Assembly (NCBI RefSeq): GCF_005222755.1
Contig: NZ_STGD01000002.1
Span: 186,001-250,000 of the forward strand
Origin: Roseomonas sp. HF4
GTDB taxonomy: Bacteria > Pseudomonadota > Alphaproteobacteria > Acetobacterales > Acetobacteraceae
DNA: 64,000 nt
Direction of reading: 5' to 3'
The notes below the pieces were generated by a model, which saw nothing but the letters and a program-made list of their open reading frames with translations, was not told where the DNA came from and did no database searches. The translations under genes and the position numbers were made by a program. This document shows, in pieces, positions 1 to 64,000 of the stretch. Each line of letters starts with the position of its first letter. The stretch's first letter is position 1.

Positions 1-1
1 A

Positions 2-70
2 CGCAGCTTCCTGCGCTACATCACCCAACCGATCCGGGACAGTTTCACCCGGGCCTTCCGTGAGCAGTAG
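2..70 (+). CDS. C-terminal end of a HlyD-family type I secretion adaptor (truncated by window edge)
   Basis: Only the last 22 codons and a TAG stop are present. They read RSFLRYITQPIRDSFTRAFR-EQ, which fits the end of HlyD/PrtE-type periplasmic adaptor proteins, where an arginine-serine, a tyrosine and a proline precede a basic 'RER'-like terminus (family knowledge). Such proteins link the inner-membrane ABC exporter to the outer-membrane channel in type I secretion. The next gene follows after 9 bases, so the two are probably co-transcribed. The assignment rests on a very short stretch and could be wrong. Confidence 0.5.
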   Translation, partial: RSFLRYITQPIRDSFTRAFREQ

Positions 71-79
71 GGAACACGC

Positions 80-373
80 ATGTCCGGCACCCGCCCCACC
101 GTCTTCGCCGATGGCGTCATCGAGGCGCAGGTCGCGCATGGCGTCGCGCGCATCACGCTGGCCGTCACAGGCAGTGACAACACGGCGCAGCCCTGTGCGA
201 CGCTCTGCGTGCCCGTGACGCAGATGCCCGCGCTGGTGAACGGCATGGCCAACCTGCTCAGGCAGATCGAGGAGCGCGTCCGTGCCCAGGTCCAGCAGCA
301 GCAGGCCGCTGCGCAGCCGTCGGCTTCGGGCGGCGAGGCCCCGGCATCGGGCGCCTTCAAGTTCGAGGGCTGA
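80..373 (+). CDS. Small conserved-type protein of unknown function
   Basis: A 97-residue soluble protein with no signal peptide or membrane segment. Residues 1–75 look folded and end in an amphipathic helix (LLRQIEERVRAQVQQQQ). The last 20 residues are a low-complexity Ala/Ser/Gly tail. I do not recognise a family. It starts 9 bases after the putative HlyD gene on the same strand, so a role tied to that secretion system or its cargo is possible but only inferred from position. The ATG is preceded by AGTAGGGAAC, an acceptable ribosome-binding region. Confidence 0.7.
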   Translation: MSGTRPTVFADGVIEAQVAHGVARITLAVTGSDNTAQPCATLCVPVTQMPALVNGMANLLRQIEERVRAQVQQQQAAAQPSASGGEAPASGAFKFEG

Positions 374-391
374 GCCGCAGGCCGGAGGCCG

Positions 392-1822
392 TCACAGCAC
401 GACGCCCGGCCACTCGTCGCCGATGATCTCGGGCTCGTCGAAGGCGGCGAAGCGTGCCGCGTGGGCCTCGATGTCGGCGGCGAGCAGCCGCGCGCAAATC
501 GCCTGCGCCAGGCGCTGCGCACCGCCGCTGATCGCGGGAATGTCGCCGGTCACCTTGCCGTGGCTGAGCGTCGCCGCGAAGTTGAAGCAGTGCAGCCGCG
601 CCAGGTAGGGCGCGCGGCCCGGCACGCATTCGGTGAAGGCGAAGGCCTCGTCCAGCCAGGGGTTCTGCCCCAGCCCGTCGTCCCGTTCCGCCGGCGGCGG
701 GGCGTGGACGTCGCGCCAAAGGCGGATCTCGCCCGCCATGGCGCCGAGTTCCGGCCGCAGCGCCGCATCCTGGAGAAAGCCGGTACCGAGGATCACGAAG
801 TCCGCGCGGATCTCCCCCCGTGGCGTCGCCAGTCGCAGCGCCTCGCCGTCCCGCGCCACGCCTTCGACCCCGGCGCCGGTCAGCAGGCGCGCCCCCGGAT
901 GGGCGGCGACACGGCGGACGCTTTCGTGCGGCGGGGGCGTCTGGCGGCGCTCCAGCGCAAGCATGAGCCGCCACCGCCAGGCTGCCGGCAGGCCGAACCA
1001 GCCGTGCCAGAAGCCCCTGGAATCCAGCGCCTTCGAGGCATTCACCCGCGGCAGCGCGGCACGTCGCAGCAGCATGGTCAGCCGCGCGCAGCCGGCTTCG
1101 AGTGCCGCGCCGGCATTGTCGAAGGCCGAGGCGCCGGCACCGATCACCACGACGTCCCGCCCCGCAAGGGCCGCGAAGTCGATGGCGTCGGCCGAATGGG
1201 CCCACAGGCTTCCGCGCCATTCCGGCGCGAAGCCGGGCACGATGCGTGGGCCGCCGAGCCCGTCCCGTCCCGTCGCGAGCACGACATGGCGCGCAAAGGC
1301 CGTCGTGCCATCCGTCAGGTCCAGGCGGAACAGCGGGCCATCCGGCACGATCCGCGCCACGCCGAGCCCGTTCCGCACATCGAGGCCCGCGACGCGGCGG
1401 TACCAGCGCAGGTAGTCCATCCACATCCCGGTCGGGATCTTGCCGAGCCCGTCCCAGGCGGTGGCGCCGAAGCGGGCCTCGTGCCAGGCGCGGAAGGTGA
1501 GGTCCGGCAGGCCGAGCGCCGGCCCGGCCAGTTGCTTCGGGCTGCGCAGCGTCGGCATCCGCGCGTAGGTCGCCCAGGGGCCTTCCCCGCCCTCCGGCGC
1601 CGGGTCGAACACCGCCAACCGCCCCAAGCCCTCGCGCTTCAGCGCGAAGCCCGCGGCGAGCCCGGCCATGCCGGCGCCGAGGATCGCGACATCGAGGGCG
1701 CTGGTGCCGTCCGCTGCCAAGCGCGGGGGCACCCAGGCCGCGGCGGGTTCCTGCAGCCGTTCGAGTGCCTCGGCCAGGCGGGCCTCGAGCACGGTCAGGC
1801 CGGGGGTGGGGTCGTGCAGCAT
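392..1822 (-). CDS. FAD/NAD(P)-binding monooxygenase-like oxidoreductase
   Basis: A 476-residue flavoprotein with two Rossmann fingerprints: GAGMAG at residues 49–54 (FAD) and GAGASA near residue 228 (NAD(P)H), plus a late VILGTGF segment like that of flavin monooxygenases. This is the layout of flavin-containing and Baeyer-Villiger-type monooxygenases or related putative oxidoreductases; the substrate cannot be read. The ORF is open far upstream, but sequence before MLHDPTPG is Arg/Ala-rich shadow coding, so the ATG at 1822 is chosen. It lies 76 bases downstream of a glycosyltransferase on the same strand and may be the last gene of the sugar operon or separate. Confidence 0.8.
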   Translation of the reverse strand: MLHDPTPGLTVLEARLAEALERLQEPAAAWVPPRLAADGTSALDVAILGAGMAGLAAGFALKREGLGRLAVFDPAPEGGEGPWATYARMPTLRSPKQLAGPALGLPDLTFRAWHEARFGATAWDGLGKIPTGMWMDYLRWYRRVAGLDVRNGLGVARIVPDGPLFRLDLTDGTTAFARHVVLATGRDGLGGPRIVPGFAPEWRGSLWAHSADAIDFAALAGRDVVVIGAGASAFDNAGAALEAGCARLTMLLRRAALPRVNASKALDSRGFWHGWFGLPAAWRWRLMLALERRQTPPPHESVRRVAAHPGARLLTGAGVEGVARDGEALRLATPRGEIRADFVILGTGFLQDAALRPELGAMAGEIRLWRDVHAPPPAERDDGLGQNPWLDEAFAFTECVPGRAPYLARLHCFNFAATLSHGKVTGDIPAISGGAQRLAQAICARLLAADIEAHAARFAAFDEPEIIGDEWPGVVL

Positions 1823-1898
1823 CGCAGGCAGGATAGGCGCGACGGCGCGGCGGCGGGAGGCCTCGCGGTGCGCTGAATGGCGGCGCCCGGCCGCCCCC

Positions 1899-2810
1899 TC
1901 AGGCCCCGCGCCGCGCCACCCGGCCGCGCCAGTGACCCGGCAGGCGCGCGAGGAAACGGAGCGGCCAGGCCGGATCCGCGCCGAAGGCCGCGCATCCCGT
2001 GCCGAGCCCGGCGCCTGCCCGGCCCCCGCGCAACTGGACCATCGCCCTGTAGCCGGCCGCCCAGGCATGCCAGCGCCGATAGGCCCGGTGCGCCGGCGAG
2101 CCCGGCGTCTGCTCGGCGAGTCGCGTCCGCGCGAGGTCGAGCAGGTGCCTGGACAGTTTCTCGCGCAGGTCGCCGGCGGCGAAAGTGAGCGAGCCCGGAT
2201 GGCTGCGGTAGCGGATGACGGTCGTGGGAATGACGCTGTGCCTGGGTGCCATCAGCACGAGCCGCAGCCAGAAATCCTTGTCGGCCGCGAGCGGGAAGCG
2301 GTCGTCGAAGGGGCCGACGCGGTCGAGGAGCGTGCGGCGGTAGAAGGCGGCGTTCATCGCCGTGATTCCGCCGATGGCGTTCGCCTCCGTCAGTCCGACG
2401 ACCTCGGCGCCCGCCAGGCGCTTCAGCACCACCTCCTGGCCCTCGCGCTCGGTGAAGAATTCGGCGGCGCCGATGACCATCTCGATGGCCGGGTCGGCCA
2501 GCACGGCCTCGGCCGCGGCGATGGCGCCCGGGGCATAGAGGTCGTCGCTGTTCAGCAGGCCGACGACCTCGCCGCGCACGGCGCGCAGCCCCTTGTTGAT
2601 CGCGTCGTAGAGGTTGCGGTCCTGCTCCCGGATCACCCGCAGGTGCGGGAAGCGGGCCAGCACCTCCGCCGTCCCGTCCGTGGAGCCGCCATCGACGATG
2701 ATGTGCTCGATCGAGCGGTGCTGCTGGGCGAGCACGCTCTCGATCGCCGCGCCGATGGTTGCGGCGCGGTTCAGGCAGGGTGTGACGATCGAGACGAGCG
2801 GGGGGCTCAT
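1899..2810 (-). CDS. Family 2 glycosyltransferase (GT-A fold)
   Basis: A 303-residue GT2 enzyme. It opens with SIVTPCLNRA, has the nucleotide-binding DGGSTDGT near residues 40–47, the metal/nucleotide-binding NSDD near residue 90, and a DKDFW acceptor-side motif near residue 187. Such enzymes transfer a sugar from an NDP-sugar to a growing glycan at the inner face of the cytoplasmic membrane. Its ATG overlaps the stop of the upstream glycosyltransferase (ATGA, 2807–2810), implying translational coupling. The neighbouring GDP-fucose genes make fucose or another GDP-sugar a plausible donor, but this is inference. Confidence 0.9.
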   Translation of the reverse strand: MSPPLVSIVTPCLNRAATIGAAIESVLAQQHRSIEHIIVDGGSTDGTAEVLARFPHLRVIREQDRNLYDAINKGLRAVRGEVVGLLNSDDLYAPGAIAAAEAVLADPAIEMVIGAAEFFTEREGQEVVLKRLAGAEVVGLTEANAIGGITAMNAAFYRRTLLDRVGPFDDRFPLAADKDFWLRLVLMAPRHSVIPTTVIRYRSHPGSLTFAAGDLREKLSRHLLDLARTRLAEQTPGSPAHRAYRRWHAWAAGYRAMVQLRGGRAGAGLGTGCAAFGADPAWPLRFLARLPGHWRGRVARRGA

Positions 2811-4474
2811 CGGCGCAGGAGGCCGCGCAGCCGGCGCATCCCGCCGCCGAGGACCAGGGCTTCGAGTCTCCGGCCCAGGGCCGGGGAGAGCCGGTCGAGC
2901 GCCGCAATCAGGCCCGTGGCCGCGCGCGCGGCGGCGGTCGCGCGGTGCCGCAGGGTCTCGGCGGCCGCGGCCCTGGCGAATGCGCCGCGCAGGCGGTCCG
3001 CGGCGGCGGCGCCGTCTTCGCGCGCGACCAGCGCGATCCAGGCCGCGCGTTCCGCCGCGGCGTCCGCGGGCCGGCGGCGGCGGCCCAGGATCCCGTCCGT
3101 GTCGTGGACCGTAACGTCGGCCTTCGCCGCCTTTAGCAGCAAGGCCGCGAGGGCGGGCGCCGTCGTCGGCAGCGGTCCGCCGAGACGGCGAAGGACGGTG
3201 CCGCGGACCAGGGTCGCCTCCGGCACGCCGAGGCCACGCGGGCCCTCGGCGGCGACATCGCCGACCAGCATCCGCGCCCAGCCGGCCGGGAAGGCGTCGG
3301 CACGGTGGAAGGTCTCGGCGCCGTCGGCGGCATTGTCGATGTGATGGCCGCGCACGATCCCTGCATCCGGTGGGGCGGCGGCGATCGCGCGACGCCACGC
3401 GCCAGCGTCCTGCGGCAGGCCCCGTGGCGCGACGATCAGCCATTCGCCGCGCGGCGGATCCGCCGCCTGGTCCGGCGGCACGACCGTGATGTCCGCATCC
3501 GCGACGGCAACCCCGTCGGGCGTCGCCACGATGGCGCCGCGCGCGGCGATGCGCGCCGTCGGCGTGGCGATGAACTCGACCAGCGCCGGCAGCCATGCCT
3601 CCCAGCGCGCGCGGCCCCGGGCGATGCTCTCGCGGGCCCGCGCGCCGATCTCCCGGGCCGCCGCGAAGTCGATCGGGGCCAGGCGGCCCGGTGCGTAGAG
3701 CAGCCCGTTGCCACCGTGCGAAATGTATTCGTTCATGGTCGGCGCATCCGGGGCCGCGACGCAGAGGCCGCGCGCCATCGCCTCGAGGAAGGACATCCCG
3801 ATCCCCTCCAGCGGGCGCGGCGCAAAGAAGACGTTGGCTCCGGCCAGCGCGTCGCGGAAGGCTTGGCCATCGGCCGACCAGGCGGTGCGGACGAGCCGGC
3901 CGAGATGCGGCGGCGCGGCCGCGGGGAAAGGCGCCTCGTGGCCGGGATCGGGCGCGTCGTGGATGCTCAGGCTCTCGAAGCGGGTGCCCTCGGTCAGGGC
4001 GAAGGTGGCCTCGGGCGGGATCTCGCGGCGCCGGTACCAGAGGAAGCCGCGCAGGGTGTCGAAGTCCTCGACCGGCGGATGCTCCGCGGGGTCCGGGAAG
4101 TACTGCACCTGCGCATGCACCGGCGCCCGGCGCATCACCTCGGTCCTGAGCGCCCAGGAGAAGCAGAGGATCTTGGCCGCGTTGAAGGATGGCTTCCAGG
4201 TGAAGGCGCCGCCGCGCCACATCGCGTCATACATGGGCGCGAAGGTGACATTCGGATGGCGGCCCGAGAGCAGCGCGAAGGCCTCGTGCAGCTGCCAGAC
4301 GAAGATGGCGTCGTAGGCGCCCTCGTCGAAGCCCGGCGCGGCGCGGCGGACCGCCGCCACGTCGGGCGCGGCGAAGATGGCGTCGACCGTGGCATGGCCC
4401 TCGAGCAGATCGAGCAGGAAGCGGCTCGATCCCGTGCGCGCATGGAAGTCGAGGCCGAAGAAGGCGACGCGCAC
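2807..4474 (-). CDS. GT1-like glycosyltransferase with a decayed C-terminal GT2 remnant
   Basis: A 555-residue protein with a GTG start, 10 bases after the fucose-synthase stop. Residues 1–310 form a GT-B-like domain; the donor-side signature GIGMSFLEAMARGLC is near 224–238 and TMNEYISHGGNGLLY follows. Residues about 343–435 align with the middle of the intact GT2 domain of the protein at 8400–10409: GEWLIVAPRG versus [20 protein letters not shown] versus VIGHHIYR, and shared FHRADAF / LHRAADF. The nucleotide-binding half of GT2 is missing and the NAGD acidic motif is replaced by APRG. The second domain is therefore almost certainly inactive. The first domain may still work. Confidence 0.85.
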   Translation of the reverse strand: MRVAFFGLDFHARTGSSRFLLDLLEGHATVDAIFAAPDVAAVRRAAPGFDEGAYDAIFVWQLHEAFALLSGRHPNVTFAPMYDAMWRGGAFTWKPSFNAAKILCFSWALRTEVMRRAPVHAQVQYFPDPAEHPPVEDFDTLRGFLWYRRREIPPEATFALTEGTRFESLSIHDAPDPGHEAPFPAAAPPHLGRLVRTAWSADGQAFRDALAGANVFFAPRPLEGIGMSFLEAMARGLCVAAPDAPTMNEYISHGGNGLLYAPGRLAPIDFAAAREIGARARESIARGRARWEAWLPALVEFIATPTARIAARGAIVATPDGVAVADADITVVPPDQAADPPRGEWLIVAPRGLPQDAGAWRRAIAAAPPDAGIVRGHHIDNAADGAETFHRADAFPAGWARMLVGDVAAEGPRGLGVPEATLVRGTVLRRLGGPLPTTAPALAALLLKAAKADVTVHDTDGILGRRRRPADAAAERAAWIALVAREDGAAAADRLRGAFARAAAAETLRHRATAAARAATGLIAALDRLSPALGRRLEALVLGGGMRRLRGLLRR

Positions 4475-4484
4475 GCGCGCCCCG

Positions 4485-6576
<2,092 letters not shown>

Positions 6577-6663
6577 CTATAGCGACATGACCCCCGGGCC
6601 GAAAGACTGTCCGGGACCTCTCATTTCGTTATCGCATCCAGAGCCTCTTCCTGGGCGGCACCG

Positions 6664-6690
6664 GCCGGCCGCGCCTTTGGCGCGACCGGC
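6664..6690. other. Strong hairpin in the spacer before the dehydratase pseudogene
   Basis: A 12-base stem (6664–6675 with 6679–6690, one mismatch) closes a three-base TTT loop. It lies in the 215-base spacer between gmd and the pseudogene at 6741. No T-run follows on either strand. It might be a relic terminator of a lost gene or a regulatory structure upstream of gmd. I see no open frame with convincing coding character in 6526–6740. Confidence 0.4.
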
Positions 6691-6740
6691 GGTTGGCGTG
6701 TAAGGACCCGGCCCATGCACTCGGCAGAGATCGGAAGCAC

Positions 6741-7169
6741 ATGCCACGCGTACTGATCACCGGGGCGACTGGCCATGACGGCGCCGATCTGGCGGCCTTG
6801 CTGTTTGCAGAGGGTTCGTAGATGCCCCGCCCGCTGCTCCGCCATGGCGGGTCGGAAGCCGTGCCAGAGCGCAGGGGCTGCCTCGGCTTCGCGGGCACGC
6901 TGCGGATCGTCGAAAGCAACCGGATCGATCTGTCCTCGCTGATCCTGCGAAGGGACCGGGTCAAGCCGGCCGAGATCTGCAACCCCGCTGCCGAATCCTT
7001 CGTGCGGATGCCCTGAGACCAGCCGCTGCTGATGGCGCAGGTCACCGCGATCCGTATGGCGAACGTGCTCGATGCGGTGCGCATAGGCTGGGCGCCGAAG
7101 ACCAGCCTGCAGGAGACGGTCGCCGAGATCGTCGAGGCAGATCTGGCCCACTGGCGCGGGCGGATCTAG
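6741..7169 (+). pseudogene. Decayed copy of a GDP-mannose 4,6-dehydratase-like gene
   Basis: Read in one frame from the ATG at 6741 to the TAG at 7167–7169, the 142 codons are colinear with the intact gene at 14106–15086. Shared segments: LITG-TG-DGA-LAALL at the N-terminus, RHGGSEAV, RIDLSSLI versus LIDLSSLI, ESFVRM versus QSFVRM, DQPLL, and at the end GW-P-TSL and AEIVEADLAHWR versus AEMVDADLARWR. It is broken by in-frame stops TAG at 6819 and TGA at 7014. An in-frame internal deletion of about 183 codons removes the SSEMFG and Tyr-x3-Lys catalytic region. Its final TAG overlaps the stop of the convergent glycosyltransferase in CTAG. Confidence 0.9.
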
Positions 7170-8149
7170 CCTGCGCCTGAGGCGCCGAAGATCCGCCGCT
7201 TTGCCGTCTGCAGGCTTCGCACCACCGACGGCGGGAGGCGGGCGGCGAGTCGCCCCTTCCAGTTCATTCCCGCCAGGGCGCTGCCGCTTCGGGTTGCCTC
7301 GCGCAGCCGGGCCGCTTCGATACGCGCGGTCAGCCACGCGGCCTGCAAGATTTCGATCCGCCGCTTGTCCCATTGCGCCGAGCGATAGATTGGCGACGCA
7401 TTCTGGATGGCGAAGACCTCGGGTTGCCCCTTGGCGAGTTCCGACGAAGCCCCGCCTAGCGCGAATGAAGCGACGTAGGTGCCGATGCGGCGGATCCTGA
7501 TCGCCGGATCCGCAAGCACCTTCAGCCACCAGTCGTAGTCGGCGTGACGGCGCCAGCGCAGGTCGAACAAGCCGGTCCGGTCAAACACCGCCCGTCGTGC
7601 GAAGGTCGCCTGATGGGGCAGGCAGCCGAGGACCATCTCCTCGACGGCTAGCTCGGGCGGCGGAGGCATGTAGCGATGCGAGACGCCGGCATCGCGAACA
7701 ACGAGGCCGCCATAATAGACATCGTCATCAGGCTGGGCGTCGATCTCCGCCATCGCGTCCCTCAGCGCGTGGGGGCCCGCGAAGAAGTCGTCCGCATTGA
7801 GGAAGATCACAAATGTGCCGCGCGCCCGGGCGATGCCCTTGTTCATCGCGTCGTAGATGCCGCGATCCGGCTCAGACACCAGTGTCGCGATAGCGTTGGC
7901 GTGACGGCGCAGGATTTCGAGCGTCCCATCGGTCGAACCGCCGTCGATCACAATGTGCTCGAACGCCCGATAACTCTGCTTCCCCACGCTCTGGAGACAG
8001 GCTTCCATGGTCGCAGCCGCGTTCCGGCAAACGGTGATGATGCTGACGCCGGGCGCCTTGGCGCCCGGCCCCGTCGCGCCTGCCGCGAACGGCGTCATGC
8101 CGCGCGCATCCCCGGTTGCTGGGTGCGCCACCCGATCGGCGCGAGGCAT
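7166..8149 (-). CDS. Family 2 glycosyltransferase
   Basis: A 327-residue GT-A enzyme. SIITVCRNAAATMEACLQSV opens the fold; DGGSTDGT, SEPDRGIYDAMNKG and the acidic FLNADDFF motif mark the nucleotide-sugar site; ADYDWWLKVL is the acceptor-side motif. This is the WcaA/colanic-acid-like subgroup of GT2. The ORF is open to 8251, but the ATG at 8149 has GGAGGGAG nine bases upstream, so it is chosen; a still later ATG at 8098 is possible. Divergent from the GT fusion gene at 8400. Codon use is more relaxed than in flanking housekeeping genes. Confidence 0.87.
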   Translation of the reverse strand: MPRADRVAHPATGDARGMTPFAAGATGPGAKAPGVSIITVCRNAAATMEACLQSVGKQSYRAFEHIVIDGGSTDGTLEILRRHANAIATLVSEPDRGIYDAMNKGIARARGTFVIFLNADDFFAGPHALRDAMAEIDAQPDDDVYYGGLVVRDAGVSHRYMPPPPELAVEEMVLGCLPHQATFARRAVFDRTGLFDLRWRRHADYDWWLKVLADPAIRIRRIGTYVASFALGGASSELAKGQPEVFAIQNASPIYRSAQWDKRRIEILQAAWLTARIEAARLREATRSGSALAGMNWKGRLAARLPPSVVRSLQTAKRRIFGASGAG

Positions 8150-8199
8150 GCCGAGTTGCTCCCTCCGCAGCGCGCGCGCGGCGGCCGTCCATGAAGGAT

Positions 8200-8290
8200 T
8201 CCCGTAAGACAAAGACTGGCAGTGCTGGAAATTTCCATTTTGCTTACGCACTTATATGCTTCATTAGGACCCAACTACTCCAGTGCGGGC
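8200..8290. promoter_or_regulatory. AT-rich divergent promoter region of two glycosyltransferase genes
   Basis: The 250-base spacer 8150–8399 separates divergent GT genes. Its centre is strikingly AT-rich for this window. A minus-strand TATAAG-like element sits near 8252–8257 and would give a leader of roughly 100 bases to the gene at 7166–8149. On the plus strand TTGCTT (8240–8245) and CATTAG-like bases spaced 16 apart could serve the gene at 8400. Both assignments are by eye and weak. Confidence 0.4.
8226..8237. promoter_or_regulatory. 12-bp perfect palindrome, candidate operator
   Basis: TGGAAATTTCCA is a perfect 12-base palindrome in the middle of the divergent spacer, next to the putative promoters. 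Its position and symmetry fit a dimeric regulator site. No regulator gene lies in the sugar locus within this window, so the binding protein is unknown. Confidence 0.35.
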
Positions 8291-8399
8291 CGGGAAGCGA
8301 GGCCACGAGGACGGCGGTCCATGCCGTCGCGCGCGGGATCGGCCGGCAGGGTGCTGGCCATCGATGGCCGAAGGTCCGTCGGGTCGCTATGAATCCCGC

Positions 8400-10409
8400 A
8401 TGCGGATCGCCATCGTCGACCATTATTTCCATCAGAAAACCCTCTCCTCGGAATTCTTCGTCCGCGAGGTCCTGGCCGGCTGTGCCATCGAGCGCTTCTG
8501 GGACGAGAGTTGGGCCGGAGGGTCGACCGCCACCCTGATCCAAGAGGTACTAGAGGGCGAATTCGACCTCATCCTTGTATGGCAGGCGGAAGAGACTGCG
8601 CGTCGCCTTGGCGAGGCCCTGGCTGCGCGTGGCAGGGGGAACATGGTGTTTGTCCCGATGTGGGACGGCTGCCGTACCCTCGGTGCGCAATTCTGGCAGG
8701 CGCTGAAGCCGGCGCGAATCTTGTCGTTCTCGCGTACGCTACACGAGCGCGTGTCCCGCTTCGGCCTACTCTCGCATCACGTCCAGTATTTTCCGGACCC
8801 CGCCGGAGTTACGGATGTCTCAGCGATCGCCGATGCTGCGGCTTTTCTCTGGTGTCGAGTTCCCCAGATCGGCTGGCCCGAGATGCGCGCCGCCTTCGGC
8901 ACCTGGCGACCAGACCGCGTACACCTGCACCTCGCGCCCGATCCCCCCGCGAAACCCGAGAGCCTCCGGCTGCCCAGCGCCGCCGACCGCGAGGCGTTCC
9001 ACATCACCACGAGCGAATGGTTCCCGGACGGCACTGCATTCCGTGCCACGCTGCACGGTTCGAACATCTTCTTCGCACCCCGCCTCGTGGAGGGGATCGG
9101 CATGGCCACGCTCGAGGCCATGGCCGCCGGCATGTGCGTCGTCGCCCACGATGCACCGACGATGAACGAATACATCGTATCGGGCGTGAACGGCATCCTG
9201 GCAGATATGACCGCACCAACCGGGCTGGACTTCGCCGCGCATAGACGGATCGGCGCCCGCGCTCGGGATGTCGTGTCGCAGGGCCACGCGGCCTGGCGCA
9301 AAGGTCTCGCCGATACGCGCGACTTCGTCCTTGATCCGGGCGCAGGCGCGACGCGGGCGCTATGGACATCCCTGCGCCTTCGCGATGCCGGCACCGCGTT
9401 GCCGGAGCGTACCCCGGACCTCGCGATACCGAGGGTCACAGTCGCCACGGTGGTGCGCGACGATCCCGAAGGCCTTGCGGCGACGATCGGCAACGTCGCG
9501 CGCCAGGACTACGGCAACCTGGAATACATCGTGCTCGACGGAGGATCGCAGCCACCGACGGTCGACGTCATCCGCCGGCATGAGCACCTGCTCGCCCGAT
9601 GGGTGAGCGAACCGGATCTCGGTCCCTTCGATGCGATGAACAAGGCTGCTGTCATGGCAACCGGCGACTACATCATCTTCATGAACGCCGGCGACTGGTT
9701 CGCGGGTCCCGACGCCATATCGCGCGCGCTGCACGCCGCCCCTGCCGACGCCGACTTCGTCATCGGACATCACATCTACCGCAAGGGCGACACCGAGGAA
9801 GAGCTCCATCGTGCCGCAGACTTCGATCGTACCTGGGCGCAGCTGCGGGAGGGCGCCATCGACGGCGACTGGCTGCAGGGCGTCCCAGGGCACCAAGCGA
9901 CCTTCGTGCGCACGGCATTGCTCCGCGCGCATCGCTATGACTGCCGCTTCCGCATCTGTGCGGATCATGAATTCCTGTACCGAATGCGCCGGGCCGGAGC
10001 ACGCATCCATCACAGCCTGCAGACGATAGCGGTCTACGCGGCCGGCGGCTATTCAGAGCGCAACCGTCTTCGCCTCGCCGACGAATGGTCCGAACTCGCC
10101 TCGCGCTACGGCAACGACCAGGCTGTGATGTACTTCCATGACCTGCGCAGCCACGTGCTGCGCGATCCCGATCGCAATCGGCCGGACCTCCCGGGCCCGA
10201 CCACGATGACCGCGGCGGCCCTCGCCGCCGAGTGCATGACGCTGCGGGAGGAGACTGCCGCCCTGCGTGCCGAGATCACGCGCATGCGTCGAAGCGCGTC
10301 TTGGATCGTGACCTACCCTTTGCGGTGGATCATGCGACGCGCCGGTCCAGCACGTGCCCTGTGGGTCCGACTGCCCTTGCCGGGACGGCATCGCCCCCCC
10401 CATAGCTAG
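8400..10409 (+). CDS. Two-domain GT1-like plus GT2 glycosyltransferase fusion
   Basis: A 669-residue fusion. Residues 1–320 form a GT-B-like domain with [15 protein letters not shown] (about 232–246) and [14 protein letters not shown]. Residues 344–560 form a complete GT2 domain with [26 protein letters not shown], the acidic FMNAGDW motif (427–433), [11 protein letters not shown] and [10 protein letters not shown] short coiled coil ([12 protein letters not shown]) and a basic amphipathic tail end the protein, as often seen in membrane-bound glycan assembly enzymes. It should add two sugars in succession. The ATG at 8400 matches the start of its paralogue at 4474; a start at 8364 is possible, and no clear Shine-Dalgarno is seen. 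Confidence 0.85.
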
Positions 10410-10492
10410 CATCTGGCCTGCGCCGCAACATCTGGGCTAGGACGTGCTTCGTCTGCCCCCCGCCTTCAGTGCGTCGCACTTCGGAGCAAAGT

Positions 10493-12859
10493 ATGGCCAC
10501 TGGACCCGCCAACGCCCCGACTGACAAGGATGCCGTCACGACGAGGCCCTATGACGGCGCCGGTCTGCCGATCCACTTCTTCACCATTGTCCTGAATGGC
10601 GAACCGTTCATCCGCTACCACGAGACGATGCTGGCGAAGCTGCCGGCCTGTTGGCACTGGCACATCGTCGAGGGCGTGGCCGCCCTTCGCCATGACACTG
10701 GCTGGAGTGCCGCAGCCGGCGGCCGGATCCTGGACGCCGTTCACCGCGGAGGCCGCAGCATCGATGGCACGAGCGAGTATCTCGACGACCTCGCGCGCCG
10801 CTTCCCGAGCCAGGTGACGATCCACCGCAAGCCGCTCGGCGAGTTCTGGGACGGTAAGCGGGAAATGGTGAACGCCCCCCTCTCCGCCATCGCCAAACCA
10901 TGCCTGTTGTGGCAGGTCGATGCCGACGAACTGTGGACGGTCGACCAGATCGTCGAGATGCACCAGCGCTTCCTCGACGCGCCAGATCGGAGCGCCGCCT
11001 GGTACTGGTGCTGGTTCTTCGTCGCGCCCGACAAGATCGTGAGCACCCGCCGCAACTACGGCGCCAACCCTGCATATGAATGGTATCGCACATGGCGGTT
11101 CCATCCTGGCGATCAGTGGGCGGCGCACGAGCCGCCAACGCTGGTAAGGCCGCGTCCGGAAGGCGGTCAACCGATCGAGGTCGGCACCATGCAGCCCTTC
11201 GACCAGGACGAGACCGAATCCTTCGGCGCCGTCTTTCAGCACTTCGCCTACGTCACGCCTCAGCAGCTCGCCTTCAAGGAATCCTATTATGGCTACGCGG
11301 GCGCCACGGATCGCTGGCGTAGCCTGCTGGCCCACAAGGGACCCGGCTTCGTCGCGGACTACTTCGACTGGGTGAAGGATCGCGCCGTGTTCGACGATGC
11401 GGCCTTCTACCGGATCGAGCCGATTGCGCGCCAGGATGCTGACGGCAGCTGGTCTTTCGCCACCCCCGATGGTGCCAAGGACCGAACGCCCGTCCAGGTC
11501 CGCCCGCGCATCGTGGTCGACGGCATATATTGGCAATACCTCGCCTCGGGCATCGGCAGGGTCTGGCAGACGATGCTGGAAGAATGGGTGAAGGCGGGCC
11601 TCGCCGACCACATCGTTCTGCTCGACCGCGCCGGCACGGCGCCGCGCATCCCGGGCGTCCACATACGCACCATCGCGGCGCACGACTACGGACACTGCGG
11701 CGCGGACAGCCTCTATCTCGAACAAATCTGCCGCGACCTCGGCGCCGACCTCTTCGTATCAACCTACTATTCGACGCCCGCCGAGACGCCCTCCTTCTTC
11801 TTCGGCTACGACATGATTCCCGAAAGGACCGGCGTGGACCTTGCGGAGGAGTGCTGGCAGGAGAAGGCGCGCGCGATCCGCCACGCCAGCGGCCATTCCA
11901 TGATCTCCCGCAGTTCGGCGCGTGACCTGGCGAAGCTGTTCCCCGAGGTGCCGGAACAGGATGTGGCGATCACCTATTGCGGCCTGCCGCCCGGCTTTGC
12001 GCCCGCCACGGAAGCCGACGTGCAGGCGATGCGAAGCGCGCTCGACCTGCCCGGCGCCTACCTGCTGATGGTGGGCGACCGAAGCGGCGCCGGGGGCTAC
12101 AAGAACGGCATCCTCGCCTTCCGCGCCGCCGAGATCGCTGCCCGGCACGGACAGAAGTTCGAGGTCGTCTGCGTCGGCGGCTTGGCCGACATCGAGCCCG
12201 CCTTCCGCGCCGCTGCGCCGTCGGTGCGCATGCGCCGCGTGAAGGCCGACGACGCGACGCTGCGCGCGCTCTACGCGGGCGCGCATGCGCTTCTCTATCC
12301 CTCGCGCTACGAGGGCTTCGGCATGCCGGTGCTGGAGGCCATGGCCTGTGGCTGCCCCGTCGTCACCTGCCCGAACTCGTCGCTGATCGAGGTCGGCGGC
12401 GATGCGGCGATCTTCGTCGGGCCCGATGATGCCGAGGCGGCGGCCGCCGCGATCGGATCCCTCGCCGACCCGGCCGAGCGCGCGCGCCGCGTCGCCGCCG
12501 GGCTCGCCCAGGCGGCGCGCTTCAGCACCGCAGGGCTGGCCGACGCGGCCATGGCCGCCTTCCGTGCCGCGATCACGGCGCTGGACGCCGGCGAACGTCC
12601 CCGCCCCGGCTCCGGCTGGCGGCAATTCCGGACCTACCAAGCCGGCATCCAGGCCTGGCTGCAGGAGCGGCCGGATCTCGCGCGGGACGCGCTCGCGAGC
12701 GTCGGCGGCGCCTCCGGGCCGGCCGCGCCCGCGCGGCCATCCGGCGAGTTGCTGCGCGCCCTGGCCGAGATCGACGCCATGAAGAACAGCCCCTTCTGGC
12801 GGCTGCGCGGCCAGGTGATCGGCCTGCTGCGCCGGCTCGGCGTGCGCCATCGTGGCTAG
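10493..12859 (+). CDS. Large bifunctional glycosyltransferase (GT2-like plus GT4)
   Basis: A 788-residue protein. The N-terminal 330 residues look like a GT-A-type domain with an acidic QVDADELWT motif near residue 145 and an aromatic, His-rich segment after it. Residues about 350–720 form a GT4 domain: [15 protein letters not shown] at its N-lobe and [18 protein letters not shown] with [13 protein letters not shown] at the donor site. The C-terminus has a helix resembling other glycan-polymerising enzymes ([16 protein letters not shown]). The ATG at 10493 follows GGAG with a 6-base gap, so it is preferred to the upstream in-frame start at 10469. Probably acts after the fusion gene at 8400. 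Confidence 0.85.
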
Positions 12860-12879
12860 GCGCGCCGCCGCGCCCGCGC

Positions 12880-12901
12880 GCCGCCGCGGCTGAGCGGCGG
12901 C
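12880..12901. other. GC hairpin directly before a glycosyltransferase start
   Basis: Eight perfectly paired bases (12880–12887 with 12894–12901) enclose a GGCTGA loop. The structure ends six bases before the ATG at 12908, which lacks a recognisable Shine-Dalgarno sequence. It could terminate some transcripts from the preceding gene or mask initiation. No T-run follows. Confidence 0.4.
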
Positions 12902-12907
12902 CCGGGC

Positions 12908-14077
12908 ATGCGCATCCTGCTGTGGTACTGGGGACGCAAGGGCGCTGGCGGCCAGATCACGCTGTCCCTCGCGCGCGCCCTGGCGGCCCGCTCCGACGTG
13001 GACGTCGCCCTGTCCGTCTCGGCGCAGGCCGACCTCATCGAGGATTTCCGGCGCCTCGGCCTGCCGATGGACGCGGTGCCGACCTATTCCAGCGCGGCCG
13101 GCTTCGCGCTGGGCTGCCTGCGGGTGCCTTGGCTGGCGCGCCGGCTGCGGCGACAGGCGCAGGACTTCGGTGCGGATGCGATCGTCTCGGTCATGACGCA
13201 TCTCTGGACGCCTCTGGTGGCGCCCGGCCTCGCCCGGGCGGGCCTCGCCTTCGTACCGATCGTCCATGATGCGGAGCCGCACCCCGGCGACCCCGCCGTC
13301 CTGTGGGGCCCGCGTTTCCGGCGCGAGGTCGGCTCGGCGCGCTGCGCGATCGCGCTTTCCGAAAGCGTGGCCGCGGCGGTGGGCGCGCGCTTTCCACGCC
13401 TGCCGGTGCATCGGCTGACGCTCGGCTCGCCGCTGCAGGTGGCGGCGCCGGACGGGCCGCGGCCTGGTGCGCGCTCCGGTGAGGTCCGCTTCGCGATGCT
13501 CGGGCGCCTGCGTCCCTACAAGGGGCTGGACCTGCTGCGGGACGCCTGGCGACTGCTCCAGCCGCGCCATCCGGAGGCACGGCTGCTCGTGGCCGGCCAG
13601 GGCGATCTCGAGCGGCTTGCCCCCGGCCTTTCCGGGCTGCCCGGGGTCGAGGTGAGGTCACGTTGGCTCACCGAGGAGGAGCTTCCGCAACTCATCGCCG
13701 CGTCCGATGCCGTGGTGCTGCCCTATACGGAGGCGAGCCAGAGCGGCGTCGCCCCGGTCGCGCACGCCATGGGCGTGCCCGTCGTCGTGACCCCGGTCGG
13801 CGGATTGGTCGAGCAGGTCCGCGACGACATCGACGGCCTGGTCGCGCGGCACATGACACCCGCGGCCCTGGCCGATGCCCTGGGCGCGATGTGCGACCCC
13901 GCGCGGCGCGAACGCCTCGCGGCGGGTGCGCTGGACAGCGGACGGCGGCTGCGCGATTGGGATGGTATAGCCGACGCCCTCGTTCGCATCCTGGCCTCCC
14001 CCGACGGACGGGTGCCGGCCGGAATCGAGCGTGACCGCAGCGAAAAGGAAGTTCCGTGCCGCGAGGGATCGACATGA
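12908..14077 (+). CDS. Family 4 glycosyltransferase
   Basis: A 389-residue GT-B enzyme. GAGGQITLSLARAL at the N-terminus resembles the donor-lobe Gly loop; LGRLRPYKGLDLL near residue 195 and ASQSGVAPVAHAMGVP with VTPVGGLVEQV near 280–305 form the retaining GT4 donor site. It would add a sugar from an NDP-sugar to the same glycan as its neighbours. The start follows a stable hairpin and has no visible Shine-Dalgarno. The C-terminal 25 residues are charged and poorly conserved-looking. The dehydratase-like gene begins 28 bases downstream. Confidence 0.88.
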   Translation: MRILLWYWGRKGAGGQITLSLARALAARSDVDVALSVSAQADLIEDFRRLGLPMDAVPTYSSAAGFALGCLRVPWLARRLRRQAQDFGADAIVSVMTHLWTPLVAPGLARAGLAFVPIVHDAEPHPGDPAVLWGPRFRREVGSARCAIALSESVAAAVGARFPRLPVHRLTLGSPLQVAAPDGPRPGARSGEVRFAMLGRLRPYKGLDLLRDAWRLLQPRHPEARLLVAGQGDLERLAPGLSGLPGVEVRSRWLTEEELPQLIAASDAVVLPYTEASQSGVAPVAHAMGVPVVVTPVGGLVEQVRDDIDGLVARHMTPAALADALGAMCDPARRERLAAGALDSGRRLRDWDGIADALVRILASPDGRVPAGIERDRSEKEVPCREGST

Positions 14078-14105
14078 GGGCCGCAGCCGCCGGAACCCGC
14101 GCGCC

Positions 14106-15086
14106 ATGAAGCGCGCGCTGATCACGGGCGTGACCGGCCAGGACGGCGCCTACCTCGCCGCCCTGCTGCTCTCGAAGGGCTACGAGGTGCATGGGCTGCT
14201 GCACCGGCACGGCGGGTCCGAGGCCGTGGCCGAGCGCCTCCACCGGCTGGGCTGCAACGGCACGGTGCAGATGGTCGACGGCAACCTGATCGACCTCTCC
14301 TCCCTGATCCGCCTGTTGCAGAAGGTCGAGCCGGACGAGATCTACAACCTCGCGGCGCAATCCTTCGTGCGGATGTCCTGGGACCAGCCGCTGCTGACGG
14401 CGCATGTCACCGCGCTCGGCACGGGCAATCTGCTGGAGGCGGTGCGCATCGCGGCGCCGCGGGCGCGCTTCTTCCAGGCCGGGTCGAGCGAGATGTTCGG
14501 CCGCGCCGAAGGCCGCGCGCAAAGCGAAGCCTCCAATTTCCACCCGCGCAGCCCCTATGCCTCGGCCAAGGTCTTCGCGCATTGCCTGGTCGGGAACTAC
14601 CGCGACGCCTTCGGGCTGTTTGCCTGCAACGGCATCATGTTCAACCACGATAGCCCACTGCGCGGCGTCGAATTCGTGCTGCGCAAGATCACCGACGGGG
14701 CGGCGCGGATCAGCCTCGGCCTCGCGAAGGACCTCTCGCTCGGCAACCTCGAGGCGCGGCGCGACTTCGGCCATTCCCGCGACTATGTCCGCGCCATGTG
14801 GCTGATGCTGCAACAGGAGACCGCCGACGACTACGTGGTCGCGACCGGCCGCGCGGCCTCGATCCGCGATCTCTGCCGCATCGCCTTCGGCCATGTCGGC
14901 CTCGACTACGAGGCGCATGTCAGGGTCGACCCGGCCTTCCTGCGGCCCGCCGATGTCGACGTCACGCTGGGCGATCCGACCCGCGCGCGCGAACGCCTGG
15001 GCTGGGAGCCCGAGACCAGCCTGGAGGCCATGATCGCCGAGATGGTGGACGCCGACCTCGCACGCTGGCGGGCGCGGGCAGGCTGA
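14106..15086 (+). CDS. GDP-mannose 4,6-dehydratase-like SDR (second, shorter copy)
   Basis: A 326-residue extended SDR: LITGVTGQDGAYLAALLL, SSEMFG, Tyr-x3-Lys in YASAKVF, FNHDSPLRG and GWEPETSLE. It belongs to the Gmd/Rmd group but is shorter than, and clearly divergent from, gmd at 5440–6525 (FNHESPRRG there). It may be a true second dehydratase or a GDP-6-deoxy-sugar-modifying relative; the sequence alone does not decide. The ATG at 14106 is where homology begins; the frame is open further upstream. It is the intact parent type of the pseudogene at 6741–7169 and ends the plus-strand sugar block. Confidence 0.85.
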   Translation: MKRALITGVTGQDGAYLAALLLSKGYEVHGLLHRHGGSEAVAERLHRLGCNGTVQMVDGNLIDLSSLIRLLQKVEPDEIYNLAAQSFVRMSWDQPLLTAHVTALGTGNLLEAVRIAAPRARFFQAGSSEMFGRAEGRAQSEASNFHPRSPYASAKVFAHCLVGNYRDAFGLFACNGIMFNHDSPLRGVEFVLRKITDGAARISLGLAKDLSLGNLEARRDFGHSRDYVRAMWLMLQQETADDYVVATGRAASIRDLCRIAFGHVGLDYEAHVRVDPAFLRPADVDVTLGDPTRARERLGWEPETSLEAMIAEMVDADLARWRARAG

Positions 15087-15110
15087 GCCTCGACGGTCCC
15101 GGGCGACCCG

Positions 15111-15146
15111 GCGGGCGCCGGCCTTTTCCCTCGCCGCGGCGCCCGC
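15111..15146 (+). terminator. Hairpin terminator candidate after the sugar cluster
   Basis: GCGGGCGCC (15111–15119) pairs with GGCGCCCGC (15138–15146), extended by one inner G-C pair; the loop holds TTTTCCC. It lies 25 bases after the dehydratase-like stop. There is no downstream T-run, so intrinsic termination is not assured. Confidence 0.45.
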
Positions 15147-15284
15147 GCCAAATTTCCGGTTCCAAAGTCCTGCGGCTTGTCGGATGGTCCGCGGCATGAG
15201 TCTATCAACCCACACGCGAAATCTACCCTGGGGGCGTCCGGTCGCCGTCAGGATGCATGGCCGGTCCCCGAGGGCAGTCGCAGC

Positions 15285-16184
15285 ATGAGCCTCCTCGGCA
15301 AGCTTCATGTCCTGCTGAGCCTGGGCGTGCTGGTCGCTTCGCTGGGCGCGGCCGGGGCCGGGGCGTTCGCGGCCTGGACGTGGCGGCATCACAAGGGCCG
15401 CTTCATGATCGCGACGCTCAGCGCCGCGGCCGCGCTCGTCACGGCCGCGGCCTCGGCGACCGCGCTGACAGCCAGCGGAGCGCCGGGGTGGTCCGGCTGG
15501 CTCCGGCTGCTGCCCGACGCGATGCTCCCGGCGCTGCTCGCGATCCTGCTGCGGGAATTCGCGCAGCGGGATGCCGCCGCACGCCGCGCCGCCGCCGTGG
15601 CGCCGATCCATGCCGCCACCGGCCTGCCCAACCGCGCCGCGCTGCATGCGCTGGCGCTGCCGGCCCTGGCGCGCGCCCGGCGGGAAGGCGGGGAGGCGAA
15701 CATCGTCGCCGCTGCGCTCGACGACCTGCCGGGAATAGAGGCCGCCCGCGGCCCCGCCGCGGCGCGGGAGGCGCTGCACGACTTCGCCGTGGTGCTGCGC
15801 GACACGATGCGCGCGGGCGACATCGCCGGCCATCTCGGCCCGTCGGTGCTCGGCGTGATGCTGCACGGCGCAGACCCCGCCGGCGCCGCGATCTTCGCTG
15901 CACGGCTGCGCAAGCAGGCTTCGGAACGGCTCAGCCACCCCGCGATGGACGGTCGGCGCCTGCGCCTGACCATCGGCATCGCCCAGGTCGGCGGTGGCAC
16001 CGGCGTGCTCGCGCTGGACGAGGCCTTCGCCGCAGCGGAGACGGCGGTCGCGACCGCGCAGTCCGATGGCGGGGACCGCGTGGTCACCGCCGCACCACCG
16101 CCGCCGCGCTCGGCCGACCTTCCGTCCCGGGCCACGGCCGGCGCCCCGGCCGAAGGAGGCGACGGCGCCGCGCAGGTGGTCTAG
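15285..16184 (+). CDS. Membrane-anchored protein with a degenerate GGDEF domain
   Basis: A 299-residue protein. Residues 1–90 hold about three hydrophobic segments. Residues 108–265 follow the GGDEF fold: ATGLPNRAAL at the start, an AGDIAGHLG helix-turn, and a late LRLTIGIAQVGG strand. The signature itself is lost: the GGDEF position reads GPSVL (185–189). It cannot be a diguanylate cyclase by known chemistry; it may bind GTP or c-di-GMP, or act as a scaffold. The ORF opens upstream at 15177, but MSLLGKLHV at 15285 begins the first membrane helix. The last 35 residues are disordered and Ala/Pro-rich. Confidence 0.75.
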   Translation: MSLLGKLHVLLSLGVLVASLGAAGAGAFAAWTWRHHKGRFMIATLSAAAALVTAAASATALTASGAPGWSGWLRLLPDAMLPALLAILLREFAQRDAAARRAAAVAPIHAATGLPNRAALHALALPALARARREGGEANIVAAALDDLPGIEAARGPAAAREALHDFAVVLRDTMRAGDIAGHLGPSVLGVMLHGADPAGAAIFAARLRKQASERLSHPAMDGRRLRLTIGIAQVGGGTGVLALDEAFAAAETAVATAQSDGGDRVVTAAPPPPRSADLPSRATAGAPAEGGDGAAQVV

Positions 16185-16193
16185 GCTGGTAGC

Positions 16194-16853
16194 GTGAACC
16201 TGCTCGCCCCACCGCGCGCCAGGCTGCGGATCGAGGTCGTCTACGACCTGGTCTGCCCGTGGTGCTACCTCGGCACGCGACGCCTGCGCCGCGCGCTCCG
16301 CGCAAGGCCCGATGTGCTGGCCGAGATCCTCTGGCGGCCCTTCCTGCTGAACCCCGACATCCCGCTCTCGGGCATGCCGCGCCAGGAATTCCTGACGCGG
16401 AAGTTCGGCGGCGAGGAACGCGCGCGCCGCCTGCATGCAACGATCGCGGAACTCGGCCAGGCCGAGGGCGTGCCCTTCCGCTTCGAGCGCATCCTGCGCA
16501 TGCCATCCAGCCTCGACGCCCATCGCCTGGTGCGCTTTGCGGCCCGCGAGGGCGTGGCCGACGCCATGGTGGATGCGCTGTTCCACGGCTATTTCGCCGA
16601 GGGCGCCGACCTCGGGCACATCGACACGCTGGTGCGCCTCGCGCAGGGGATCGGGCTCGACCGCGCCGCGACCCATCGCTTCCTCGATTCGGCGGCGGAG
16701 GCGGATGCCGTGCACGCGGAGAACCTTCGCGCCCATCGGCTCGGCATCAACGGCGTGCCCTGTTTCGTGATCGGCGGACGCCATGCGATCGCGGGCGCGC
16801 AGGAGCCCGAAGTGCTCGAGCGCCTGCTCGATGTCGCGCTGGTGGAAGGCTGA
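16194..16853 (+). CDS. DsbA-family (FrnE-like) thioredoxin-fold oxidoreductase
   Basis: A 219-residue cytoplasmic thioredoxin-fold protein with GTG start and no signal peptide. The CPWC motif is at residues 21–24 and the cis-proline region is INGVPCFVIGG near residue 185. The helical insert between them is typical of the FrnE/2-hydroxychromene-2-carboxylate-isomerase branch of DsbA proteins. It may act on dithiols or glutathione conjugates; the substrate is unknown. It starts nine bases after the preceding gene. Confidence 0.87.
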   Translation: MNLLAPPRARLRIEVVYDLVCPWCYLGTRRLRRALRARPDVLAEILWRPFLLNPDIPLSGMPRQEFLTRKFGGEERARRLHATIAELGQAEGVPFRFERILRMPSSLDAHRLVRFAAREGVADAMVDALFHGYFAEGADLGHIDTLVRLAQGIGLDRAATHRFLDSAAEADAVHAENLRAHRLGINGVPCFVIGGRHAIAGAQEPEVLERLLDVALVEG

Positions 16854-16864
16854 TCCGCGGGGCC

Positions 16865-16893
16865 TTGCGCGCCGCGTCGACCGCGTCTAGAGA
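16865..16893 (+). promoter_or_regulatory. Possible sigma-70-type promoter of tRNA-Val
   Basis: TTGCGC at 16865–16870 and TAGAGA at 16888–16893 are 17 bases apart and end about 21 bases before the mature tRNA. The match is partial and by eye. Confidence 0.3.
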
Positions 16894-16914
16894 GGCGGCC
16901 CCGCCGGGTTCGGG

Positions 16915-16990
16915 GGGCGCATAGCTCAGTGGTATGAGCGCCTGCTTGACACGCAGGAGGTCCGTGGTTCGATCCCACGTGCGCCCACCA
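16915..16990 (+). tRNA. tRNA-Val (anticodon GAC)
   Basis: A 76-base cloverleaf with encoded CCA. Acceptor GGGCGCA (16915–16921) pairs with TGCGCCC (16980–16986); the D-arm has AGCTCAGTGGTATGAGC; the anticodon stem CCTGC/GCAGG encloses TTGACAC with anticodon GAC; the T-arm is GTGG-TTCGATC-CCAC. The discriminator base is A. No integrase or partial tRNA repeat is seen nearby, so there is no sign that it serves as an attachment site. Confidence 0.97.
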
Positions 16991-17168
16991 TCCCCCTCGA
17001 CATGACGCGTGGCTGACACGTCCGAAGCGGCGCGCTGCTTCGCGACAGATGGTCTTTCGACCGTCGTTAACCTTCGGTGAGATTGTCCTGCCCGTAACGT
17101 CAGCGACACCCCTCCGCGCGCTCGGCGGGTGCCGAACGCGCGGGGCCGGCGGCATCATGCCCGCACGG

Positions 17169-17204
17169 CGCGCGGGGGCGGCCATGGGGCCGCCTGGCCG
17201 CGCG
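17169..17204 (-). terminator. Two-part GC hairpin after the outer-membrane protein gene
   Basis: Outer CGCGCG/CGCGCG (17169–17174 with 17199–17204) and inner GGCGGC/GCCGCC (17177–17182 with 17189–17194) pair around a CATGGG-like loop. It begins six bases beyond the stop of the minus-strand gene at 17210. There is no T-run. The rest of 16991–17168 shows no gene. Confidence 0.35.
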
Positions 17205-17209
17205 ACGGC

Positions 17210-17986
17210 TCAGAAGCGGTAGCGGAAGCCCAGGACGAAGCTGTTCGCGCCCTCGTAGACGCCGTTGTAGGTGCCGAAGATCCCGCTGCGATGCATGTAG
17301 CGGAACGCAACTTCGTACTGCGGGTAGTCGGGCAGCGCGACGGTCAGTTCCGGCGAGAAGTAGTTCAGCCAGTTGGACTGGTTCGGCTCGGGCCGGAGGT
17401 CGGTGCCGCGCTCGACCTGCGGCAGGCGCGTCACGTAGTCAGGACCCATCGAGAAACCGAGGGTCGTGTAGACGTAGTCGGTCCAGGGGAAGCCGTCGTA
17501 GCGGAGATAGGCCGCGGCCCAGAATTCGCCGCCCTCGGTCTGGCCGAAGCGATAGAGGCCGCCGGCTTCGAGGTCGAACATGAAGAAGCGCCAGAAGCGC
17601 GCCACGCGGTACTGCAGCGCGCCGCCCACGATCGTGTCGTCGCCCCAGGAGCCGGACCACGGCGCGACCACGAGGTCGCGCAGCTTGCCGTCCGCGACCG
17701 AGGAGCCGAGGAACAGCGTGCCCGACCAGCGCCGGGCATCGGCCAGCGCGCGCGCGCGGTCGCCGGGCGAAAGGCCCGAGAGGTCGGGCGTGGCGACGAC
17801 CGTCATCGGTGCGGCGGGCGCCGCGACCTGGGCGGGCACCGGGGCGGGCTCGGACGCCGCCGCAGCCGGCAGGGCCTGCGCGCGGGGCACGGTCCGGCGT
17901 TCCGGGGCCGGTCCGCCGGCCACGAGCAGGAAGGCAGCGGCCGCCACGGATGCGAGGCGGGCCGCCGGGGGGATTGCGAAGGTCAT
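17210..17986 (-). CDS. Secreted beta-barrel outer-membrane protein, possibly PagL-like
   Basis: A 258-residue protein with an N-terminal signal-type hydrophobic segment (SVAAAAFLLVAGG), then an Ala/Pro linker to about residue 60. The rest alternates polar and aromatic residues and ends in GFRYRF, a C-terminal phenylalanine strand typical of outer-membrane barrels. Near the end, MHRSGIFG followed by an acidic Glu eleven residues after the Ser recalls the His-x-Ser...Glu triad of lipid A 3-O-deacylase PagL. The barrel call is firm; the enzyme call is tentative. ATG at 17986 has GAGGT eight bases upstream. Confidence 0.7.
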   Translation of the reverse strand: MTFAIPPAARLASVAAAAFLLVAGGPAPERRTVPRAQALPAAAASEPAPVPAQVAAPAAPMTVVATPDLSGLSPGDRARALADARRWSGTLFLGSSVADGKLRDLVVAPWSGSWGDDTIVGGALQYRVARFWRFFMFDLEAGGLYRFGQTEGGEFWAAAYLRYDGFPWTDYVYTTLGFSMGPDYVTRLPQVERGTDLRPEPNQSNWLNYFSPELTVALPDYPQYEVAFRYMHRSGIFGTYNGVYEGANSFVLGFRYRF

Positions 17987-18105
17987 GCGCACGCACCTCG
18001 GACGGAACGACCATCCGCTTAGGGCCGCGCAGGCGCGCTGGCAACCGGCGGCCCGCCGACGGGGCCATCCGCGCAATCCGTCAGGCCCGTTTGCTGGCGC
18101 GGCCT

Positions 18106-21100
18106 TTACGCCGCGCGCGCCTGGCGCGCGACTCGCGCCAATGCCGCCAGCAGGTCGCGTGCCGCACGCACACGATGAGCCAGGTCCATCTCGCGGAGCA
18201 GCGCAAGCTTGTGGTCCGGTCGCAGCTTCACCTGGTCCTTGCGCGCCTGCACCCAGGCGACGAGCCCGCCCGGATTGGCAAATCGGTTGCCGCGGAAGCC
18301 CAGCACCACCCCCTTCGGGCCGGCATCCAGCTTCTCGACCCCGGCCTCGCGGCAGAGCCGCTTGATGGCCACGACCTGCAGCAGGTTGTCCACCTCGGGC
18401 GGCATCGGGCCGAAGCGGTCCACGAGCTCGGCCGCCATCGCGTCGTTCTCGCCGTCGGTCGAAAGCCCGCCGATGCGGCGATAGAGGCCGAGCCGGACGG
18501 GCAGATCCGCCACATAGGTCTCCGGGATCAGCACCGGCAGGCCGAGGTTGATCTGCGGCGTCCAGTCGCGCTCGCTGCCGCCGTCCTTCCCCTGCCCGGC
18601 CTTGATGTCGGCCACCGCCTCCTCGAGCATCTGCTGGTAGAGTTCGATGCCGACCTCGCGGATCTGGCCCGACTGCTCCTCGCCCAGCAGGTTGCCGGCA
18701 CCGCGGATGTCGAGATCGTGGCTCGCCAGCGTGAAGCCGGCGCCGAGGTTGTCCAGCGTCTGCATCACCTCGAGCCGCTTCTCCGCGGCGGCCGAGAGCC
18801 GGTGCGATTGCGGCCAGGTGAGGTAGGCATAGCCGCGCAGCTTGCCGCGCCCCACGCGCCCGCGCAGCTGATAGAGCTGCGCCAGGCCGAACATGTCCGC
18901 GCGATGGATCAGCAGCGTGTTCACCGCCGGCATGTCGAGGCCGGATTCCACGATGTTGGTGGACAGCAGGATGTCGTGCCGGCCGTCGCCGAACTCGGTC
19001 ATGACGCGCTCGAGCTCGGTGGGCGACAGGCGCCCATGCGCCTGGATGGTGCGCGCCTCGGGCACGATCTCGCCGAGCCGTTCCGCCACCTTCGCCATGT
19101 CCTCGATGCGCGGCACGACGCAGAAGACCTGCCCGCCCCTGAACCGCTCCCGCTGGATCGCCTCCCGCAGCACGACCGGGTCCCAGGGCATGATGAAGGT
19201 GCGCACCGCCAGGCGATCGACGGGCGGCGTCGCGATCACGCTCATCTCCCTGACGCCGGTCAGCGCCAGCTGCAAGGTGCGCGGGATGGGCGTGGCCGTC
19301 AGCGTCAGCACATGCACGTCGGCCTTGAGCGCCTTCAGTGCCTCCTTGTGCTTGACGCCGAAATGCTGCTCCTCGTCGACGATCACGAGGCCGAGGTTGT
19401 CGAATTCGATCCCCTTGGCCAGCAGCGCATGGGTGCCGACGACGATGTTGACGGCGCCCTTGGCGAGGCCGTCGCGCACCTCCGCCGCCTCCTTCGCCGT
19501 CACCATGCGCGACAGCTGCGCGATGCGCAGCGGGAAGCCCTCGAAGCGCGCCGCGAAGGTACGCGCGTGCTGGCGCGCGAGCAGCGTGGTCGGCACCACC
19601 ACCGCGACCTGGCTGCCCGACATGGCGGCGACGAAGGCAGCGCGCAGCGCGACCTCGGTCTTGCCGAAGCCGACATCGCCGCAGATCAGGCGATCCATCG
19701 GGCGACCCGCGGACAGGTCCTCCAGCACGTCGGCAATCGCGCGGGACTGGTCCTCGGTCTCGGCGAAGGGGAAGCGGGCGCAGAATTCGTCCCACAGGCC
19801 CTCGGGCGGCGTCGCCAGCGTGCCGTCCCGCATGCGGCGCAGCGCGGCGGTGCGGATCAGTTCCCCCGCCATGTCGCGGATGCGGGACTTCGCGCGGGCC
19901 TTCCGGTTCTGCCACGACACGCCGCCCAACTTGTCCAGCGCGACGCCCGCGGTCTCGGTGCCGAAGCGCGACAGGATCTCGATGTTCTCAACCGGCACGA
20001 ACAGCCGGTCGCCGCCGTCATAGGTCAGGCGAAGGCAGTCATGCGGCGCGCCGCTGACCTCAATGGTGGTCAGTCCTTCGTAGCGGCCGATGCCATGGTC
20101 CTGGTGGACCACCAGGTCGCCCTCGGCGATCTCGGTGGCGTCCGCGATGAACTGGTCGGCGCGGCGGCGACGGCGCGGCGGGCGGGCGATGCGCTCGCCC
20201 AGTATGTCCTGTTCCGCGGTAACGCAGATGCCGTCGGCCACGAAGCCGCGCTCGAGGCCCATCACCACCAGCGCGACCATGCCCTCGGGCAGGGCACGGG
20301 CGGCCTTCCAGTCCTCGGCCGGCGTGGCGGCGACGCCGTTCTCGCGCAGCAGGTTCGCCATCCGCTCGCGCGAGCCCTTCGACCAGGCGGCGAGCAGCGG
20401 ACGGCGCCCCGCCTTCACCTGCCCCGCGGCCAGCAGGGCATAGGCCGCGAAGACATTCTCGCCGGCGGTCCGCGCCTCGGTCAGCAGCGGCCCGGGGCGG
20501 CCGCCGGCCTCGACCCCATCGGCGGCGTCGGCCCGCGAAAATGGGCTGAACTGCAGCACCGGGCCGACGCCGAGCATCTCCTCCCAGCCCGCACGGTCGA
20601 GGTGCAGCGTCGCGGGCGGCGCGGGGCGGTAGGGCACCTCCCCTTCCGCGACCCGCACCGGCACGCGGCGGGCCTCGTAGTGGTCGGCCACCATCTCGAA
20701 GCGCGCGGCGGCGACGTCCCCGGCCTGGTGGTCGAGGCTGACCGAAGCGCCCGGCACGTAGTCGAGCAGCTTCGCCATCGCCTCGTGGAACAGGCCGGCC
20801 CAGTGCTCCATCCCCGGATGCTTGCGGCCCGCGCTGACCGAGACATAGAGCGGGTCCTCGGCCGCCGCGGCGCCGAACAGCTCCCGGTAGCCGGAACGGA
20901 ACCGGGCGCGCGAGGCCTCGTCGAGGAAGACCTCGCCGACCGGGCGCAGGCGAAGTTCGGGCACGACCTTGCCGCTGCGCTGCGTGGCCGTGTCGAAGCG
21001 GCGCATATCCTCGATCTCGTCGCCGAACAGGTCGAGCCGCACGGGGTCGGCCTCGCCGGCGGGGAACAGGTCGACGATGCCGCCGCGCACGGCGTATTCG

Positions 21101-21549
21101 CCGTGCTCCATCACCGTGCCGGTGCGGTGGTAACCGTTCGATTCGAGGAACGCCGTCAGCGCCTCGGGCGCCACCCGCCCGCCCTTGCGCAGCGTCATGG
21201 TGGCACCCTGGAAGGTCGCCGGCGGCGGTACCTTCTGCGCCAGCGCGTTCACGGTGGTGAGCAGGACGCGCGGGCGCGTGGGGGGCTCCAGCAGGCGCGT
21301 CAGGGTCGCGACGCGCTCGGCCACGATCTCGGGGTTGGGGGAGACGCGGTCGTAGGGCAGGCAGTCCCAGGCCGGGAAGCGCAGCACCTCGATATCCGGG
21401 GCGAAGAAGCCGATCGCCTCGGCCATGCGGGCCATGCGGGCGTCGTCGCGGCAGACATGCACGACCGGCGCGTCGGTCTCCGCCCGGCGGCGGCAGAGCA
21501 GGAGCGCGTCGAAACCCTCCGGCGCGCCATGGACCGGGACGGCCCTCAT
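18106..21549 (-). CDS. mfd: Transcription-repair coupling factor
   Basis: A 1147-residue helicase-type ATPase that removes stalled RNA polymerase at DNA lesions and recruits UvrA. In order: UvrB-like N-terminal region, the RNA-polymerase-interacting domain (GDLVVHQDHGIGRYEGL, about residue 485), Walker A GDVGFGKTEVAL near 620, DEEQ box (VDEEQHFGVKHKE) near 724, TATPIPRTL, and motif VI QLRGRVGRG, then the C-terminal domain. Length is normal. The ATG at 21549 overlaps the sdhE stop as ATGA, so the two are coupled. Confidence 0.97.
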   Translation of the reverse strand: MRAVPVHGAPEGFDALLLCRRRAETDAPVVHVCRDDARMARMAEAIGFFAPDIEVLRFPAWDCLPYDRVSPNPEIVAERVATLTRLLEPPTRPRVLLTTVNALAQKVPPPATFQGATMTLRKGGRVAPEALTAFLESNGYHRTGTVMEHGEYAVRGGIVDLFPAGEADPVRLDLFGDEIEDMRRFDTATQRSGKVVPELRLRPVGEVFLDEASRARFRSGYRELFGAAAAEDPLYVSVSAGRKHPGMEHWAGLFHEAMAKLLDYVPGASVSLDHQAGDVAAARFEMVADHYEARRVPVRVAEGEVPYRPAPPATLHLDRAGWEEMLGVGPVLQFSPFSRADAADGVEAGGRPGPLLTEARTAGENVFAAYALLAAGQVKAGRRPLLAAWSKGSRERMANLLRENGVAATPAEDWKAARALPEGMVALVVMGLERGFVADGICVTAEQDILGERIARPPRRRRRADQFIADATEIAEGDLVVHQDHGIGRYEGLTTIEVSGAPHDCLRLTYDGGDRLFVPVENIEILSRFGTETAGVALDKLGGVSWQNRKARAKSRIRDMAGELIRTAALRRMRDGTLATPPEGLWDEFCARFPFAETEDQSRAIADVLEDLSAGRPMDRLICGDVGFGKTEVALRAAFVAAMSGSQVAVVVPTTLLARQHARTFAARFEGFPLRIAQLSRMVTAKEAAEVRDGLAKGAVNIVVGTHALLAKGIEFDNLGLVIVDEEQHFGVKHKEALKALKADVHVLTLTATPIPRTLQLALTGVREMSVIATPPVDRLAVRTFIMPWDPVVLREAIQRERFRGGQVFCVVPRIEDMAKVAERLGEIVPEARTIQAHGRLSPTELERVMTEFGDGRHDILLSTNIVESGLDMPAVNTLLIHRADMFGLAQLYQLRGRVGRGKLRGYAYLTWPQSHRLSAAAEKRLEVMQTLDNLGAGFTLASHDLDIRGAGNLLGEEQSGQIREVGIELYQQMLEEAVADIKAGQGKDGGSERDWTPQINLGLPVLIPETYVADLPVRLGLYRRIGGLSTDGENDAMAAELVDRFGPMPPEVDNLLQVVAIKRLCREAGVEKLDAGPKGVVLGFRGNRFANPGGLVAWVQARKDQVKLRPDHKLALLREMDLAHRVRAARDLLAALARVARQARAA

Positions 21550-21845
21550 CGTTCCGCCCCCGGCGGCACGCCTGCGCCGGCGCGACCGCATTCGGCGGCC
21601 ATGCGGCGGAGCATGGGCGTGTCGGCCTCGGGCGGGATCGGGCGCCTGCCGGACAGCCAGTCGGCGAGGTCCACGTCCCAGTGCTCGAGCACCGCCTCGA
21701 TGGCGTCGAGCTCGGCCTCGGTGAAGCCGGCGACGTTGCGCGCGACGAAGCCGCCGATCATCAGGTCGGCTTCCTTGGTGCCGCGGTGCAGCGCGCGGAA
21801 CACGAGGCGGCGGCGGCGAGGGTCGAGGTCCGGGGTGTCTGACAT
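21546..21845 (-). CDS. sdhE: FAD assembly factor SdhE (succinate dehydrogenase flavinylation)
   Basis: A 99-residue, mostly helical protein of the SdhE/Sdh5 family, which promotes covalent FAD attachment to SdhA. The diagnostic RGTKE (RGxxE) lies near residue 24 after the basic RRRRLVFRALH. Later HWDVDLADWLSG matches the family end. The ATG at 21845 is chosen since upstream sequence is shadow coding of the recG promoter side; an ATG at 21863 is possible. Only 28 bases separate it from divergent recG. Confidence 0.92.
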   Translation of the reverse strand: MSDTPDLDPRRRRLVFRALHRGTKEADLMIGGFVARNVAGFTEAELDAIEAVLEHWDVDLADWLSGRRPIPPEADTPMLRRMAAECGRAGAGVPPGAER

Positions 21846-21873
21846 GTCGTGTGTGGCTGGCATATAGAGGCCG

Positions 21874-23994
21874 ATGGGAATCGTGTCAGCCCGACCGGAT
21901 GCGCGCCTGGCGCAGGGTGCCGATGCGTTCGCGCCGCTGATGGCGCCGCTCGGGTCCCTGAAGGGCGTGAAGGAGGCCGAGGCCCGGCTGATCGCCAAGG
22001 CCGCCGGCGGGCCGCGCGTGCTCGACCTGCTGCTGCATCTGCCCGAGCGCTATCAGGTCCGCCGGCGCATCCTCCGCCCCTCCGAGGCGCCGCCCGAGGG
22101 CGAGTCGCTGATCGCCGTGACCGTCGCATCCCACAAGGCCGGCCGCTCCGCGCAGGGGCGGCCCTATGTCCGGCTGCGCTGCGAGGCCGGGGGGGAACCG
22201 CTGACCGCCTTCCTGATGAACTGGCAGAAGGCCTGGGCGGAAAAGGCACTGCCCGTGGGCGCCACGCGCTGGTTCGCGGGAAACCTGAAGGCCGAGGGCG
22301 AGGACTGGGTGATCGTCAACCCGCAGGTCTCGGTGCGGGAGGATGCGATCCCCCTGGTCCAGCCCGTCTGGCCGCTGACCGGCCGGCTGGCCTTGCCACA
22401 GCTGACCCGGGCCATGGGCGCGGCGCTGGCGCTGCTGCCCGACCTGCCGGAATGGGCCGACCCGCCCTTGCTGCGGCGGGAGGGCTGGCCCGCCTTCGCG
22501 CCGGCGCTCCGCGCCATCCAGGCGCCGGCGGAGGAGCCAGGGGAGGCGCCGCGGCGGCGGCTCGCCTACGACGAATTGCTGTCCGGCCAGGTCGCGCTCG
22601 GCCTGGTGCGGCGGCGGTCACGGGAACGGCCGGGGCGGGCGCTGGCGGGGAATGGCGCGCTGCGAGCGCCTGCATTGGCGGCCTTCGGCTTTCCGCCGAC
22701 CGAGGCGCAGCGCCAGGCGGTCGCCGAGATCGACGCCGACCTCGCCGCGCCGCGCCGGATGCTGCGCCTGCTGCAGGGCGATGTCGGCGCCGGCAAGACG
22801 CTGGTCGCCGTCCTGGCCATGCTGCGCGCGGTGGAGGCCGGGGCGCAGGCGGCGCTGATGGCGCCGACCGAATTGCTGGCGCGCCAGCACCTGCGCACCT
22901 TCGAGAAGCTCTGCGCCGCCGCCGGCGTGCCCGTCGCGCTGCTGACCGGCAGCGTGAAGGGGAAGGAGCGGAAGCGGGTGCTCGCGGGGCTCGCGGACGG
23001 CTCGATCCCGCTGGCGCTCGGCACGCATGCGCTGTTCCAGGAGGGCGTCGCGTTCCGGGACCTGGCGCTCGCCGTGGTGGACGAACAGCACCGCTTCGGC
23101 GTCGCGCAGCGCCTGATGCTGGCCGAGAAGGGGGCGGCGGTGGACATGCTGGTCATGACCGCGACCCCCATCCCGCGCACCCTGCTGCTGACGCAATGGG
23201 GGGAGATGGCGGTCAGCCGCCTCGCGGGGAAGCCGCCGGGGCGGCAGCCCATCACCACCCGCGTGGTCAGCCAGGACCGCCTGCCCGAGATCGTCGCGCG
23301 GCTCGGCGAGGCGATCCAGCGGGACGAGCGGGCCTATTGGGTCGTGCGCGCCATCACCGGCTCGGACCGCGACGATTCCGTCGCGGCGGAGGAACGCTTC
23401 CGCGAGTTGTCGGCGCGCTTCCCGGGTCAGGTCGGCCTCGCGCACGGGTTGCAGGACATCGGCGTGCGCGAGGCGGCGCTGGCGGAGTTCGCCGCCGGGC
23501 GCACCCGCATCCTGGTGGCCACCACCGTGATCGAGGTGGGTGTCGACGTGCCCGAGGCGACCATCATGCTCATCGAGCAGGCCGAGCGCTTCGGGCTCGC
23601 CGCGCTGCACCAGCTGCGCGGGCGGGTCGGGCGCGGATCGAAGCCGTCCTCCTGCCTGCTCGTGCATTCGCCGGGGCTGACGGAGGGCGAGAAGCGCCGC
23701 CTGCTGGTGCTGCGCGATTCCGACGACGGCTTCGAGATCGCCGAGGAGGATCTGCGCGCCCGCGGCGGGGGCGATGCGCTCGGCGCACGGCAGGCCGGGC
23801 TGCCCGGGGCGCGGCTGCTCGACCCGCGGGAGGAGCCGGAGGAATACGCGCGGCTTGTCGACATCGCGCACCGCGACGCGGAACTGCTGCTGGAGAAGGA
23901 CCCTGACCTCCTGGGCCCGCGCGGGCCAGCGGCCCGGCTGCTTCTTGCCGCCTTCGGGCACGACCTGAGCATGGCTCCGCTCGACGCCGGCTGA
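21874..23994 (+). CDS. recG: ATP-dependent DNA helicase RecG
   Basis: A 706-residue branch-migration helicase that remodels stalled forks and Holliday junctions. LLLHLPERY marks the N-terminal region, followed by the OB wedge domain; Walker A LLQGDVGAGKT is near residue 300, DEQHRFGV near 408, TATPIPRT near 430, and RGRVGRG near 585. The ATG at 21874 is close to the divergent sdhE start; ATG 21940 is a possible alternative. The pairing sdhE–mfd / recG is common in Alphaproteobacteria (family knowledge). Confidence 0.96.
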   Translation: MGIVSARPDARLAQGADAFAPLMAPLGSLKGVKEAEARLIAKAAGGPRVLDLLLHLPERYQVRRRILRPSEAPPEGESLIAVTVASHKAGRSAQGRPYVRLRCEAGGEPLTAFLMNWQKAWAEKALPVGATRWFAGNLKAEGEDWVIVNPQVSVREDAIPLVQPVWPLTGRLALPQLTRAMGAALALLPDLPEWADPPLLRREGWPAFAPALRAIQAPAEEPGEAPRRRLAYDELLSGQVALGLVRRRSRERPGRALAGNGALRAPALAAFGFPPTEAQRQAVAEIDADLAAPRRMLRLLQGDVGAGKTLVAVLAMLRAVEAGAQAALMAPTELLARQHLRTFEKLCAAAGVPVALLTGSVKGKERKRVLAGLADGSIPLALGTHALFQEGVAFRDLALAVVDEQHRFGVAQRLMLAEKGAAVDMLVMTATPIPRTLLLTQWGEMAVSRLAGKPPGRQPITTRVVSQDRLPEIVARLGEAIQRDERAYWVVRAITGSDRDDSVAAEERFRELSARFPGQVGLAHGLQDIGVREAALAEFAAGRTRILVATTVIEVGVDVPEATIMLIEQAERFGLAALHQLRGRVGRGSKPSSCLLVHSPGLTEGEKRRLLVLRDSDDGFEIAEEDLRARGGGDALGARQAGLPGARLLDPREEPEEYARLVDIAHRDAELLLEKDPDLLGPRGPAARLLLAAFGHDLSMAPLDAG

Positions 23995-24091
23995 GGGCCG
24001 AGGGGCTTGCATCCCGCTCCCGCACGGTTCAAATCGCCCCCCGCCCGACGAGGCTTCTGTCCGGAACGGTGAATTGCAGGGGAGACCGGCA

Positions 24092-24820
24092 TTGGCCGCG
24101 CTGATCGAGATCGAGCGCCTGACCAAGCGCTTCGGCGCCTTCACGGCCGTGGACGACGTGTCCTTCACGGTCGATCGCGGGGAAGTCGTGGGCTTCCTCG
24201 GCCCGAACGGCGCCGGCAAGTCCACCACCATGAAGATGCTGGCCGGCTTCGTGACGCCCTCGGCCGGCACGGCGCGCATCTGCGGCCAGGACGTGGTGGA
24301 CAGCCCCGTCGCCGCCAAGCGCAGCCTCGGCTACCTGCCGGAAGGGGCGCCGACCTACCCCGAGATGACGGTCAAGTCCTTCCTCCGCTTCGTGGCCCGC
24401 ATCCGGGGCTATCGCGGGTCCGAGGCCGGCGACCGCGTCGCCCACGCCATGGGCCTGACGCAGCTGGAAGGCGTCAGGCTGCAGCCGATCGAGACGCTGT
24501 CCAAGGGCTTCAAGCGGCGCGTCGGCCTGGCGCAATCCCTGCTGCACGACCCGCCCGTTCTGGTGCTGGACGAGCCGACCGACGGCCTCGACCCCAACCA
24601 GAAGCACGAGGTACGCGAGTTGATCCGCCGCATGGCGCCGGAGAAGGCGATCGTGATCTCGACCCATATCCTTGAGGAAGTGGACGCCGTCTGCACCCGC
24701 GCCATCGTCATCGCGCGCGGCAAGGTGCTGGCGGATTCCACGCCGAAGGCGCTGGAGGCGCCGGGCAAGACCCTCGAGCAGGTCTTCCGCGAGCTGACGA
24801 CGCAGCGGGAGGCCGCGTGA
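24092..24820 (+). CDS. ABC transporter ATP-binding protein, Gld-type
   Basis: A 242-residue ATPase. Walker A GPNGAGKSTT at about 38–47, Q-loop-like YLPEGAPTYPEM, variant signature LSKGFKRRVGL near 136, Walker B VLVLDEPTDGLDP near 155, and H-loop STHILEEV. The LSKG signature is shared by GldA/NosF-type exporters. A TTG start at 24092 has GGGGAG seven bases upstream; no better ATG exists. It is followed with a one-base overlap (TGATG) by the permease, and by GldG-like and DUF4340 proteins, so it should power that complex. Confidence 0.92.
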   Translation: MAALIEIERLTKRFGAFTAVDDVSFTVDRGEVVGFLGPNGAGKSTTMKMLAGFVTPSAGTARICGQDVVDSPVAAKRSLGYLPEGAPTYPEMTVKSFLRFVARIRGYRGSEAGDRVAHAMGLTQLEGVRLQPIETLSKGFKRRVGLAQSLLHDPPVLVLDEPTDGLDPNQKHEVRELIRRMAPEKAIVISTHILEEVDAVCTRAIVIARGKVLADSTPKALEAPGKTLEQVFRELTTQREAA

Positions 24821-25548
24821 TGGCCGCCTTCACCGTCGCCCGGCGCGAGCTCGCCGGCTATTTCGCCACCCCCGTCGCCTATGTCTTCATCGTCATCTTC
24901 CTGATGATGGCGGGCGCGCTGACCTTCACGATCGGCGGCTTCTTCCAGCGCGGCCAGGCGGATCTTGGGCCGTTCTTCACCTTCGTGCCCTGGCTGTTCC
25001 TGTTCCTGGTGCCGGCGCTGACCATGCGGTTGTGGGCGGAGGAACGGCGGCTCGGCACGATCGAACTGCTGCTGACGCTGCCCATCCCGCAATGGCAGGC
25101 GGTGCTGGGCAAGTTCCTGGCCGCCTGGGCGTTCTGCGCTATCGCGCTGGCGCTGACCTTCCCGCTCGTGCTGACGGTGAACTTCCTCGGCCGGCCGGAC
25201 AATGGCGTGATCGCGGCGGGCTATGTCGGCTGCCTTCTGGTGGCTGGCGCCTACCTGGCCGTCGGCGCGGCGATGTCGGCCATGACCAAGAACCAGGTCA
25301 TCGCCTTCGTCCTCGCCGTCGCGGTCTGCTTCCTGTTCGCCGCCGCCGGCAGCCCGGTGGTGACCGAGTTCCTGTCGCAGCGCATCCCGCTGCTGGCCGA
25401 GGTCGCGCGCGGCGTTTCCGTCACCGAGCGCTTCAACGCCCTGACGCGCGGCGTGATCGCGCTGCGCGACGTGGTCTTCTTCGCCTCCTTCATGGGCTTC
25501 TTCCTGTTCGTGAACGCGGTGGTGATCGACCACCGGAAGGCGGATTGA
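24820..25548 (+). CDS. ABC transporter permease, GldF-like
   Basis: A 242-residue membrane protein with six predicted hydrophobic segments. The opening ARRELAGYFATPVAYVFIVI is characteristic of the ABC-2 permease that in Bacteroidetes is GldF (COG1277-type). An ATG at 24820 overlaps the ATPase stop by one base; a GTG one codon earlier is the alternative. It likely forms a homodimer channel with the preceding ATPase. The substrate is not known. Confidence 0.9.
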   Translation: MAAFTVARRELAGYFATPVAYVFIVIFLMMAGALTFTIGGFFQRGQADLGPFFTFVPWLFLFLVPALTMRLWAEERRLGTIELLLTLPIPQWQAVLGKFLAAWAFCAIALALTFPLVLTVNFLGRPDNGVIAAGYVGCLLVAGAYLAVGAAMSAMTKNQVIAFVLAVAVCFLFAAAGSPVVTEFLSQRIPLLAEVARGVSVTERFNALTRGVIALRDVVFFASFMGFFLFVNAVVIDHRKAD

Positions 25549-25551
25549 GCG

Positions 25552-27501
25552 ATGAGCGGCACCTCCTCCTCCCCCCGTCCCGGCTCGCGGCGCCTCTGGT
25601 CCTCGGCGCTCGGGCTGCTGGCCGCGGCGGCGCTGGCCGTCGGCGTCAACATGCTGGCCGACCGGCTGGCGCCGCGCGCCCGCCTCGATCTCACGGCGCA
25701 GCGGCTCTACACGCTCTCGGATGGCACGCGGAGCGTGCTGCAGGGCCTGCAGGACCCGGTGACGCTGCGCTATTTCTACTCGCGCCGCCTGGGGTCCGCC
25801 GTGCCCGCCTACGGAGCCTATGCCGAGCGCGTGCGCGCCATGCTCGAGGAATATGTCGCCGTCTCCGGCGGCAAGGTGCGCCTCGAAGTCTTCGACCCCG
25901 AGCCCTTCAGCGAGACCGAGGACCGCGCGCTGGCCTTCGGGCTGCAGGGCGTGCCGGTCGACCAGTCGGGGGAGCAGGTCTATTTCGGCCTCGCCGGCCT
26001 CAACCTGCTGGACGACGAACGCACCATCCCGTTCTTCCAGCCCGAGCGCGAGCGCTTCCTGGAATTCGACCTGACGCGGCTGGTGTTCGAGCTGTCGAAC
26101 CCGCGCCGCCCGGTCATCGGCGTGCTCTCGCCCCTGCCGCTCAACGGCGACGCGCGGATGATGCGCATGATGCGCGGCGGCCCGGCCGGGCAGCCCTATG
26201 CGGTGATGCAGTCGCTGCGCCAGTTCTTCACGGTGCAGGACGTGGCGCTGGATGCGCAGCGCATCGGCGACGACGTGCAGGTGCTGATCGTGGCGCATCC
26301 GCAGGAGCTGTCCGACGCGACGCTCTACGCCATCGACCAGTTCGTCATGCGCGGCGGCAAGCTGATCGCGCTGGTGGACCCGCATTCGGAAGGCCAGGCT
26401 GGCCGTCCCGGCCCCGGCGGCCGCCCGCCCTCCGACACGGCGTCACATCTCGACCGCCTGCTGAATGCCTGGGGCATCGAGGCACCCAGGGGCGAGGTCG
26501 TGCTCGACCTGCGCGGCGCCTGGCGCGTCCGCGCGAACCCGACCGACCGCGTGCAGGCGGTGGACTACGTCGCCTGGTTCAACATGCAGGGCGATTCCCT
26601 CAGCGACGCCGAGGTCGCGACGGCGCAGCTGAACCAGGTGACGGTCGCCTCGACCGGCCAGGTGCGGCGGCGCGAAGGGGCCAGCGTCGAATTCGTCCCC
26701 CTGCTCACCACCAGCGACCGCAGCGGCACGATGCCGGTCGAGCGCGTGCGCGAGAACCCGGACCCTGCGCAGATCCTGGCCGACTTCCGTCCCGACGGGC
26801 AGCGCCGCGTGATCGGCGCGCGGGTGCGGGGCGAACTCGCCTCCGCCTTCCCCGACGGCCCGCCGTCGCCGCCCGAGGGCGCCGAGCGCCCGGCCGACTT
26901 CCCCGCGCACCGCGCACGCAGCGAGGGGGCCGCGAACTTCGTCGTGCTCGCGGATGCTGACCTGCTGGAGGACCGCTTCTGGGTCCGCGTGCAGGATTTC
27001 TTCGGCCAGCAGGTGGCGACGCCGATCAGCGACAACGGTGCGCTGCTGGCCAACCTGGTAGACACCTTCGCGGGCGGCGATGCGCTGATCTCGCTGCGCT
27101 CGCGCGGCGAATCGCTCCGCCCCTTCACGGTGGTCGAGGAAATCCGGCGCGACGCCGATGCCCGCTTCCGCCAGACCGAGCGGCAGTTGCAGGAGCGCCT
27201 GCAGCAGACCGAGCGGCGTCTGCGCGAACTCCGCCAGGGGCAGGGTCAAGGGCAGGGCCAACAGGGGAGCGGCGCCGTCATCACGCCCGAACAGCGCGCC
27301 GAGATCGACGCGGCGCGGGCGCAGATCCTGGAGACGCGCCGGCAGCTCCGCGCCGTGCAGCTGGAACTCCGCCGCGACATCGAGGGCATGGAGACCTGGC
27401 TGCGCATCGTGAACATCGCGGCCGTGCCGCTGCTGCTCACGATCTTCGCGGTCGGCCTTGGCCTGGCCCGCGCGCGGCGCCGCGCCGCGGCGCGGGCCTG
27501 A
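25552..27501 (+). CDS. GldG-like ABC auxiliary protein
   Basis: A 649-residue protein with one membrane helix near residues 15–35 and one near the C-terminus (NIAAVPLLLTIFAVGLGLA). The bulk is extracytoplasmic: DLTAQRLYTLSDGTR after the first helix is the usual GldG-like motif (ABC-type uncharacterised auxiliary component, PF09822 family). Residues about 540–615 form a coiled coil with a GQGQGQGQ spacer. It follows the permease by three bases. It lacks a recognised enzyme site and may hold or guide substrate for the exporter. Confidence 0.87.
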   Translation: MSGTSSSPRPGSRRLWSSALGLLAAAALAVGVNMLADRLAPRARLDLTAQRLYTLSDGTRSVLQGLQDPVTLRYFYSRRLGSAVPAYGAYAERVRAMLEEYVAVSGGKVRLEVFDPEPFSETEDRALAFGLQGVPVDQSGEQVYFGLAGLNLLDDERTIPFFQPERERFLEFDLTRLVFELSNPRRPVIGVLSPLPLNGDARMMRMMRGGPAGQPYAVMQSLRQFFTVQDVALDAQRIGDDVQVLIVAHPQELSDATLYAIDQFVMRGGKLIALVDPHSEGQAGRPGPGGRPPSDTASHLDRLLNAWGIEAPRGEVVLDLRGAWRVRANPTDRVQAVDYVAWFNMQGDSLSDAEVATAQLNQVTVASTGQVRRREGASVEFVPLLTTSDRSGTMPVERVRENPDPAQILADFRPDGQRRVIGARVRGELASAFPDGPPSPPEGAERPADFPAHRARSEGAANFVVLADADLLEDRFWVRVQDFFGQQVATPISDNGALLANLVDTFAGGDALISLRSRGESLRPFTVVEEIRRDADARFRQTERQLQERLQQTERRLRELRQGQGQGQGQQGSGAVITPEQRAEIDAARAQILETRRQLRAVQLELRRDIEGMETWLRIVNIAAVPLLLTIFAVGLGLARARRRAAARA

Positions 27502-27514
27502 GGGGGAACGCGCC

Positions 27515-28615
27515 ATGCAACGCAGGACGCTTCTGCTGCTGAGCGGCGCCGCCGTGGTCGTCGTGGGCGGCGCCATCATGCTGACGCCGAAGGGGCCCGA
27601 AGCCCCCTCCCCGGCCGGCGCGGCGCTCGCCTTCCCGGGCCTCGCGCAGCGGCTCCAGTCGGCGGCGCGGATCGAGGCAAAGCGCCATGACGGCACGCTC
27701 GAGATCGCGCGCCGCGACGACACCTGGGTGCTGCCGTCCAAGGGTGGCTACCCGGTGCGGCAGGAAAAGGTGCGCGAGCTGCTCGTGGGCCTGACGGAAC
27801 TGCGCCTGACCGAGCCGCGCACCGCCAATCCCGACATGCTGGACCGCCTCGGCCTCGAGGACCCGGCGCGGGACGGCGCGACCTCGACCCTGCTGCGCGT
27901 GCTGGACGCGCAGGGCGGCGTGATCGCGGAGCTGGTCATCGGCCGGCGCCGCGTGCGCACCCAGGGCAACGTGCCGGAAAGCGCCTATGTGCGCCGCCCG
28001 GACGAGACGCAGGCCTGGCTCGCGGAAGGCCGCATCCCGGTCGATTCCGACCCGCAGCTCTGGCTCGACCGCGACATCGCGAACCTGCCGCGTGAGCGCG
28101 TCCGTCGCATCGCGGTGAACCGCACCGGCGAGCCGGCACTGGTGCTGACGCGGGCCGAGGGGCCGGAGGGCCGCCTCGCGGTGACGGAGCCGGCCGAGGC
28201 GCCGCCGACCGAGGAAACAGCCCTCGACGAGGTCGGCCGCGCCTTCGAGTTCCTGACCTTCCTCGACGTGAAGCCCGAGGCGGAGATCCCGGGCGAGGCG
28301 CTCGGCGAGACGCGCTTCGAGCTGACGGACAACCTCGCCATCCTGGTGCGGCCGCGCCGGGACGGGGAGGCGATCTGGGCGACCTTCGCCGCCGAGGGCG
28401 ACGACGAGGCGACGCGGCTCAACGCGCGCTGGCGCGGCTGGGCCTACCAGGTCGGGCAGTGGAAGGAGAAGGCCTTCGCGCCGCTGCTGGCCGACCTCCA
28501 CCCGGCGGAGCCCCCGCCGGCCGAGGACGCGCCGCCGCAGGGTGCCGATGCCCCGGCAGCCGAGCCCCCCGCACCCGCCGCCCCCGCGCCGGCCACCCCG
28601 CCCGCGCCGCAGTGA
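27515..28615 (+). CDS. DUF4340 protein of the Gld-type exporter block
   Basis: A 366-residue protein with an N-terminal membrane anchor (TLLLLSGAAVVVVGGAIML) and an extracytoplasmic DUF4340 repeat domain, recognisable from PVRQEKVRELLVGLTELRL and MLDRLGLEDP. The last 40 residues are an Ala/Pro tail. It always sits next to GldG-like genes in proteobacterial versions of this cluster (family knowledge). The ATG at 27515 follows GAGGGGGAA; the frame opens earlier but over the end of the previous gene. Confidence 0.85.
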   Translation: MQRRTLLLLSGAAVVVVGGAIMLTPKGPEAPSPAGAALAFPGLAQRLQSAARIEAKRHDGTLEIARRDDTWVLPSKGGYPVRQEKVRELLVGLTELRLTEPRTANPDMLDRLGLEDPARDGATSTLLRVLDAQGGVIAELVIGRRRVRTQGNVPESAYVRRPDETQAWLAEGRIPVDSDPQLWLDRDIANLPRERVRRIAVNRTGEPALVLTRAEGPEGRLAVTEPAEAPPTEETALDEVGRAFEFLTFLDVKPEAEIPGEALGETRFELTDNLAILVRPRRDGEAIWATFAAEGDDEATRLNARWRGWAYQVGQWKEKAFAPLLADLHPAEPPPAEDAPPQGADAPAAEPPAPAAPAPATPPAPQ

Positions 28616-29049
28616 CGGCCCGGGAATACCCGGACCGCCCCTGGGTCGGCATCGGGTGCATCGTCTTCCGCGGGGAGGACGTCCTGCTGGTCCGTCGCGG
28701 CAAGCCGCCGCGCATGGGGCAATGGTCCCTGCCCGGCGGCGCGCAGCACCTGGGGGAGGAAGCCGAGGCGGCCGCGCGCCGGGAGTTGCGCGAAGAAGCG
28801 GGGGTCGAGGTCGGACCGCTCGCGCTTGCCATCGTCATCGACGCGATCTCCGAGGATGAGGCGGGGCGGGCCGTCTACCACTACACGATCATCGACTACG
28901 CCGCGGAATGGGTGGCGGGCGAAGCGGTTGCCGGCGACGACGTCAGCGCGGTCGCCTGGGTGGCGCCGGCCGAGTTCGCCGCCTACGACCTCACGCCCGC
29001 GACGCATCGCGCGGTTGCGGCGGCGCGGGAGGCGCTTGCGCGCGGCTGA
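28612..29049 (+). CDS. Nudix hydrolase
   Basis: A 145-residue Nudix enzyme. The box GX5EX7REUXEEXGU is complete at residues 43–65 (GAQHLGE... RELREEAGV). Such enzymes cleave nucleoside diphosphates linked to another moiety; the substrate is not defined by the sequence. GTG start at 28612 overlaps the DUF4340 stop as GTGA, so expression is coupled to the exporter genes. A functional link to the exporter is possible but unproven. Confidence 0.9.
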   Translation: MTAREYPDRPWVGIGCIVFRGEDVLLVRRGKPPRMGQWSLPGGAQHLGEEAEAAARRELREEAGVEVGPLALAIVIDAISEDEAGRAVYHYTIIDYAAEWVAGEAVAGDDVSAVAWVAPAEFAAYDLTPATHRAVAAAREALARG

Positions 29050-29121
29050 CGCGGCATGCCTTGTTGCGGCCACGGATGCATCGCAACACTTCACGCATTC
29101 GATATCCCGGAGAATGTGCCG

Positions 29122-29379
29122 ATGATCCCCCGCCTCGCCGCGACGCTTGCCGTGCTCGTCGCCGCCGCGCCCGCCCTCGCGCAGGGAACCCCTGCCTCGG
29201 TCTACTGCGTGAACGGCCGCATCATGGTCGAACGCGCCACCATGTCCCAGATGCAGAGCGGCCGCGGGCATTCCGAGATCTGCATCATCGGCCCCTCCTT
29301 CGACTTCCAGCCCGATGGCGTGACCTGGGTGCGGCAGAACCTGCGGTCCGACGTGGGCGGGAATTGCCGCTGCCGCTGA
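29122..29379 (+). CDS. Small secreted protein of unknown function
   Basis: An 85-residue protein with a clear signal peptide (LAATLAVLVAAAPALA, predicted cleavage after Ala-Leu-Ala). The mature part of about 64 residues has four cysteines (VYCVNG, EICIIG and CRC at the end), which could form two disulfides. No family recognised. ATG 29122 has GGAG nine bases upstream; an in-frame start at 29056 would destroy the signal peptide context. It stands alone between a Nudix gene and a TctC-type receptor. Confidence 0.7.
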   Translation: MIPRLAATLAVLVAAAPALAQGTPASVYCVNGRIMVERATMSQMQSGRGHSEICIIGPSFDFQPDGVTWVRQNLRSDVGGNCRCR

Positions 29380-29443
29380 CGCGCCCCTTCCCACGCTGGC
29401 GCCGGCACGGCAGGCTGGCCAAACCGCCAGGAAGGACAGCGCC

Positions 29444-30457
29444 ATGCGCGCCACCACCCGCCCGACCCGCCGTGCCGTCCTTGCCGCGACGGGCGCGCTG
29501 CTCGCCGCGCCCGGGGACCTCGGCGCGCAGCCTGCCCCCGGGGGGCGCCCCGTGCGGATGGTCGTCCCCTTCCCGCCCGGCGGCGCGGTCGACATCACGA
29601 GCCGGCTGCTGGCCGAGCGCCTCGGCCCCGCCCTCGGCCAGCAGGTGGTCGTCGAGAACCGCGCGGGCGCCGGCGGACTGATCGGCGCGGACGCGATCGC
29701 CAAGGGGGAGAAAGACGGCAGCGTCATCGGCCTGGTCAGCGCGACGACCTATTGCGCCTCCCCCTTCATGCGCGCGCGCATGCCCTTCGATCCGCTGGCG
29801 GACCTGGCGCCGGTCTCGCAGCTGACGGATGGCTGCCTGCTCTGCGTCGTGAACGCGCAGACCGCGCAGCAGCGGGGCTGGACGGATTTCCGGGCGCTGA
29901 TCGCCTGGTCGCGCGCAAACCCCGAGCAGCTGCGGATGGGGTCGTCCGGCGCCGGCACCTCCTCGCATCTCAACATCGCGGCCATCAACCGCTTCGCCGA
30001 GGCGAAGATCCTGCACGTGCCCTATCGCGGCGGCGGGCCGGCGATCAACGACCTGATCGCCGGCACCATCGACATGATGTTCGACGTCATGCCCGCCCTG
30101 ATGCCGCATGTGGAAAGCGGGAAGTTCAAGGCGCTCGCCGTCTCCTCGCCCGAGCCGCTGCCGGTCCTGCCGCGCGTCCCGGGGATGCGCGCCTTCGCCG
30201 ACCTCGGCCTGGCCGAGCATGCGCTGATCAACTGGAACGTCGTGACGGCCGCGGGCGGCACGCCGGCGCCGGTGCTGGCACGGCTGTTCGAGGCGGTGCA
30301 GCGCGTCGGCCGGGACCGCGAGTTCATCGCGCGCCTCCAGCCCCTCGGCTACGGCATCGTGCTGAGCGAGAGCCCTGCGGCGGCGGCGGCGATGATCCGG
30401 GCGGAGACGCCGCGCTGGCAGCGCCTGGTCGAGATCTCGGGCGCGCGGATCGAATAG
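29444..30457 (+). CDS. Tripartite tricarboxylate transporter receptor (TctC/Bug family)
   Basis: A 337-residue periplasmic binding protein. Signal peptide with twin Arg (RRAVLAATGALLAA), then VRMVVPFPPGGAVDITSRLL, the usual Bug-family opening; VENRAGAGGLIGADAIAK and VPYRGGGPAINDLIAG are the conserved ligand-domain motifs. Family members bind carboxylates for TctAB or act as orphan sensors. No tctA/tctB is in the window, so this is an orphan copy, as is common in this bacterial group. GGAAGGAC precedes the ATG. Confidence 0.92.
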   Translation: MRATTRPTRRAVLAATGALLAAPGDLGAQPAPGGRPVRMVVPFPPGGAVDITSRLLAERLGPALGQQVVVENRAGAGGLIGADAIAKGEKDGSVIGLVSATTYCASPFMRARMPFDPLADLAPVSQLTDGCLLCVVNAQTAQQRGWTDFRALIAWSRANPEQLRMGSSGAGTSSHLNIAAINRFAEAKILHVPYRGGGPAINDLIAGTIDMMFDVMPALMPHVESGKFKALAVSSPEPLPVLPRVPGMRAFADLGLAEHALINWNVVTAAGGTPAPVLARLFEAVQRVGRDREFIARLQPLGYGIVLSESPAAAAAMIRAETPRWQRLVEISGARIE

Positions 30458-30476
30458 CGCGTCTTCCGCGTGACCT

Positions 30477-30545
30477 GCACCGGCCCGCGCCCCACCCATC
30501 CAGGATACTGTCGCTAGGTGGCCGGGTCGGGCTGCGGGCCGGTGC
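30477..30545. terminator. Long intergenic inverted repeat between convergent genes
   Basis: A perfect 12-base inverted repeat, GCACCGGCCCGC (30477–30488) and GCGGGCCGGTGC (30534–30545), with further inner pairing GCCC/GGGC and CACC/GGTG. It occupies most of the 112-base space between the TctC gene and the convergent response regulator. A bidirectional terminator is the simplest reading, although there is no T-run; a structured RNA is possible. Confidence 0.45.
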
Positions 30546-30555
30546 CGGTTCCGCC

Positions 30556-30571
30556 AGGGCGAAAACGCCCT
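30556..30571 (-). terminator. Tetraloop hairpin at the response-regulator stop
   Basis: AGGGCG (30556–30561), loop AAAA, CGCCCT (30566–30571). On the minus strand it starts inside the TAG stop of the response regulator. It is probably a transcription-end structure working with the larger inverted repeat beyond it. Confidence 0.4.
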
Positions 30572-31952
30572 AGCCGCGCCCGGCTGCCCAGGCGTCCCGC
30601 TTGCGATAGAGCGTGGACGGGCTGACGCCGAGGAAGGCGGCCGCCTTCGGGATGTTCCCGCCGCAGAGCCGGACCGCTTCCTCGATCGCCTCGCGCTCCA
30701 CCTCCGCGAGCGGGCGGATGCGCCGCGCCGGGTCGGGCGCGCGGGCGGGCGTGGCGGCGGGCGCCAGCACCGGCGCGGCACCGCCATGCACGGTCATGGG
30801 CAGCATCGCGGCGGTCACCTCCTCCCCGTCATGGAGCACGACGGCGGTGCGCACCGCGTTCTCGAGTTCCCGCACATTGCCGGGCCAGCGGTGGGCGCGC
30901 AGCAGGGCCGCCGCATCCGGCGCGAAGCGAACGAAGCGCTTGCCTTCCTCGGCGGCGCTGCGGGCCAGGAAGGCCTCGGCCAGCAGCAGCACGTCCTCGC
31001 CGCGTTCACGCAACGGCGGCAGTGGCACCGGCACGACATGGAGGCGGTAGTAGAGGTCCTCGCGGAAGCGGCCGGCGCGCACCTCCTCGAGCGGGTCGCG
31101 GTTGGTGGCGCAGACGAAGCGGACATCCGTCGTCAGCGGCTTCGTGCCACCAACCGGCACGAAGGTCCCGGTCTGGATGAAGCGCAGCAGCTTGCCCTGC
31201 AGCGCGAGGTCCATCTCGCACAGTTCGTCGAGGAACAGCGTCCCGCCATCGGCCGTGCGCGCGGCCCCCGGCCTGTCGGCCACCGCGCCGGTGAAGGCGC
31301 CGCGGACATGGCCGAAGATCTCGCTCTCGATCAGGTCCTTCGGGATGGCGGCGCAGTTCAGCGCGACGAAGGGCCCCTCCCGCCGAGGGGAGAGCGCATG
31401 CACCGCCTCGGCGGCGAGTTCCTTGCCCGTGCCGCTTTCCCCGGTCACGAAGACGGTGGCGCGCGATGCCGCGGCGTTCTCCAGGATGCGATAGACCGCC
31501 TGCATCGCCGGCGCGGCACCGATGAAGCCGGCGAAGCCACCCCGCGGCGCGCCGGCGGCCAGCGTCGCCACTTCGCGCCGCAGGGCCGCCCGTTCCAGCA
31601 CGTTGGCCAGCGTGACCACCAGGCGCTCGGCCGCGAAGGGCTTGGCGAGGAAGTCGGAGGCGCCGCCGCGCATGGCCTCGACCGCCGTCGCGACCGAGCC
31701 GTGCGCCGTCATCACCACCACCGGCGGCGCATTCCGCCGCGCGCGGATCTCGGAGAGCAGCGAGAGACCGTCACCATCCGGTAGCCGGAGGTCGAGCAGC
31801 ACGGCATCGGGCGGGCCGGCGGCGAGCACAGCGCGTGCCTCGGCCAGGGTCGGCGCGTGATGGATGTCATACCCCTCGTCGCGCAGAAACTCGCGGTAGA
31901 GGGCGGCGAGAGAGACGGTATCCTCGACCAGCAGCAGCCGGGCCGGCGCCAC
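30570..31952 (-). CDS. Sigma-54-dependent NtrC-family response regulator
   Basis: A 460-residue regulator. Receiver domain 1–120 with acidic pocket (ED at 10–11), phospho-acceptor Asp54 (LLDLRLPDGDG) and Lys104. AAA+ domain with Walker A GESGTGKE (171–178) and the sigma-54 contact GAFTGA (218–223), Walker B FLDEL. C-terminal Fis-type helix-turn-helix (GNIPKAAAFLGVSPSTLYRK is the recognisable segment). It should activate RpoN promoters. No histidine kinase gene is adjacent. It begins four bases after a small membrane protein and appears to share an operon with msrP. Confidence 0.93.
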   Translation of the reverse strand: MAPARLLLVEDTVSLAALYREFLRDEGYDIHHAPTLAEARAVLAAGPPDAVLLDLRLPDGDGLSLLSEIRARRNAPPVVVMTAHGSVATAVEAMRGGASDFLAKPFAAERLVVTLANVLERAALRREVATLAAGAPRGGFAGFIGAAPAMQAVYRILENAAASRATVFVTGESGTGKELAAEAVHALSPRREGPFVALNCAAIPKDLIESEIFGHVRGAFTGAVADRPGAARTADGGTLFLDELCEMDLALQGKLLRFIQTGTFVPVGGTKPLTTDVRFVCATNRDPLEEVRAGRFREDLYYRLHVVPVPLPPLRERGEDVLLLAEAFLARSAAEEGKRFVRFAPDAAALLRAHRWPGNVRELENAVRTAVVLHDGEEVTAAMLPMTVHGGAAPVLAPAATPARAPDPARRIRPLAEVEREAIEEAVRLCGGNIPKAAAFLGVSPSTLYRKRDAWAAGRG

Positions 31953-31956
31953 GGCT

Positions 31957-32226
31957 TCAGCCCCGGCCCGGCCGGAGCGCGCCGATCACGAGGAAGATGA
32001 TGCCGAAGAAGGCCCAGCCGGACCAGGCCGGCAGGGTCAGCATCGGGACGAACAGGGCGTCCCAGAGGTCCGGATGGATGTAGCGCTGCACCGCCGCCTG
32101 CGTGGCGTTCAGCGCAGCCGCGTTGAGCCGATAGAGGGCAGCGCCGAGGCTGTAGCCCCAGCCGAGGGCGAAGCCGGTCACCAGGGCCGCCGCGAAGAAC
32201 AGGATGGCGATGGTGCGCGTGATCAT
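31957..32226 (-). CDS. Small two-helix membrane protein
   Basis: An 89-residue protein with one hydrophobic helix near residues 5–25 and another near 63–84 (WSGWAFFGIIFLVIGAL), joined by a polar loop. No family recognised. ATG 32226 lies one base after the msrP stop; the frame opens earlier but overlaps msrP coding. It is wedged between msrP and a response regulator with spacings of 1 and 4 bases, so the three are almost surely co-transcribed. It is much too short to be the haem protein MsrQ. Confidence 0.75.
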   Translation of the reverse strand: MITRTIAILFFAAALVTGFALGWGYSLGAALYRLNAAALNATQAAVQRYIHPDLWDALFVPMLTLPAWSGWAFFGIIFLVIGALRPGRG

Positions 32227-32227
32227 C

Positions 32228-33163
32228 TCAGGCCCAGAGTCGTTCGTTCGAAAGCCCAGTGTACAATCCGGACACGAATTCCCCATAGCCGTTGAACAGC
32301 TGCGTCGGCACGCGGGCGTTGCCACCGAGCACGCGCTCGCTGGCCTGGCTCCAGCGCGGATGCGGCACCTCCGGGTTCACATTCGCCCAGAAGCCGTATT
32401 CCTGGGGCTGGATCCTCTCCCAGAAAGACACCGGCCGCTGGTCGGTCAGGGCGATGCGGACGATGCTCTTGCCCGCCTTGAAGCCGTATTTCCATGGCTG
32501 GTGGAAACGGATGGGGCCGCCGTTCTGCGGCGGCAGCAGCTTGCCGTAGGCGCCGACCACCATGAAAGACAGCTCGTTCGCGGCCTCGGCGATGGTGCAG
32601 CCCTCGGTGTAGGGCCAGGGGTACCAGGACTGCCGGAGCCCGGGCATGACCGTGGGGATGGCCGCGGTTTCAAACACCACGTAGCGCGCGGAGCCGAGCG
32701 GCTTGACCGCCGCCAGCAGCGCCGAGAGCGGAAAGCCGGTCCAGGGCACCACCATCGACCAGGCCTCGACGCAGCGCAGCCGGTATACGCGCTCCTCGAG
32801 CGGCATGGTCCGGAGCAGGTCCTCGATGCCGAATTCGCGCGGCGTCTCGACCATGCCCTCGACCTTTACGGTCCAGGGCCGCTGGGGCAGGGCCTGGGCG
32901 GCGCGGCTGATGCCCTTGTGGCTGCCGAATTCATAGAAGTTGTTGAAGGTGGTGACCTCGCGCTCGGCCGTGATGTCGCGGCCGGGCGGATAGCGGGTGT
33001 TGCGCATGGCCGGCAGGGCGTCCGCTTGCTGCGCCCACGCCGCGGCCGGCGCGGCAAGCAGGCCGACGCCGAGCGCCGCTGCCTTCCGCCGCCCGAACAC
33101 GAGGTGCTCCGGTGTCGCCAGGGCCTCGGGGATTTCCCACCCGCGCGGAATGCGGATCTGCAT
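32228..33163 (-). CDS. msrP: Periplasmic methionine-sulfoxide reductase, molybdenum subunit
   Basis: A 311-residue molybdopterin enzyme of the YedY/MsrP family that repairs oxidised methionines in envelope proteins. Twin-Arg signal at 25–26 (RRKAAALGVGLLAAP) for Tat export; Mo-ligand Cys131 in YRLRCVEAWSM; family segments FNNFYEFGSHKG and GYGEFVSGLYTGLSNERLW near the end. ATG 33163 has GGGAGAG six bases upstream. The usual electron-donor gene msrQ is absent next to it. Confidence 0.94.
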   Translation of the reverse strand: MQIRIPRGWEIPEALATPEHLVFGRRKAAALGVGLLAAPAAAWAQQADALPAMRNTRYPPGRDITAEREVTTFNNFYEFGSHKGISRAAQALPQRPWTVKVEGMVETPREFGIEDLLRTMPLEERVYRLRCVEAWSMVVPWTGFPLSALLAAVKPLGSARYVVFETAAIPTVMPGLRQSWYPWPYTEGCTIAEAANELSFMVVGAYGKLLPPQNGGPIRFHQPWKYGFKAGKSIVRIALTDQRPVSFWERIQPQEYGFWANVNPEVPHPRWSQASERVLGGNARVPTQLFNGYGEFVSGLYTGLSNERLWA

Positions 33164-33224
33164 GACATTCTCTCCCGTCAATCGGCAAGATCGGGCCTGC
33201 GCCCGGGACTTCAAGCGGCGAGCA

Positions 33225-34682
33225 TCAGTCTCCGCGCCGCGGCAGCACCGCCGCCGCGGGTTGCCCCGGCGCTGTTGCGACGCGATGGAGGCGATAGGCC
33301 TCCGCCTCGATGCCGCGCCGGACCCGCAGAAGCCGCCCATCCGAGCCGGGCAGGACCTCGGCGCCGGGCCAGAGGGGCGGCCCCTCCCCCCGTCTTTCGC
33401 TGCGGACCAGCAGTCCGGTTACGCCCGGCGCCGGCGCGGCGAGCCGGAAGAACCGCCAGCGCTGGTCCATGGCGATGACGACGCGCCCGGGCGGCAGGTG
33501 CCAGGCGAGTAGCGCCGCCAGCCCGTATTCCTCGGTCGCGACGAAGCCCGCGCCGTGCTGCCGGGCCGCAGCCTCGACGGCGGCGGCAAGGCCGGGCCAG
33601 CCGCCAAGCCGCGCAAGCGTCGGGTCCTGCCGCCGCGGCAGCGGCAGCGGTGCCGCGCTTGCCTGGACATAGGCAGCAGCCGTCATCGCGCCACCCAGGA
33701 CCAGGGCCGGGACACGCAGGCGAAGCCACGCCGGGGCCCGGAGCAGCGCGGCCCCCGCGATGGCGGCCGCGGGGTAGAGGATCGCGGGCCAATTGCCCTG
33801 CACGCGGCTGCCGGTCGCCTGCCACAGGAATAGCGCGGCGCCCGGCAGGACCAGCGCGGCCAGCAGCAGGGCGGCGCCGTCCCGCCCGCGCCAGGCGCGG
33901 ATCGTCGCCGCACCGGCGCCCGCCACGCAGAAGGCGAAGACCAGCGGCGTCGCAAGCGCGGCCTGCCCGGCCACCAGTTCGCCCAGGAAGCGGATCGCGT
34001 CTGCGGGGTCGCCCGACCCGGCCCGGCCGCCCTGCTTGGCGAAGGACGCCCAGCCATGCGCCGCGTTCCACGCCACCACCGGCGCGAAGATCAGGACCGC
34101 GAGCGCGCCGCCGGCCCAGAGGTGCCATCCGGCCAGCCAGCGCCGCGCGGCTGGGTCCGCCAGCAGCCAGATCACCATGCCCGCGCCGAACAGCGCGGCC
34201 GTGTACTTGCTGGCCAGCGCGAGGCCCGCCAATACGCCGACCGCAAGCCACCAACGCCCGTCCCCCGTCCTGTGCAGCCGCGCGACCGCCCAGAGGGCCG
34301 CGGTCCAGAACAGCAGCAACGGCGTGTCGGGGGTCATGGTCACGCCGCCGACGCCGGCCAGCAGCGTCGCGTTCAGCAGCGCCGCTGCCCAGGGGCCGGC
34401 ATTGCGGCCGGGAAAGAGGTCCTCCGCCGCCCGCGCCAGCAGCAGCGACCCCAAGGCAAGGCCGAGCGGCCCGAGCAGCCGCACGCCGAGCGCCGTCTCC
34501 CCCGCCAGCGCCGTCCCGACCGCGATGAAGAAGGCGACCATCGGCGGATGGTCCAGGTAGCCGGCCTGGAGGCTGCGCGACCAGACCCAGTAGTAGGCTT
34601 CGTCCGGCGCAAGCGGCGTAACGGCGGCAACGGCCAGCCGCAGTGCGGTCAGCGCCGCCAGCGCCGCCAGCCAGCCCCTCAC
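33225..34682 (-). CDS. ArnT-like GT39 membrane glycosyltransferase
   Basis: A 485-residue multi-spanning membrane protein. APDEAYYWVWSRSLQAGYLD is the acidic first periplasmic loop typical of GT39/GT83 enzymes that use polyprenyl-phosphate sugars, followed by HPPMVAFF and about ten hydrophobic helices; a soluble C-terminal domain follows residue 380. It should transfer a lipid-linked sugar to lipid A, protein or glycan at the periplasmic face. GTG start at 34682 overlaps the preceding stop as GTGA. The upstream gene makes a matching polyprenyl-phosphate sugar. Confidence 0.88.
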   Translation of the reverse strand: MRGWLAALAALTALRLAVAAVTPLAPDEAYYWVWSRSLQAGYLDHPPMVAFFIAVGTALAGETALGVRLLGPLGLALGSLLLARAAEDLFPGRNAGPWAAALLNATLLAGVGGVTMTPDTPLLLFWTAALWAVARLHRTGDGRWWLAVGVLAGLALASKYTAALFGAGMVIWLLADPAARRWLAGWHLWAGGALAVLIFAPVVAWNAAHGWASFAKQGGRAGSGDPADAIRFLGELVAGQAALATPLVFAFCVAGAGAATIRAWRGRDGAALLLAALVLPGAALFLWQATGSRVQGNWPAILYPAAAIAGAALLRAPAWLRLRVPALVLGGAMTAAAYVQASAAPLPLPRRQDPTLARLGGWPGLAAAVEAAARQHGAGFVATEEYGLAALLAWHLPPGRVVIAMDQRWRFFRLAAPAPGVTGLLVRSERRGEGPPLWPGAEVLPGSDGRLLRVRRGIEAEAYRLHRVATAPGQPAAAVLPRRGD

Positions 34683-35782
34683 CGCGCCCGCCAGACCAGG
34701 GTCGAGGAGACTGCGTAGTTCCAGACCACCGTGAGCAGCGCCCCGGCTGCGCCTGCCACGCCCCAGCCCGCGACGCCGTCGCGCACCAGCAGCCCGGCGA
34801 TCCCGACATTGGCGAAGGCCCCGATGCCGCAGACCAGGTAGAACAGCACCAGGCCGCGCAGCAGCCGCGGCCCGCGCAGGCGCCGGTCGCGATAGGTGAT
34901 GCGGTTGTTCAGCAGGAAGTTCGCTGTCATGGCGACCAGCGTCGCCGCCCATTGCGCGGCCCCGAAGCCGATTGGCCCGACGCCGTGCAGCAACCCGAGC
35001 ACGGCCAGGTGGACCAGCACGCCGACGCCGCCCACCAGGGCGAAGGCCAGGAAGCGTAGCGGCACGATCCCGCCCAGCGCCTTGTCCGCGAGCAGCCCGG
35101 CGAACTCGAGCAGCACGGCCGCGTCGAGTTTGCTTTCCCCGGCTTCGCGGGGGCGGAAGGTGTAGGGGATCTCGGCCGTGCGGAGCGGCCGGCCGGCCGA
35201 GAGCAGGATATCGAGCAGGATCTTGAAGCCGGTCGCCGTCAGGCGCGGGGCGAGGTCCTCGAACAGCGGGCGCGGCAGGGCGAAGAAGCCGCTCATCGGG
35301 TCCGCGACCTTCACGGGCAGGGCGGCGTTCGCCAGCGCCGCGCCGGCGTCGGACACCAGGCGACGGATGGGCGAGAGCCCCTCCCCCTTCTCGCCGCCCG
35401 CGATGTTGCGGCTGCCGATGACGATCTCCGCCTCACCGGAGTCGAGCGCGGCCAGCATGCGTGGCAGGATCGTCTCGTCGTGCTGGAGGTCGCCGTCGAT
35501 GACGGCGACGAAGGGCGCGGCGGTGGCCAGCATGCCCTCGACGCAGGCGGAGGCGAGGCCCCGCCGCCCGATCCGGCGGAGGCACCGGATGCGCGGGTCG
35601 CGGGCGCCGATCTCCCGCGCCCGGGCGGCGGTGCCGTCCGGGCTGTCGTCGTCGACGAAGATCGCCTCCCACGCGATGCCGGCGAGCGCCGCGTCGAGGC
35701 GCGCCACCATCGGCGCGACGTTCGCGGACTCGTTGTAGCAGGGGATCACGACGGCCAGTCGTGGCGGGGCGGGCTCCGTCAT
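34679..35782 (-). CDS. Polyprenyl-phosphate glycosyltransferase fused to a GtrA flippase-like domain
   Basis: A 367-residue fusion. Residues 1–230 are a dolichol-phosphate-mannose-synthase-type GT2: VVIPCYNESANV, DDDSPDGT near 43–50, and the acidic DGDLQHDE near 95. Residues about 235–367 hold four helices of the GtrA family (FALVGGVGVLVHLAVLG, then NFLLNNRITYRDRR). The protein would make polyprenyl-P-sugar and may help flip it. Coupled by overlap to the GT39 gene, forming a two-step lipid-linked sugar module. ATG 35782 has AGGA upstream. Confidence 0.92.
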   Translation of the reverse strand: MTEPAPPRLAVVIPCYNESANVAPMVARLDAALAGIAWEAIFVDDDSPDGTAARAREIGARDPRIRCLRRIGRRGLASACVEGMLATAAPFVAVIDGDLQHDETILPRMLAALDSGEAEIVIGSRNIAGGEKGEGLSPIRRLVSDAGAALANAALPVKVADPMSGFFALPRPLFEDLAPRLTATGFKILLDILLSAGRPLRTAEIPYTFRPREAGESKLDAAVLLEFAGLLADKALGGIVPLRFLAFALVGGVGVLVHLAVLGLLHGVGPIGFGAAQWAATLVAMTANFLLNNRITYRDRRLRGPRLLRGLVLFYLVCGIGAFANVGIAGLLVRDGVAGWGVAGAAGALLTVVWNYAVSSTLVWRAR

Positions 35783-35834
35783 CGACGCGCTTCCTGCGCC
35801 GGCGCGCGCCGAAGGGCAAGCGCCGTGCCGCCGG

Positions 35835-37430
35835 TCAGCCCCCTGGCAGCGTCCCCGGGCGGCCGAACAGGTAGCCCTGCCCGAAGCCCACGCCGAGGTC
35901 GCGCATCAGGCCGGCCTGCGCCTCGGTCTCGATGCGCTCGGCCACGACCTCGGCGCCGACGGTCCGGGCCAGGTCGACCATGGCGGAGATGAAGCCGCGG
36001 TCGCGCTCGCTGTCCACGGCGTGGGCCACGTAGATGCCGTCGACCTTCACGAAGTCGACGCGGAAGGCGCGCAGGTAGCGGAAGGCGGCGGCGCCTGCGC
36101 CGAAATCGTCGAGGCAGATGGGCAGGCCACGGTCGCGCAGCGCGTCCACGGTGCGGCACGCCTCGGGCTCGTCCTCGATCTCGGCGGTCTCGGTGATCTC
36201 GATGAGCATGCGGCGAGCGAGGTCCGGCGCGGCGTCGAACAGCAGGCACAGCCGGTCCCGGAAGGCCGGGGATTGCAGCGACAGGCCGGAGAGGTTGCAG
36301 GCGATGCGCGCGCCGGCGGCGGCGCGCGCGGCCTCGCAGGCTGTCTCCACCACGGCCCAGTCCAGTTCCTCGGACAGGCCGACCGTCTCGGCCAGGGCGA
36401 TGAACTCCGATGGCTCGGAAAAGGGCGTGCCCGGCGTGGGGATGGGGCGGAGCAGCGCCTCGTAATGGTGCGGCCGTCGATCGGCGAGCATGACGATGGG
36501 TTGGAAGGCAAGGCGGAAGCGGCGATCGGCGATGGTGCCGCGGAGCGCTGCCGCGCGGTCGGCCGCGCTCGCGACGAACCCGGCCAGCCCGCCGGAGAAA
36601 CCCGCCTTCTCAAGCGCCAGGTCGCCGCCGCGGGCGAAGGCCGACAGCGCGAAGCGCAGCGCGCGGGTGGCCTGCAGCGGGCTCAGCCCGTCCGAGGCCA
36701 GCACCACGGCCCGCGTGCCGATCCGCCCCGGCAGGCCATGCTGGGCCAGCAGCCGCGCCACATGCGCCGCCAGCGCGCCGAGATCGGGCATGCCCTCCCC
36801 CGGCAGGACCGCGAAGCGACCGCCGCCGAGGTCGGTCGCCAGCGCGCCGGCGCCGCCATGCGTGGCCAGCACGCCCTGGATCCGTGCGGCGAGGTCGGCC
36901 CGGGGGGTCAGCGCGCCGCCGTCACCGCACAATTCGAGCATGCCGAGGGCCCCGGGCGCGTCCGAGCCGCGGAGCATGTCCTCGGCCGCGCGGACGAAGC
37001 CGGGGCCGCCCGGCAGCGGCCCGCCCGGCAATTCGTGCGGCAGCGGCGCGAAGGTGAGGCAGAACCGCCCGTTCCGCCCGGGCGCGGCCAGGCCTGCGAT
37101 GCTGAAGGGGGAACCGGCGCTGTCGGAAAGGCGGATCGCCGTGGGCCGGATGCGACCGGTCGCGCCCAGGAGTTCGAGCGCGGTCCCCATGCCCGATCGT
37201 TGGTCGCGCGCGATGAGGTCCTGCACCGGGCGGCCCAGGAAGGCCTGGCCCGGGCGGCCGAACCGGGCCGGAAAGGCGCCCTCGGCGAAGGTGATGCGCC
37301 CGTCGCGGTCGGTTTCGACCAGCAGTTCGGCCGCCGCGAAGGCGAAGGCGAGAAATCTGTCGGCCGCGGATGGCGGCGCTGGGCGGACGAGTTCCTGCAT
37401 GGACCTGCCGGGGGAGGGAACGATCATCAT
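35835..37430 (-). CDS. PAS–degenerate GGDEF–EAL protein (c-di-GMP phosphodiesterase)
   Basis: A 531-residue cytoplasmic signalling protein. N-terminal PAS-like domain (about 20–130), a degenerate GGDEF domain (site reads LGGGRFAVL near 205), then a full EAL domain. EAL features: YEALLRP near 323, ACNLSGLSL, IEITETAEI, DDFGAGAAAFRYL, VKVDGIYV, AERIET and GQGYLFGRP, so metal and general-base residues are retained. It should hydrolyse c-di-GMP. The start is uncertain: ATG 37430 or 37427 precede MQELVRP at 37400. It is 52 bases upstream of the GtrA fusion and may share its transcript. Confidence 0.88.
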   Translation of the reverse strand: MMIVPSPGRSMQELVRPAPPSAADRFLAFAFAAAELLVETDRDGRITFAEGAFPARFGRPGQAFLGRPVQDLIARDQRSGMGTALELLGATGRIRPTAIRLSDSAGSPFSIAGLAAPGRNGRFCLTFAPLPHELPGGPLPGGPGFVRAAEDMLRGSDAPGALGMLELCGDGGALTPRADLAARIQGVLATHGGAGALATDLGGGRFAVLPGEGMPDLGALAAHVARLLAQHGLPGRIGTRAVVLASDGLSPLQATRALRFALSAFARGGDLALEKAGFSGGLAGFVASAADRAAALRGTIADRRFRLAFQPIVMLADRRPHHYEALLRPIPTPGTPFSEPSEFIALAETVGLSEELDWAVVETACEAARAAAGARIACNLSGLSLQSPAFRDRLCLLFDAAPDLARRMLIEITETAEIEDEPEACRTVDALRDRGLPICLDDFGAGAAAFRYLRAFRVDFVKVDGIYVAHAVDSERDRGFISAMVDLARTVGAEVVAERIETEAQAGLMRDLGVGFGQGYLFGRPGTLPGG

Positions 37431-37469
37431 CCCCCGGATGCATTAAGGTGGCGTGAACCGGCCGGGCAC

Positions 37470-37491
37470 GGGCGGGGACAGGCCCCCGCCC
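37470..37491 (-). terminator. Hairpin after the NIPSNAP gene
   Basis: GGGCGGGG (37470–37477) pairs perfectly with CCCCGCCC (37484–37491) around a six-base loop, 13 bases beyond the NIPSNAP stop. There is no T-run. Confidence 0.4.
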
Positions 37492-37504
37492 CACCGGCGC
37501 CGGC

Positions 37505-38185
37505 CTACTTCACGACGGAGAAGGCGGTCGGCTTCAGCGCCATGACGGTCTGCTGCTTCAGCGCGCCGAGCCCGCCCACGACCTTGCCGAATTCCTGCCA
37601 CTGCGGGTCGGCCGCCATGGCGCTGCGGCGACGGTCGCGGTCGCCGAAGCCCTCGTACAGCCACATGAAGACCACCTGGTTGATCGGACCGATCTCGGTG
37701 ACGCCGAACATCAGCAGCTGGCCGAGCAGACGCTTCTGCACCGGCAGGCCGAGTTCCTCATAGGCCTTGATCCAGGCCGGCATCTTGCCCGGGTGGAAGT
37801 CGTAGGTGCGGTGGTCGACCACCATGCCGGTGCCGCCGATCGCGCGCTTGAAGGCGAAGTCCTTCGCGCTGGTGATGGGGGAGAAGGCGGTCGGCTTCAG
37901 GAACTTCACCTCCTGCGACATGATGCAGCCGGCGGCGGCCTTCTTGAAGTCGTTCCACTGCGGATCGGCCTCGCGCGCCGCGATCCCGGCGTCGCGGGTG
38001 TCGATGTCGTCCCAGCCGCGCAGGAAGACGAAGCGGTTGATGGTCCCGACCTCGACCGTGAACGTGCCCATGGATGGCGCGCCGAGCGTGCGCACGGAGG
38101 ATGGGAAGCCCATGCTACCGAAGGCGTCGATCCATTGCGGCTGCTTGCCGGGGTGGAAGGTGTACTGGCGGTGCTCGATGTACAT
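37505..38185 (-). CDS. Tandem NIPSNAP-family protein
   Basis: A 226-residue protein made of two ferredoxin-like NIPSNAP repeats. Repeat one starts YIEHRQYTFHPGKQPQWI, repeat two DHRTYDFHPGKMPAWIKAY; each ends in a DPQW-EF-K helix followed by KPTAFS. NIPSNAP proteins are dimeric alpha-beta barrels of poorly defined function, often near degradative genes. The ATG at 38185 is the point where homology between repeats begins. Divergent from fabI. Confidence 0.88.
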   Translation of the reverse strand: MYIEHRQYTFHPGKQPQWIDAFGSMGFPSSVRTLGAPSMGTFTVEVGTINRFVFLRGWDDIDTRDAGIAAREADPQWNDFKKAAAGCIMSQEVKFLKPTAFSPITSAKDFAFKRAIGGTGMVVDHRTYDFHPGKMPAWIKAYEELGLPVQKRLLGQLLMFGVTEIGPINQVVFMWLYEGFGDRDRRRSAMAADPQWQEFGKVVGGLGALKQQTVMALKPTAFSVVK

Positions 38186-38376
38186 CGCGTGTCCTCTGCG
38201 AAGGCGGCGCGGCACCTTCGGCCGCGCGCGGCAGGGTGGCAACCCTGGGCGGCGCGGCGCGCATGCTGCGTTGCAACAATATCCCGATGGCCTGCCCGCC
38301 CGGTTCTGTTCTAGGTCAAGGACCGGGGAGGGCCGGCGTGGCACTCACGATCGCGACATGATCCAGGAGGCGCAGC
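38186..38376. promoter_or_regulatory. Divergent promoter region NIPSNAP / fabI
   Basis: A 191-base spacer holding a CAGGGT-GGCA-ACCCTG hairpin (38232–38247), a less GC-rich stretch near 38268–38315, and AGGAGG six bases before the fabI ATG. No reliable -35/-10 pair could be fixed by eye. Confidence 0.4.
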
Positions 38377-39204
38377 ATGACCGAAGGTTCCCGCCCGACC
38401 GACCCGCTGCCGCGCGTCTGGGACCCCGACAGCCGCGTCGGCGACATGCTGCGCGGCAAGCGCGGGCTCGTGGTCGGCATCGCGAACGCCGATTCGATCG
38501 CCTATGGCTGCGCGGTGAAGCTGCGCGCCTTCGGCGCCGACCTGGCGGTCACCTACCTGAACGACAGGGCCGAGAAGCACGTCCGCCCGCTGGCCGAGCA
38601 GTTGCAGGCCGACATCGTGGCGCCGCTCGACGTCCAGCAGCCGGGCCAGCTCGAAGCCCTGTTCGAACGGATCGGGCGGGACTGGGGGCGGCTCGACTTC
38701 GTCATCCACTCCATCGCCTTCGCCCCGCGCGACGACCTGCATGGGCGCGTCGTCGACTGCAGCGCCGAGGGGTTCGCGCAGGCGATGCACGTCTCCTGCT
38801 GGTCGTTCCTGCGCATGGCCCGGCTGGCCGAGCCGCTGATGGCGGCCGGCGGCGTGCTCGTGACCATGTCCTACTACGGCGCCGACAAGGTGGTCGGGAA
38901 CTACAACGTCATGGGCCCGGTGAAGGCGGCGCTGGAGGCCTCCGTGCGCTACGCGGCCGACGAGCTCGGGGAGAAGGGCATCCGCGTCTTCGCCGTCTCC
39001 CCCGGCCCGCTCAAGACGCGGGCGGCGAGCGGCATCGCCCAGTTCGACGAGCTCGTGCAGATGGCCCAGCAACGCGCGCCGCAACATCGCCTTGTCGACA
39101 TCGCCGAGGTCGGGCGCGTGGTCGCCTTCCTGGTGGGCGGCGCCTCCTCCGGCATGACGGGCGACACGATCTACGTCGATGCCGGCCTGCACAACGTGGC
39201 ATGA
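38377..39204 (+). CDS. fabI: Enoyl-ACP reductase (NADH), FabI
   Basis: A 275-residue SDR completing each round of fatty-acid elongation. LRGKRGLVVGIANADSIAYG is the FabI cofactor segment; the catalytic pair is Tyr176 (NYNVMG) and Lys183, seven residues apart as in E. coli FabI. The C-terminus GDTIYVDAGLHNVA is typical. Strong AGGAGG six bases before ATG. It heads a plus-strand run with the MaoC–Pta fusion, acetate kinase and a DUF3141 protein, a grouping also seen as pta–ackA–fabI in rhizobia (family knowledge), and so may be a specialised FabI rather than the housekeeping one. Confidence 0.95.
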   Translation: MTEGSRPTDPLPRVWDPDSRVGDMLRGKRGLVVGIANADSIAYGCAVKLRAFGADLAVTYLNDRAEKHVRPLAEQLQADIVAPLDVQQPGQLEALFERIGRDWGRLDFVIHSIAFAPRDDLHGRVVDCSAEGFAQAMHVSCWSFLRMARLAEPLMAAGGVLVTMSYYGADKVVGNYNVMGPVKAALEASVRYAADELGEKGIRVFAVSPGPLKTRAASGIAQFDELVQMAQQRAPQHRLVDIAEVGRVVAFLVGGASSGMTGDTIYVDAGLHNVA

Positions 39205-39280
39205 CCGCGATGCGCAGGCCGCCCGGGGCGGCGACCCCGGCGCCCCGCTTCCTTCCCACGACCAACCTGGAGACGAGCCC

Positions 39281-40699
39281 GTGACGATCAGCGCCCCCGC
39301 CCTCGTCGGCCGTGCCTGGGACGACATCGCGCAAGGCGAGACCGCGAGCCTCACGCGCGTCTGCACACCGAACGACCTGATCGTCTTCGCCCATGCCTCG
39401 GGCAACCTGAACCCGGTGCACCTGCCGGGCGAATCCGAGCAGGAGACCGGCCGCACGGCAATCGCGCCCGCCATGTGGTGCGGGTCGCTGTTCTCGGCGG
39501 TGTTCGGCAACCGGCTGCCCGGCCCCGGCACGGTGTATCGGTCGCAGGCACTCCGCTTCCATGCGCGCGTCGAGGCCGGCGATGCGGTGGTCGCGACCGT
39601 GACGGTGCGGGAGAAGCTGCCTGGCAACCTGCTGGTGATGGACTGCCGGCTCGAGAAGGCGGACGGCGTCCTGATCGCCGACGGCGTCGCCGAGATCAGC
39701 CCGCCGCAGAACCGGCTCGTGACCGACGGCGTCGTGATCCCGGAACTGACGCTGGTCCCGCGCGGTAAGTTCTCCCGGCTGCTCGAGGCGTGCCGCGGGC
39801 TGCCGGCCATGCCGACCGCCATCGCCGCGCCGACCGACGAGAATTCGCTGGGCGGCGCCTGGGAAGCGACGAAGGAGGGCCTGATCGAGCCCATCCTGGT
39901 CGGCCCCGAGGCGGCGATCCGCGCCGCGGCCGAGAAGATCGGCTGGAACCTGGCCGGCGTCAGGATCGAGGCGACCGCCGACATCCACGCCGCCCCCGCC
40001 CGCGCCGTCGCCCTGGTGCACGAGGCGCGCGCCGAAGCGGTGATGAAGGGCAACATCCATTCCGACGAGGTGCTGCGCCACGTCACGAAATCGGACGGCG
40101 GGCTGCGCGCCGGGCGGCGCATCAGCCATGCCTTCGTGCTCGACATCCCCGGGCATGAAGGGCTGATGATCATCACGGATGCGGCGATCAACATCCTGCC
40201 CGACCTGATGACCAAGGCCGACATCGTGCAGAACGCGATCGACCTGGCGCGCGCGATCGGGATCGAGGAGCCGCGCGTCGGCATCCTCTCGGCGATCGAG
40301 ACGATCAACCCGGCGATCCCGTCCACAGTCGATGCCGCTGCGCTGGCGAAGATGGCCGAGCGCGGGCAGATCACGGGCGGGCTGGTGGACGGGCCGCTCG
40401 CCATGGACAACGCGGTGGACCTGGAGGCGGCGCGGACCAAGGGGATCCACTCGACCGTCGCGGGCCGGGCGGACGTGCTCGTGGCGCCGAACCTCGAGGC
40501 CGGCAACATGCTGGCCAAGCAGCTCGTGTTCCTCTCGCAGGCAGATACCGGCGGGCTCGTGCTCGGCGCGAAGGTGCCGGTGATGCTGACCTCGCGCGCC
40601 GACGACGAGCATGCGCGCCTGATGTCGGCGGCGCTTGCGGTGCTCTACGGCCACTGGCGGCGGACCGGGCGCTCGCGCCTGCAGGAGATGACGCCGTGA
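39281..40699 (+). CDS. Fused MaoC-like domain and phosphate acetyl/butyryltransferase
   Basis: A 472-residue fusion with GTG start (GGAGA seven bases upstream). Residues 1–150 are a hot-dog MaoC domain; residues about 165–470 are a PTA/PTB acyltransferase (KGNIHSDEVLRHV, TDAAINILPDL, LAKQLVFLSQADTGGLVLGA), which interconverts acyl-CoA and acyl-phosphate. In the MaoC active site the normal SGDxNPxH reads SGNLNPVH, so the catalytic Asp is Asn42 while His47 remains; hydratase activity is doubtful. It overlaps ackA (GTGA), giving an acyl-CoA to acyl-P to ATP route. Confidence 0.9.
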   Translation: MTISAPALVGRAWDDIAQGETASLTRVCTPNDLIVFAHASGNLNPVHLPGESEQETGRTAIAPAMWCGSLFSAVFGNRLPGPGTVYRSQALRFHARVEAGDAVVATVTVREKLPGNLLVMDCRLEKADGVLIADGVAEISPPQNRLVTDGVVIPELTLVPRGKFSRLLEACRGLPAMPTAIAAPTDENSLGGAWEATKEGLIEPILVGPEAAIRAAAEKIGWNLAGVRIEATADIHAAPARAVALVHEARAEAVMKGNIHSDEVLRHVTKSDGGLRAGRRISHAFVLDIPGHEGLMIITDAAINILPDLMTKADIVQNAIDLARAIGIEEPRVGILSAIETINPAIPSTVDAAALAKMAERGQITGGLVDGPLAMDNAVDLEAARTKGIHSTVAGRADVLVAPNLEAGNMLAKQLVFLSQADTGGLVLGAKVPVMLTSRADDEHARLMSAALAVLYGHWRRTGRSRLQEMTP

Positions 40700-41901
40700 T
40701 CGCCGCCGGCGATGCCGTCCTGGTGCTGAACGCCGGCTCGTCCTCGATCAAGTTCGAACTGTTCGAGGCGCGGGACGGCGCGCCGGTCGCCCGCTTCGGC
40801 GGGCAGGTGGAGGGGATCGGCGCCGCGCCGCATTTCGTCGCGCAGGATGCCGCGGGCCGGCGCCTCGCGGATCGGCGCTGGGACGGCGCCGCGGCGCCAG
40901 CCGATCACCGCGCCGCGCTCGGCGTCATCATCGAATGGCTGGATGGCGTGCTGGCGGGACGGCGCGTCGCGGCCGTCGGGCATCGCGTGGTGCATGGCGG
41001 GCCGGACCTCGCCGCGCCGGTTCTGGTCGACGACACCGTCATGAACGCGCTTCAGGCGCTGTCGCCGCTCGCGCCGCTGCACCAGCCGCACAACCTGGCC
41101 GGCATTGCCGCGGCCACAGAGCGTTTCCCCGGCGTGCCGCAGGTCGCCTGCTTCGACACCGCCTTCCACCGCGCCCATGCCTGGGAGGCCGACACCTTCG
41201 CGCTGCCGCCCGAGTTCTACGACCGCGGCATCCGGCGCTACGGCTTCCACGGCCTGTCCTACGAATACATCGCCCGGACGCTCGCGGCCGAGGAGCCGGC
41301 GCTGGCGGCGGGGCGGATCGTCGTCGCGCATCTGGGCAACGGCGCCTCGCTCTGCGCCATCCATGGCGGGCGGAGCGTGGACAGCACCATGGGCTTCACG
41401 GCGCTGGACGGCGTGCCGATGGGCACGCGCTGCGGCCAGATCGACCCGGGCGTGCTGCTGCACCTGATCGGCACCGAAGGGATGGACGTCGCGGCCGTGC
41501 AGCGGCTCCTCTACGGCAATGCCGGGCTCAAGGGCATGTCCGGCATCGGCCAGGATGTTCGCGACCTGGAGGCGAGCGTCGATCCGCGCGCGGCCGGGGC
41601 GCTGTCCCACTTCGCGTGGCGGGTGCGCCGGGAAGTGGGCGCGCTGGCGGCCGCGCTCGGCGGCATCGACGCGCTGGTCTTCACCGCGGGCATCGGCGAG
41701 AATGCCGCGGGGCTGCGCGCCAGGATCTGCGAGGGGCTGGGCTTCCTCGGCATCGTGCTGGATCCGGCGCTGAACGCGGCCAATGCGCCCGAGATATCCG
41801 GCCCTGGCGCGGCAACCCGCGTGCTGGTCCGCCCGACCGACGAGGAAGGCATGATCGCCCGCCACGTCCTGGCCTTGCTGCAGCGCAGCGAAAACGCTTG
41901 A
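40696..41901 (+). CDS. ackA: Acetate kinase
   Basis: A 401-residue acetate/propionate kinase. VLNAGSSSIKF opens the ASKHA fold; GHRVVHGG, FDTAFH, RRYGFHGLSYEYIA and LGNGAS follow, with the late TAGIGENA. It uses acyl-phosphate to make ATP, or the reverse. GTG start at 40696 overlaps the pta stop. Its substrate could include propionyl- or butyryl-phosphate since the partner domain is PTA/PTB-like. Confidence 0.94.
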   Translation: MIAAGDAVLVLNAGSSSIKFELFEARDGAPVARFGGQVEGIGAAPHFVAQDAAGRRLADRRWDGAAAPADHRAALGVIIEWLDGVLAGRRVAAVGHRVVHGGPDLAAPVLVDDTVMNALQALSPLAPLHQPHNLAGIAAATERFPGVPQVACFDTAFHRAHAWEADTFALPPEFYDRGIRRYGFHGLSYEYIARTLAAEEPALAAGRIVVAHLGNGASLCAIHGGRSVDSTMGFTALDGVPMGTRCGQIDPGVLLHLIGTEGMDVAAVQRLLYGNAGLKGMSGIGQDVRDLEASVDPRAAGALSHFAWRVRREVGALAAALGGIDALVFTAGIGENAAGLRARICEGLGFLGIVLDPALNAANAPEISGPGAATRVLVRPTDEEGMIARHVLALLQRSENA

Positions 41902-41951
41902 ACCCGCCCGGCCGGGGGCGCAGAACCCCGTCGAACGTCGGAGTGCCGTCC

Positions 41952-44249
41952 ATGCCCGCCATGCCGAACCTGCCCGCCCGCGAACTGGCCAACAAGGCCA
42001 GCGAGACGACGACGCGGGTGCTCGACCAGATGCGGTCGCTGGCCGAGGTGATGGCGCGCCACGCGACCCTGGCGATGCCGCCCGCGCCAGATACCGCGGG
42101 AGCGAAGGACCTCGCGGCCCGTTTCGCCCGCGCGCCGGGTGCGCTGGCGCAGGACGCGCAGGCCTACATGACCGACGCGACGCAGCGCCTGCTGATGTTC
42201 TGGGACGTGATGCGCCAAGCCGGGAACAACTTCGTCGAGCATGAGCGCGCCGGCTGCCCGCCCGTCCTGTTCTTCCCGTACGAGACGGTGGTGGACGGGC
42301 GCGACCTGACGCGGCCGGTCAACTACGCGCTGGTGCGCATCCTGCCGCCCGAAGGCACGCGCGCGACCGACCCCAAGCTCCGCCCCTTCGTCATCATCGA
42401 CCCGCGCGCGGGGCACGGCGCGGGCATCGGCGGCTTCAAGAACGACAGCCAGGTGGGCGTCGCGCTGCGTCGCGGCCACCCGGTCTATTTTGTCGTCTTC
42501 TACCGCGAGCCCGAGAAGGGGCAGACCATCCTCGACGTGACGGCGGCGGAGGCGGCCTTCCTCACCCGCATCACCAAGGACCACCCCGAGGCGCCGAAGC
42601 CCGTCGTCATCGGCAACTGCCAGGGTGGCTGGGCCACGATGATGCTGGGCGCGGCGGCGCCGGATGCGGTCGGCGCGCTGGTGCTGAACGGCGCGCCGCT
42701 GTCCTACTGGGCCGGGGAGAAGGGGCGCAACCCGATGCGCTACCTGGGCGGGCTGGCGGGCGGCGGCTGGCCGTCCTCCTTCATGGCGGACCTCGGCAAC
42801 GGCAAGTTCGACGGCGCCTCGCTGGTCGCCAACTTCGAGAGCCTCTCGCCCGGCAACACCTGGTTCAAGAAGTACTTCGACCTCTATTCGCAGGTCGACA
42901 GCGAGGCCGACCGCTTCCTCGAGTTCGAACGCTGGTGGGGCGGCTACTTCCTCATGACCAGCGACGAGATCCGCTGGATCGTGGACAACCTCTTCATCGG
43001 CAACCGCTTCTCCTCCGGGCAGATCGCGTCCGGCGGCGGCGAGACCTTCAACATGCGGGAGGTCAAGGCGCCGGTGATCGTCTTCGCTTCCTCGGGCGAC
43101 AACATCACGCCGGTCGGGCAGGCACTGCGCTGGATCGCCGACGTCTACCGCGACGAGCAGGAGATCAAGTCGCTCGGCCAGACCATCGTCTACCTGCTGC
43201 ACGACCAGATCGGGCATCTCGGCATCTTCGTCTCGGGCGCCGTCGCGAAGAAGGAGCATTCCGAGATCGCGACCACGCTCGAGATGATCGAGGCGGTCGC
43301 ACCCGGCCTCTATGAGATGCGCATCACCGGCCACGAGGGCACGGGCAGCAACGAGGAATGGCAGGTCGAACTGGTCGAGCGGACAATCGCCGACATCCGC
43401 ACGCTCTCCGGGGAGGCGAGCAACGAGGCCTTCCCCGCCGTCGCCAAGATCTCGGAGATGAACCAGCATCTGTATGACGTGCTGGCCTCGCCCCTCGTGC
43501 GCCAGTTCGCGACCGAGGCGAGCGCCGAGGCGCGCCGGCAGGCGAGCCCGATGCGCACGCGCCGCTACATGTTCAGCGACCTCAACCCCTTCATGATGCC
43601 GGTGCGGGCCATGGCCGGCATGGTGCGCCAGCACCGCGCACCGGCCGCGCCCGACAATCCGTTCCTGGCGATGGAGCGGGCCTGGGCCAATGCGGTGGAG
43701 CGCAGCATCGACGGCTGGCGCGACATGCGCGACGCAGCCATGGAGACCGCCTTCCACGCGATCTACGGCGGCCTCGCGGCGGTCGGCGTCACGGGCGACG
43801 ACACGGCGGCCGAGGCGGAGGCCGCGCGGCGCTCCGTCGCGGTGGAGCCCGCGAACCTCGCCGAGGCGCGCGGCCGGGTCGCCACCGGCGGCTATGCCGA
43901 GGCGGTCATCCGCATGATGATCCTGCTGGCCGATGCGCGGGGCGGCGTGCGGCGCTCGCGCCTCGCGCGGTCGAACGCCCTGCTGACGACCGAGCCGCCC
44001 TTCGTCGGCATGAGCCCGGCCGCGCGCCAGGCCATGATCCGCGAGCAGACCGTCATCGTGACCCTGATGCGGGAGCAGGCGCTGGCCACGCTGCCCGCCC
44101 TGCTGCCCGAGGCCGCCGAGCGCCGGAAGGCGCTGGCAGCGGTCGAGCATGTGGCCGGGCCGGACGACGAACTCGGCGACAAGGCGCGGGAGATGCTGGT
44201 GCAGATGCGCGAGACGCTCGGCCTCGGCCCCCGGATCGCCGCGGCCTGA
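41952..44249 (+). CDS. DUF3141 alpha/beta-hydrolase, polyhydroxyalkanoate-synthase-like
   Basis: A 765-residue protein of the DUF3141 family. The core (about 110–440) is an alpha/beta hydrolase with nucleophile elbow VIGNCQGGWATM near residue 222, where the nucleophile is Cys as in PhaC synthases, and a His in HDQIGHLG near 417. N- and C-terminal helical regions flank it. It is 50 bases after ackA; ATG 41952 has GGAG eight bases upstream. The genomic pairing with pta–ackA–fabI suggests a role in acyl-CoA or storage-polymer metabolism, not demonstrated. Confidence 0.87.
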   Translation: MPAMPNLPARELANKASETTTRVLDQMRSLAEVMARHATLAMPPAPDTAGAKDLAARFARAPGALAQDAQAYMTDATQRLLMFWDVMRQAGNNFVEHERAGCPPVLFFPYETVVDGRDLTRPVNYALVRILPPEGTRATDPKLRPFVIIDPRAGHGAGIGGFKNDSQVGVALRRGHPVYFVVFYREPEKGQTILDVTAAEAAFLTRITKDHPEAPKPVVIGNCQGGWATMMLGAAAPDAVGALVLNGAPLSYWAGEKGRNPMRYLGGLAGGGWPSSFMADLGNGKFDGASLVANFESLSPGNTWFKKYFDLYSQVDSEADRFLEFERWWGGYFLMTSDEIRWIVDNLFIGNRFSSGQIASGGGETFNMREVKAPVIVFASSGDNITPVGQALRWIADVYRDEQEIKSLGQTIVYLLHDQIGHLGIFVSGAVAKKEHSEIATTLEMIEAVAPGLYEMRITGHEGTGSNEEWQVELVERTIADIRTLSGEASNEAFPAVAKISEMNQHLYDVLASPLVRQFATEASAEARRQASPMRTRRYMFSDLNPFMMPVRAMAGMVRQHRAPAAPDNPFLAMERAWANAVERSIDGWRDMRDAAMETAFHAIYGGLAAVGVTGDDTAAEAEAARRSVAVEPANLAEARGRVATGGYAEAVIRMMILLADARGGVRRSRLARSNALLTTEPPFVGMSPAARQAMIREQTVIVTLMREQALATLPALLPEAAERRKALAAVEHVAGPDDELGDKAREMLVQMRETLGLGPRIAAA

Positions 44250-44328
44250 CGGGCGGCCTGCGCCGGGGGACTTTCCACCGGGGGCATCGAACGGTCTAGG
44301 ATGCCGGGCCATAGTTCCGGCGAGGCCC

Positions 44329-45249
44329 ATGGGCGCTCAGCCCGAGACCAACGACGCGGTTCTTGACCTCGCCTTCGGCGCGGCTGGCCCCGCTGGCGCC
44401 CTTCTCCGCGCCGAAGCCTGCATGATCGGGCGACGCAACGGGCCGGCCGACGTGCCGGGGGCGGTGCGCCGGGCCCTGGCCGCGGCCGGCGGGAGCGCCG
44501 AATTGACGCGCCCGATGGCGCGTGCCGCCCTTGCGATCGGCGAGGCGGTCGAGCGCCACGGCGCCGCCTTCCCGCCGGGCGCCGAGCCCGCCTATCACGA
44601 CCGCCACCACCAGGCTGAAGCCGTGCTCGCCATGGGGTGGCTCGCCGGCGCCGCGCGGCGGATCGGCTTGCTGGACACGGCGGGGACGGACCTCGCCGTC
44701 GCGGCGATGGCGGCGCACGACCTGCTGCATGACGGCAAGGTCCATGCCGAGCGCGGAGTGCTCGAACGGCGCTCGGCCGATGCGGCCGCCGGGATGGCCG
44801 CGGCAGCTGGCGTCGATGCGGGTGCCATCGCCGCGCTGCGCCGCATCGTGCTCGCCACGACCTGGCCCTGGGAGGAGGCGGAGGCGCCCGACCTGCTGTG
44901 CCGGCTGGCGCGGGAGGCGGACCTTTTCGGCAGCGCGTTGCCGGTGCTCGGCCCGCGCCTCAGCCGCATGCTGGCGGCGGAGATCGCAAGGGCAGGACAG
45001 CCCGCGCCGGACGACGTCGCGACGCATGCGGCGCGCGTGGCTCTGCTGGGAATCCTGCCGCCGCCGACGGCGCCGGCCCGCGCGCTGGGTCTCGACGCCG
45101 CCCGCGACGCGCAGCTCGCCGCCTATGCACGCGCCGCCGACAGCCTCGCGATCAGCCCGCCGACGCCGGAGGCGGGTGCGGCGGCGCTCGATGCCATGGC
45201 GCCGGCGGATGCGGAAGCGCTCCTCGCCCGACAGGAGCGCGCGCCATGA
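44329..45249 (+). CDS. HD-domain phosphohydrolase, cyclic-nucleotide-phosphodiesterase-like
   Basis: A 306-residue protein. YHDRHHQAEAV at residues 88–98 and HDLLHDG at 130–136 match the two metal-binding signatures of class I cyclic-nucleotide phosphodiesterases (YHNxxHAxDV and HDxxHPG), and a helix with ERRSADAAAGMA follows as in those enzymes. The rest is helical. The stop overlaps the start of an adenylate cyclase gene (ATGA). The simplest reading is a cAMP or cGMP phosphodiesterase coupled to its cyclase; a general HD phosphohydrolase is the alternative. Confidence 0.72.
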   Translation: MGAQPETNDAVLDLAFGAAGPAGALLRAEACMIGRRNGPADVPGAVRRALAAAGGSAELTRPMARAALAIGEAVERHGAAFPPGAEPAYHDRHHQAEAVLAMGWLAGAARRIGLLDTAGTDLAVAAMAAHDLLHDGKVHAERGVLERRSADAAAGMAAAAGVDAGAIAALRRIVLATTWPWEEAEAPDLLCRLAREADLFGSALPVLGPRLSRMLAAEIARAGQPAPDDVATHAARVALLGILPPPTAPARALGLDAARDAQLAAYARAADSLAISPPTPEAGAAALDAMAPADAEALLARQERAP

Positions 45250-46454
45250 GGGCGCCCGCGCACGGCCTGCCGCTGGCGATCGGCCTGATCGGCGCGGCGG
45301 CGCCGGGCCTGGCGTTGATGGCGACCGCGATCTTCGCCGGTGGCCCCGGTTCCGTCCTGGCCTACGGGCTGGCGGCCGCGGGCGTGCTGGCCACAGGGCT
45401 CGGCCTCGGCATCGCCGCGCACCGCGTGCGGCGCGGCCTCGCAGCCCTGGAGCGCGAGGCGGAAGATGTCCGGCGGCTCGACCTCGGCGATCCCGTGCCG
45501 GCGCCGGGCGGCGCGGCGGAGGTGAATGCGCTCGGCGCGGCGATGGGCGGCATGAAGTCGGCGCTCCGGCTGTTCAGCGTGTACGTGCCGCGCGACCTGG
45601 TACGAAAGCTGATGGCCGAGGGCGCGGAGGCAAGCCTCGGCGGCGAACGCCGGCGCCTGACCGTGATGTTCAGCGACGTGCAGGGCTTCACGGGCATCGC
45701 CGAACGCATGGACCCGGAGGAGCTGATGCGCATCACCTCCACCTATTTCCAGGCGGTGACGGATGACCTGCTGGCGCAGCACGCGACCATCGACAAGTAC
45801 ATCGGCGACGCGGTGATGGCGATGTGGAACGCGCCGAAGCGCGACCTGGCGCACGCCAGGCACGGCTGCCACGCCGCGCTCAGCGCGAAGCGCCTGACGC
45901 TGCGCCTCGAAGCGGAATTCGCGGCGCGGGGCTGGCCCCGCATGCGCACGCGCTTCGGCGTGCACAGCGGCGACGCGGTGGTCGGCAATGTCGGATCCTC
46001 CGACCGCATGTCCTATACGGCGATCGGCTCGATGGTGAACCTCGCCTCGCGGCTCGAAGGCATGAACAAGATGTACGGCACGCAGGTCCTGGTCTCCGAG
46101 GCCACGCGCATCGGGGCCGGGAGCGGCTTCGTCTTCCGCCCCGTCGACCTGGTGCAGGCGAAGGGCGCGCAGGACCCGATCGAGGTGCATGAGCTGGTCG
46201 GGCTGTCGGCCGCGGGGGATCCCGGCGGGGAGGACATGGTGGCCGACCCAGGGCTGGTCGCGCGCCTGCCGGCCTGGGGGGAGGCGATCCGCCGCTTCCG
46301 CGCAGGGCAGTTCGACAGCGCGGCCGAGGCACTGCGCGAGGCCGGCGACCCGGCCCAGGACCCGCTCGTCGCGGCCTATGCCGCACGCATCGCACGCTTC
46401 CCAGAGGGGCCGCCACCCGGCTGGTCGCCCGTGACGCGGCTGGACAGCAAGTAG
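45246..46454 (+). CDS. Membrane-bound class III adenylate/guanylate cyclase
   Basis: A 402-residue protein. Two hydrophobic helices (about 8–60), a HAMP-like linker, then a class III catalytic domain: metal Asp in FSDVQGF near 142, IDKYIGDAVMAMW near 183, substrate Thr in YTAIG near 258, and the Asn/Arg pair in NLASRLE near 265. The usual GD after AIG is GS. The Thr at the base-recognition position places it in the class IIIb type, most often adenylate cyclase. A C-terminal helical tail follows residue 320. Coupled to the HD gene upstream. Confidence 0.9.
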   Translation: MRAPAHGLPLAIGLIGAAAPGLALMATAIFAGGPGSVLAYGLAAAGVLATGLGLGIAAHRVRRGLAALEREAEDVRRLDLGDPVPAPGGAAEVNALGAAMGGMKSALRLFSVYVPRDLVRKLMAEGAEASLGGERRRLTVMFSDVQGFTGIAERMDPEELMRITSTYFQAVTDDLLAQHATIDKYIGDAVMAMWNAPKRDLAHARHGCHAALSAKRLTLRLEAEFAARGWPRMRTRFGVHSGDAVVGNVGSSDRMSYTAIGSMVNLASRLEGMNKMYGTQVLVSEATRIGAGSGFVFRPVDLVQAKGAQDPIEVHELVGLSAAGDPGGEDMVADPGLVARLPAWGEAIRRFRAGQFDSAAEALREAGDPAQDPLVAAYAARIARFPEGPPPGWSPVTRLDSK

Positions 46455-46459
46455 CCCGG

Positions 46460-47482
46460 ATGCCGAGACGGAACCGCAAGCCGATCAAGCTCGCGCTGCA
46501 GGGCGGCGGCTCGCACGGCGCCTTCACATGGGGCGTGCTCGACCGGCTGCTGGCCGACGACCGGCTGCAGGTCGAGGCGCTGGTCGGCACCAGCGCGGGC
46601 GCAATGAACGCGGCGATCGTGGCCGACGGGCTGAATGCCGGCGGGCCGGAGGAAGCGCGGCGGATGCTCGACGCCTTCTGGGAAGGGGTCGGCGCCAGCT
46701 TCGCCTTCTCCCCGGTGCAGCCCACGCCCTTCGACCTCTGGTTCAGCCCGGGGAACATGGACTTCTCGCCGGCCTGGCGCGTGGCGGACGTGCTGATGCG
46801 GCAGTTCTCCCCCTACGAGTTGAACCCCGGCAACCGCAACGGCCTGCACGAGCTGATCGAGCAGGTGGTGGATTTCGAGCGGCTACGTCGCGCGCCAGGG
46901 CCGGCGCTGTTCGTGTGCGCGACCAACGTGCTGACCGGGCGGCTGCGCGTGTTCGAGCGCGCCGAGATGAGCGCGGACGCCGTGATGGCCTCGGCCTGCG
47001 TGCCGCTGCTGTTCCAGGCGGTCGAGGTCGAGGGCCAGCATTACTGGGACGGCGGCTATTGCGGCAATCCGCCGATCTTTCCCCTGATCTACATGGGCGG
47101 CGCGCCCGACATCGTCATCGTGCAGCTCAACCCGATCAACATCCCTGAGGTCCCCCGCGACATCCGCGCCATCGTCGACCGGATGAACACGCTCGCCTTC
47201 AACTCGTCCCTGATGCGCGAGATGCGGATGATCCGCTTCGTGACCGACCTGATCGACCAGGGGCAATTGCCGAAGGACCGGCACCTGCGCTGCTTCATCC
47301 ACACCGTGGATGCCGAGGCGGAACTCGCGGCGCTGAACGCATCGTCCAAGATGAATGCGAGCCAGGGGTTCCTGCACCACCTCCGCGCGCTCGGCGTCGC
47401 GCGGGCGGAGGCGTTCCTCACCGAGCATTTCGATGCGATCGGGGAGAGATCCTCGACCGACATCGTGGCGAAGTTCCTGTAG
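46460..47482 (+). CDS. Patatin-like phospholipase
   Basis: A 340-residue lipid acyl hydrolase. The oxyanion hole LQGGGSHGAFTWG opens the protein; the nucleophile GTSAGAM lies near residues 41–47; the catalytic Asp is in DGGYCGN near 197. A lysophospholipase or storage-lipid esterase role is likely; the exact lipid is unknown. It starts five bases after the cyclase stop and may be co-transcribed. It converges with the PLP lyase gene, separated by three bases. Confidence 0.92.
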   Translation: MPRRNRKPIKLALQGGGSHGAFTWGVLDRLLADDRLQVEALVGTSAGAMNAAIVADGLNAGGPEEARRMLDAFWEGVGASFAFSPVQPTPFDLWFSPGNMDFSPAWRVADVLMRQFSPYELNPGNRNGLHELIEQVVDFERLRRAPGPALFVCATNVLTGRLRVFERAEMSADAVMASACVPLLFQAVEVEGQHYWDGGYCGNPPIFPLIYMGGAPDIVIVQLNPINIPEVPRDIRAIVDRMNTLAFNSSLMREMRMIRFVTDLIDQGQLPKDRHLRCFIHTVDAEAELAALNASSKMNASQGFLHHLRALGVARAEAFLTEHFDAIGERSSTDIVAKFL

Positions 47483-47485
47483 CGG

Positions 47486-48730
47486 TCAGTAGGTCCGCTC
47501 GTTCGCGCCGATGCGGCTGTTCTGCCCGCCCCGCGCGGCCGCCACGGCGCGCGAGACGGCCTCGACATACTCCTCGGCGACGCTGCGGTGGATCGGGTTG
47601 AGGTGCAGGTGGATGCCGTCCGGTTCCTGCTGCCGGCCGACCAGCCAGCCCTCGGCGTCGAGCGCCGCGGCCACCTTGCCGATGTCGAGCGTCGGGTCCG
47701 TCGCGCGCCAGACGAAGATGCCGATGTCGCTCGGCTGCAGCACGCCGAGGCCCGGGATGGCGGCGATGCCCGCCATCATGATCGCCTTCGCCTCCATGAT
47801 GAGGCGCGCGCAGCGGAGGTAGCCCTCCTCGCCCAGGTGGTTCATCGCCGCCCAGGCGGCGGCGACGGCGCCGCCCGGTCGCGTGCCCTGGGTCGTGTAG
47901 GCGGCATAGGGCCCGCGCTGCCAGGCGCGGCTTTCGAATTTGTGCCATTCGCGGTCGGCCGCATCGGCCACCAGCAGCAGCGAGGCGCCCTTCGGCGCCA
48001 TGCCGTGCTTGTGGATGTCGGCCGAGAGCGAAGTCACGCCCGGGACCGACAATTCGAAGGCCGGGATGTCGTGGCCGAGGCGGCGCACATAGGGCGCCAG
48101 GAACCCGCCGACGCAGGCATCCACGTGCATCCAGGCACCGCGGCGCGCCGCGAGCGCGGCAAGATCCGCGATCGGGTCGAAGGTGCCGAAGGGGTAGTTC
48201 GGCGCCGATCCAACGAGCGCGACCGTGTCGTCGTCCATGCGCGCCGCCATGGCAGCGACATCGGCGCGGAGATCCGCGCCCACGGGCACGCGGCGCACCT
48301 CGAGCCCGAGCGCCTCGGCCGCGCGGTCGAAGGTCAGGTGCGCAGTGTCGGGCAGCACGATGTTCGGCCGCATCTTGCCGCGCCGCGCGCGCGCGCGGTT
48401 CCGCGCCGCCATCATGGCCAGGAAGATGCTTTCCGACCCGCCGGAGGTGAAGGTGCCCCCTGCCCCCTGCCCGCCGCCGAGCAGGGCGAGAGACATGCCG
48501 ATCACCTCGTCCTCCAGCGACTTCAGGCTCGGAAAGGCGCGCTGGCCGAGGTTGTTCTCGGTCCAGTAGGCCAGGTAGGCCTGCTGCTGGACACGCTCGA
48601 GGTCCTCGTCGAGCCAGTAGAAATAGACGGCGAGGCGGCCGCGCCGCCAGTCGCGGTCCTGCGCCTTGCGCTCGCGGAGCGCGGCCAGGATGGCCTCGGC
48701 TGGGCGACCTTTGGCGGGGATCTGGCTCAT
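47486..48730 (-). CDS. PLP-dependent lyase/decarboxylase (sphingosine-1-phosphate-lyase-like)
   Basis: A 414-residue fold-type I PLP enzyme. GTFTSGGSESIFLAM binds phosphate and cofactor; HVDACVGGFLAPY supplies the Asp; the Schiff-base Lys is in DIHKHGMAPKG near residue 240. These match the sphingosine-1-phosphate lyase/group II decarboxylase clan. It would release an aldehyde or decarboxylate an amino acid; which one is not visible. ATG 48730 overlaps the phosphoribosyltransferase stop (ATGA). It is last in the oxidoreductase operon. Confidence 0.88.
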   Translation of the reverse strand: MSQIPAKGRPAEAILAALRERKAQDRDWRRGRLAVYFYWLDEDLERVQQQAYLAYWTENNLGQRAFPSLKSLEDEVIGMSLALLGGGQGAGGTFTSGGSESIFLAMMAARNRARARRGKMRPNIVLPDTAHLTFDRAAEALGLEVRRVPVGADLRADVAAMAARMDDDTVALVGSAPNYPFGTFDPIADLAALAARRGAWMHVDACVGGFLAPYVRRLGHDIPAFELSVPGVTSLSADIHKHGMAPKGASLLLVADAADREWHKFESRAWQRGPYAAYTTQGTRPGGAVAAAWAAMNHLGEEGYLRCARLIMEAKAIMMAGIAAIPGLGVLQPSDIGIFVWRATDPTLDIGKVAAALDAEGWLVGRQQEPDGIHLHLNPIHRSVAEEYVEAVSRAVAAARGGQNSRIGANERTY

Positions 48731-49392
48731 GCGTCCGGCGTCCCTGGCATTGCGTCGAGGAGCGCGAGGACTTCCTCGTCCGTCAGCTGGTGGAAATCGT
48801 CGTAGCAGCCGCCAATGCCGCGCGGGATGGCGGAGACCTCAGCGCAGACGATCCGGTCCGCCTCGGCGGCCAGCGCATCGATGCTGTCCTGCGGCGCGAC
48901 GGGCACGGCCAGGATCAGCGGCTGCGCCCCCTGGGCCCGCAGCGCGCGCAGCGCGGCACGGGCGGTGGCGCCGGTCGCAAGGCCGTCATCGACCAGGATG
49001 GCCGGCCGGCCGCGCGGGTCGGGCCGCGGGCGATCCCGGAGATAGACGGCGCGGCGGCGCTCGAGTTCGCGCGCTTCGGCCGCCTGGACGCGCAGGATCT
49101 CGGCCGGCGCCAGGCCGCTGACCGCGACGATGTCGGCGTTCAGCACCGGCGCCTCGGCTCCCTCGGCAAGGGCGCCGAACGCCAACTCCTCATGCCAGGG
49201 TACGCCGAGCTTGCGCACGAGGAAGGGCTCGAGCGGCGCGCCGAGCGCCCGTGCCACCGGCGCCGCGACCGCGGCACCGCCGCGCAGCAGGGCGTAGACG
49301 ATGGGGCGGTCCAGGCGCAGGCCGCGCAGCAGCGGCGCCAGCCTCTCCCCCGCCTCGCGGCGGTCGCGGAAGAGCGGCGCGCCGCGCGGCAT
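48727..49392 (-). CDS. Phosphoribosyltransferase-family protein
   Basis: A 221-residue type I phosphoribosyltransferase fold. The PRPP loop is ILVDDGLATGATA near residue 130, and LLRGGAAVAAPVA forms the N-terminal part (COG1926-like). The C-terminus (IGGCYDDFHQLTDEEV) matches the broad family used for purine salvage or regulation. The acceptor base is unknown. The ATG at 49392 lies five bases after the oxidoreductase beta gene; a longer ORF start inside that gene is rejected. Confidence 0.85.
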   Translation of the reverse strand: MPRGAPLFRDRREAGERLAPLLRGLRLDRPIVYALLRGGAAVAAPVARALGAPLEPFLVRKLGVPWHEELAFGALAEGAEAPVLNADIVAVSGLAPAEILRVQAAEARELERRRAVYLRDRPRPDPRGRPAILVDDGLATGATARAALRALRAQGAQPLILAVPVAPQDSIDALAAEADRIVCAEVSAIPRGIGGCYDDFHQLTDEEVLALLDAMPGTPDA

Positions 49393-49397
49393 GGCCG

Positions 49398-50453
49398 TCA
49401 GCGCAGCGAAGCGTTGATCTTGTCGAGCGCCGCGGCCCCGGGGCAAAGCTCCGCGTCGCCGAGCGCATTGAGCGGCGCCGGCACGGTGCCGAGGTGCTCG
49501 TGCAGGGCCGAGGGGTTTGGTTCGACGTAGATCAGGCCCGTGACGATCTCGCCCGCCGCCTTGCGGTCCAGGATGTGGTGCATGGCGGAGGCGCGGTTGG
49601 TCGGGTCGTGCCCTTCGTGCAGCTTGCGCAGCCGGAGCAGCGAGCCGTCGTGCTGCGTCACCTCGGTCACCTCGCCGGGCGCATAGGCGACCGTGATCTC
49701 GGCCCGGTTCAGCATGATGTCGAGCTTGTTCAGCGCGTCGTTGTGCTCGCGCACGTAGTCGTATGACTTCGTGCTGCCGGGGTGGTTGTTGAAGGCGACG
49801 CAGGGGCTCAGAACATCGAGGAAGGCGGCGCCCTCGTGCAGCAGCGCGGCCTCGATCAGCGGCACGAGCTGTTCCTTGTCGCCCGAGAAGGACCGCGCGA
49901 CGAAGGTCGCGCCGAGTTGCACCGCGATGGCCGCGAGGTCGATCGGCTGGTCGGTGTTGATGGCACCCTTCTTGGCAACCGAGCCGAGGTCGGAGGTGGC
50001 CGAGAACTGACCCTTGGTCAGCCCGTACACGCCGTTGTTCTCGACGATGTAGGTCATGTTCACGCCGCGGCGGATGCTGTGCGCGAACTGGCCGAAGCCG
50101 ATCGAGGCGCTGTCGCCGTCCCCCGAGACGCCGAGATAGACGAGGTCCCGGTTCGCGAGATAGGCGCCCGTCAGCACGGACGGCATCCGCCCGTGCACGG
50201 AATTGAAGCCGTGCGCGGCACCGAGGAAGTAGGTCGGTGTCTTGGACGAACAGCCGATGCCGGACAGCTTGGCGATCCGGTGCGGCGGCAGGGAGAGGTT
50301 GAAGCAGGCCTGGATGATGGCTGCGCTGATCGAATCATGCCCGCAGCCGGCGCAGAGCGTGCTGATCGCGCCTTCGTAGTCACGGCGTGTCAGGCCGATC
50401 GCGTTCGTCGGCAGCTTCGGGTGGTGCAACTTGGGCTTCGGCAGGTAGCTCAT
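49398..50453 (-). CDS. 2-oxoacid:ferredoxin oxidoreductase, beta subunit
   Basis: A 351-residue thiamine-diphosphate subunit. It carries LCAGCGHDSI, SGIGCSS and a later SPCVAF that supply the four cysteines of the proximal [4Fe-4S] cluster, and the TPP motif GDGDSASIG... NN (VENNGVYGLTKGQ). It decarboxylates a 2-oxoacid (2-oxoglutarate is usual) and passes electrons to ferredoxin. It overlaps the alpha gene by ATGA (50450–50453). Confidence 0.92.
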   Translation of the reverse strand: MSYLPKPKLHHPKLPTNAIGLTRRDYEGAISTLCAGCGHDSISAAIIQACFNLSLPPHRIAKLSGIGCSSKTPTYFLGAAHGFNSVHGRMPSVLTGAYLANRDLVYLGVSGDGDSASIGFGQFAHSIRRGVNMTYIVENNGVYGLTKGQFSATSDLGSVAKKGAINTDQPIDLAAIAVQLGATFVARSFSGDKEQLVPLIEAALLHEGAAFLDVLSPCVAFNNHPGSTKSYDYVREHNDALNKLDIMLNRAEITVAYAPGEVTEVTQHDGSLLRLRKLHEGHDPTNRASAMHHILDRKAAGEIVTGLIYVEPNPSALHEHLGTVPAPLNALGDAELCPGAAALDKINASLR

Positions 50454-52288
50454 GGCGTGGCCTTGCGGAAGGGAAGGACATTCGCGGAACCGGCGCGGTC
50501 CGCGATGGCGGCCTGGATGAAGCGCGCGGTGATGGGCGTGCCGTCGTAATGCAGCACCTTGATCAGCCGCGCGGGGTCGATCTCCTCCTCGTTGATGAGG
50601 AGGGTGCGAAGCTGCGCGTCGCGGTTCTGCTCGACCACGAAGACGCGGTCGTGGTTCGCGACGAAGTCCCGCACGTCATCGTGGAACGGAAAGGCGCGGA
50701 TGCGCATGGCGTCGAGGTGGACGCCCTGGTCCTCCAGCGCCGCCAGCGCCTCCCGCATGGCGGCCGACGATGATCCGTAGAAGATGACGCCGTCGCGCGC
50801 GGGCTGCTTCGCCGGGATCGTCACCGGGCGCGGCACCACCGACTTCGCGGTGGCGAACTTCTTCAGCAGGCGCTCCATGTTGTCGACATAGGGCGCGCCT
50901 TCCTCGGTGTACCGCGCGTAGCGGTCGCGCGAGGTGCCGCGCGTGAAGAACGCCCCCTTCTCCGGATGCGTGCCGGGCCAGGTGCGGTAGGGGATGCCGT
51001 CGCCGTCCACGTCGAGGTAGCGGCCGAAGGTCTTGGCCTCGTCCAGCTGTTCAGCGTTCAGCACCTTGCCGCGGTCCATCCGCCGCGCCGGGTCCCAGGC
51101 GAAGGGCGCGCAGAGCCAGTCGTTCATGCCGATGTCGAGGTCGAGCATCACGAAGACCGGCGTCTGCAGCCGGTCGGCGAGGTCGAAGGCGTCCGCGCCG
51201 AAGGCGAAGCACTCGTTCGGGTCCTCGGGCAGCAGCATCACGTGCTTGGTGTCGCCGTGGCTCGCATAGGCGGCGCTGAGCAGGTCCGACTGCTGCGTGC
51301 GCGTCGGCATGCCCGTGGAGGGGCCGGCGCGCTGCACGTCGAAGATCACTGCCGGGATCTCGGCGAAATAGGCGAGGCCTACGAATTCCTGCATCAGCGA
51401 GATGCCGGGCCCGGAGGTCGCGGTGAAGGCGCGCGCGCCGTTCCAGGATGCGCCGATGACCATGCCGATGGAGGCGAGTTCGTCCTCCGCCTGCACGATG
51501 GCGTAGCGCTTGGCGTCCGTCTCCGGGTCCTTGCGCAGGCGGCCGCAATATTTCTCGAAGGCTTCCGCGAGCGAGGTGGACGGCGTGATCGGATACCAGG
51601 CGCAGACCGTCGCGCCGCCGTAGACGGCGCCGAGCGCCGCGGCCTGGTTGCCGTCGACGAAGATACGCTCGCCGACCGCATCCGCGCCCTTCAGGCGCAG
51701 CCCGATCGGGCAGGACAGGTTCTCCTGCGCCCAGGCGCGGCCCATCTCGAGCGCGGCGAAGTTCGCGGGAACGAGCTTCTCCTTGCCCTTGAACTGCGCG
51801 GCGATCGAGCCCTTCACGGCCTCGGCGTCCATGTCGAGCAGCGCCGACAGCGCGCCGAGATAGACAATGTTCTTGAAGAGCTGCCGTTGCCGTGGGTCGG
51901 AATAGGCGGCGTTGGTGATCTCGGTGAGCGGGCAGCCGATGACGGTGATGTCGTCGCGGAAGCGCGACTTCGGCATGGGGCGCGTCGAATCGTAGAACAG
52001 GTAGCCGCCGGGCTCGATCTCGGCGATGTCGCGGTCCCAGGTCTGGGGGTTCATCGCGACCATCATGTCGACGCCGCCGCGCCGGCCCATGTGGCCGGCC
52101 TCGCTGACGCGCACCTCGAACCAGGTCGGCAGGCCCTGGATGTTGGACGGGAAGATGTTGCGCGACGCGATGGGGATGCCCATGCGCAGGATGGATTTCG
52201 CGAACAGGCCGTTGGCCGAGGCGGAGCCCGATCCGTTGACGTTGGCGAACTTGACGACGAAGTCGTTGGTCGCGGTTATCGGCTGCAT
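50450..52288 (-). CDS. 2-oxoacid:ferredoxin oxidoreductase, alpha (gamma–alpha) subunit
   Basis: A 612-residue fused gamma–alpha subunit: residues about 10–190 form the gamma domain (VNGSGSASANGLFAKSIL), residues 215 on the pyrimidine-binding alpha domain (YPITPSTSLAEAF, QAEDELASIGMVIGAS, TSGPGISLM). ATG 52288 (MQPITATND) overlaps the FAD-subunit end by 13 bases. Together with the beta subunit it forms a KOR-type complex. A CoA-dependent 2-oxoglutarate reaction is most likely; pyruvate or other 2-oxoacids are alternatives. Confidence 0.93.
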   Translation of the reverse strand: MQPITATNDFVVKFANVNGSGSASANGLFAKSILRMGIPIASRNIFPSNIQGLPTWFEVRVSEAGHMGRRGGVDMMVAMNPQTWDRDIAEIEPGGYLFYDSTRPMPKSRFRDDITVIGCPLTEITNAAYSDPRQRQLFKNIVYLGALSALLDMDAEAVKGSIAAQFKGKEKLVPANFAALEMGRAWAQENLSCPIGLRLKGADAVGERIFVDGNQAAALGAVYGGATVCAWYPITPSTSLAEAFEKYCGRLRKDPETDAKRYAIVQAEDELASIGMVIGASWNGARAFTATSGPGISLMQEFVGLAYFAEIPAVIFDVQRAGPSTGMPTRTQQSDLLSAAYASHGDTKHVMLLPEDPNECFAFGADAFDLADRLQTPVFVMLDLDIGMNDWLCAPFAWDPARRMDRGKVLNAEQLDEAKTFGRYLDVDGDGIPYRTWPGTHPEKGAFFTRGTSRDRYARYTEEGAPYVDNMERLLKKFATAKSVVPRPVTIPAKQPARDGVIFYGSSSAAMREALAALEDQGVHLDAMRIRAFPFHDDVRDFVANHDRVFVVEQNRDAQLRTLLINEEEIDPARLIKVLHYDGTPITARFIQAAIADRAGSANVLPFRKATP

Positions 52289-54066
52289 GCGTGGGCCTTC
52301 GGCTTCGCTGTCTCGAGCAGGAATTTCTGCATGTCCCAGGCACCCGTCGGGCAGCGTTCGGCGCACATGCCGCAATGCAGGCACACGTCCTCGTCCTTGA
52401 CCATGACGCGCCCGGTCTTGAGCCCGTCCTGGACATAGAGGTCCTGGTAGAGGTTGACCGCCGGCGCCTTCAGGTGCGTGCGCAGCTCATCCTCCTCCCC
52501 GTTGTCGGTGAAGGTGATGCAGTCGGTCGGGCAGATGTCGACGCAGGCGTCGCATTCGATGCAGGTCTTGGCGTTGAACACCGTCTGCACGTCGCAGTTC
52601 AGGCAGCGCTGCGTCTCGAGGTAGGCCATCTCCCGGTCGAAGCCGAGCTCGACCTCGACCGTGATGTCGCGCAGCGCCTTCTCGGGCGGGATGTGCGGCA
52701 CCTTGTAGCGAAGGTCGGGCGAGACCGCGTTGTCATAGGCCCATTCGTGGATGCCCATCTTCTGGCTGGCGATGCGCACCTCGGGCGGCGGGCGCTGCGC
52801 GACGTCCTCGCCGCGGCAGAACAGGTCGATCGAGACCGCGGCCTCGTGGCCATGCGCGACCGCCCAGATGATGTTCTTAGGGCCGAAGGCAGCGTCGCCG
52901 CCGAAGAAGACGCGCGGGTTGGTGGACTGGAAGGTCGCCTGGTCGAGCTTCGGCAGGCCCCACCGGTCGAACTCGACGCCGGCGTCGCGCTCGATCCAGG
53001 GAAAGGCGTTCTCCTGGCCGATCGCGACCAGCACCGCGTCGGCCTCGATGGTCACGTCGGGCTCGCCGGTCGGCAGCAGTTGGCGCCGGCCCTTCTCGTC
53101 ATACTGCGCGGCGACCTTCTCGAAGACCATGCCGGTGAGGCGGCCGTTGTCGTGCAGCACTTCCTTGGGCACCAGGAAATTGAGGATCGGGATGCCTTCG
53201 CCCAGCGCGTCCTCCTTCTCCCAGGGGGATGCCTTCATCTCCTCAAAGCCGGAGCGGACGACGACCTTCACCTCCTCGCCGCCGAGGCGACGGGCGGAGC
53301 GGCAGCAATCCATCGCGGTATTGCCGCCGCCGAGCACGATCACGCGCCGTCCGACCTCCTTCACATGTCCGAAGGACACCGAGGCCAGCCAGTCGATGCC
53401 GAGGTGGATATGCGCGGCGGCCTCGGCCCGGCCCGGCACGTCGAGTTCACGCCCGCGTGGAGCGCCGGATCCGACGAAGACCGCGTCATAACCTTCGTCG
53501 AGCAGCGCCTTCAGGCTGTCCACGCGGCGGTTCTGGTGGCTGACCACGCCGCCGCGGTCGAGGATGTAGCCGCATTCCTCGTCGATCACTTCTTCCGGCA
53601 GCCGGAAGCGCGGGATCTGCTGGCGGATGAAGCCGCCGGGCTTCTTCTGTTCGTCAAAGACATGCACTTCGTAGCCGAGCGGCGCCAGGTCGCGCGCCAC
53701 GGTCAGGCTGGACGGCCCGGCGCCGACGCAGGCGATGCGCTTGCCGTTGCGTTGCTCCGGGATCGCCGGCATGCGGTGCGACACGTCGCCTTTGTTGTCG
53801 GCGGCGACGCGCTTGAGCCGGCAGATCGCAACCGGCTGTTCCTCGACGCGGCCGCGCCGGCAGGCGGGCTCGCAGGGGCGGTCGCAGGTGCGGCCGAGAA
53901 TCCCCGGGAAGACGTTGGAATGCCAGTTGACCATATAGGCGTCCGCATAGCGGCCGGCCGCGATCATGCGGATGTATTCCGGAACGGGCGTATGGGCCGG
54001 GCAGGCCCACTGGCAGTCGACGACCTTGTGGAAATACTCCGGGGACGAAATGTCCGTCGGCTTCAC
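52276..54066 (-). CDS. NAD(P)H oxidoreductase with FAD and ferredoxin domains, partner of the KOR complex
   Basis: A 596-residue protein of the glutamate-synthase-small-subunit/NfnB type. N-terminal Cys-rich region (DCQWACPAH, GRTCDRPCEPACRRG) for Fe-S; FAD loop GAGPSSLT near residue 115; NAD(P)H loop GGGNTAMDCC near 265; the C-terminal 90 residues hold two ferredoxin [4Fe-4S] motifs (CIECDACVDICP and CLHCGMCAERCP). GTG start at 54066 follows AAGGAGG with a 6-base gap. It likely exchanges electrons between NAD(P)H and the KOR complex. First gene of the operon. Confidence 0.9.
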   Translation of the reverse strand: MKPTDISSPEYFHKVVDCQWACPAHTPVPEYIRMIAAGRYADAYMVNWHSNVFPGILGRTCDRPCEPACRRGRVEEQPVAICRLKRVAADNKGDVSHRMPAIPEQRNGKRIACVGAGPSSLTVARDLAPLGYEVHVFDEQKKPGGFIRQQIPRFRLPEEVIDEECGYILDRGGVVSHQNRRVDSLKALLDEGYDAVFVGSGAPRGRELDVPGRAEAAAHIHLGIDWLASVSFGHVKEVGRRVIVLGGGNTAMDCCRSARRLGGEEVKVVVRSGFEEMKASPWEKEDALGEGIPILNFLVPKEVLHDNGRLTGMVFEKVAAQYDEKGRRQLLPTGEPDVTIEADAVLVAIGQENAFPWIERDAGVEFDRWGLPKLDQATFQSTNPRVFFGGDAAFGPKNIIWAVAHGHEAAVSIDLFCRGEDVAQRPPPEVRIASQKMGIHEWAYDNAVSPDLRYKVPHIPPEKALRDITVEVELGFDREMAYLETQRCLNCDVQTVFNAKTCIECDACVDICPTDCITFTDNGEEDELRTHLKAPAVNLYQDLYVQDGLKTGRVMVKDEDVCLHCGMCAERCPTGAWDMQKFLLETAKPKAHACSR

Positions 54067-54292
54067 GCGCGCAGCCTCCTTCGTGCTGGATGCCGAAACG
54101 CGTCGGGACGGCAGTCGGCCATGTGAACCGATGCACTCGAAGAACCAGGGATCGGTCGCTGAGCCAGCGCCGTCGTCATTCCTGCCCGTCACTCCCCGCC
54201 GTTGAACGGCTGACGGAGCCTCGCACGAAGCGCGCGGCAGGGGCAATCCGCTGATTCATGGTGCACCGCAGCGCGGCCGCATAGCCGCAGCT
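54067..54292 (-). promoter_or_regulatory. Leader of the oxidoreductase operon and end of the urease operon
   Basis: A 226-base spacer. No convincing gene is seen. On the left it holds AAGGAGG for the GTG at 54066. Near 54273–54288 the bases GCGGC and GCCGC can pair around CGCATA just after the dehydrogenase stop at 54293. A promoter for the oxidoreductase operon must lie here but I could not fix it. Confidence 0.4.
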
Positions 54293-55219
54293 TCAGGGCT
54301 CGTCCCGCAGGATCCGCGCCGCGGCCAGCATGGCTCGTTCGTAGCGCGCCCGTTCCTTCGCCGTGACATCCGGCGGCCAGTCGCGGAAGCCGCGTCCGGT
54401 CTTGGGGCCAAGCCGGTTCTCGGCCACCAGCCGCGCGAGCGTCGGGCTGGGATCGGGAGAGTTGCAGAGCGAGGGGTAGATGGTCCGCCCGGCCTCGAGC
54501 TGCGTCTCGAGCCCGGCGAGTTCCTTCTGCGTGATCGGCCCGGCCGCGGCGTAGCGAAAGCCGAAGCAGTAGCGGACGGCCCGGTCCACATCCTCGGCCG
54601 TGCCCAGGCCCTGGTCGATCACGGCGAAGGCCTCGCGCATCAGCGCGTGCTGGATGCGGTTGGCAAGGAAGCCGGGCACGTCGCGCGCGACGCGGATCAC
54701 CTTGCGATCGAGACCGTCCATGATGGCCGCGACGGTGTCGCAGATGGCCGGGTCGGTATGCTCGCCCTGCACCACCTCGACCCCGGGGACGATGTGCGCC
54801 GGCAGGAAGAAGTGCAGGTTCGCGCAACGCGCCCGCGTCGCGATGTGCCCCGCGATGTCGGTGATGCGATAGCCGGAGGCGTTGGAGACGACCGGGACAT
54901 GCGCCGGCACCAGCGCATCGAGCCGCGCAAAGACCTCGCGCTTCAGCGGCAGGCGCTCGGGCACCGCCTCGATGACGATCTCGACCGAGGCGTAGTCAGG
55001 CGCGGCGATGTCATCCAGCAGCGCGAGATGCACGGCCTCCGCCGGGTCGCCGTCCAACTGCCCGATCGATTGCCGGACGCGGGCCTCGGCCTCCGGCCAG
55101 CGTACGGCTTCCGGCTCCACCGCCGTCACGCGCCAGCCGCCGGCCAGGAAGATCGCCGCGATGTCGCAACCCATCAGCCCCATGCCGAGGATGACGGCGT
55201 GGCGTCGCCCGGCGTTCAC
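54293..55219 (-). CDS. 3-hydroxyacyl-CoA dehydrogenase-family enzyme linked to the urease operon
   Basis: A 308-residue two-domain dehydrogenase. NAD-loop GMGLMG at residues 12–17, [25 protein letters not shown], catalytic [17 protein letters not shown] (the His and the Glu ten or so residues on), and [10 protein letters not shown] at the domain joint. Families include 3-hydroxybutyryl-CoA and L-carnitine dehydrogenases; the substrate is undecided. GTG start overlaps the ureG stop (GTGA), so it is the last gene of the urease operon. Why it is there is unclear. Confidence 0.87.
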
Positions 55220-55827
55220 GCCGCGATCCCCCCCTGGCGCAGCACGAAGTCGGCGATCTCGGCCAGGCCCTTGTTCTCCTTGAGGTTGGTGAAGACGAAG
55301 GGACGCTGGCCGCGCATCTTCCGCGCGTCGCGGTCCATCACCGACAGGTCGGCGCCGACCAGCGGCGCCAGGTCGATCTTGTTGATCACCAGCATGTCCG
55401 ACCGCGTGATGCCGGGCCCGCCCTTTCGCGGGATCTTGTCGCCGGCGCTGACGTCGATGACGTAGATGGTCAGGTCGGCTAGTTCCGGGCTGAAGGTGGC
55501 CGCGAGGTTGTCGCCGCCGCTCTCGATGAAGAGCACCTCCAGCGAGGGGAACTTCTCCACCATGTCGTGCACGGCGGCGAGGTTGATCGAGGCATCCTCG
55601 CGGATCGCGGTATGCGGGCAACCGCCGGTCTCGACGCCCGCGATGCGCTCGGGGTCGAGCGCGCCGGCGCGCGTCAGGAACTCCGCATCCTCCTTCGTGT
55701 AGATGTCGTTGGTGATGACCGCGATGTCGTGCCGGTCGCGCAGGTGCCGGCAGAGCCGTTCCGTCAGCGCGGTCTTGCCGGAGCCGACGGGGCCGCCGAT
55801 GCCGACGCGGAAGGGACCGTTCCTCAT
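55216..55827 (-). CDS. ureG: Urease accessory GTPase UreG
   Basis: A 203-residue SIMIBI GTPase that powers nickel delivery to urease. P-loop GPVGSGKT at residues 12–19, the metal-binding CPH of [30 protein letters not shown], and NKIDLA. Length is normal. ATG 55827 overlaps the ureF stop (ATGA). Confidence 0.97.
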
Positions 55828-56579
55828 GATCTGAAAAGCCTCGTGTATTGCGTCTCGTGACGGATGGAGAGGATGTCGAGGACCGGGCTCGATGTGCCGA
55901 GCCGGTCGAGGTCGGCGGCCAGCGCCGCATCGACCGCCGCGGCGACGACCGGAAGAAGCGCCGCCGTCGCCTTCTGCCCGTCGGTCTGGCCGAGCGGCAC
56001 CAGCCGGACACCGGCCGAGACGAGGTTGGCCGCGAAGGCCGAAAGATAGCCGAAGACCGCCTGGTCCAGCGGCACGCCGTGCGCAGCGGCGGCGGCGCCG
56101 AAGGCGACCGCATGGACGATGCGGCGGGGATGGCGCGCCGCGAAGGCGGCCAGCCGTGGCTCGGGCCAAGCCGCGAGGGTGACCGACATGAACGCCGTGC
56201 CCTGCCCTTCGGCCTCCAGCGCCGTCTCGGGCGTGCCGCGCCAGGCGGCGCCGAGTTCCGCGATGTCGTCGAGCGCGCGGGTGCGGCCCGCCACCATCGC
56301 CCGATGCACCGCCGCCAGAAGCGCGCCATCGACGCGCCCGGCGCCGACGCGCAGCGCCGCCATCACATAGGCGACGAGGTCGTCGCGGCCCCGCACCGCG
56401 CCATCCTCGACCGCCGTCTCGAGCCCATGGCTGTAGGTGTAGGCGCCGACCGGATAGGCCGGCGACAGCCAGGCAAGCAGCCGGTAGAGCGCCTCAGTGC
56501 TCGTGGTCGTGGTGATGGTCGTGGTCGCCGTGATGGTGGTGGTGGGGCTGGTGGGCCGGGCTGTGGTTGTGCTCCCCAT
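55824..56579 (-). CDS. ureF: Urease accessory protein UreF with an N-terminal extension read from the ureE tail
   Basis: UreF scaffolds urease–UreD–UreG during nickel insertion. The conserved part begins [20 protein letters not shown], with SHGLE and the later [12 protein letters not shown]. The only ATG, GTG or TTG in frame upstream is the ATG at 56579, so the first 28 residues ([20 protein letters not shown] and more Thr) are encoded on the same bases as the ureE His-rich tail. Total 251 residues against a usual 220–230. A GGAGG lies 9 bases upstream of this ATG. A non-standard start nearer residue 28 cannot be excluded. Confidence 0.92.
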
Positions 56580-57018
56580 AGGCGCCGCCCTCCGGGTCGA
56601 AGGGGGCGTCCACGCGGCGAAGCGTGGCGCCTAGCCCTTCCAGCATGTGCACGATGACGTGGTCGTCGCGGATCAGCAGCCGCTCGCCCTCGATCTGCGT
56701 CGGCAGGTGCCGGTTGCCGAGATGCCAGGCGAGGCGCGCGAGATGCTCCCGCGACGCGGCCGTGATCTCGACCAGCGGCTCGGGTGCCGCCTGCACGCGC
56801 ACGAAGCCGCCGGTCGCGAGCGCGAGCCCGTCCCCGTCGCGCAGCACCGCGGCCTCCGGCAGGTCGAGCAGGAAGGTGAGCCCCCCCTGCCCCGTATACA
56901 GTTTGCGGCGCCGCCAGCGGTCGTCGAAATCGACCAGCACGGTGTCGCGCGCCTCGGCCTCGGGCCATGTGCCGGCGCGCCTCACCTCGGTCGCGCGGGG
57001 CGTGTTCTCCTGGTCCAT
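56494..57018 (-). CDS. ureE: Urease nickel metallochaperone UreE with His-rich tail
   Basis: A 174-residue nickel carrier. The peptide-binding N-domain is followed by the metal domain with GNRHLPTQIE (His near 104) and DHVIVHMLEGLG. From residue 150 the tail holds 14 His in 25 residues ([20 protein letters not shown]...), a nickel store as in Klebsiella UreE. Its last 86 coding bases also encode the beginning of UreF. ATG 57018 is eight bases after the ureC stop. Confidence 0.95.
   Translation of the reverse strand: MDQENTPRATEVRRAGTWPEAEARDTVLVDFDDRWRRRKLYTGQGGLTFLLDLPEAAVLRDGDGLALATGGFVRVQAAPEPLVEITAASREHLARLAWHLGNRHLPTQIEGERLLIRDDHVIVHMLEGLGATLRRVDAPFDPEGGAYGEHNHSPAHQPHHHHHGDHDHHHDHEH
56589..56593 (-). 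promoter_or_regulatory. Ribosome-binding site fixing the ureF start
   Basis: GGAGG on the minus strand, nine bases before the ATG at 56579 and inside ureE. It supports the long, overlapping form of UreF. Confidence 0.55.
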
Positions 57019-57026
57019 GCGGGTCC

Positions 57027-58742
<1,716 letters not shown>

Positions 58743-59048
58743 CTACAGCGCTCCTTCCGTCTCGCCGCGGAAGCCGTGCACGATGCGTGCGCCGGCGAAT
58801 TCCACCAGCCGCACCTTGCGCGTCTGGCCGGGCTCGAAGCGGACCGCCGTGCCGGCGGCGATGTCGAGCCGCCGGCCGCGCGCGGCGGTGCGGTCGAAGC
58901 GCAGCATCGGGTTGGTCTCGGCGAAGTGGTAGTGGCTGCCGACCTGCACGGGGCGGTCGCCGGTATTCGCGACCTCGACCTCGATGGCGGCGCGGCCGGC
59001 GTTCAATTCGATGTCCCCGGCGGCGGGGATGATCTCGCCCGGGATCAT
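58743..59048 (-). CDS. ureB: Urease beta subunit
   Basis: A 101-residue jelly-roll subunit. [18 protein letters not shown] and [18 protein letters not shown] are diagnostic, as is [12 protein letters not shown] 59048 overlaps the ureA stop (ATGA). Confidence 0.97.
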
Positions 59049-59521
59049 CGGCGGGGTCCTTTCGCGGGGGCGGCAGGCTTGCGGCGGGCAGCAGGCTTCG
59101 TCTTGGGCTTGGGTTTCGCGCCGGCCTTCGGCTTCGCCCGTGCGGCGGCCCTGGCCGTCGGTCCGGCCACGACCTTCGCCTTCGCATTGCCCGCGGGCTT
59201 CGCCTTCGCCGGCGCGGCGTCGCGGATCGGCTCGTGCACCGTGACGAGCTTCGTCCCGTCCGGGAAAGTCGCCTCGACCTGGATCTCGTGGATCATCTCG
59301 GCGATCCCGTCCATCACCTGGGCGCGGGTCAGCACCTTCGCGCCGTCGCGCATGAGGTCGGCGACGCTTCGCCCGTCCCGCGCGCCCTCCACCACGAAAT
59401 CCGTGATCAGCGCGACGGCCTCCGGGTAGTTCAGCCTGAGCCCGCGCTCGAGCCGCCGGCGCGCGACGATCGCCGCCATGGCGATCAGCAGCTTGTCCTT
59501 CTCCCGGGGCGTCAGGTTCAT
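59045..59521 (-). CDS. ureA: Urease gamma subunit with a long basic C-terminal tail
   Basis: Residues 1–100 are a complete Ure[28 protein letters not shown] and [20 protein letters not shown] normal subunit ends here, but this one continues for 58 residues of Ala, Lys, Arg and Pro with 12 Lys and 6 Arg ([20 protein letters not shown] is part of it), resembling a histone-H1 tail. ATG 59521 has GGAGGAG nine bases upstream; the longer ORF start is rejected. First of the structural genes, 69 bases after ureD. Confidence 0.95.
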
Positions 59522-59590
59522 TCCGATCCACTCCTCCAGACCGTGGGGCGAAAGCACAGCAAGCACCGCGCCATCATGGCCGTTCCCCGC

Positions 59591-60421
59591 TCAGCACGTC
59601 CACAGCCGGGGCAGCGCCGCCGGCAGGCCGAAATGCCGGGCGCGCACCATCCGGATCGCGCTGCCGAGACCCTCCCGCACCGTCGCGGCAGGGCCAAGCC
59701 ACCGCGCCAGCATGAGGCCGGGCCGCAGAACGGTGGCCGCGATGCCGGCGTCGCGCAGCCCGTCTCGCAGCCGCGCCAGCGGGTTCGGGTCGGCCAGCAA
59801 CAGGGTGGCGCTCGCCTCGGCGCCCGCGAAGCCGAAGGGGTTCGCCAGCATCGCCGCGACATCGCCGTCGAGTGCCAGCCCATCGGCCCACACCAGGGCA
59901 CCGCCCCGCCGGATGCGCCAGGTGTCGAGCAGGCTGCCCCGGGTCAGCGCCTCGCCGCGCGCATGGCGGCCGAAGACCAGCATCTCCGCCATCAGCAGCA
60001 CGGCATCGGCGGCGATGTCGGCCTCCAGGCGGCGCGCCAGCCGCGCGCCCTCGAACAGGATCGTCTCCTGCGGGATCCATTCGAGCCGCGCGCCGGGCCC
60101 GACCTCGATCCGCGCCGCCACGCGCGTCTCGGGGCCGAGGCTGCGGTAGATCTTCTCGGCCGCCGGCGTCGAGACCGTGGCCGCCGCGCCGGCATCGAGC
60201 GCCACCGAGATCTCCACCTCGTCGCCGCCCGCGAGCCCGCCCGCCGTGTTCACCAGCGCCGCCAGCGGCGCCTCCCCCGGTTCCGGCGTCGGGAACAGGA
60301 TCCGCATGGGGGATGCCTGGTGCAGGTCGGCCAGCCGCGTCGCTCCGCGCGCGACGGCGAAACGGAGGGAAGCGCCGCCGCGCGAACGCTGGTGGCTGGG
60401 CGTGGCGGCAGGGCGCGGCAT
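59591..60421 (-). CDS. ureD: Urease accessory protein UreD
   Basis: A 276-residue accessory protein that binds apo-urease and with UreF and UreG inserts nickel. LVNTAGGLAGGDEVEISV and QETILFEGARLARRLEAD are the family motifs, with PAAEKIYRS between. The start at 60421 is the last ATG before the conserved LRFAVARGATRLADL; no clear Shine-Dalgarno was found, so the exact start is uncertain. First gene of the urease operon. Confidence 0.92.
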   Translation of the reverse strand: MPRPAATPSHQRSRGGASLRFAVARGATRLADLHQASPMRILFPTPEPGEAPLAALVNTAGGLAGGDEVEISVALDAGAAATVSTPAAEKIYRSLGPETRVAARIEVGPGARLEWIPQETILFEGARLARRLEADIAADAVLLMAEMLVFGRHARGEALTRGSLLDTWRIRRGGALVWADGLALDGDVAAMLANPFGFAGAEASATLLLADPNPLARLRDGLRDAGIAATVLRPGLMLARWLGPAATVREGLGSAIRMVRARHFGLPAALPRLWTC

Positions 60422-60513
60422 GAAGCGCCAGACTGCCACGCCGCCGCAGGGTTGCAAGCGCGGCCGGGCTGCACGGGTCCTGGGCAGGCCCTGCCTCAGG
60501 CGCGTGCAGCGCC

Positions 60514-61647
60514 TCAGGCGTTGGGGCGCAGCATCTGGCGCAGGACGCTGCCGTCCGAGAGCAGGTCGAACCCCTCGTTGATCTGGTCGAAGGTGATGTG
60601 GCTGGTCTTGAGCTTGTCGACCGGCAGCTTGCCGCGTCGATACAGGCCAAGCAGGCGCGGCAGGTCGCGCTCCGGCACGCAGGAGCCCATGTAGGACCCG
60701 CGGATGCTCCGTTCCTCCTGCACCATGCTCGCATGCAGATACGACACGGAGGCGTTCACGTTGGGCAGTCCCGCGCTGATCGTGCTGCCGCCGCGCGCGG
60801 TGATGGCGATGGCGAGTTGCATCGCCGGGATGGTCCCCGCGGTTTCGATCACCGTGTCGAGCCCGCCATCCGTCGCGTCCCGCACTTGCGCCGCGCAATC
60901 CTCGTTGCCCGCGAGGAAGACGTCGGTCGCGCCCCATTGCTTCGCGAGTTCCAGCTTCTGGGGATTGGTGTCGATGGCGACGATCCGCTCCGCCCCGGCC
61001 GCGACCGCCGCGAACAGCGCATTCATGCCGACGCCGCCCAGGCCCACGACCGCGATGCCCTCCCCCGCCTCGAGCCCCGCCGTGTTCAGCACCGCGCCCG
61101 CGCCCGTCATCACCGCGCAGCCGAAGATCGCCGCGTCGTCGAGCGGGATATCGCGGCCGATCTTCACCGCCGAGCGCCGCGCCACCACCGCATACTGGGC
61201 ATAGAGCGACAGGCCGGAATTGTGGTTGATCGGCGTGCCGTCCAGCCGCTTCAGCCGACGCGCGCCCGTCGGCAGCTGCCCCGCCTGGCGGAAGGCGTTG
61301 CCGGTCGGGCAGATGTTCGGCCGCCCGCGCACGCAGTACCGGCAATTGCCGCAGGACGGCGCGAAGACGGTCACGACATGGTCGTCGGGCTTCACGTCGG
61401 TGATGCCGGAGCCGACCTCGCGCACGATGCCCGCGCCCTCGTGGCCGATCACGATCGGCAGCGGGCGCGGGCGCTGGTTCTCGATGGTCGAGAGGTCGGA
61501 ATGGCAAAGCCCCGCCGCGGCCACCTCGATCAGCATCTCGCCGGGCCCGGGGCCCTCGAGTTCCACCTCCTCCACCACCAGCGGACGGGACGTGGCGTAG
61601 GGGCGCGGCTTGCCCTGCTCGAACAGGATGGCGGCCTTGATGCGCAT
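60514..61647 (-). CDS. Zinc-dependent alcohol dehydrogenase
   Basis: A 377-residue MDR enzyme. Catalytic zinc: Cys48 (GLCHSD) and His69 (GHEGAG). Structural zinc: Cys99, 102, 105 and 113 (SCGNCRYCVRGRPNIC). NAD loop GLGGVGMNAL near 200. It resembles the class III/formaldehyde-dehydrogenase branch, though substrate is unknown. GAGGA precedes the ATG. It lies 21 bases after the DUF1028 gene and may be co-transcribed with it. Confidence 0.93.
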   Translation of the reverse strand: MRIKAAILFEQGKPRPYATSRPLVVEEVELEGPGPGEMLIEVAAAGLCHSDLSTIENQRPRPLPIVIGHEGAGIVREVGSGITDVKPDDHVVTVFAPSCGNCRYCVRGRPNICPTGNAFRQAGQLPTGARRLKRLDGTPINHNSGLSLYAQYAVVARRSAVKIGRDIPLDDAAIFGCAVMTGAGAVLNTAGLEAGEGIAVVGLGGVGMNALFAAVAAGAERIVAIDTNPQKLELAKQWGATDVFLAGNEDCAAQVRDATDGGLDTVIETAGTIPAMQLAIAITARGGSTISAGLPNVNASVSYLHASMVQEERSIRGSYMGSCVPERDLPRLLGLYRRGKLPVDKLKTSHITFDQINEGFDLLSDGSVLRQMLRPNA

Positions 61648-61668
61648 GGGCGTGTCCTCGGTTCTTCT

Positions 61669-62325
61669 TCAGATGATCGGCGCGTCTTCGGGGTCGATCG
61701 CGCGCTGCACGAAGCCGTCGGCGAGCGGCGCGTATTCCGCCCACAGGCGGCGCAGCGCCGGCAGCGGGTGCGGGTCCTTGTCCACGCGGAGGTCCACATA
61801 GGGGAAGCACTCGCGATGGACGACGAGCAGGCAGGCGGAGGTGACGTCGCCATGCTCGCCGCCCGCCGCCTCCCCGGCTTCCAGCGCGCGCAGCAGGCGT
61901 TCGGTCAGCGCTTCGTCCGACGCAGCAAGGAACGCCTCCGCCATCGCCTCCGCCACGCGGGGGGAGGAGAGGATGTTGCCGATCGCCACCACGTCCCGGC
62001 CGTGCGCCACGCCGCGCTCGGGCTTCACGCGTTCGCCGTCGAAATGCGCCGTGCCGCCCGCCGCATCCATCGCCGCGAGCTGCCGCCAGCGGTGATGCGG
62101 CGTCGAGGCGACCAGCGCCGCGATCGTCTCCTGCGCCGAACACCCGGACCGCAGCAGGTCGAGCCCGCGCGGGCCGAGCCGCGGGTCGGTGCGGTGTTGC
62201 GTCAGCATGCCGCCGACCCCGGCCGCCAGGAAGGGCACGCGCGTGCCCACCGCGATGGAGGAGGTCGTCACCGCCGCACCGAACTGGCCGGTCCGCGCGC
62301 ATCGCCCGAGAAGCGAGAAGGTCAT
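61669..62325 (-). CDS. DUF1028 protein (Ntn-hydrolase-like)
   Basis: A 218-residue protein of the DUF1028 family, which has an Ntn-hydrolase-like fold and unknown activity. Seen: TFSLLGRCARTGQFGAAVTT, VGGMLTQHRTDPRLGPRGLDL, and the late DLRVDKDPHPLPALRRLW. ATG 62325 exposes Thr2 after removal of Met, as an Ntn enzyme would need; an earlier ATG at 62352 exists. Members often sit beside peptide-transport or amidohydrolase genes; here a binding protein diverges from it. Confidence 0.87.
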   Translation of the reverse strand: MTFSLLGRCARTGQFGAAVTTSSIAVGTRVPFLAAGVGGMLTQHRTDPRLGPRGLDLLRSGCSAQETIAALVASTPHHRWRQLAAMDAAGGTAHFDGERVKPERGVAHGRDVVAIGNILSSPRVAEAMAEAFLAASDEALTERLLRALEAGEAAGGEHGDVTSACLLVVHRECFPYVDLRVDKDPHPLPALRRLWAEYAPLADGFVQRAIDPEDAPII

Positions 62326-62377
62326 GGCATCCCTGTCCGTCGGCTGCCGCATTGAAGGGCGGCGCGGCCGCGCCGTC

Positions 62378-62420
62378 CAGGCGGTGGACAGGCGGTGGAC
62401 AGGCGGTGGACAGGCGGGGA
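62378..62420. repeat. 11-base tandem repeat in a divergent promoter region
   Basis: Three perfect copies of CAGGCGGTGGA (62378–62410) and a fourth partial copy CAGGCGGGGA. They lie in the 134-base spacer between the DUF1028 gene and the divergent binding-protein gene, 40 bases before the latter's ATG. One turn of helix per unit (11 bases) would place a bound protein on one face of the DNA. Confidence 0.9.
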
Positions 62421-62459
62421 TGCGATGTCATGATGCCGCCCGCAATACGGAAGGGCATC

Positions 62460-64000
62460 ATGGCAGACCGCAGAACCTCGATCCTGGCCGGGGCCGCCGC
62501 CGCGGTGCTGGCCTTCTCGGGCGCGATGGCCCCCGCGGCGGCGCAGCAGCCCGCGCCCTCCGGGACGCTGCGCGTGGTGCTGGCCAATCCGCTGGCGAGC
62601 CTCGACCCCGTGGTCTCGACCGCGGCCTTCATCCGCAACCACGGCTTCCTCGTCTATGATCAGCTGTTTGGCCTGGACAGCCAGGGCGAGGCGCGGCCGC
62701 AGATGGTCGATCGGCACGAGGTCTCGGCCGACGGCATGACGCATCGCTTCACGCTGCGCGACGGCCTCGCCTTCCATGATGGCCAGCCGGTGCGCGCGGC
62801 GGATGCCGTCGCCTCCATCCGGCGCTGGTCGCAGCGCGACATCGCAGGGCGCGCACTGGCCGCGGCGACCGCGGCGATGGAGGTGGTGGACGACAAGACA
62901 TTTACCATCCGCCTGTCGCGCCCCTTCGGCCTGGTGACCGAGGTGCTGGCCCGTCCGACCGCGAGCGCGCTGTTCGTGATGCCGGAACGCATCGCCTCCA
63001 CCCCCGCGAACGTCGCCTTCACGGACCCGACCGGCTCCGGCCCCTTCATCTTCCGCCAGCAGGAGTACCTGCCGGGCGAACGCGCGGTCTATCTGCGCAA
63101 CCCGGCCTATCGCCCGCGCAGCGAACCGGCGGACGGGCTGGCGGGCGGCAAGGTCGCGCTGCTCGAGCGCATCGAATGGCTCGGCATCAACGACCCGGCG
63201 ACGGCCGCGGCCGCGCTGCAGTCGGGCGAGATCGACTTCATCGAGCAGCCGACACCCGACGTGCTGCCGCTGCTGGCGCGCAACCGCAACATCCGCACCT
63301 TCCAGCTCGACCCGATCGGCTCGATGGTCTGGCTGCGCCCGAACCACACCCAGCCGCCCTTCAACAACCCGGCCGCGCGGCGGGCGCTGCTGCATCTCGT
63401 GAACCAGCAGGAGAACCTGCAGGCGGTCGGCGTCGCGCCGGCCGAACAGGTGCCCTATTGCCCGGCCTATTTCCTGTGCGGCACGCCGCTCGAAAGCAAC
63501 GCCGGCGCCGAGGGGCTGCGCGAGATCAACCTGGAGCGCGCGCGCGCCCTGCTGCGCGAGGCCGGCTACAACGGGGAACGCGTCGTCTTCCTCAATGCCA
63601 CGGACAGCCCGGTCAACAACGCCGTCACGCTGACCATGGCGGAAAACATGCGTCGCGCCGGGCTCAACATGGACGTGGTCGCGATGGACTGGGCGACGCT
63701 TTCGCAGCGGCGCAATCGGCGCGAGCCGGTGGAGCAGGGCGGCTGGAACCTGTTCGTCACCGTCGCCAACGTCCTCGATGCCCAGAACCCGCTGGTCAAC
63801 GTCTATCTCGGCTCGCCGTGCCAGGGCGGCCCCGCCGGCTGGCCCTGCGACGAGGAACTCGAGCGCCTGCGCCGCGCCTGGTGGGAGGAAGCCGACCCTG
63901 CGAAGCGCCGGCAGATCCTCGACCAGGTGCAGGCCCGCGCGACTGAATCCCTCCCCTACATCAATGGCGGGCAGTTCCGCCGCCTGGCCGCGCACCGGAC
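62460..64000 (+). CDS. Family 5 ABC solute-binding protein (peptide/nickel type), cut by the window end
   Basis: The first 513 codons are present and open at 64000. Signal peptide: SILAGAAAAVLAFSGAMAPAAA. The mature part follows the SBP_bac_5 plan: TLRVVLANPLASLDPV, FRLRDGL-like FTLRDGLAFHDGQPV, FNNPAARRALLHLVNQ and EAGYNGERVVFLN. Such proteins feed dipeptide, oligopeptide or nickel ABC importers. The urease operon nearby makes nickel a tempting ligand, but family and position do not settle it. ATG 62460 follows GGAAGGG. Confidence 0.92.
   Translation, partial: MADRRTSILAGAAAAVLAFSGAMAPAAAQQPAPSGTLRVVLANPLASLDPVVSTAAFIRNHGFLVYDQLFGLDSQGEARPQMVDRHEVSADGMTHRFTLRDGLAFHDGQPVRAADAVASIRRWSQRDIAGRALAAATAAMEVVDDKTFTIRLSRPFGLVTEVLARPTASALFVMPERIASTPANVAFTDPTGSGPFIFRQQEYLPGERAVYLRNPAYRPRSEPADGLAGGKVALLERIEWLGINDPATAAAALQSGEIDFIEQPTPDVLPLLARNRNIRTFQLDPIGSMVWLRPNHTQPPFNNPAARRALLHLVNQQENLQAVGVAPAEQVPYCPAYFLCGTPLESNAGAEGLREINLERARALLREAGYNGERVVFLNATDSPVNNAVTLTMAENMRRAGLNMDVVAMDWATLSQRRNRREPVEQGGWNLFVTVANVLDAQNPLVNVYLGSPCQGGPAGWPCDEELERLRRAWWEEADPAKRRQILDQVQARATESLPYINGGQFRRLAAHR

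Follow-up and report, generated by a model that had tools for sequence, protein, structure and literature searches.

A glycosyltransferase of Roseomonas sp. HF4 retains half of an eroded GT2 domain behind a probably active GT4 domain

Partial domains are mostly artefacts (PMC4443539) and genuine ones are rare (PMC4432964). The described cases of domain atrophy mostly spare the functional site (Prakash and Bateman, 2015; PMC4432964). Some glycosyltransferases (GTs), such as K4CP, PmHS2 and ORF6 of the K. pneumoniae O7 locus, carry two GT domains in one chain, and both modules are described as working (PMC11231755). WrtF, a GT2 fucosyltransferase (PDB 9omh-9omn), is a complete enzyme, and the pseudoglycosyltransferases VldE and ValL have a complete fold and couple their substrates through non-glycosidic C-N (or C-O) bonds (PMC3441724, PMC12041759).

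Here we compare with these systems the protein P0001, which is encoded in a 64,000-nucleotide stretch of the Roseomonas sp. HF4 genome (the window; contig NZ_STGD01000002.1, positions 186,001 to 250,000). Like the domains described as atrophied, the GT2 domain of P0001 lacks a large block of its core secondary structure yet persists as a partial domain predicted to fold, and the loss lies in the size range reported (PMC4432964). Unlike in most of those cases the catalytic site is gone, and unlike in those cases the remnant makes up half of a fusion of two enzymes, with intact and intermediate stages in relatives. P0001 resembles K4CP, PmHS2 and O7 ORF6 in its two GT domains, but its second module has decayed. 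With VldE and ValL it shares a GT fold beyond ordinary glycosyl transfer, but it is an eroded domain rather than a complete fold, and in comparison with WrtF it lacks the donor half and the catalytic motifs. A literature search on the P0001 family, WrtF and eroded GT domains returned nothing on point. P0001 is a well-resolved case of domain atrophy: one enzyme domain is found intact, half-eroded and nearly gone across about a dozen genomes, the intact GT4 partner domain provides an internal rate control, a candidate replacement enzyme lies close by, and the sequence of steps in the loss of an enzyme activity becomes directly testable. It is also a warning, as annotation pipelines register just the GT4 domain in proteins of this type.

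P0001 is translated from a GTG start and comprises 555 residues; the limits of its reading frame agree with a preliminary description of this DNA (Table 1). Its N-terminal domain belongs to the GT4 type by the Glycos_transf_1 families of Pfam (Glyco_trans_1_4, 5.9e-10). It is predicted to adopt the GT-B fold with two Rossmann domains, and the model superimposed on the GT4 structures BshA and HepE with Z about 21.5 (top 21.7) over ~295 residues. Both glutamates of the EX7E motif are unchanged in 18/18 aligned relatives. The GT4 enzyme probably still works.

Table 1. Features of the P0001 locus; positions are counted from the first nucleotide of the window.
Feature	Position	Strand	Details and basis
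P0003, standalone GT2, overlapping downstream neighbour	1899..2810	−	Pfam PF00535, 6e-25
ATGA overlap of P0001 stop and P0003 start	2807..2810	−	Sequence
P0001 open reading frame	2807..4474	−	
Last strand and C-terminal helices beyond the GT2 fold	2810..3109	−	Residues 456-555; aligns with the L044 tail
Kept acceptor-side GT2 half	3110..3442	−	Residues 345-455; conserved GH, DG.E, R, W.R(L), G, AT
APRG at the site of the GT2 acidic motif NAGD	3419..3430	−	Residues 349-352; alignment
Eroded GT2 donor-binding half	3443..3559	−	Residues 306-344; just a first-strand-like segment left
GT4-type (GT-B) glycosyltransferase domain	3560..4474	−	Residues 1-305; Pfam, model, dN/dS
EX7E motif, intact	3782..3808	−	E223...E231; alignment of 18 relatives
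fcl and gmd homologs (GDP-fucose pathway), same gene block	4485..6531	−	Pfam, synteny
P0004, standalone GT2, candidate replacement of the lost activity	7166..8098	−	Pfam PF00535, 1e-23
P0002, intact GT4-GT2 fusion, comparator of the preliminary description	8400..10409	+	Pfam GT4 and GT2; GT4 tree

Sequence comparison confirmed that the complete GT4 domain is followed by about 250 C-terminal residues derived from a GT2 (GT-A) domain. The preliminary description had aligned this region with the GT2 domain of P0002, and the alignment holds, with essentially correct residue ranges: the Smith-Waterman score was 126, compared with 38±6 (maximum 60) for 500 shuffled sequences of unchanged composition. 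BLASTP of whole P0001 against P0002 gave E = 9e-57 with 33% identity over 515 columns and took in residues 354-429, which pair with about 430-509 of P0002. Compared as profiles, 13 remnants matched the GT2 domains of four intact fusions (99.6%, E = 5e-24), and the match of the remnant profile to generic GT2 domains of the P0003/P0004 type was weak to negligible. Chance or compositional similarity to GT2 was ruled out by the shuffles, the profile comparison and the fold search. Pfam reports neither GT2 nor any other domain in residues 306–555, so the GT2 match of the remnant is detectable solely via its fused relatives, and a sequence search of the PDB with the remnant profile yielded no match up to E 10.

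From the end of the GT4 domain to the NAGD column, P0001 has 43 residues versus 112-119 in the four intact fusions, and about 70 residues are gone from the donor-binding half. There is no complete GT-A fold with a donor-binding Rossmann half, and the VLDGGS and DAMN motifs are absent. All catalytic motifs have been replaced in the alignment (NAGD by APRG, ADHE by ALAA, HQ by PE), which leaves the domain with neither an acidic DXD-like motif nor a catalytic base region. The absence of the nucleotide-binding half and the change from NAGD to APRG had both been seen in the preliminary description.

What is left appears to fold. A structure predicted from remnant sequences alone was a half GT2 fold (pLDDT 83.5), and an alignment that included intact sequences gave the same half fold. 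Its best match in the PDB was the WrtF GT2 domain (Foldseek 8e-6, Z 10.9), and the GT-A domains of K4CP and PmHS2 as well as the GT2 enzyme SpsA were further fold matches. According to these models the remnant is a folded half domain rather than a disordered tail. The preliminary description had asked for a structural or profile match to GT2 and held that the residual fold is kept; both comparisons found the match, and the prediction supports the retained fold.

Orthologs of P0001, collected by family search and a scan of genome contigs, occur in Neoroseomonas lacus, alba, terrae, oryzicola, marina and alkaliterrae, in Roseomonas rubea (incomplete, as the contig ends within the gene) and in Acetobacteraceae MAGs. 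In at least twelve of them the erosion is graded and in frame every time, with no broken reading frame. Between the GT4 domain and the NAGD column lie 69 residues in L038, 40–50 in L043, L039, L045, L036, L040 and P0001, and 23–31 in L032–L035; L041 has 14 and a gap at the NAGD column itself. Every remnant has lost the ADH[DE] and HQ motifs; VLDGGS is lost from all, with a degenerate trace in L043 only, and the aspartate of NAGD is kept in a few (L036, L039, L045). As motif losses are uneven, the remnants differ in their stage of decay. Complete GT2 domains are present in L044 (MAG WY1.bin101, genome G151), which aligns with P0001 end to end and whose GT4 part is 62% identical to that of P0001, and in L046 and L047 from Rhodospirillales MAGs. 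In the GT4 tree another thirteen remnant-type rows join L044 and L043 in one clade (99/98). This tree identifies L044 as the intact parental type, followed by L046/L047. Neither a single loss that includes L043 (AU test, p 0.32) nor a pairing of L043 with L044 (p 0.25) was rejected. A GT2 tree that includes the remnants has long branches and was therefore used just for the grouping of the remnants with one another.

The GT4 domain allowed us to scale the rate of the remnant. The median ratio of core to GT4 distance was 0.77 in intact fusions versus 2.2 in remnant proteins, and relative to GT4 the remnant thus evolves ~3x faster than the intact domain. By simple Nei-Gojobori counting, a rough measure in a GC-rich genome, mean dN/dS over sister pairs was 0.25 for the GT4 domain and 0.51 [0.42–0.68] for the remnant core; values were 0.13–0.22 for the intact fused GT2 core, 0.46 for the tail and 0.70 [0.51–1.11] for the eroded linker of the donor half. 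GC at the second codon position of the remnant is well under that at the third, and G376, H377, G385, R391, R401, G405, A420 and T421 are unchanged in 12/12 remnants compared. The partial domain is therefore not a dead fossil, since its core dN/dS is below 1. The term "fossil" used in the preliminary description overstates the decay in view of this constraint and the invariant positions.

P0001 lies in a block of the order P0004 – gmd – fcl – P0001 – P0003 that is kept in remnant carriers with a long enough contig, except for L043 (genome G265), where gmd, fcl and P0004 are not nearby. ATGA or GTGA at the stop is also found in most remnant loci and in the intact L044, L046 and L047. P0003 orthologs are present in 9/9 remnant genomes and, adjacent to the fusion, in G151, the one high-quality genome with an intact fusion; the remaining family genomes contained none at the threshold used. 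P0003 therefore predates the loss of GT2, and its candidacy as the replacement is weakened. P0004 orthologs occur in nine of 299 family genomes, which are the nine that carry the remnant (the G265 copy sits on a short contig whose binning is uncertain), and are absent from G151. This occurrence makes P0004 the better candidate, and P0004 may have replaced the lost activity; the association is a correlation, as it follows one or few phylogenetic events.

The surroundings hold further genes. WrtF is the best PDB sequence match for the GT2 parts of P0002, P0003 and P0004. The cluster that contains gmd (5443-6531) has a second GDP-mannose 4,6-dehydratase-like gene (14031-15083). A 796-residue protein (10469-12859), kept near the locus in most relatives at about 64-77% identity, bears a GT4 domain at its C-terminus behind a long N-terminal region that has no Pfam match. 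A FAD/NAD-dependent oxidoreductase gene (392-1825) lies directly downstream of P0003. In another genome, G104, the P0004 ortholog match L049 (G104:C34:335097-335960) contains an in-frame TAG and is possibly a broken gene or a match that extends beyond the true end.

We propose that P0001 is a probably working GT4 enzyme fused to an atrophied GT2 domain that is kept as a weakly constrained, folded appendage, its transfer having passed to another GT2, and assign this reading a probability of about 0.85. The ancestral GT2 half would have worked, and its activity would have been lost in an ancestor of Neoroseomonas and nearby Acetobacteraceae, probably since another GT2 in the same polysaccharide locus, most likely of the P0004 type, took over its transfer step. 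The alignment shows that in-frame deletions took the donor-binding half and substitutions the catalytic residues. The acceptor-side half has been retained as a weakly constrained, folded appendage, as dN/dS, invariant positions and structure prediction show, most likely because it supports the fold of the GT4 enzyme or its contacts with partners. The overlap with the next gene would also hold the frame, with frameshifts presumably punished by translational coupling to P0003.

The half domain might instead have been recruited as a docking or acceptor-holding module that connects the GT4 enzyme with a partner, for instance P0003. The retained fold, a dN/dS below 1, the invariance of G376, H377, R391, R401, G405, A420 and T421 in the acceptor-side half and the constant adjacency of the P0003 gene to the remnant gene would all fit such a role. 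However, P0003 also adjoins the intact fusion in G151, and constraint on the remnant is weaker than on the intact domain by a factor of about three; we consider recruitment possible yet unlikely. A more specific idea, that the half GT2 is a scaffold through which the GT4 enzyme and P0003 would exchange the growing glycan, is speculative and we hold it rather doubtful. If it were true, an enzyme domain would have become a scaffold during its own loss.

At the other extreme, the remnant could be a relic without any role whose frame survives only through coupling to the gene that follows and because stop codons are scarce in GC-rich DNA. Fast evolution, graded in-frame deletions and the stop/start overlap are what one would expect of such a relic, but a core dN/dS whose interval stays under 1, a second-position GC content well below that of the third position and the confident fold predicted from remnants alone speak against it and make it improbable.

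The preliminary description regarded P0002 and P0001 as a bifunctional enzyme and its descendant. The origin of P0001 from a GT4-GT2 fusion and the loss of the active site are borne out, and judging from its motifs the intact fusion would be bifunctional. P0002 shares the domain order and 33% identity with P0001, but that P0001 is its direct duplicate descendant is highly improbable: in the GT4 tree P0002 is a distant paralog (~40%) on a long branch far outside the remnant clade, L044 lies close to the remnants, and no P0002-type intact fusion was found in the other Neoroseomonas genomes searched. P0002 is thus a comparator and not the parent. The GC content of its stretch is 0.66, versus about 0.72, and this value and the absence from the searched congeners suggest that P0002 was gained horizontally. 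An alanine-rich C-terminal extension with no relation to GT2, aligned by chance or misannotated, would fit the missing Pfam and PDB sequence matches and the weak generic GT2 match, but this reading is refuted for practical purposes by the shuffle test, the profile and the fold search. The caution about artefacts (PMC4443539) has no bearing here, since the remnant recurs in about a dozen independent genomes and an intact ortholog can be aligned with P0001 over its whole length.

Other arrangements of the two domains were seen elsewhere in the family. A GT4-only gene is directly followed by a separate GT2 gene in L018/L089 (G104:C20) and L013/L083 (G028:C16), and L019/L092 (G160:C3) and L093 (G375:C6) show the same split; each of these genes is homologous to one half of the GT4-GT2 fusion. 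In L048 (6001-6978, Beijerinckiaceae) the GT4 domain stands alone with no GT2 among the downstream open reading frames listed, possibly reflecting total loss of GT2.
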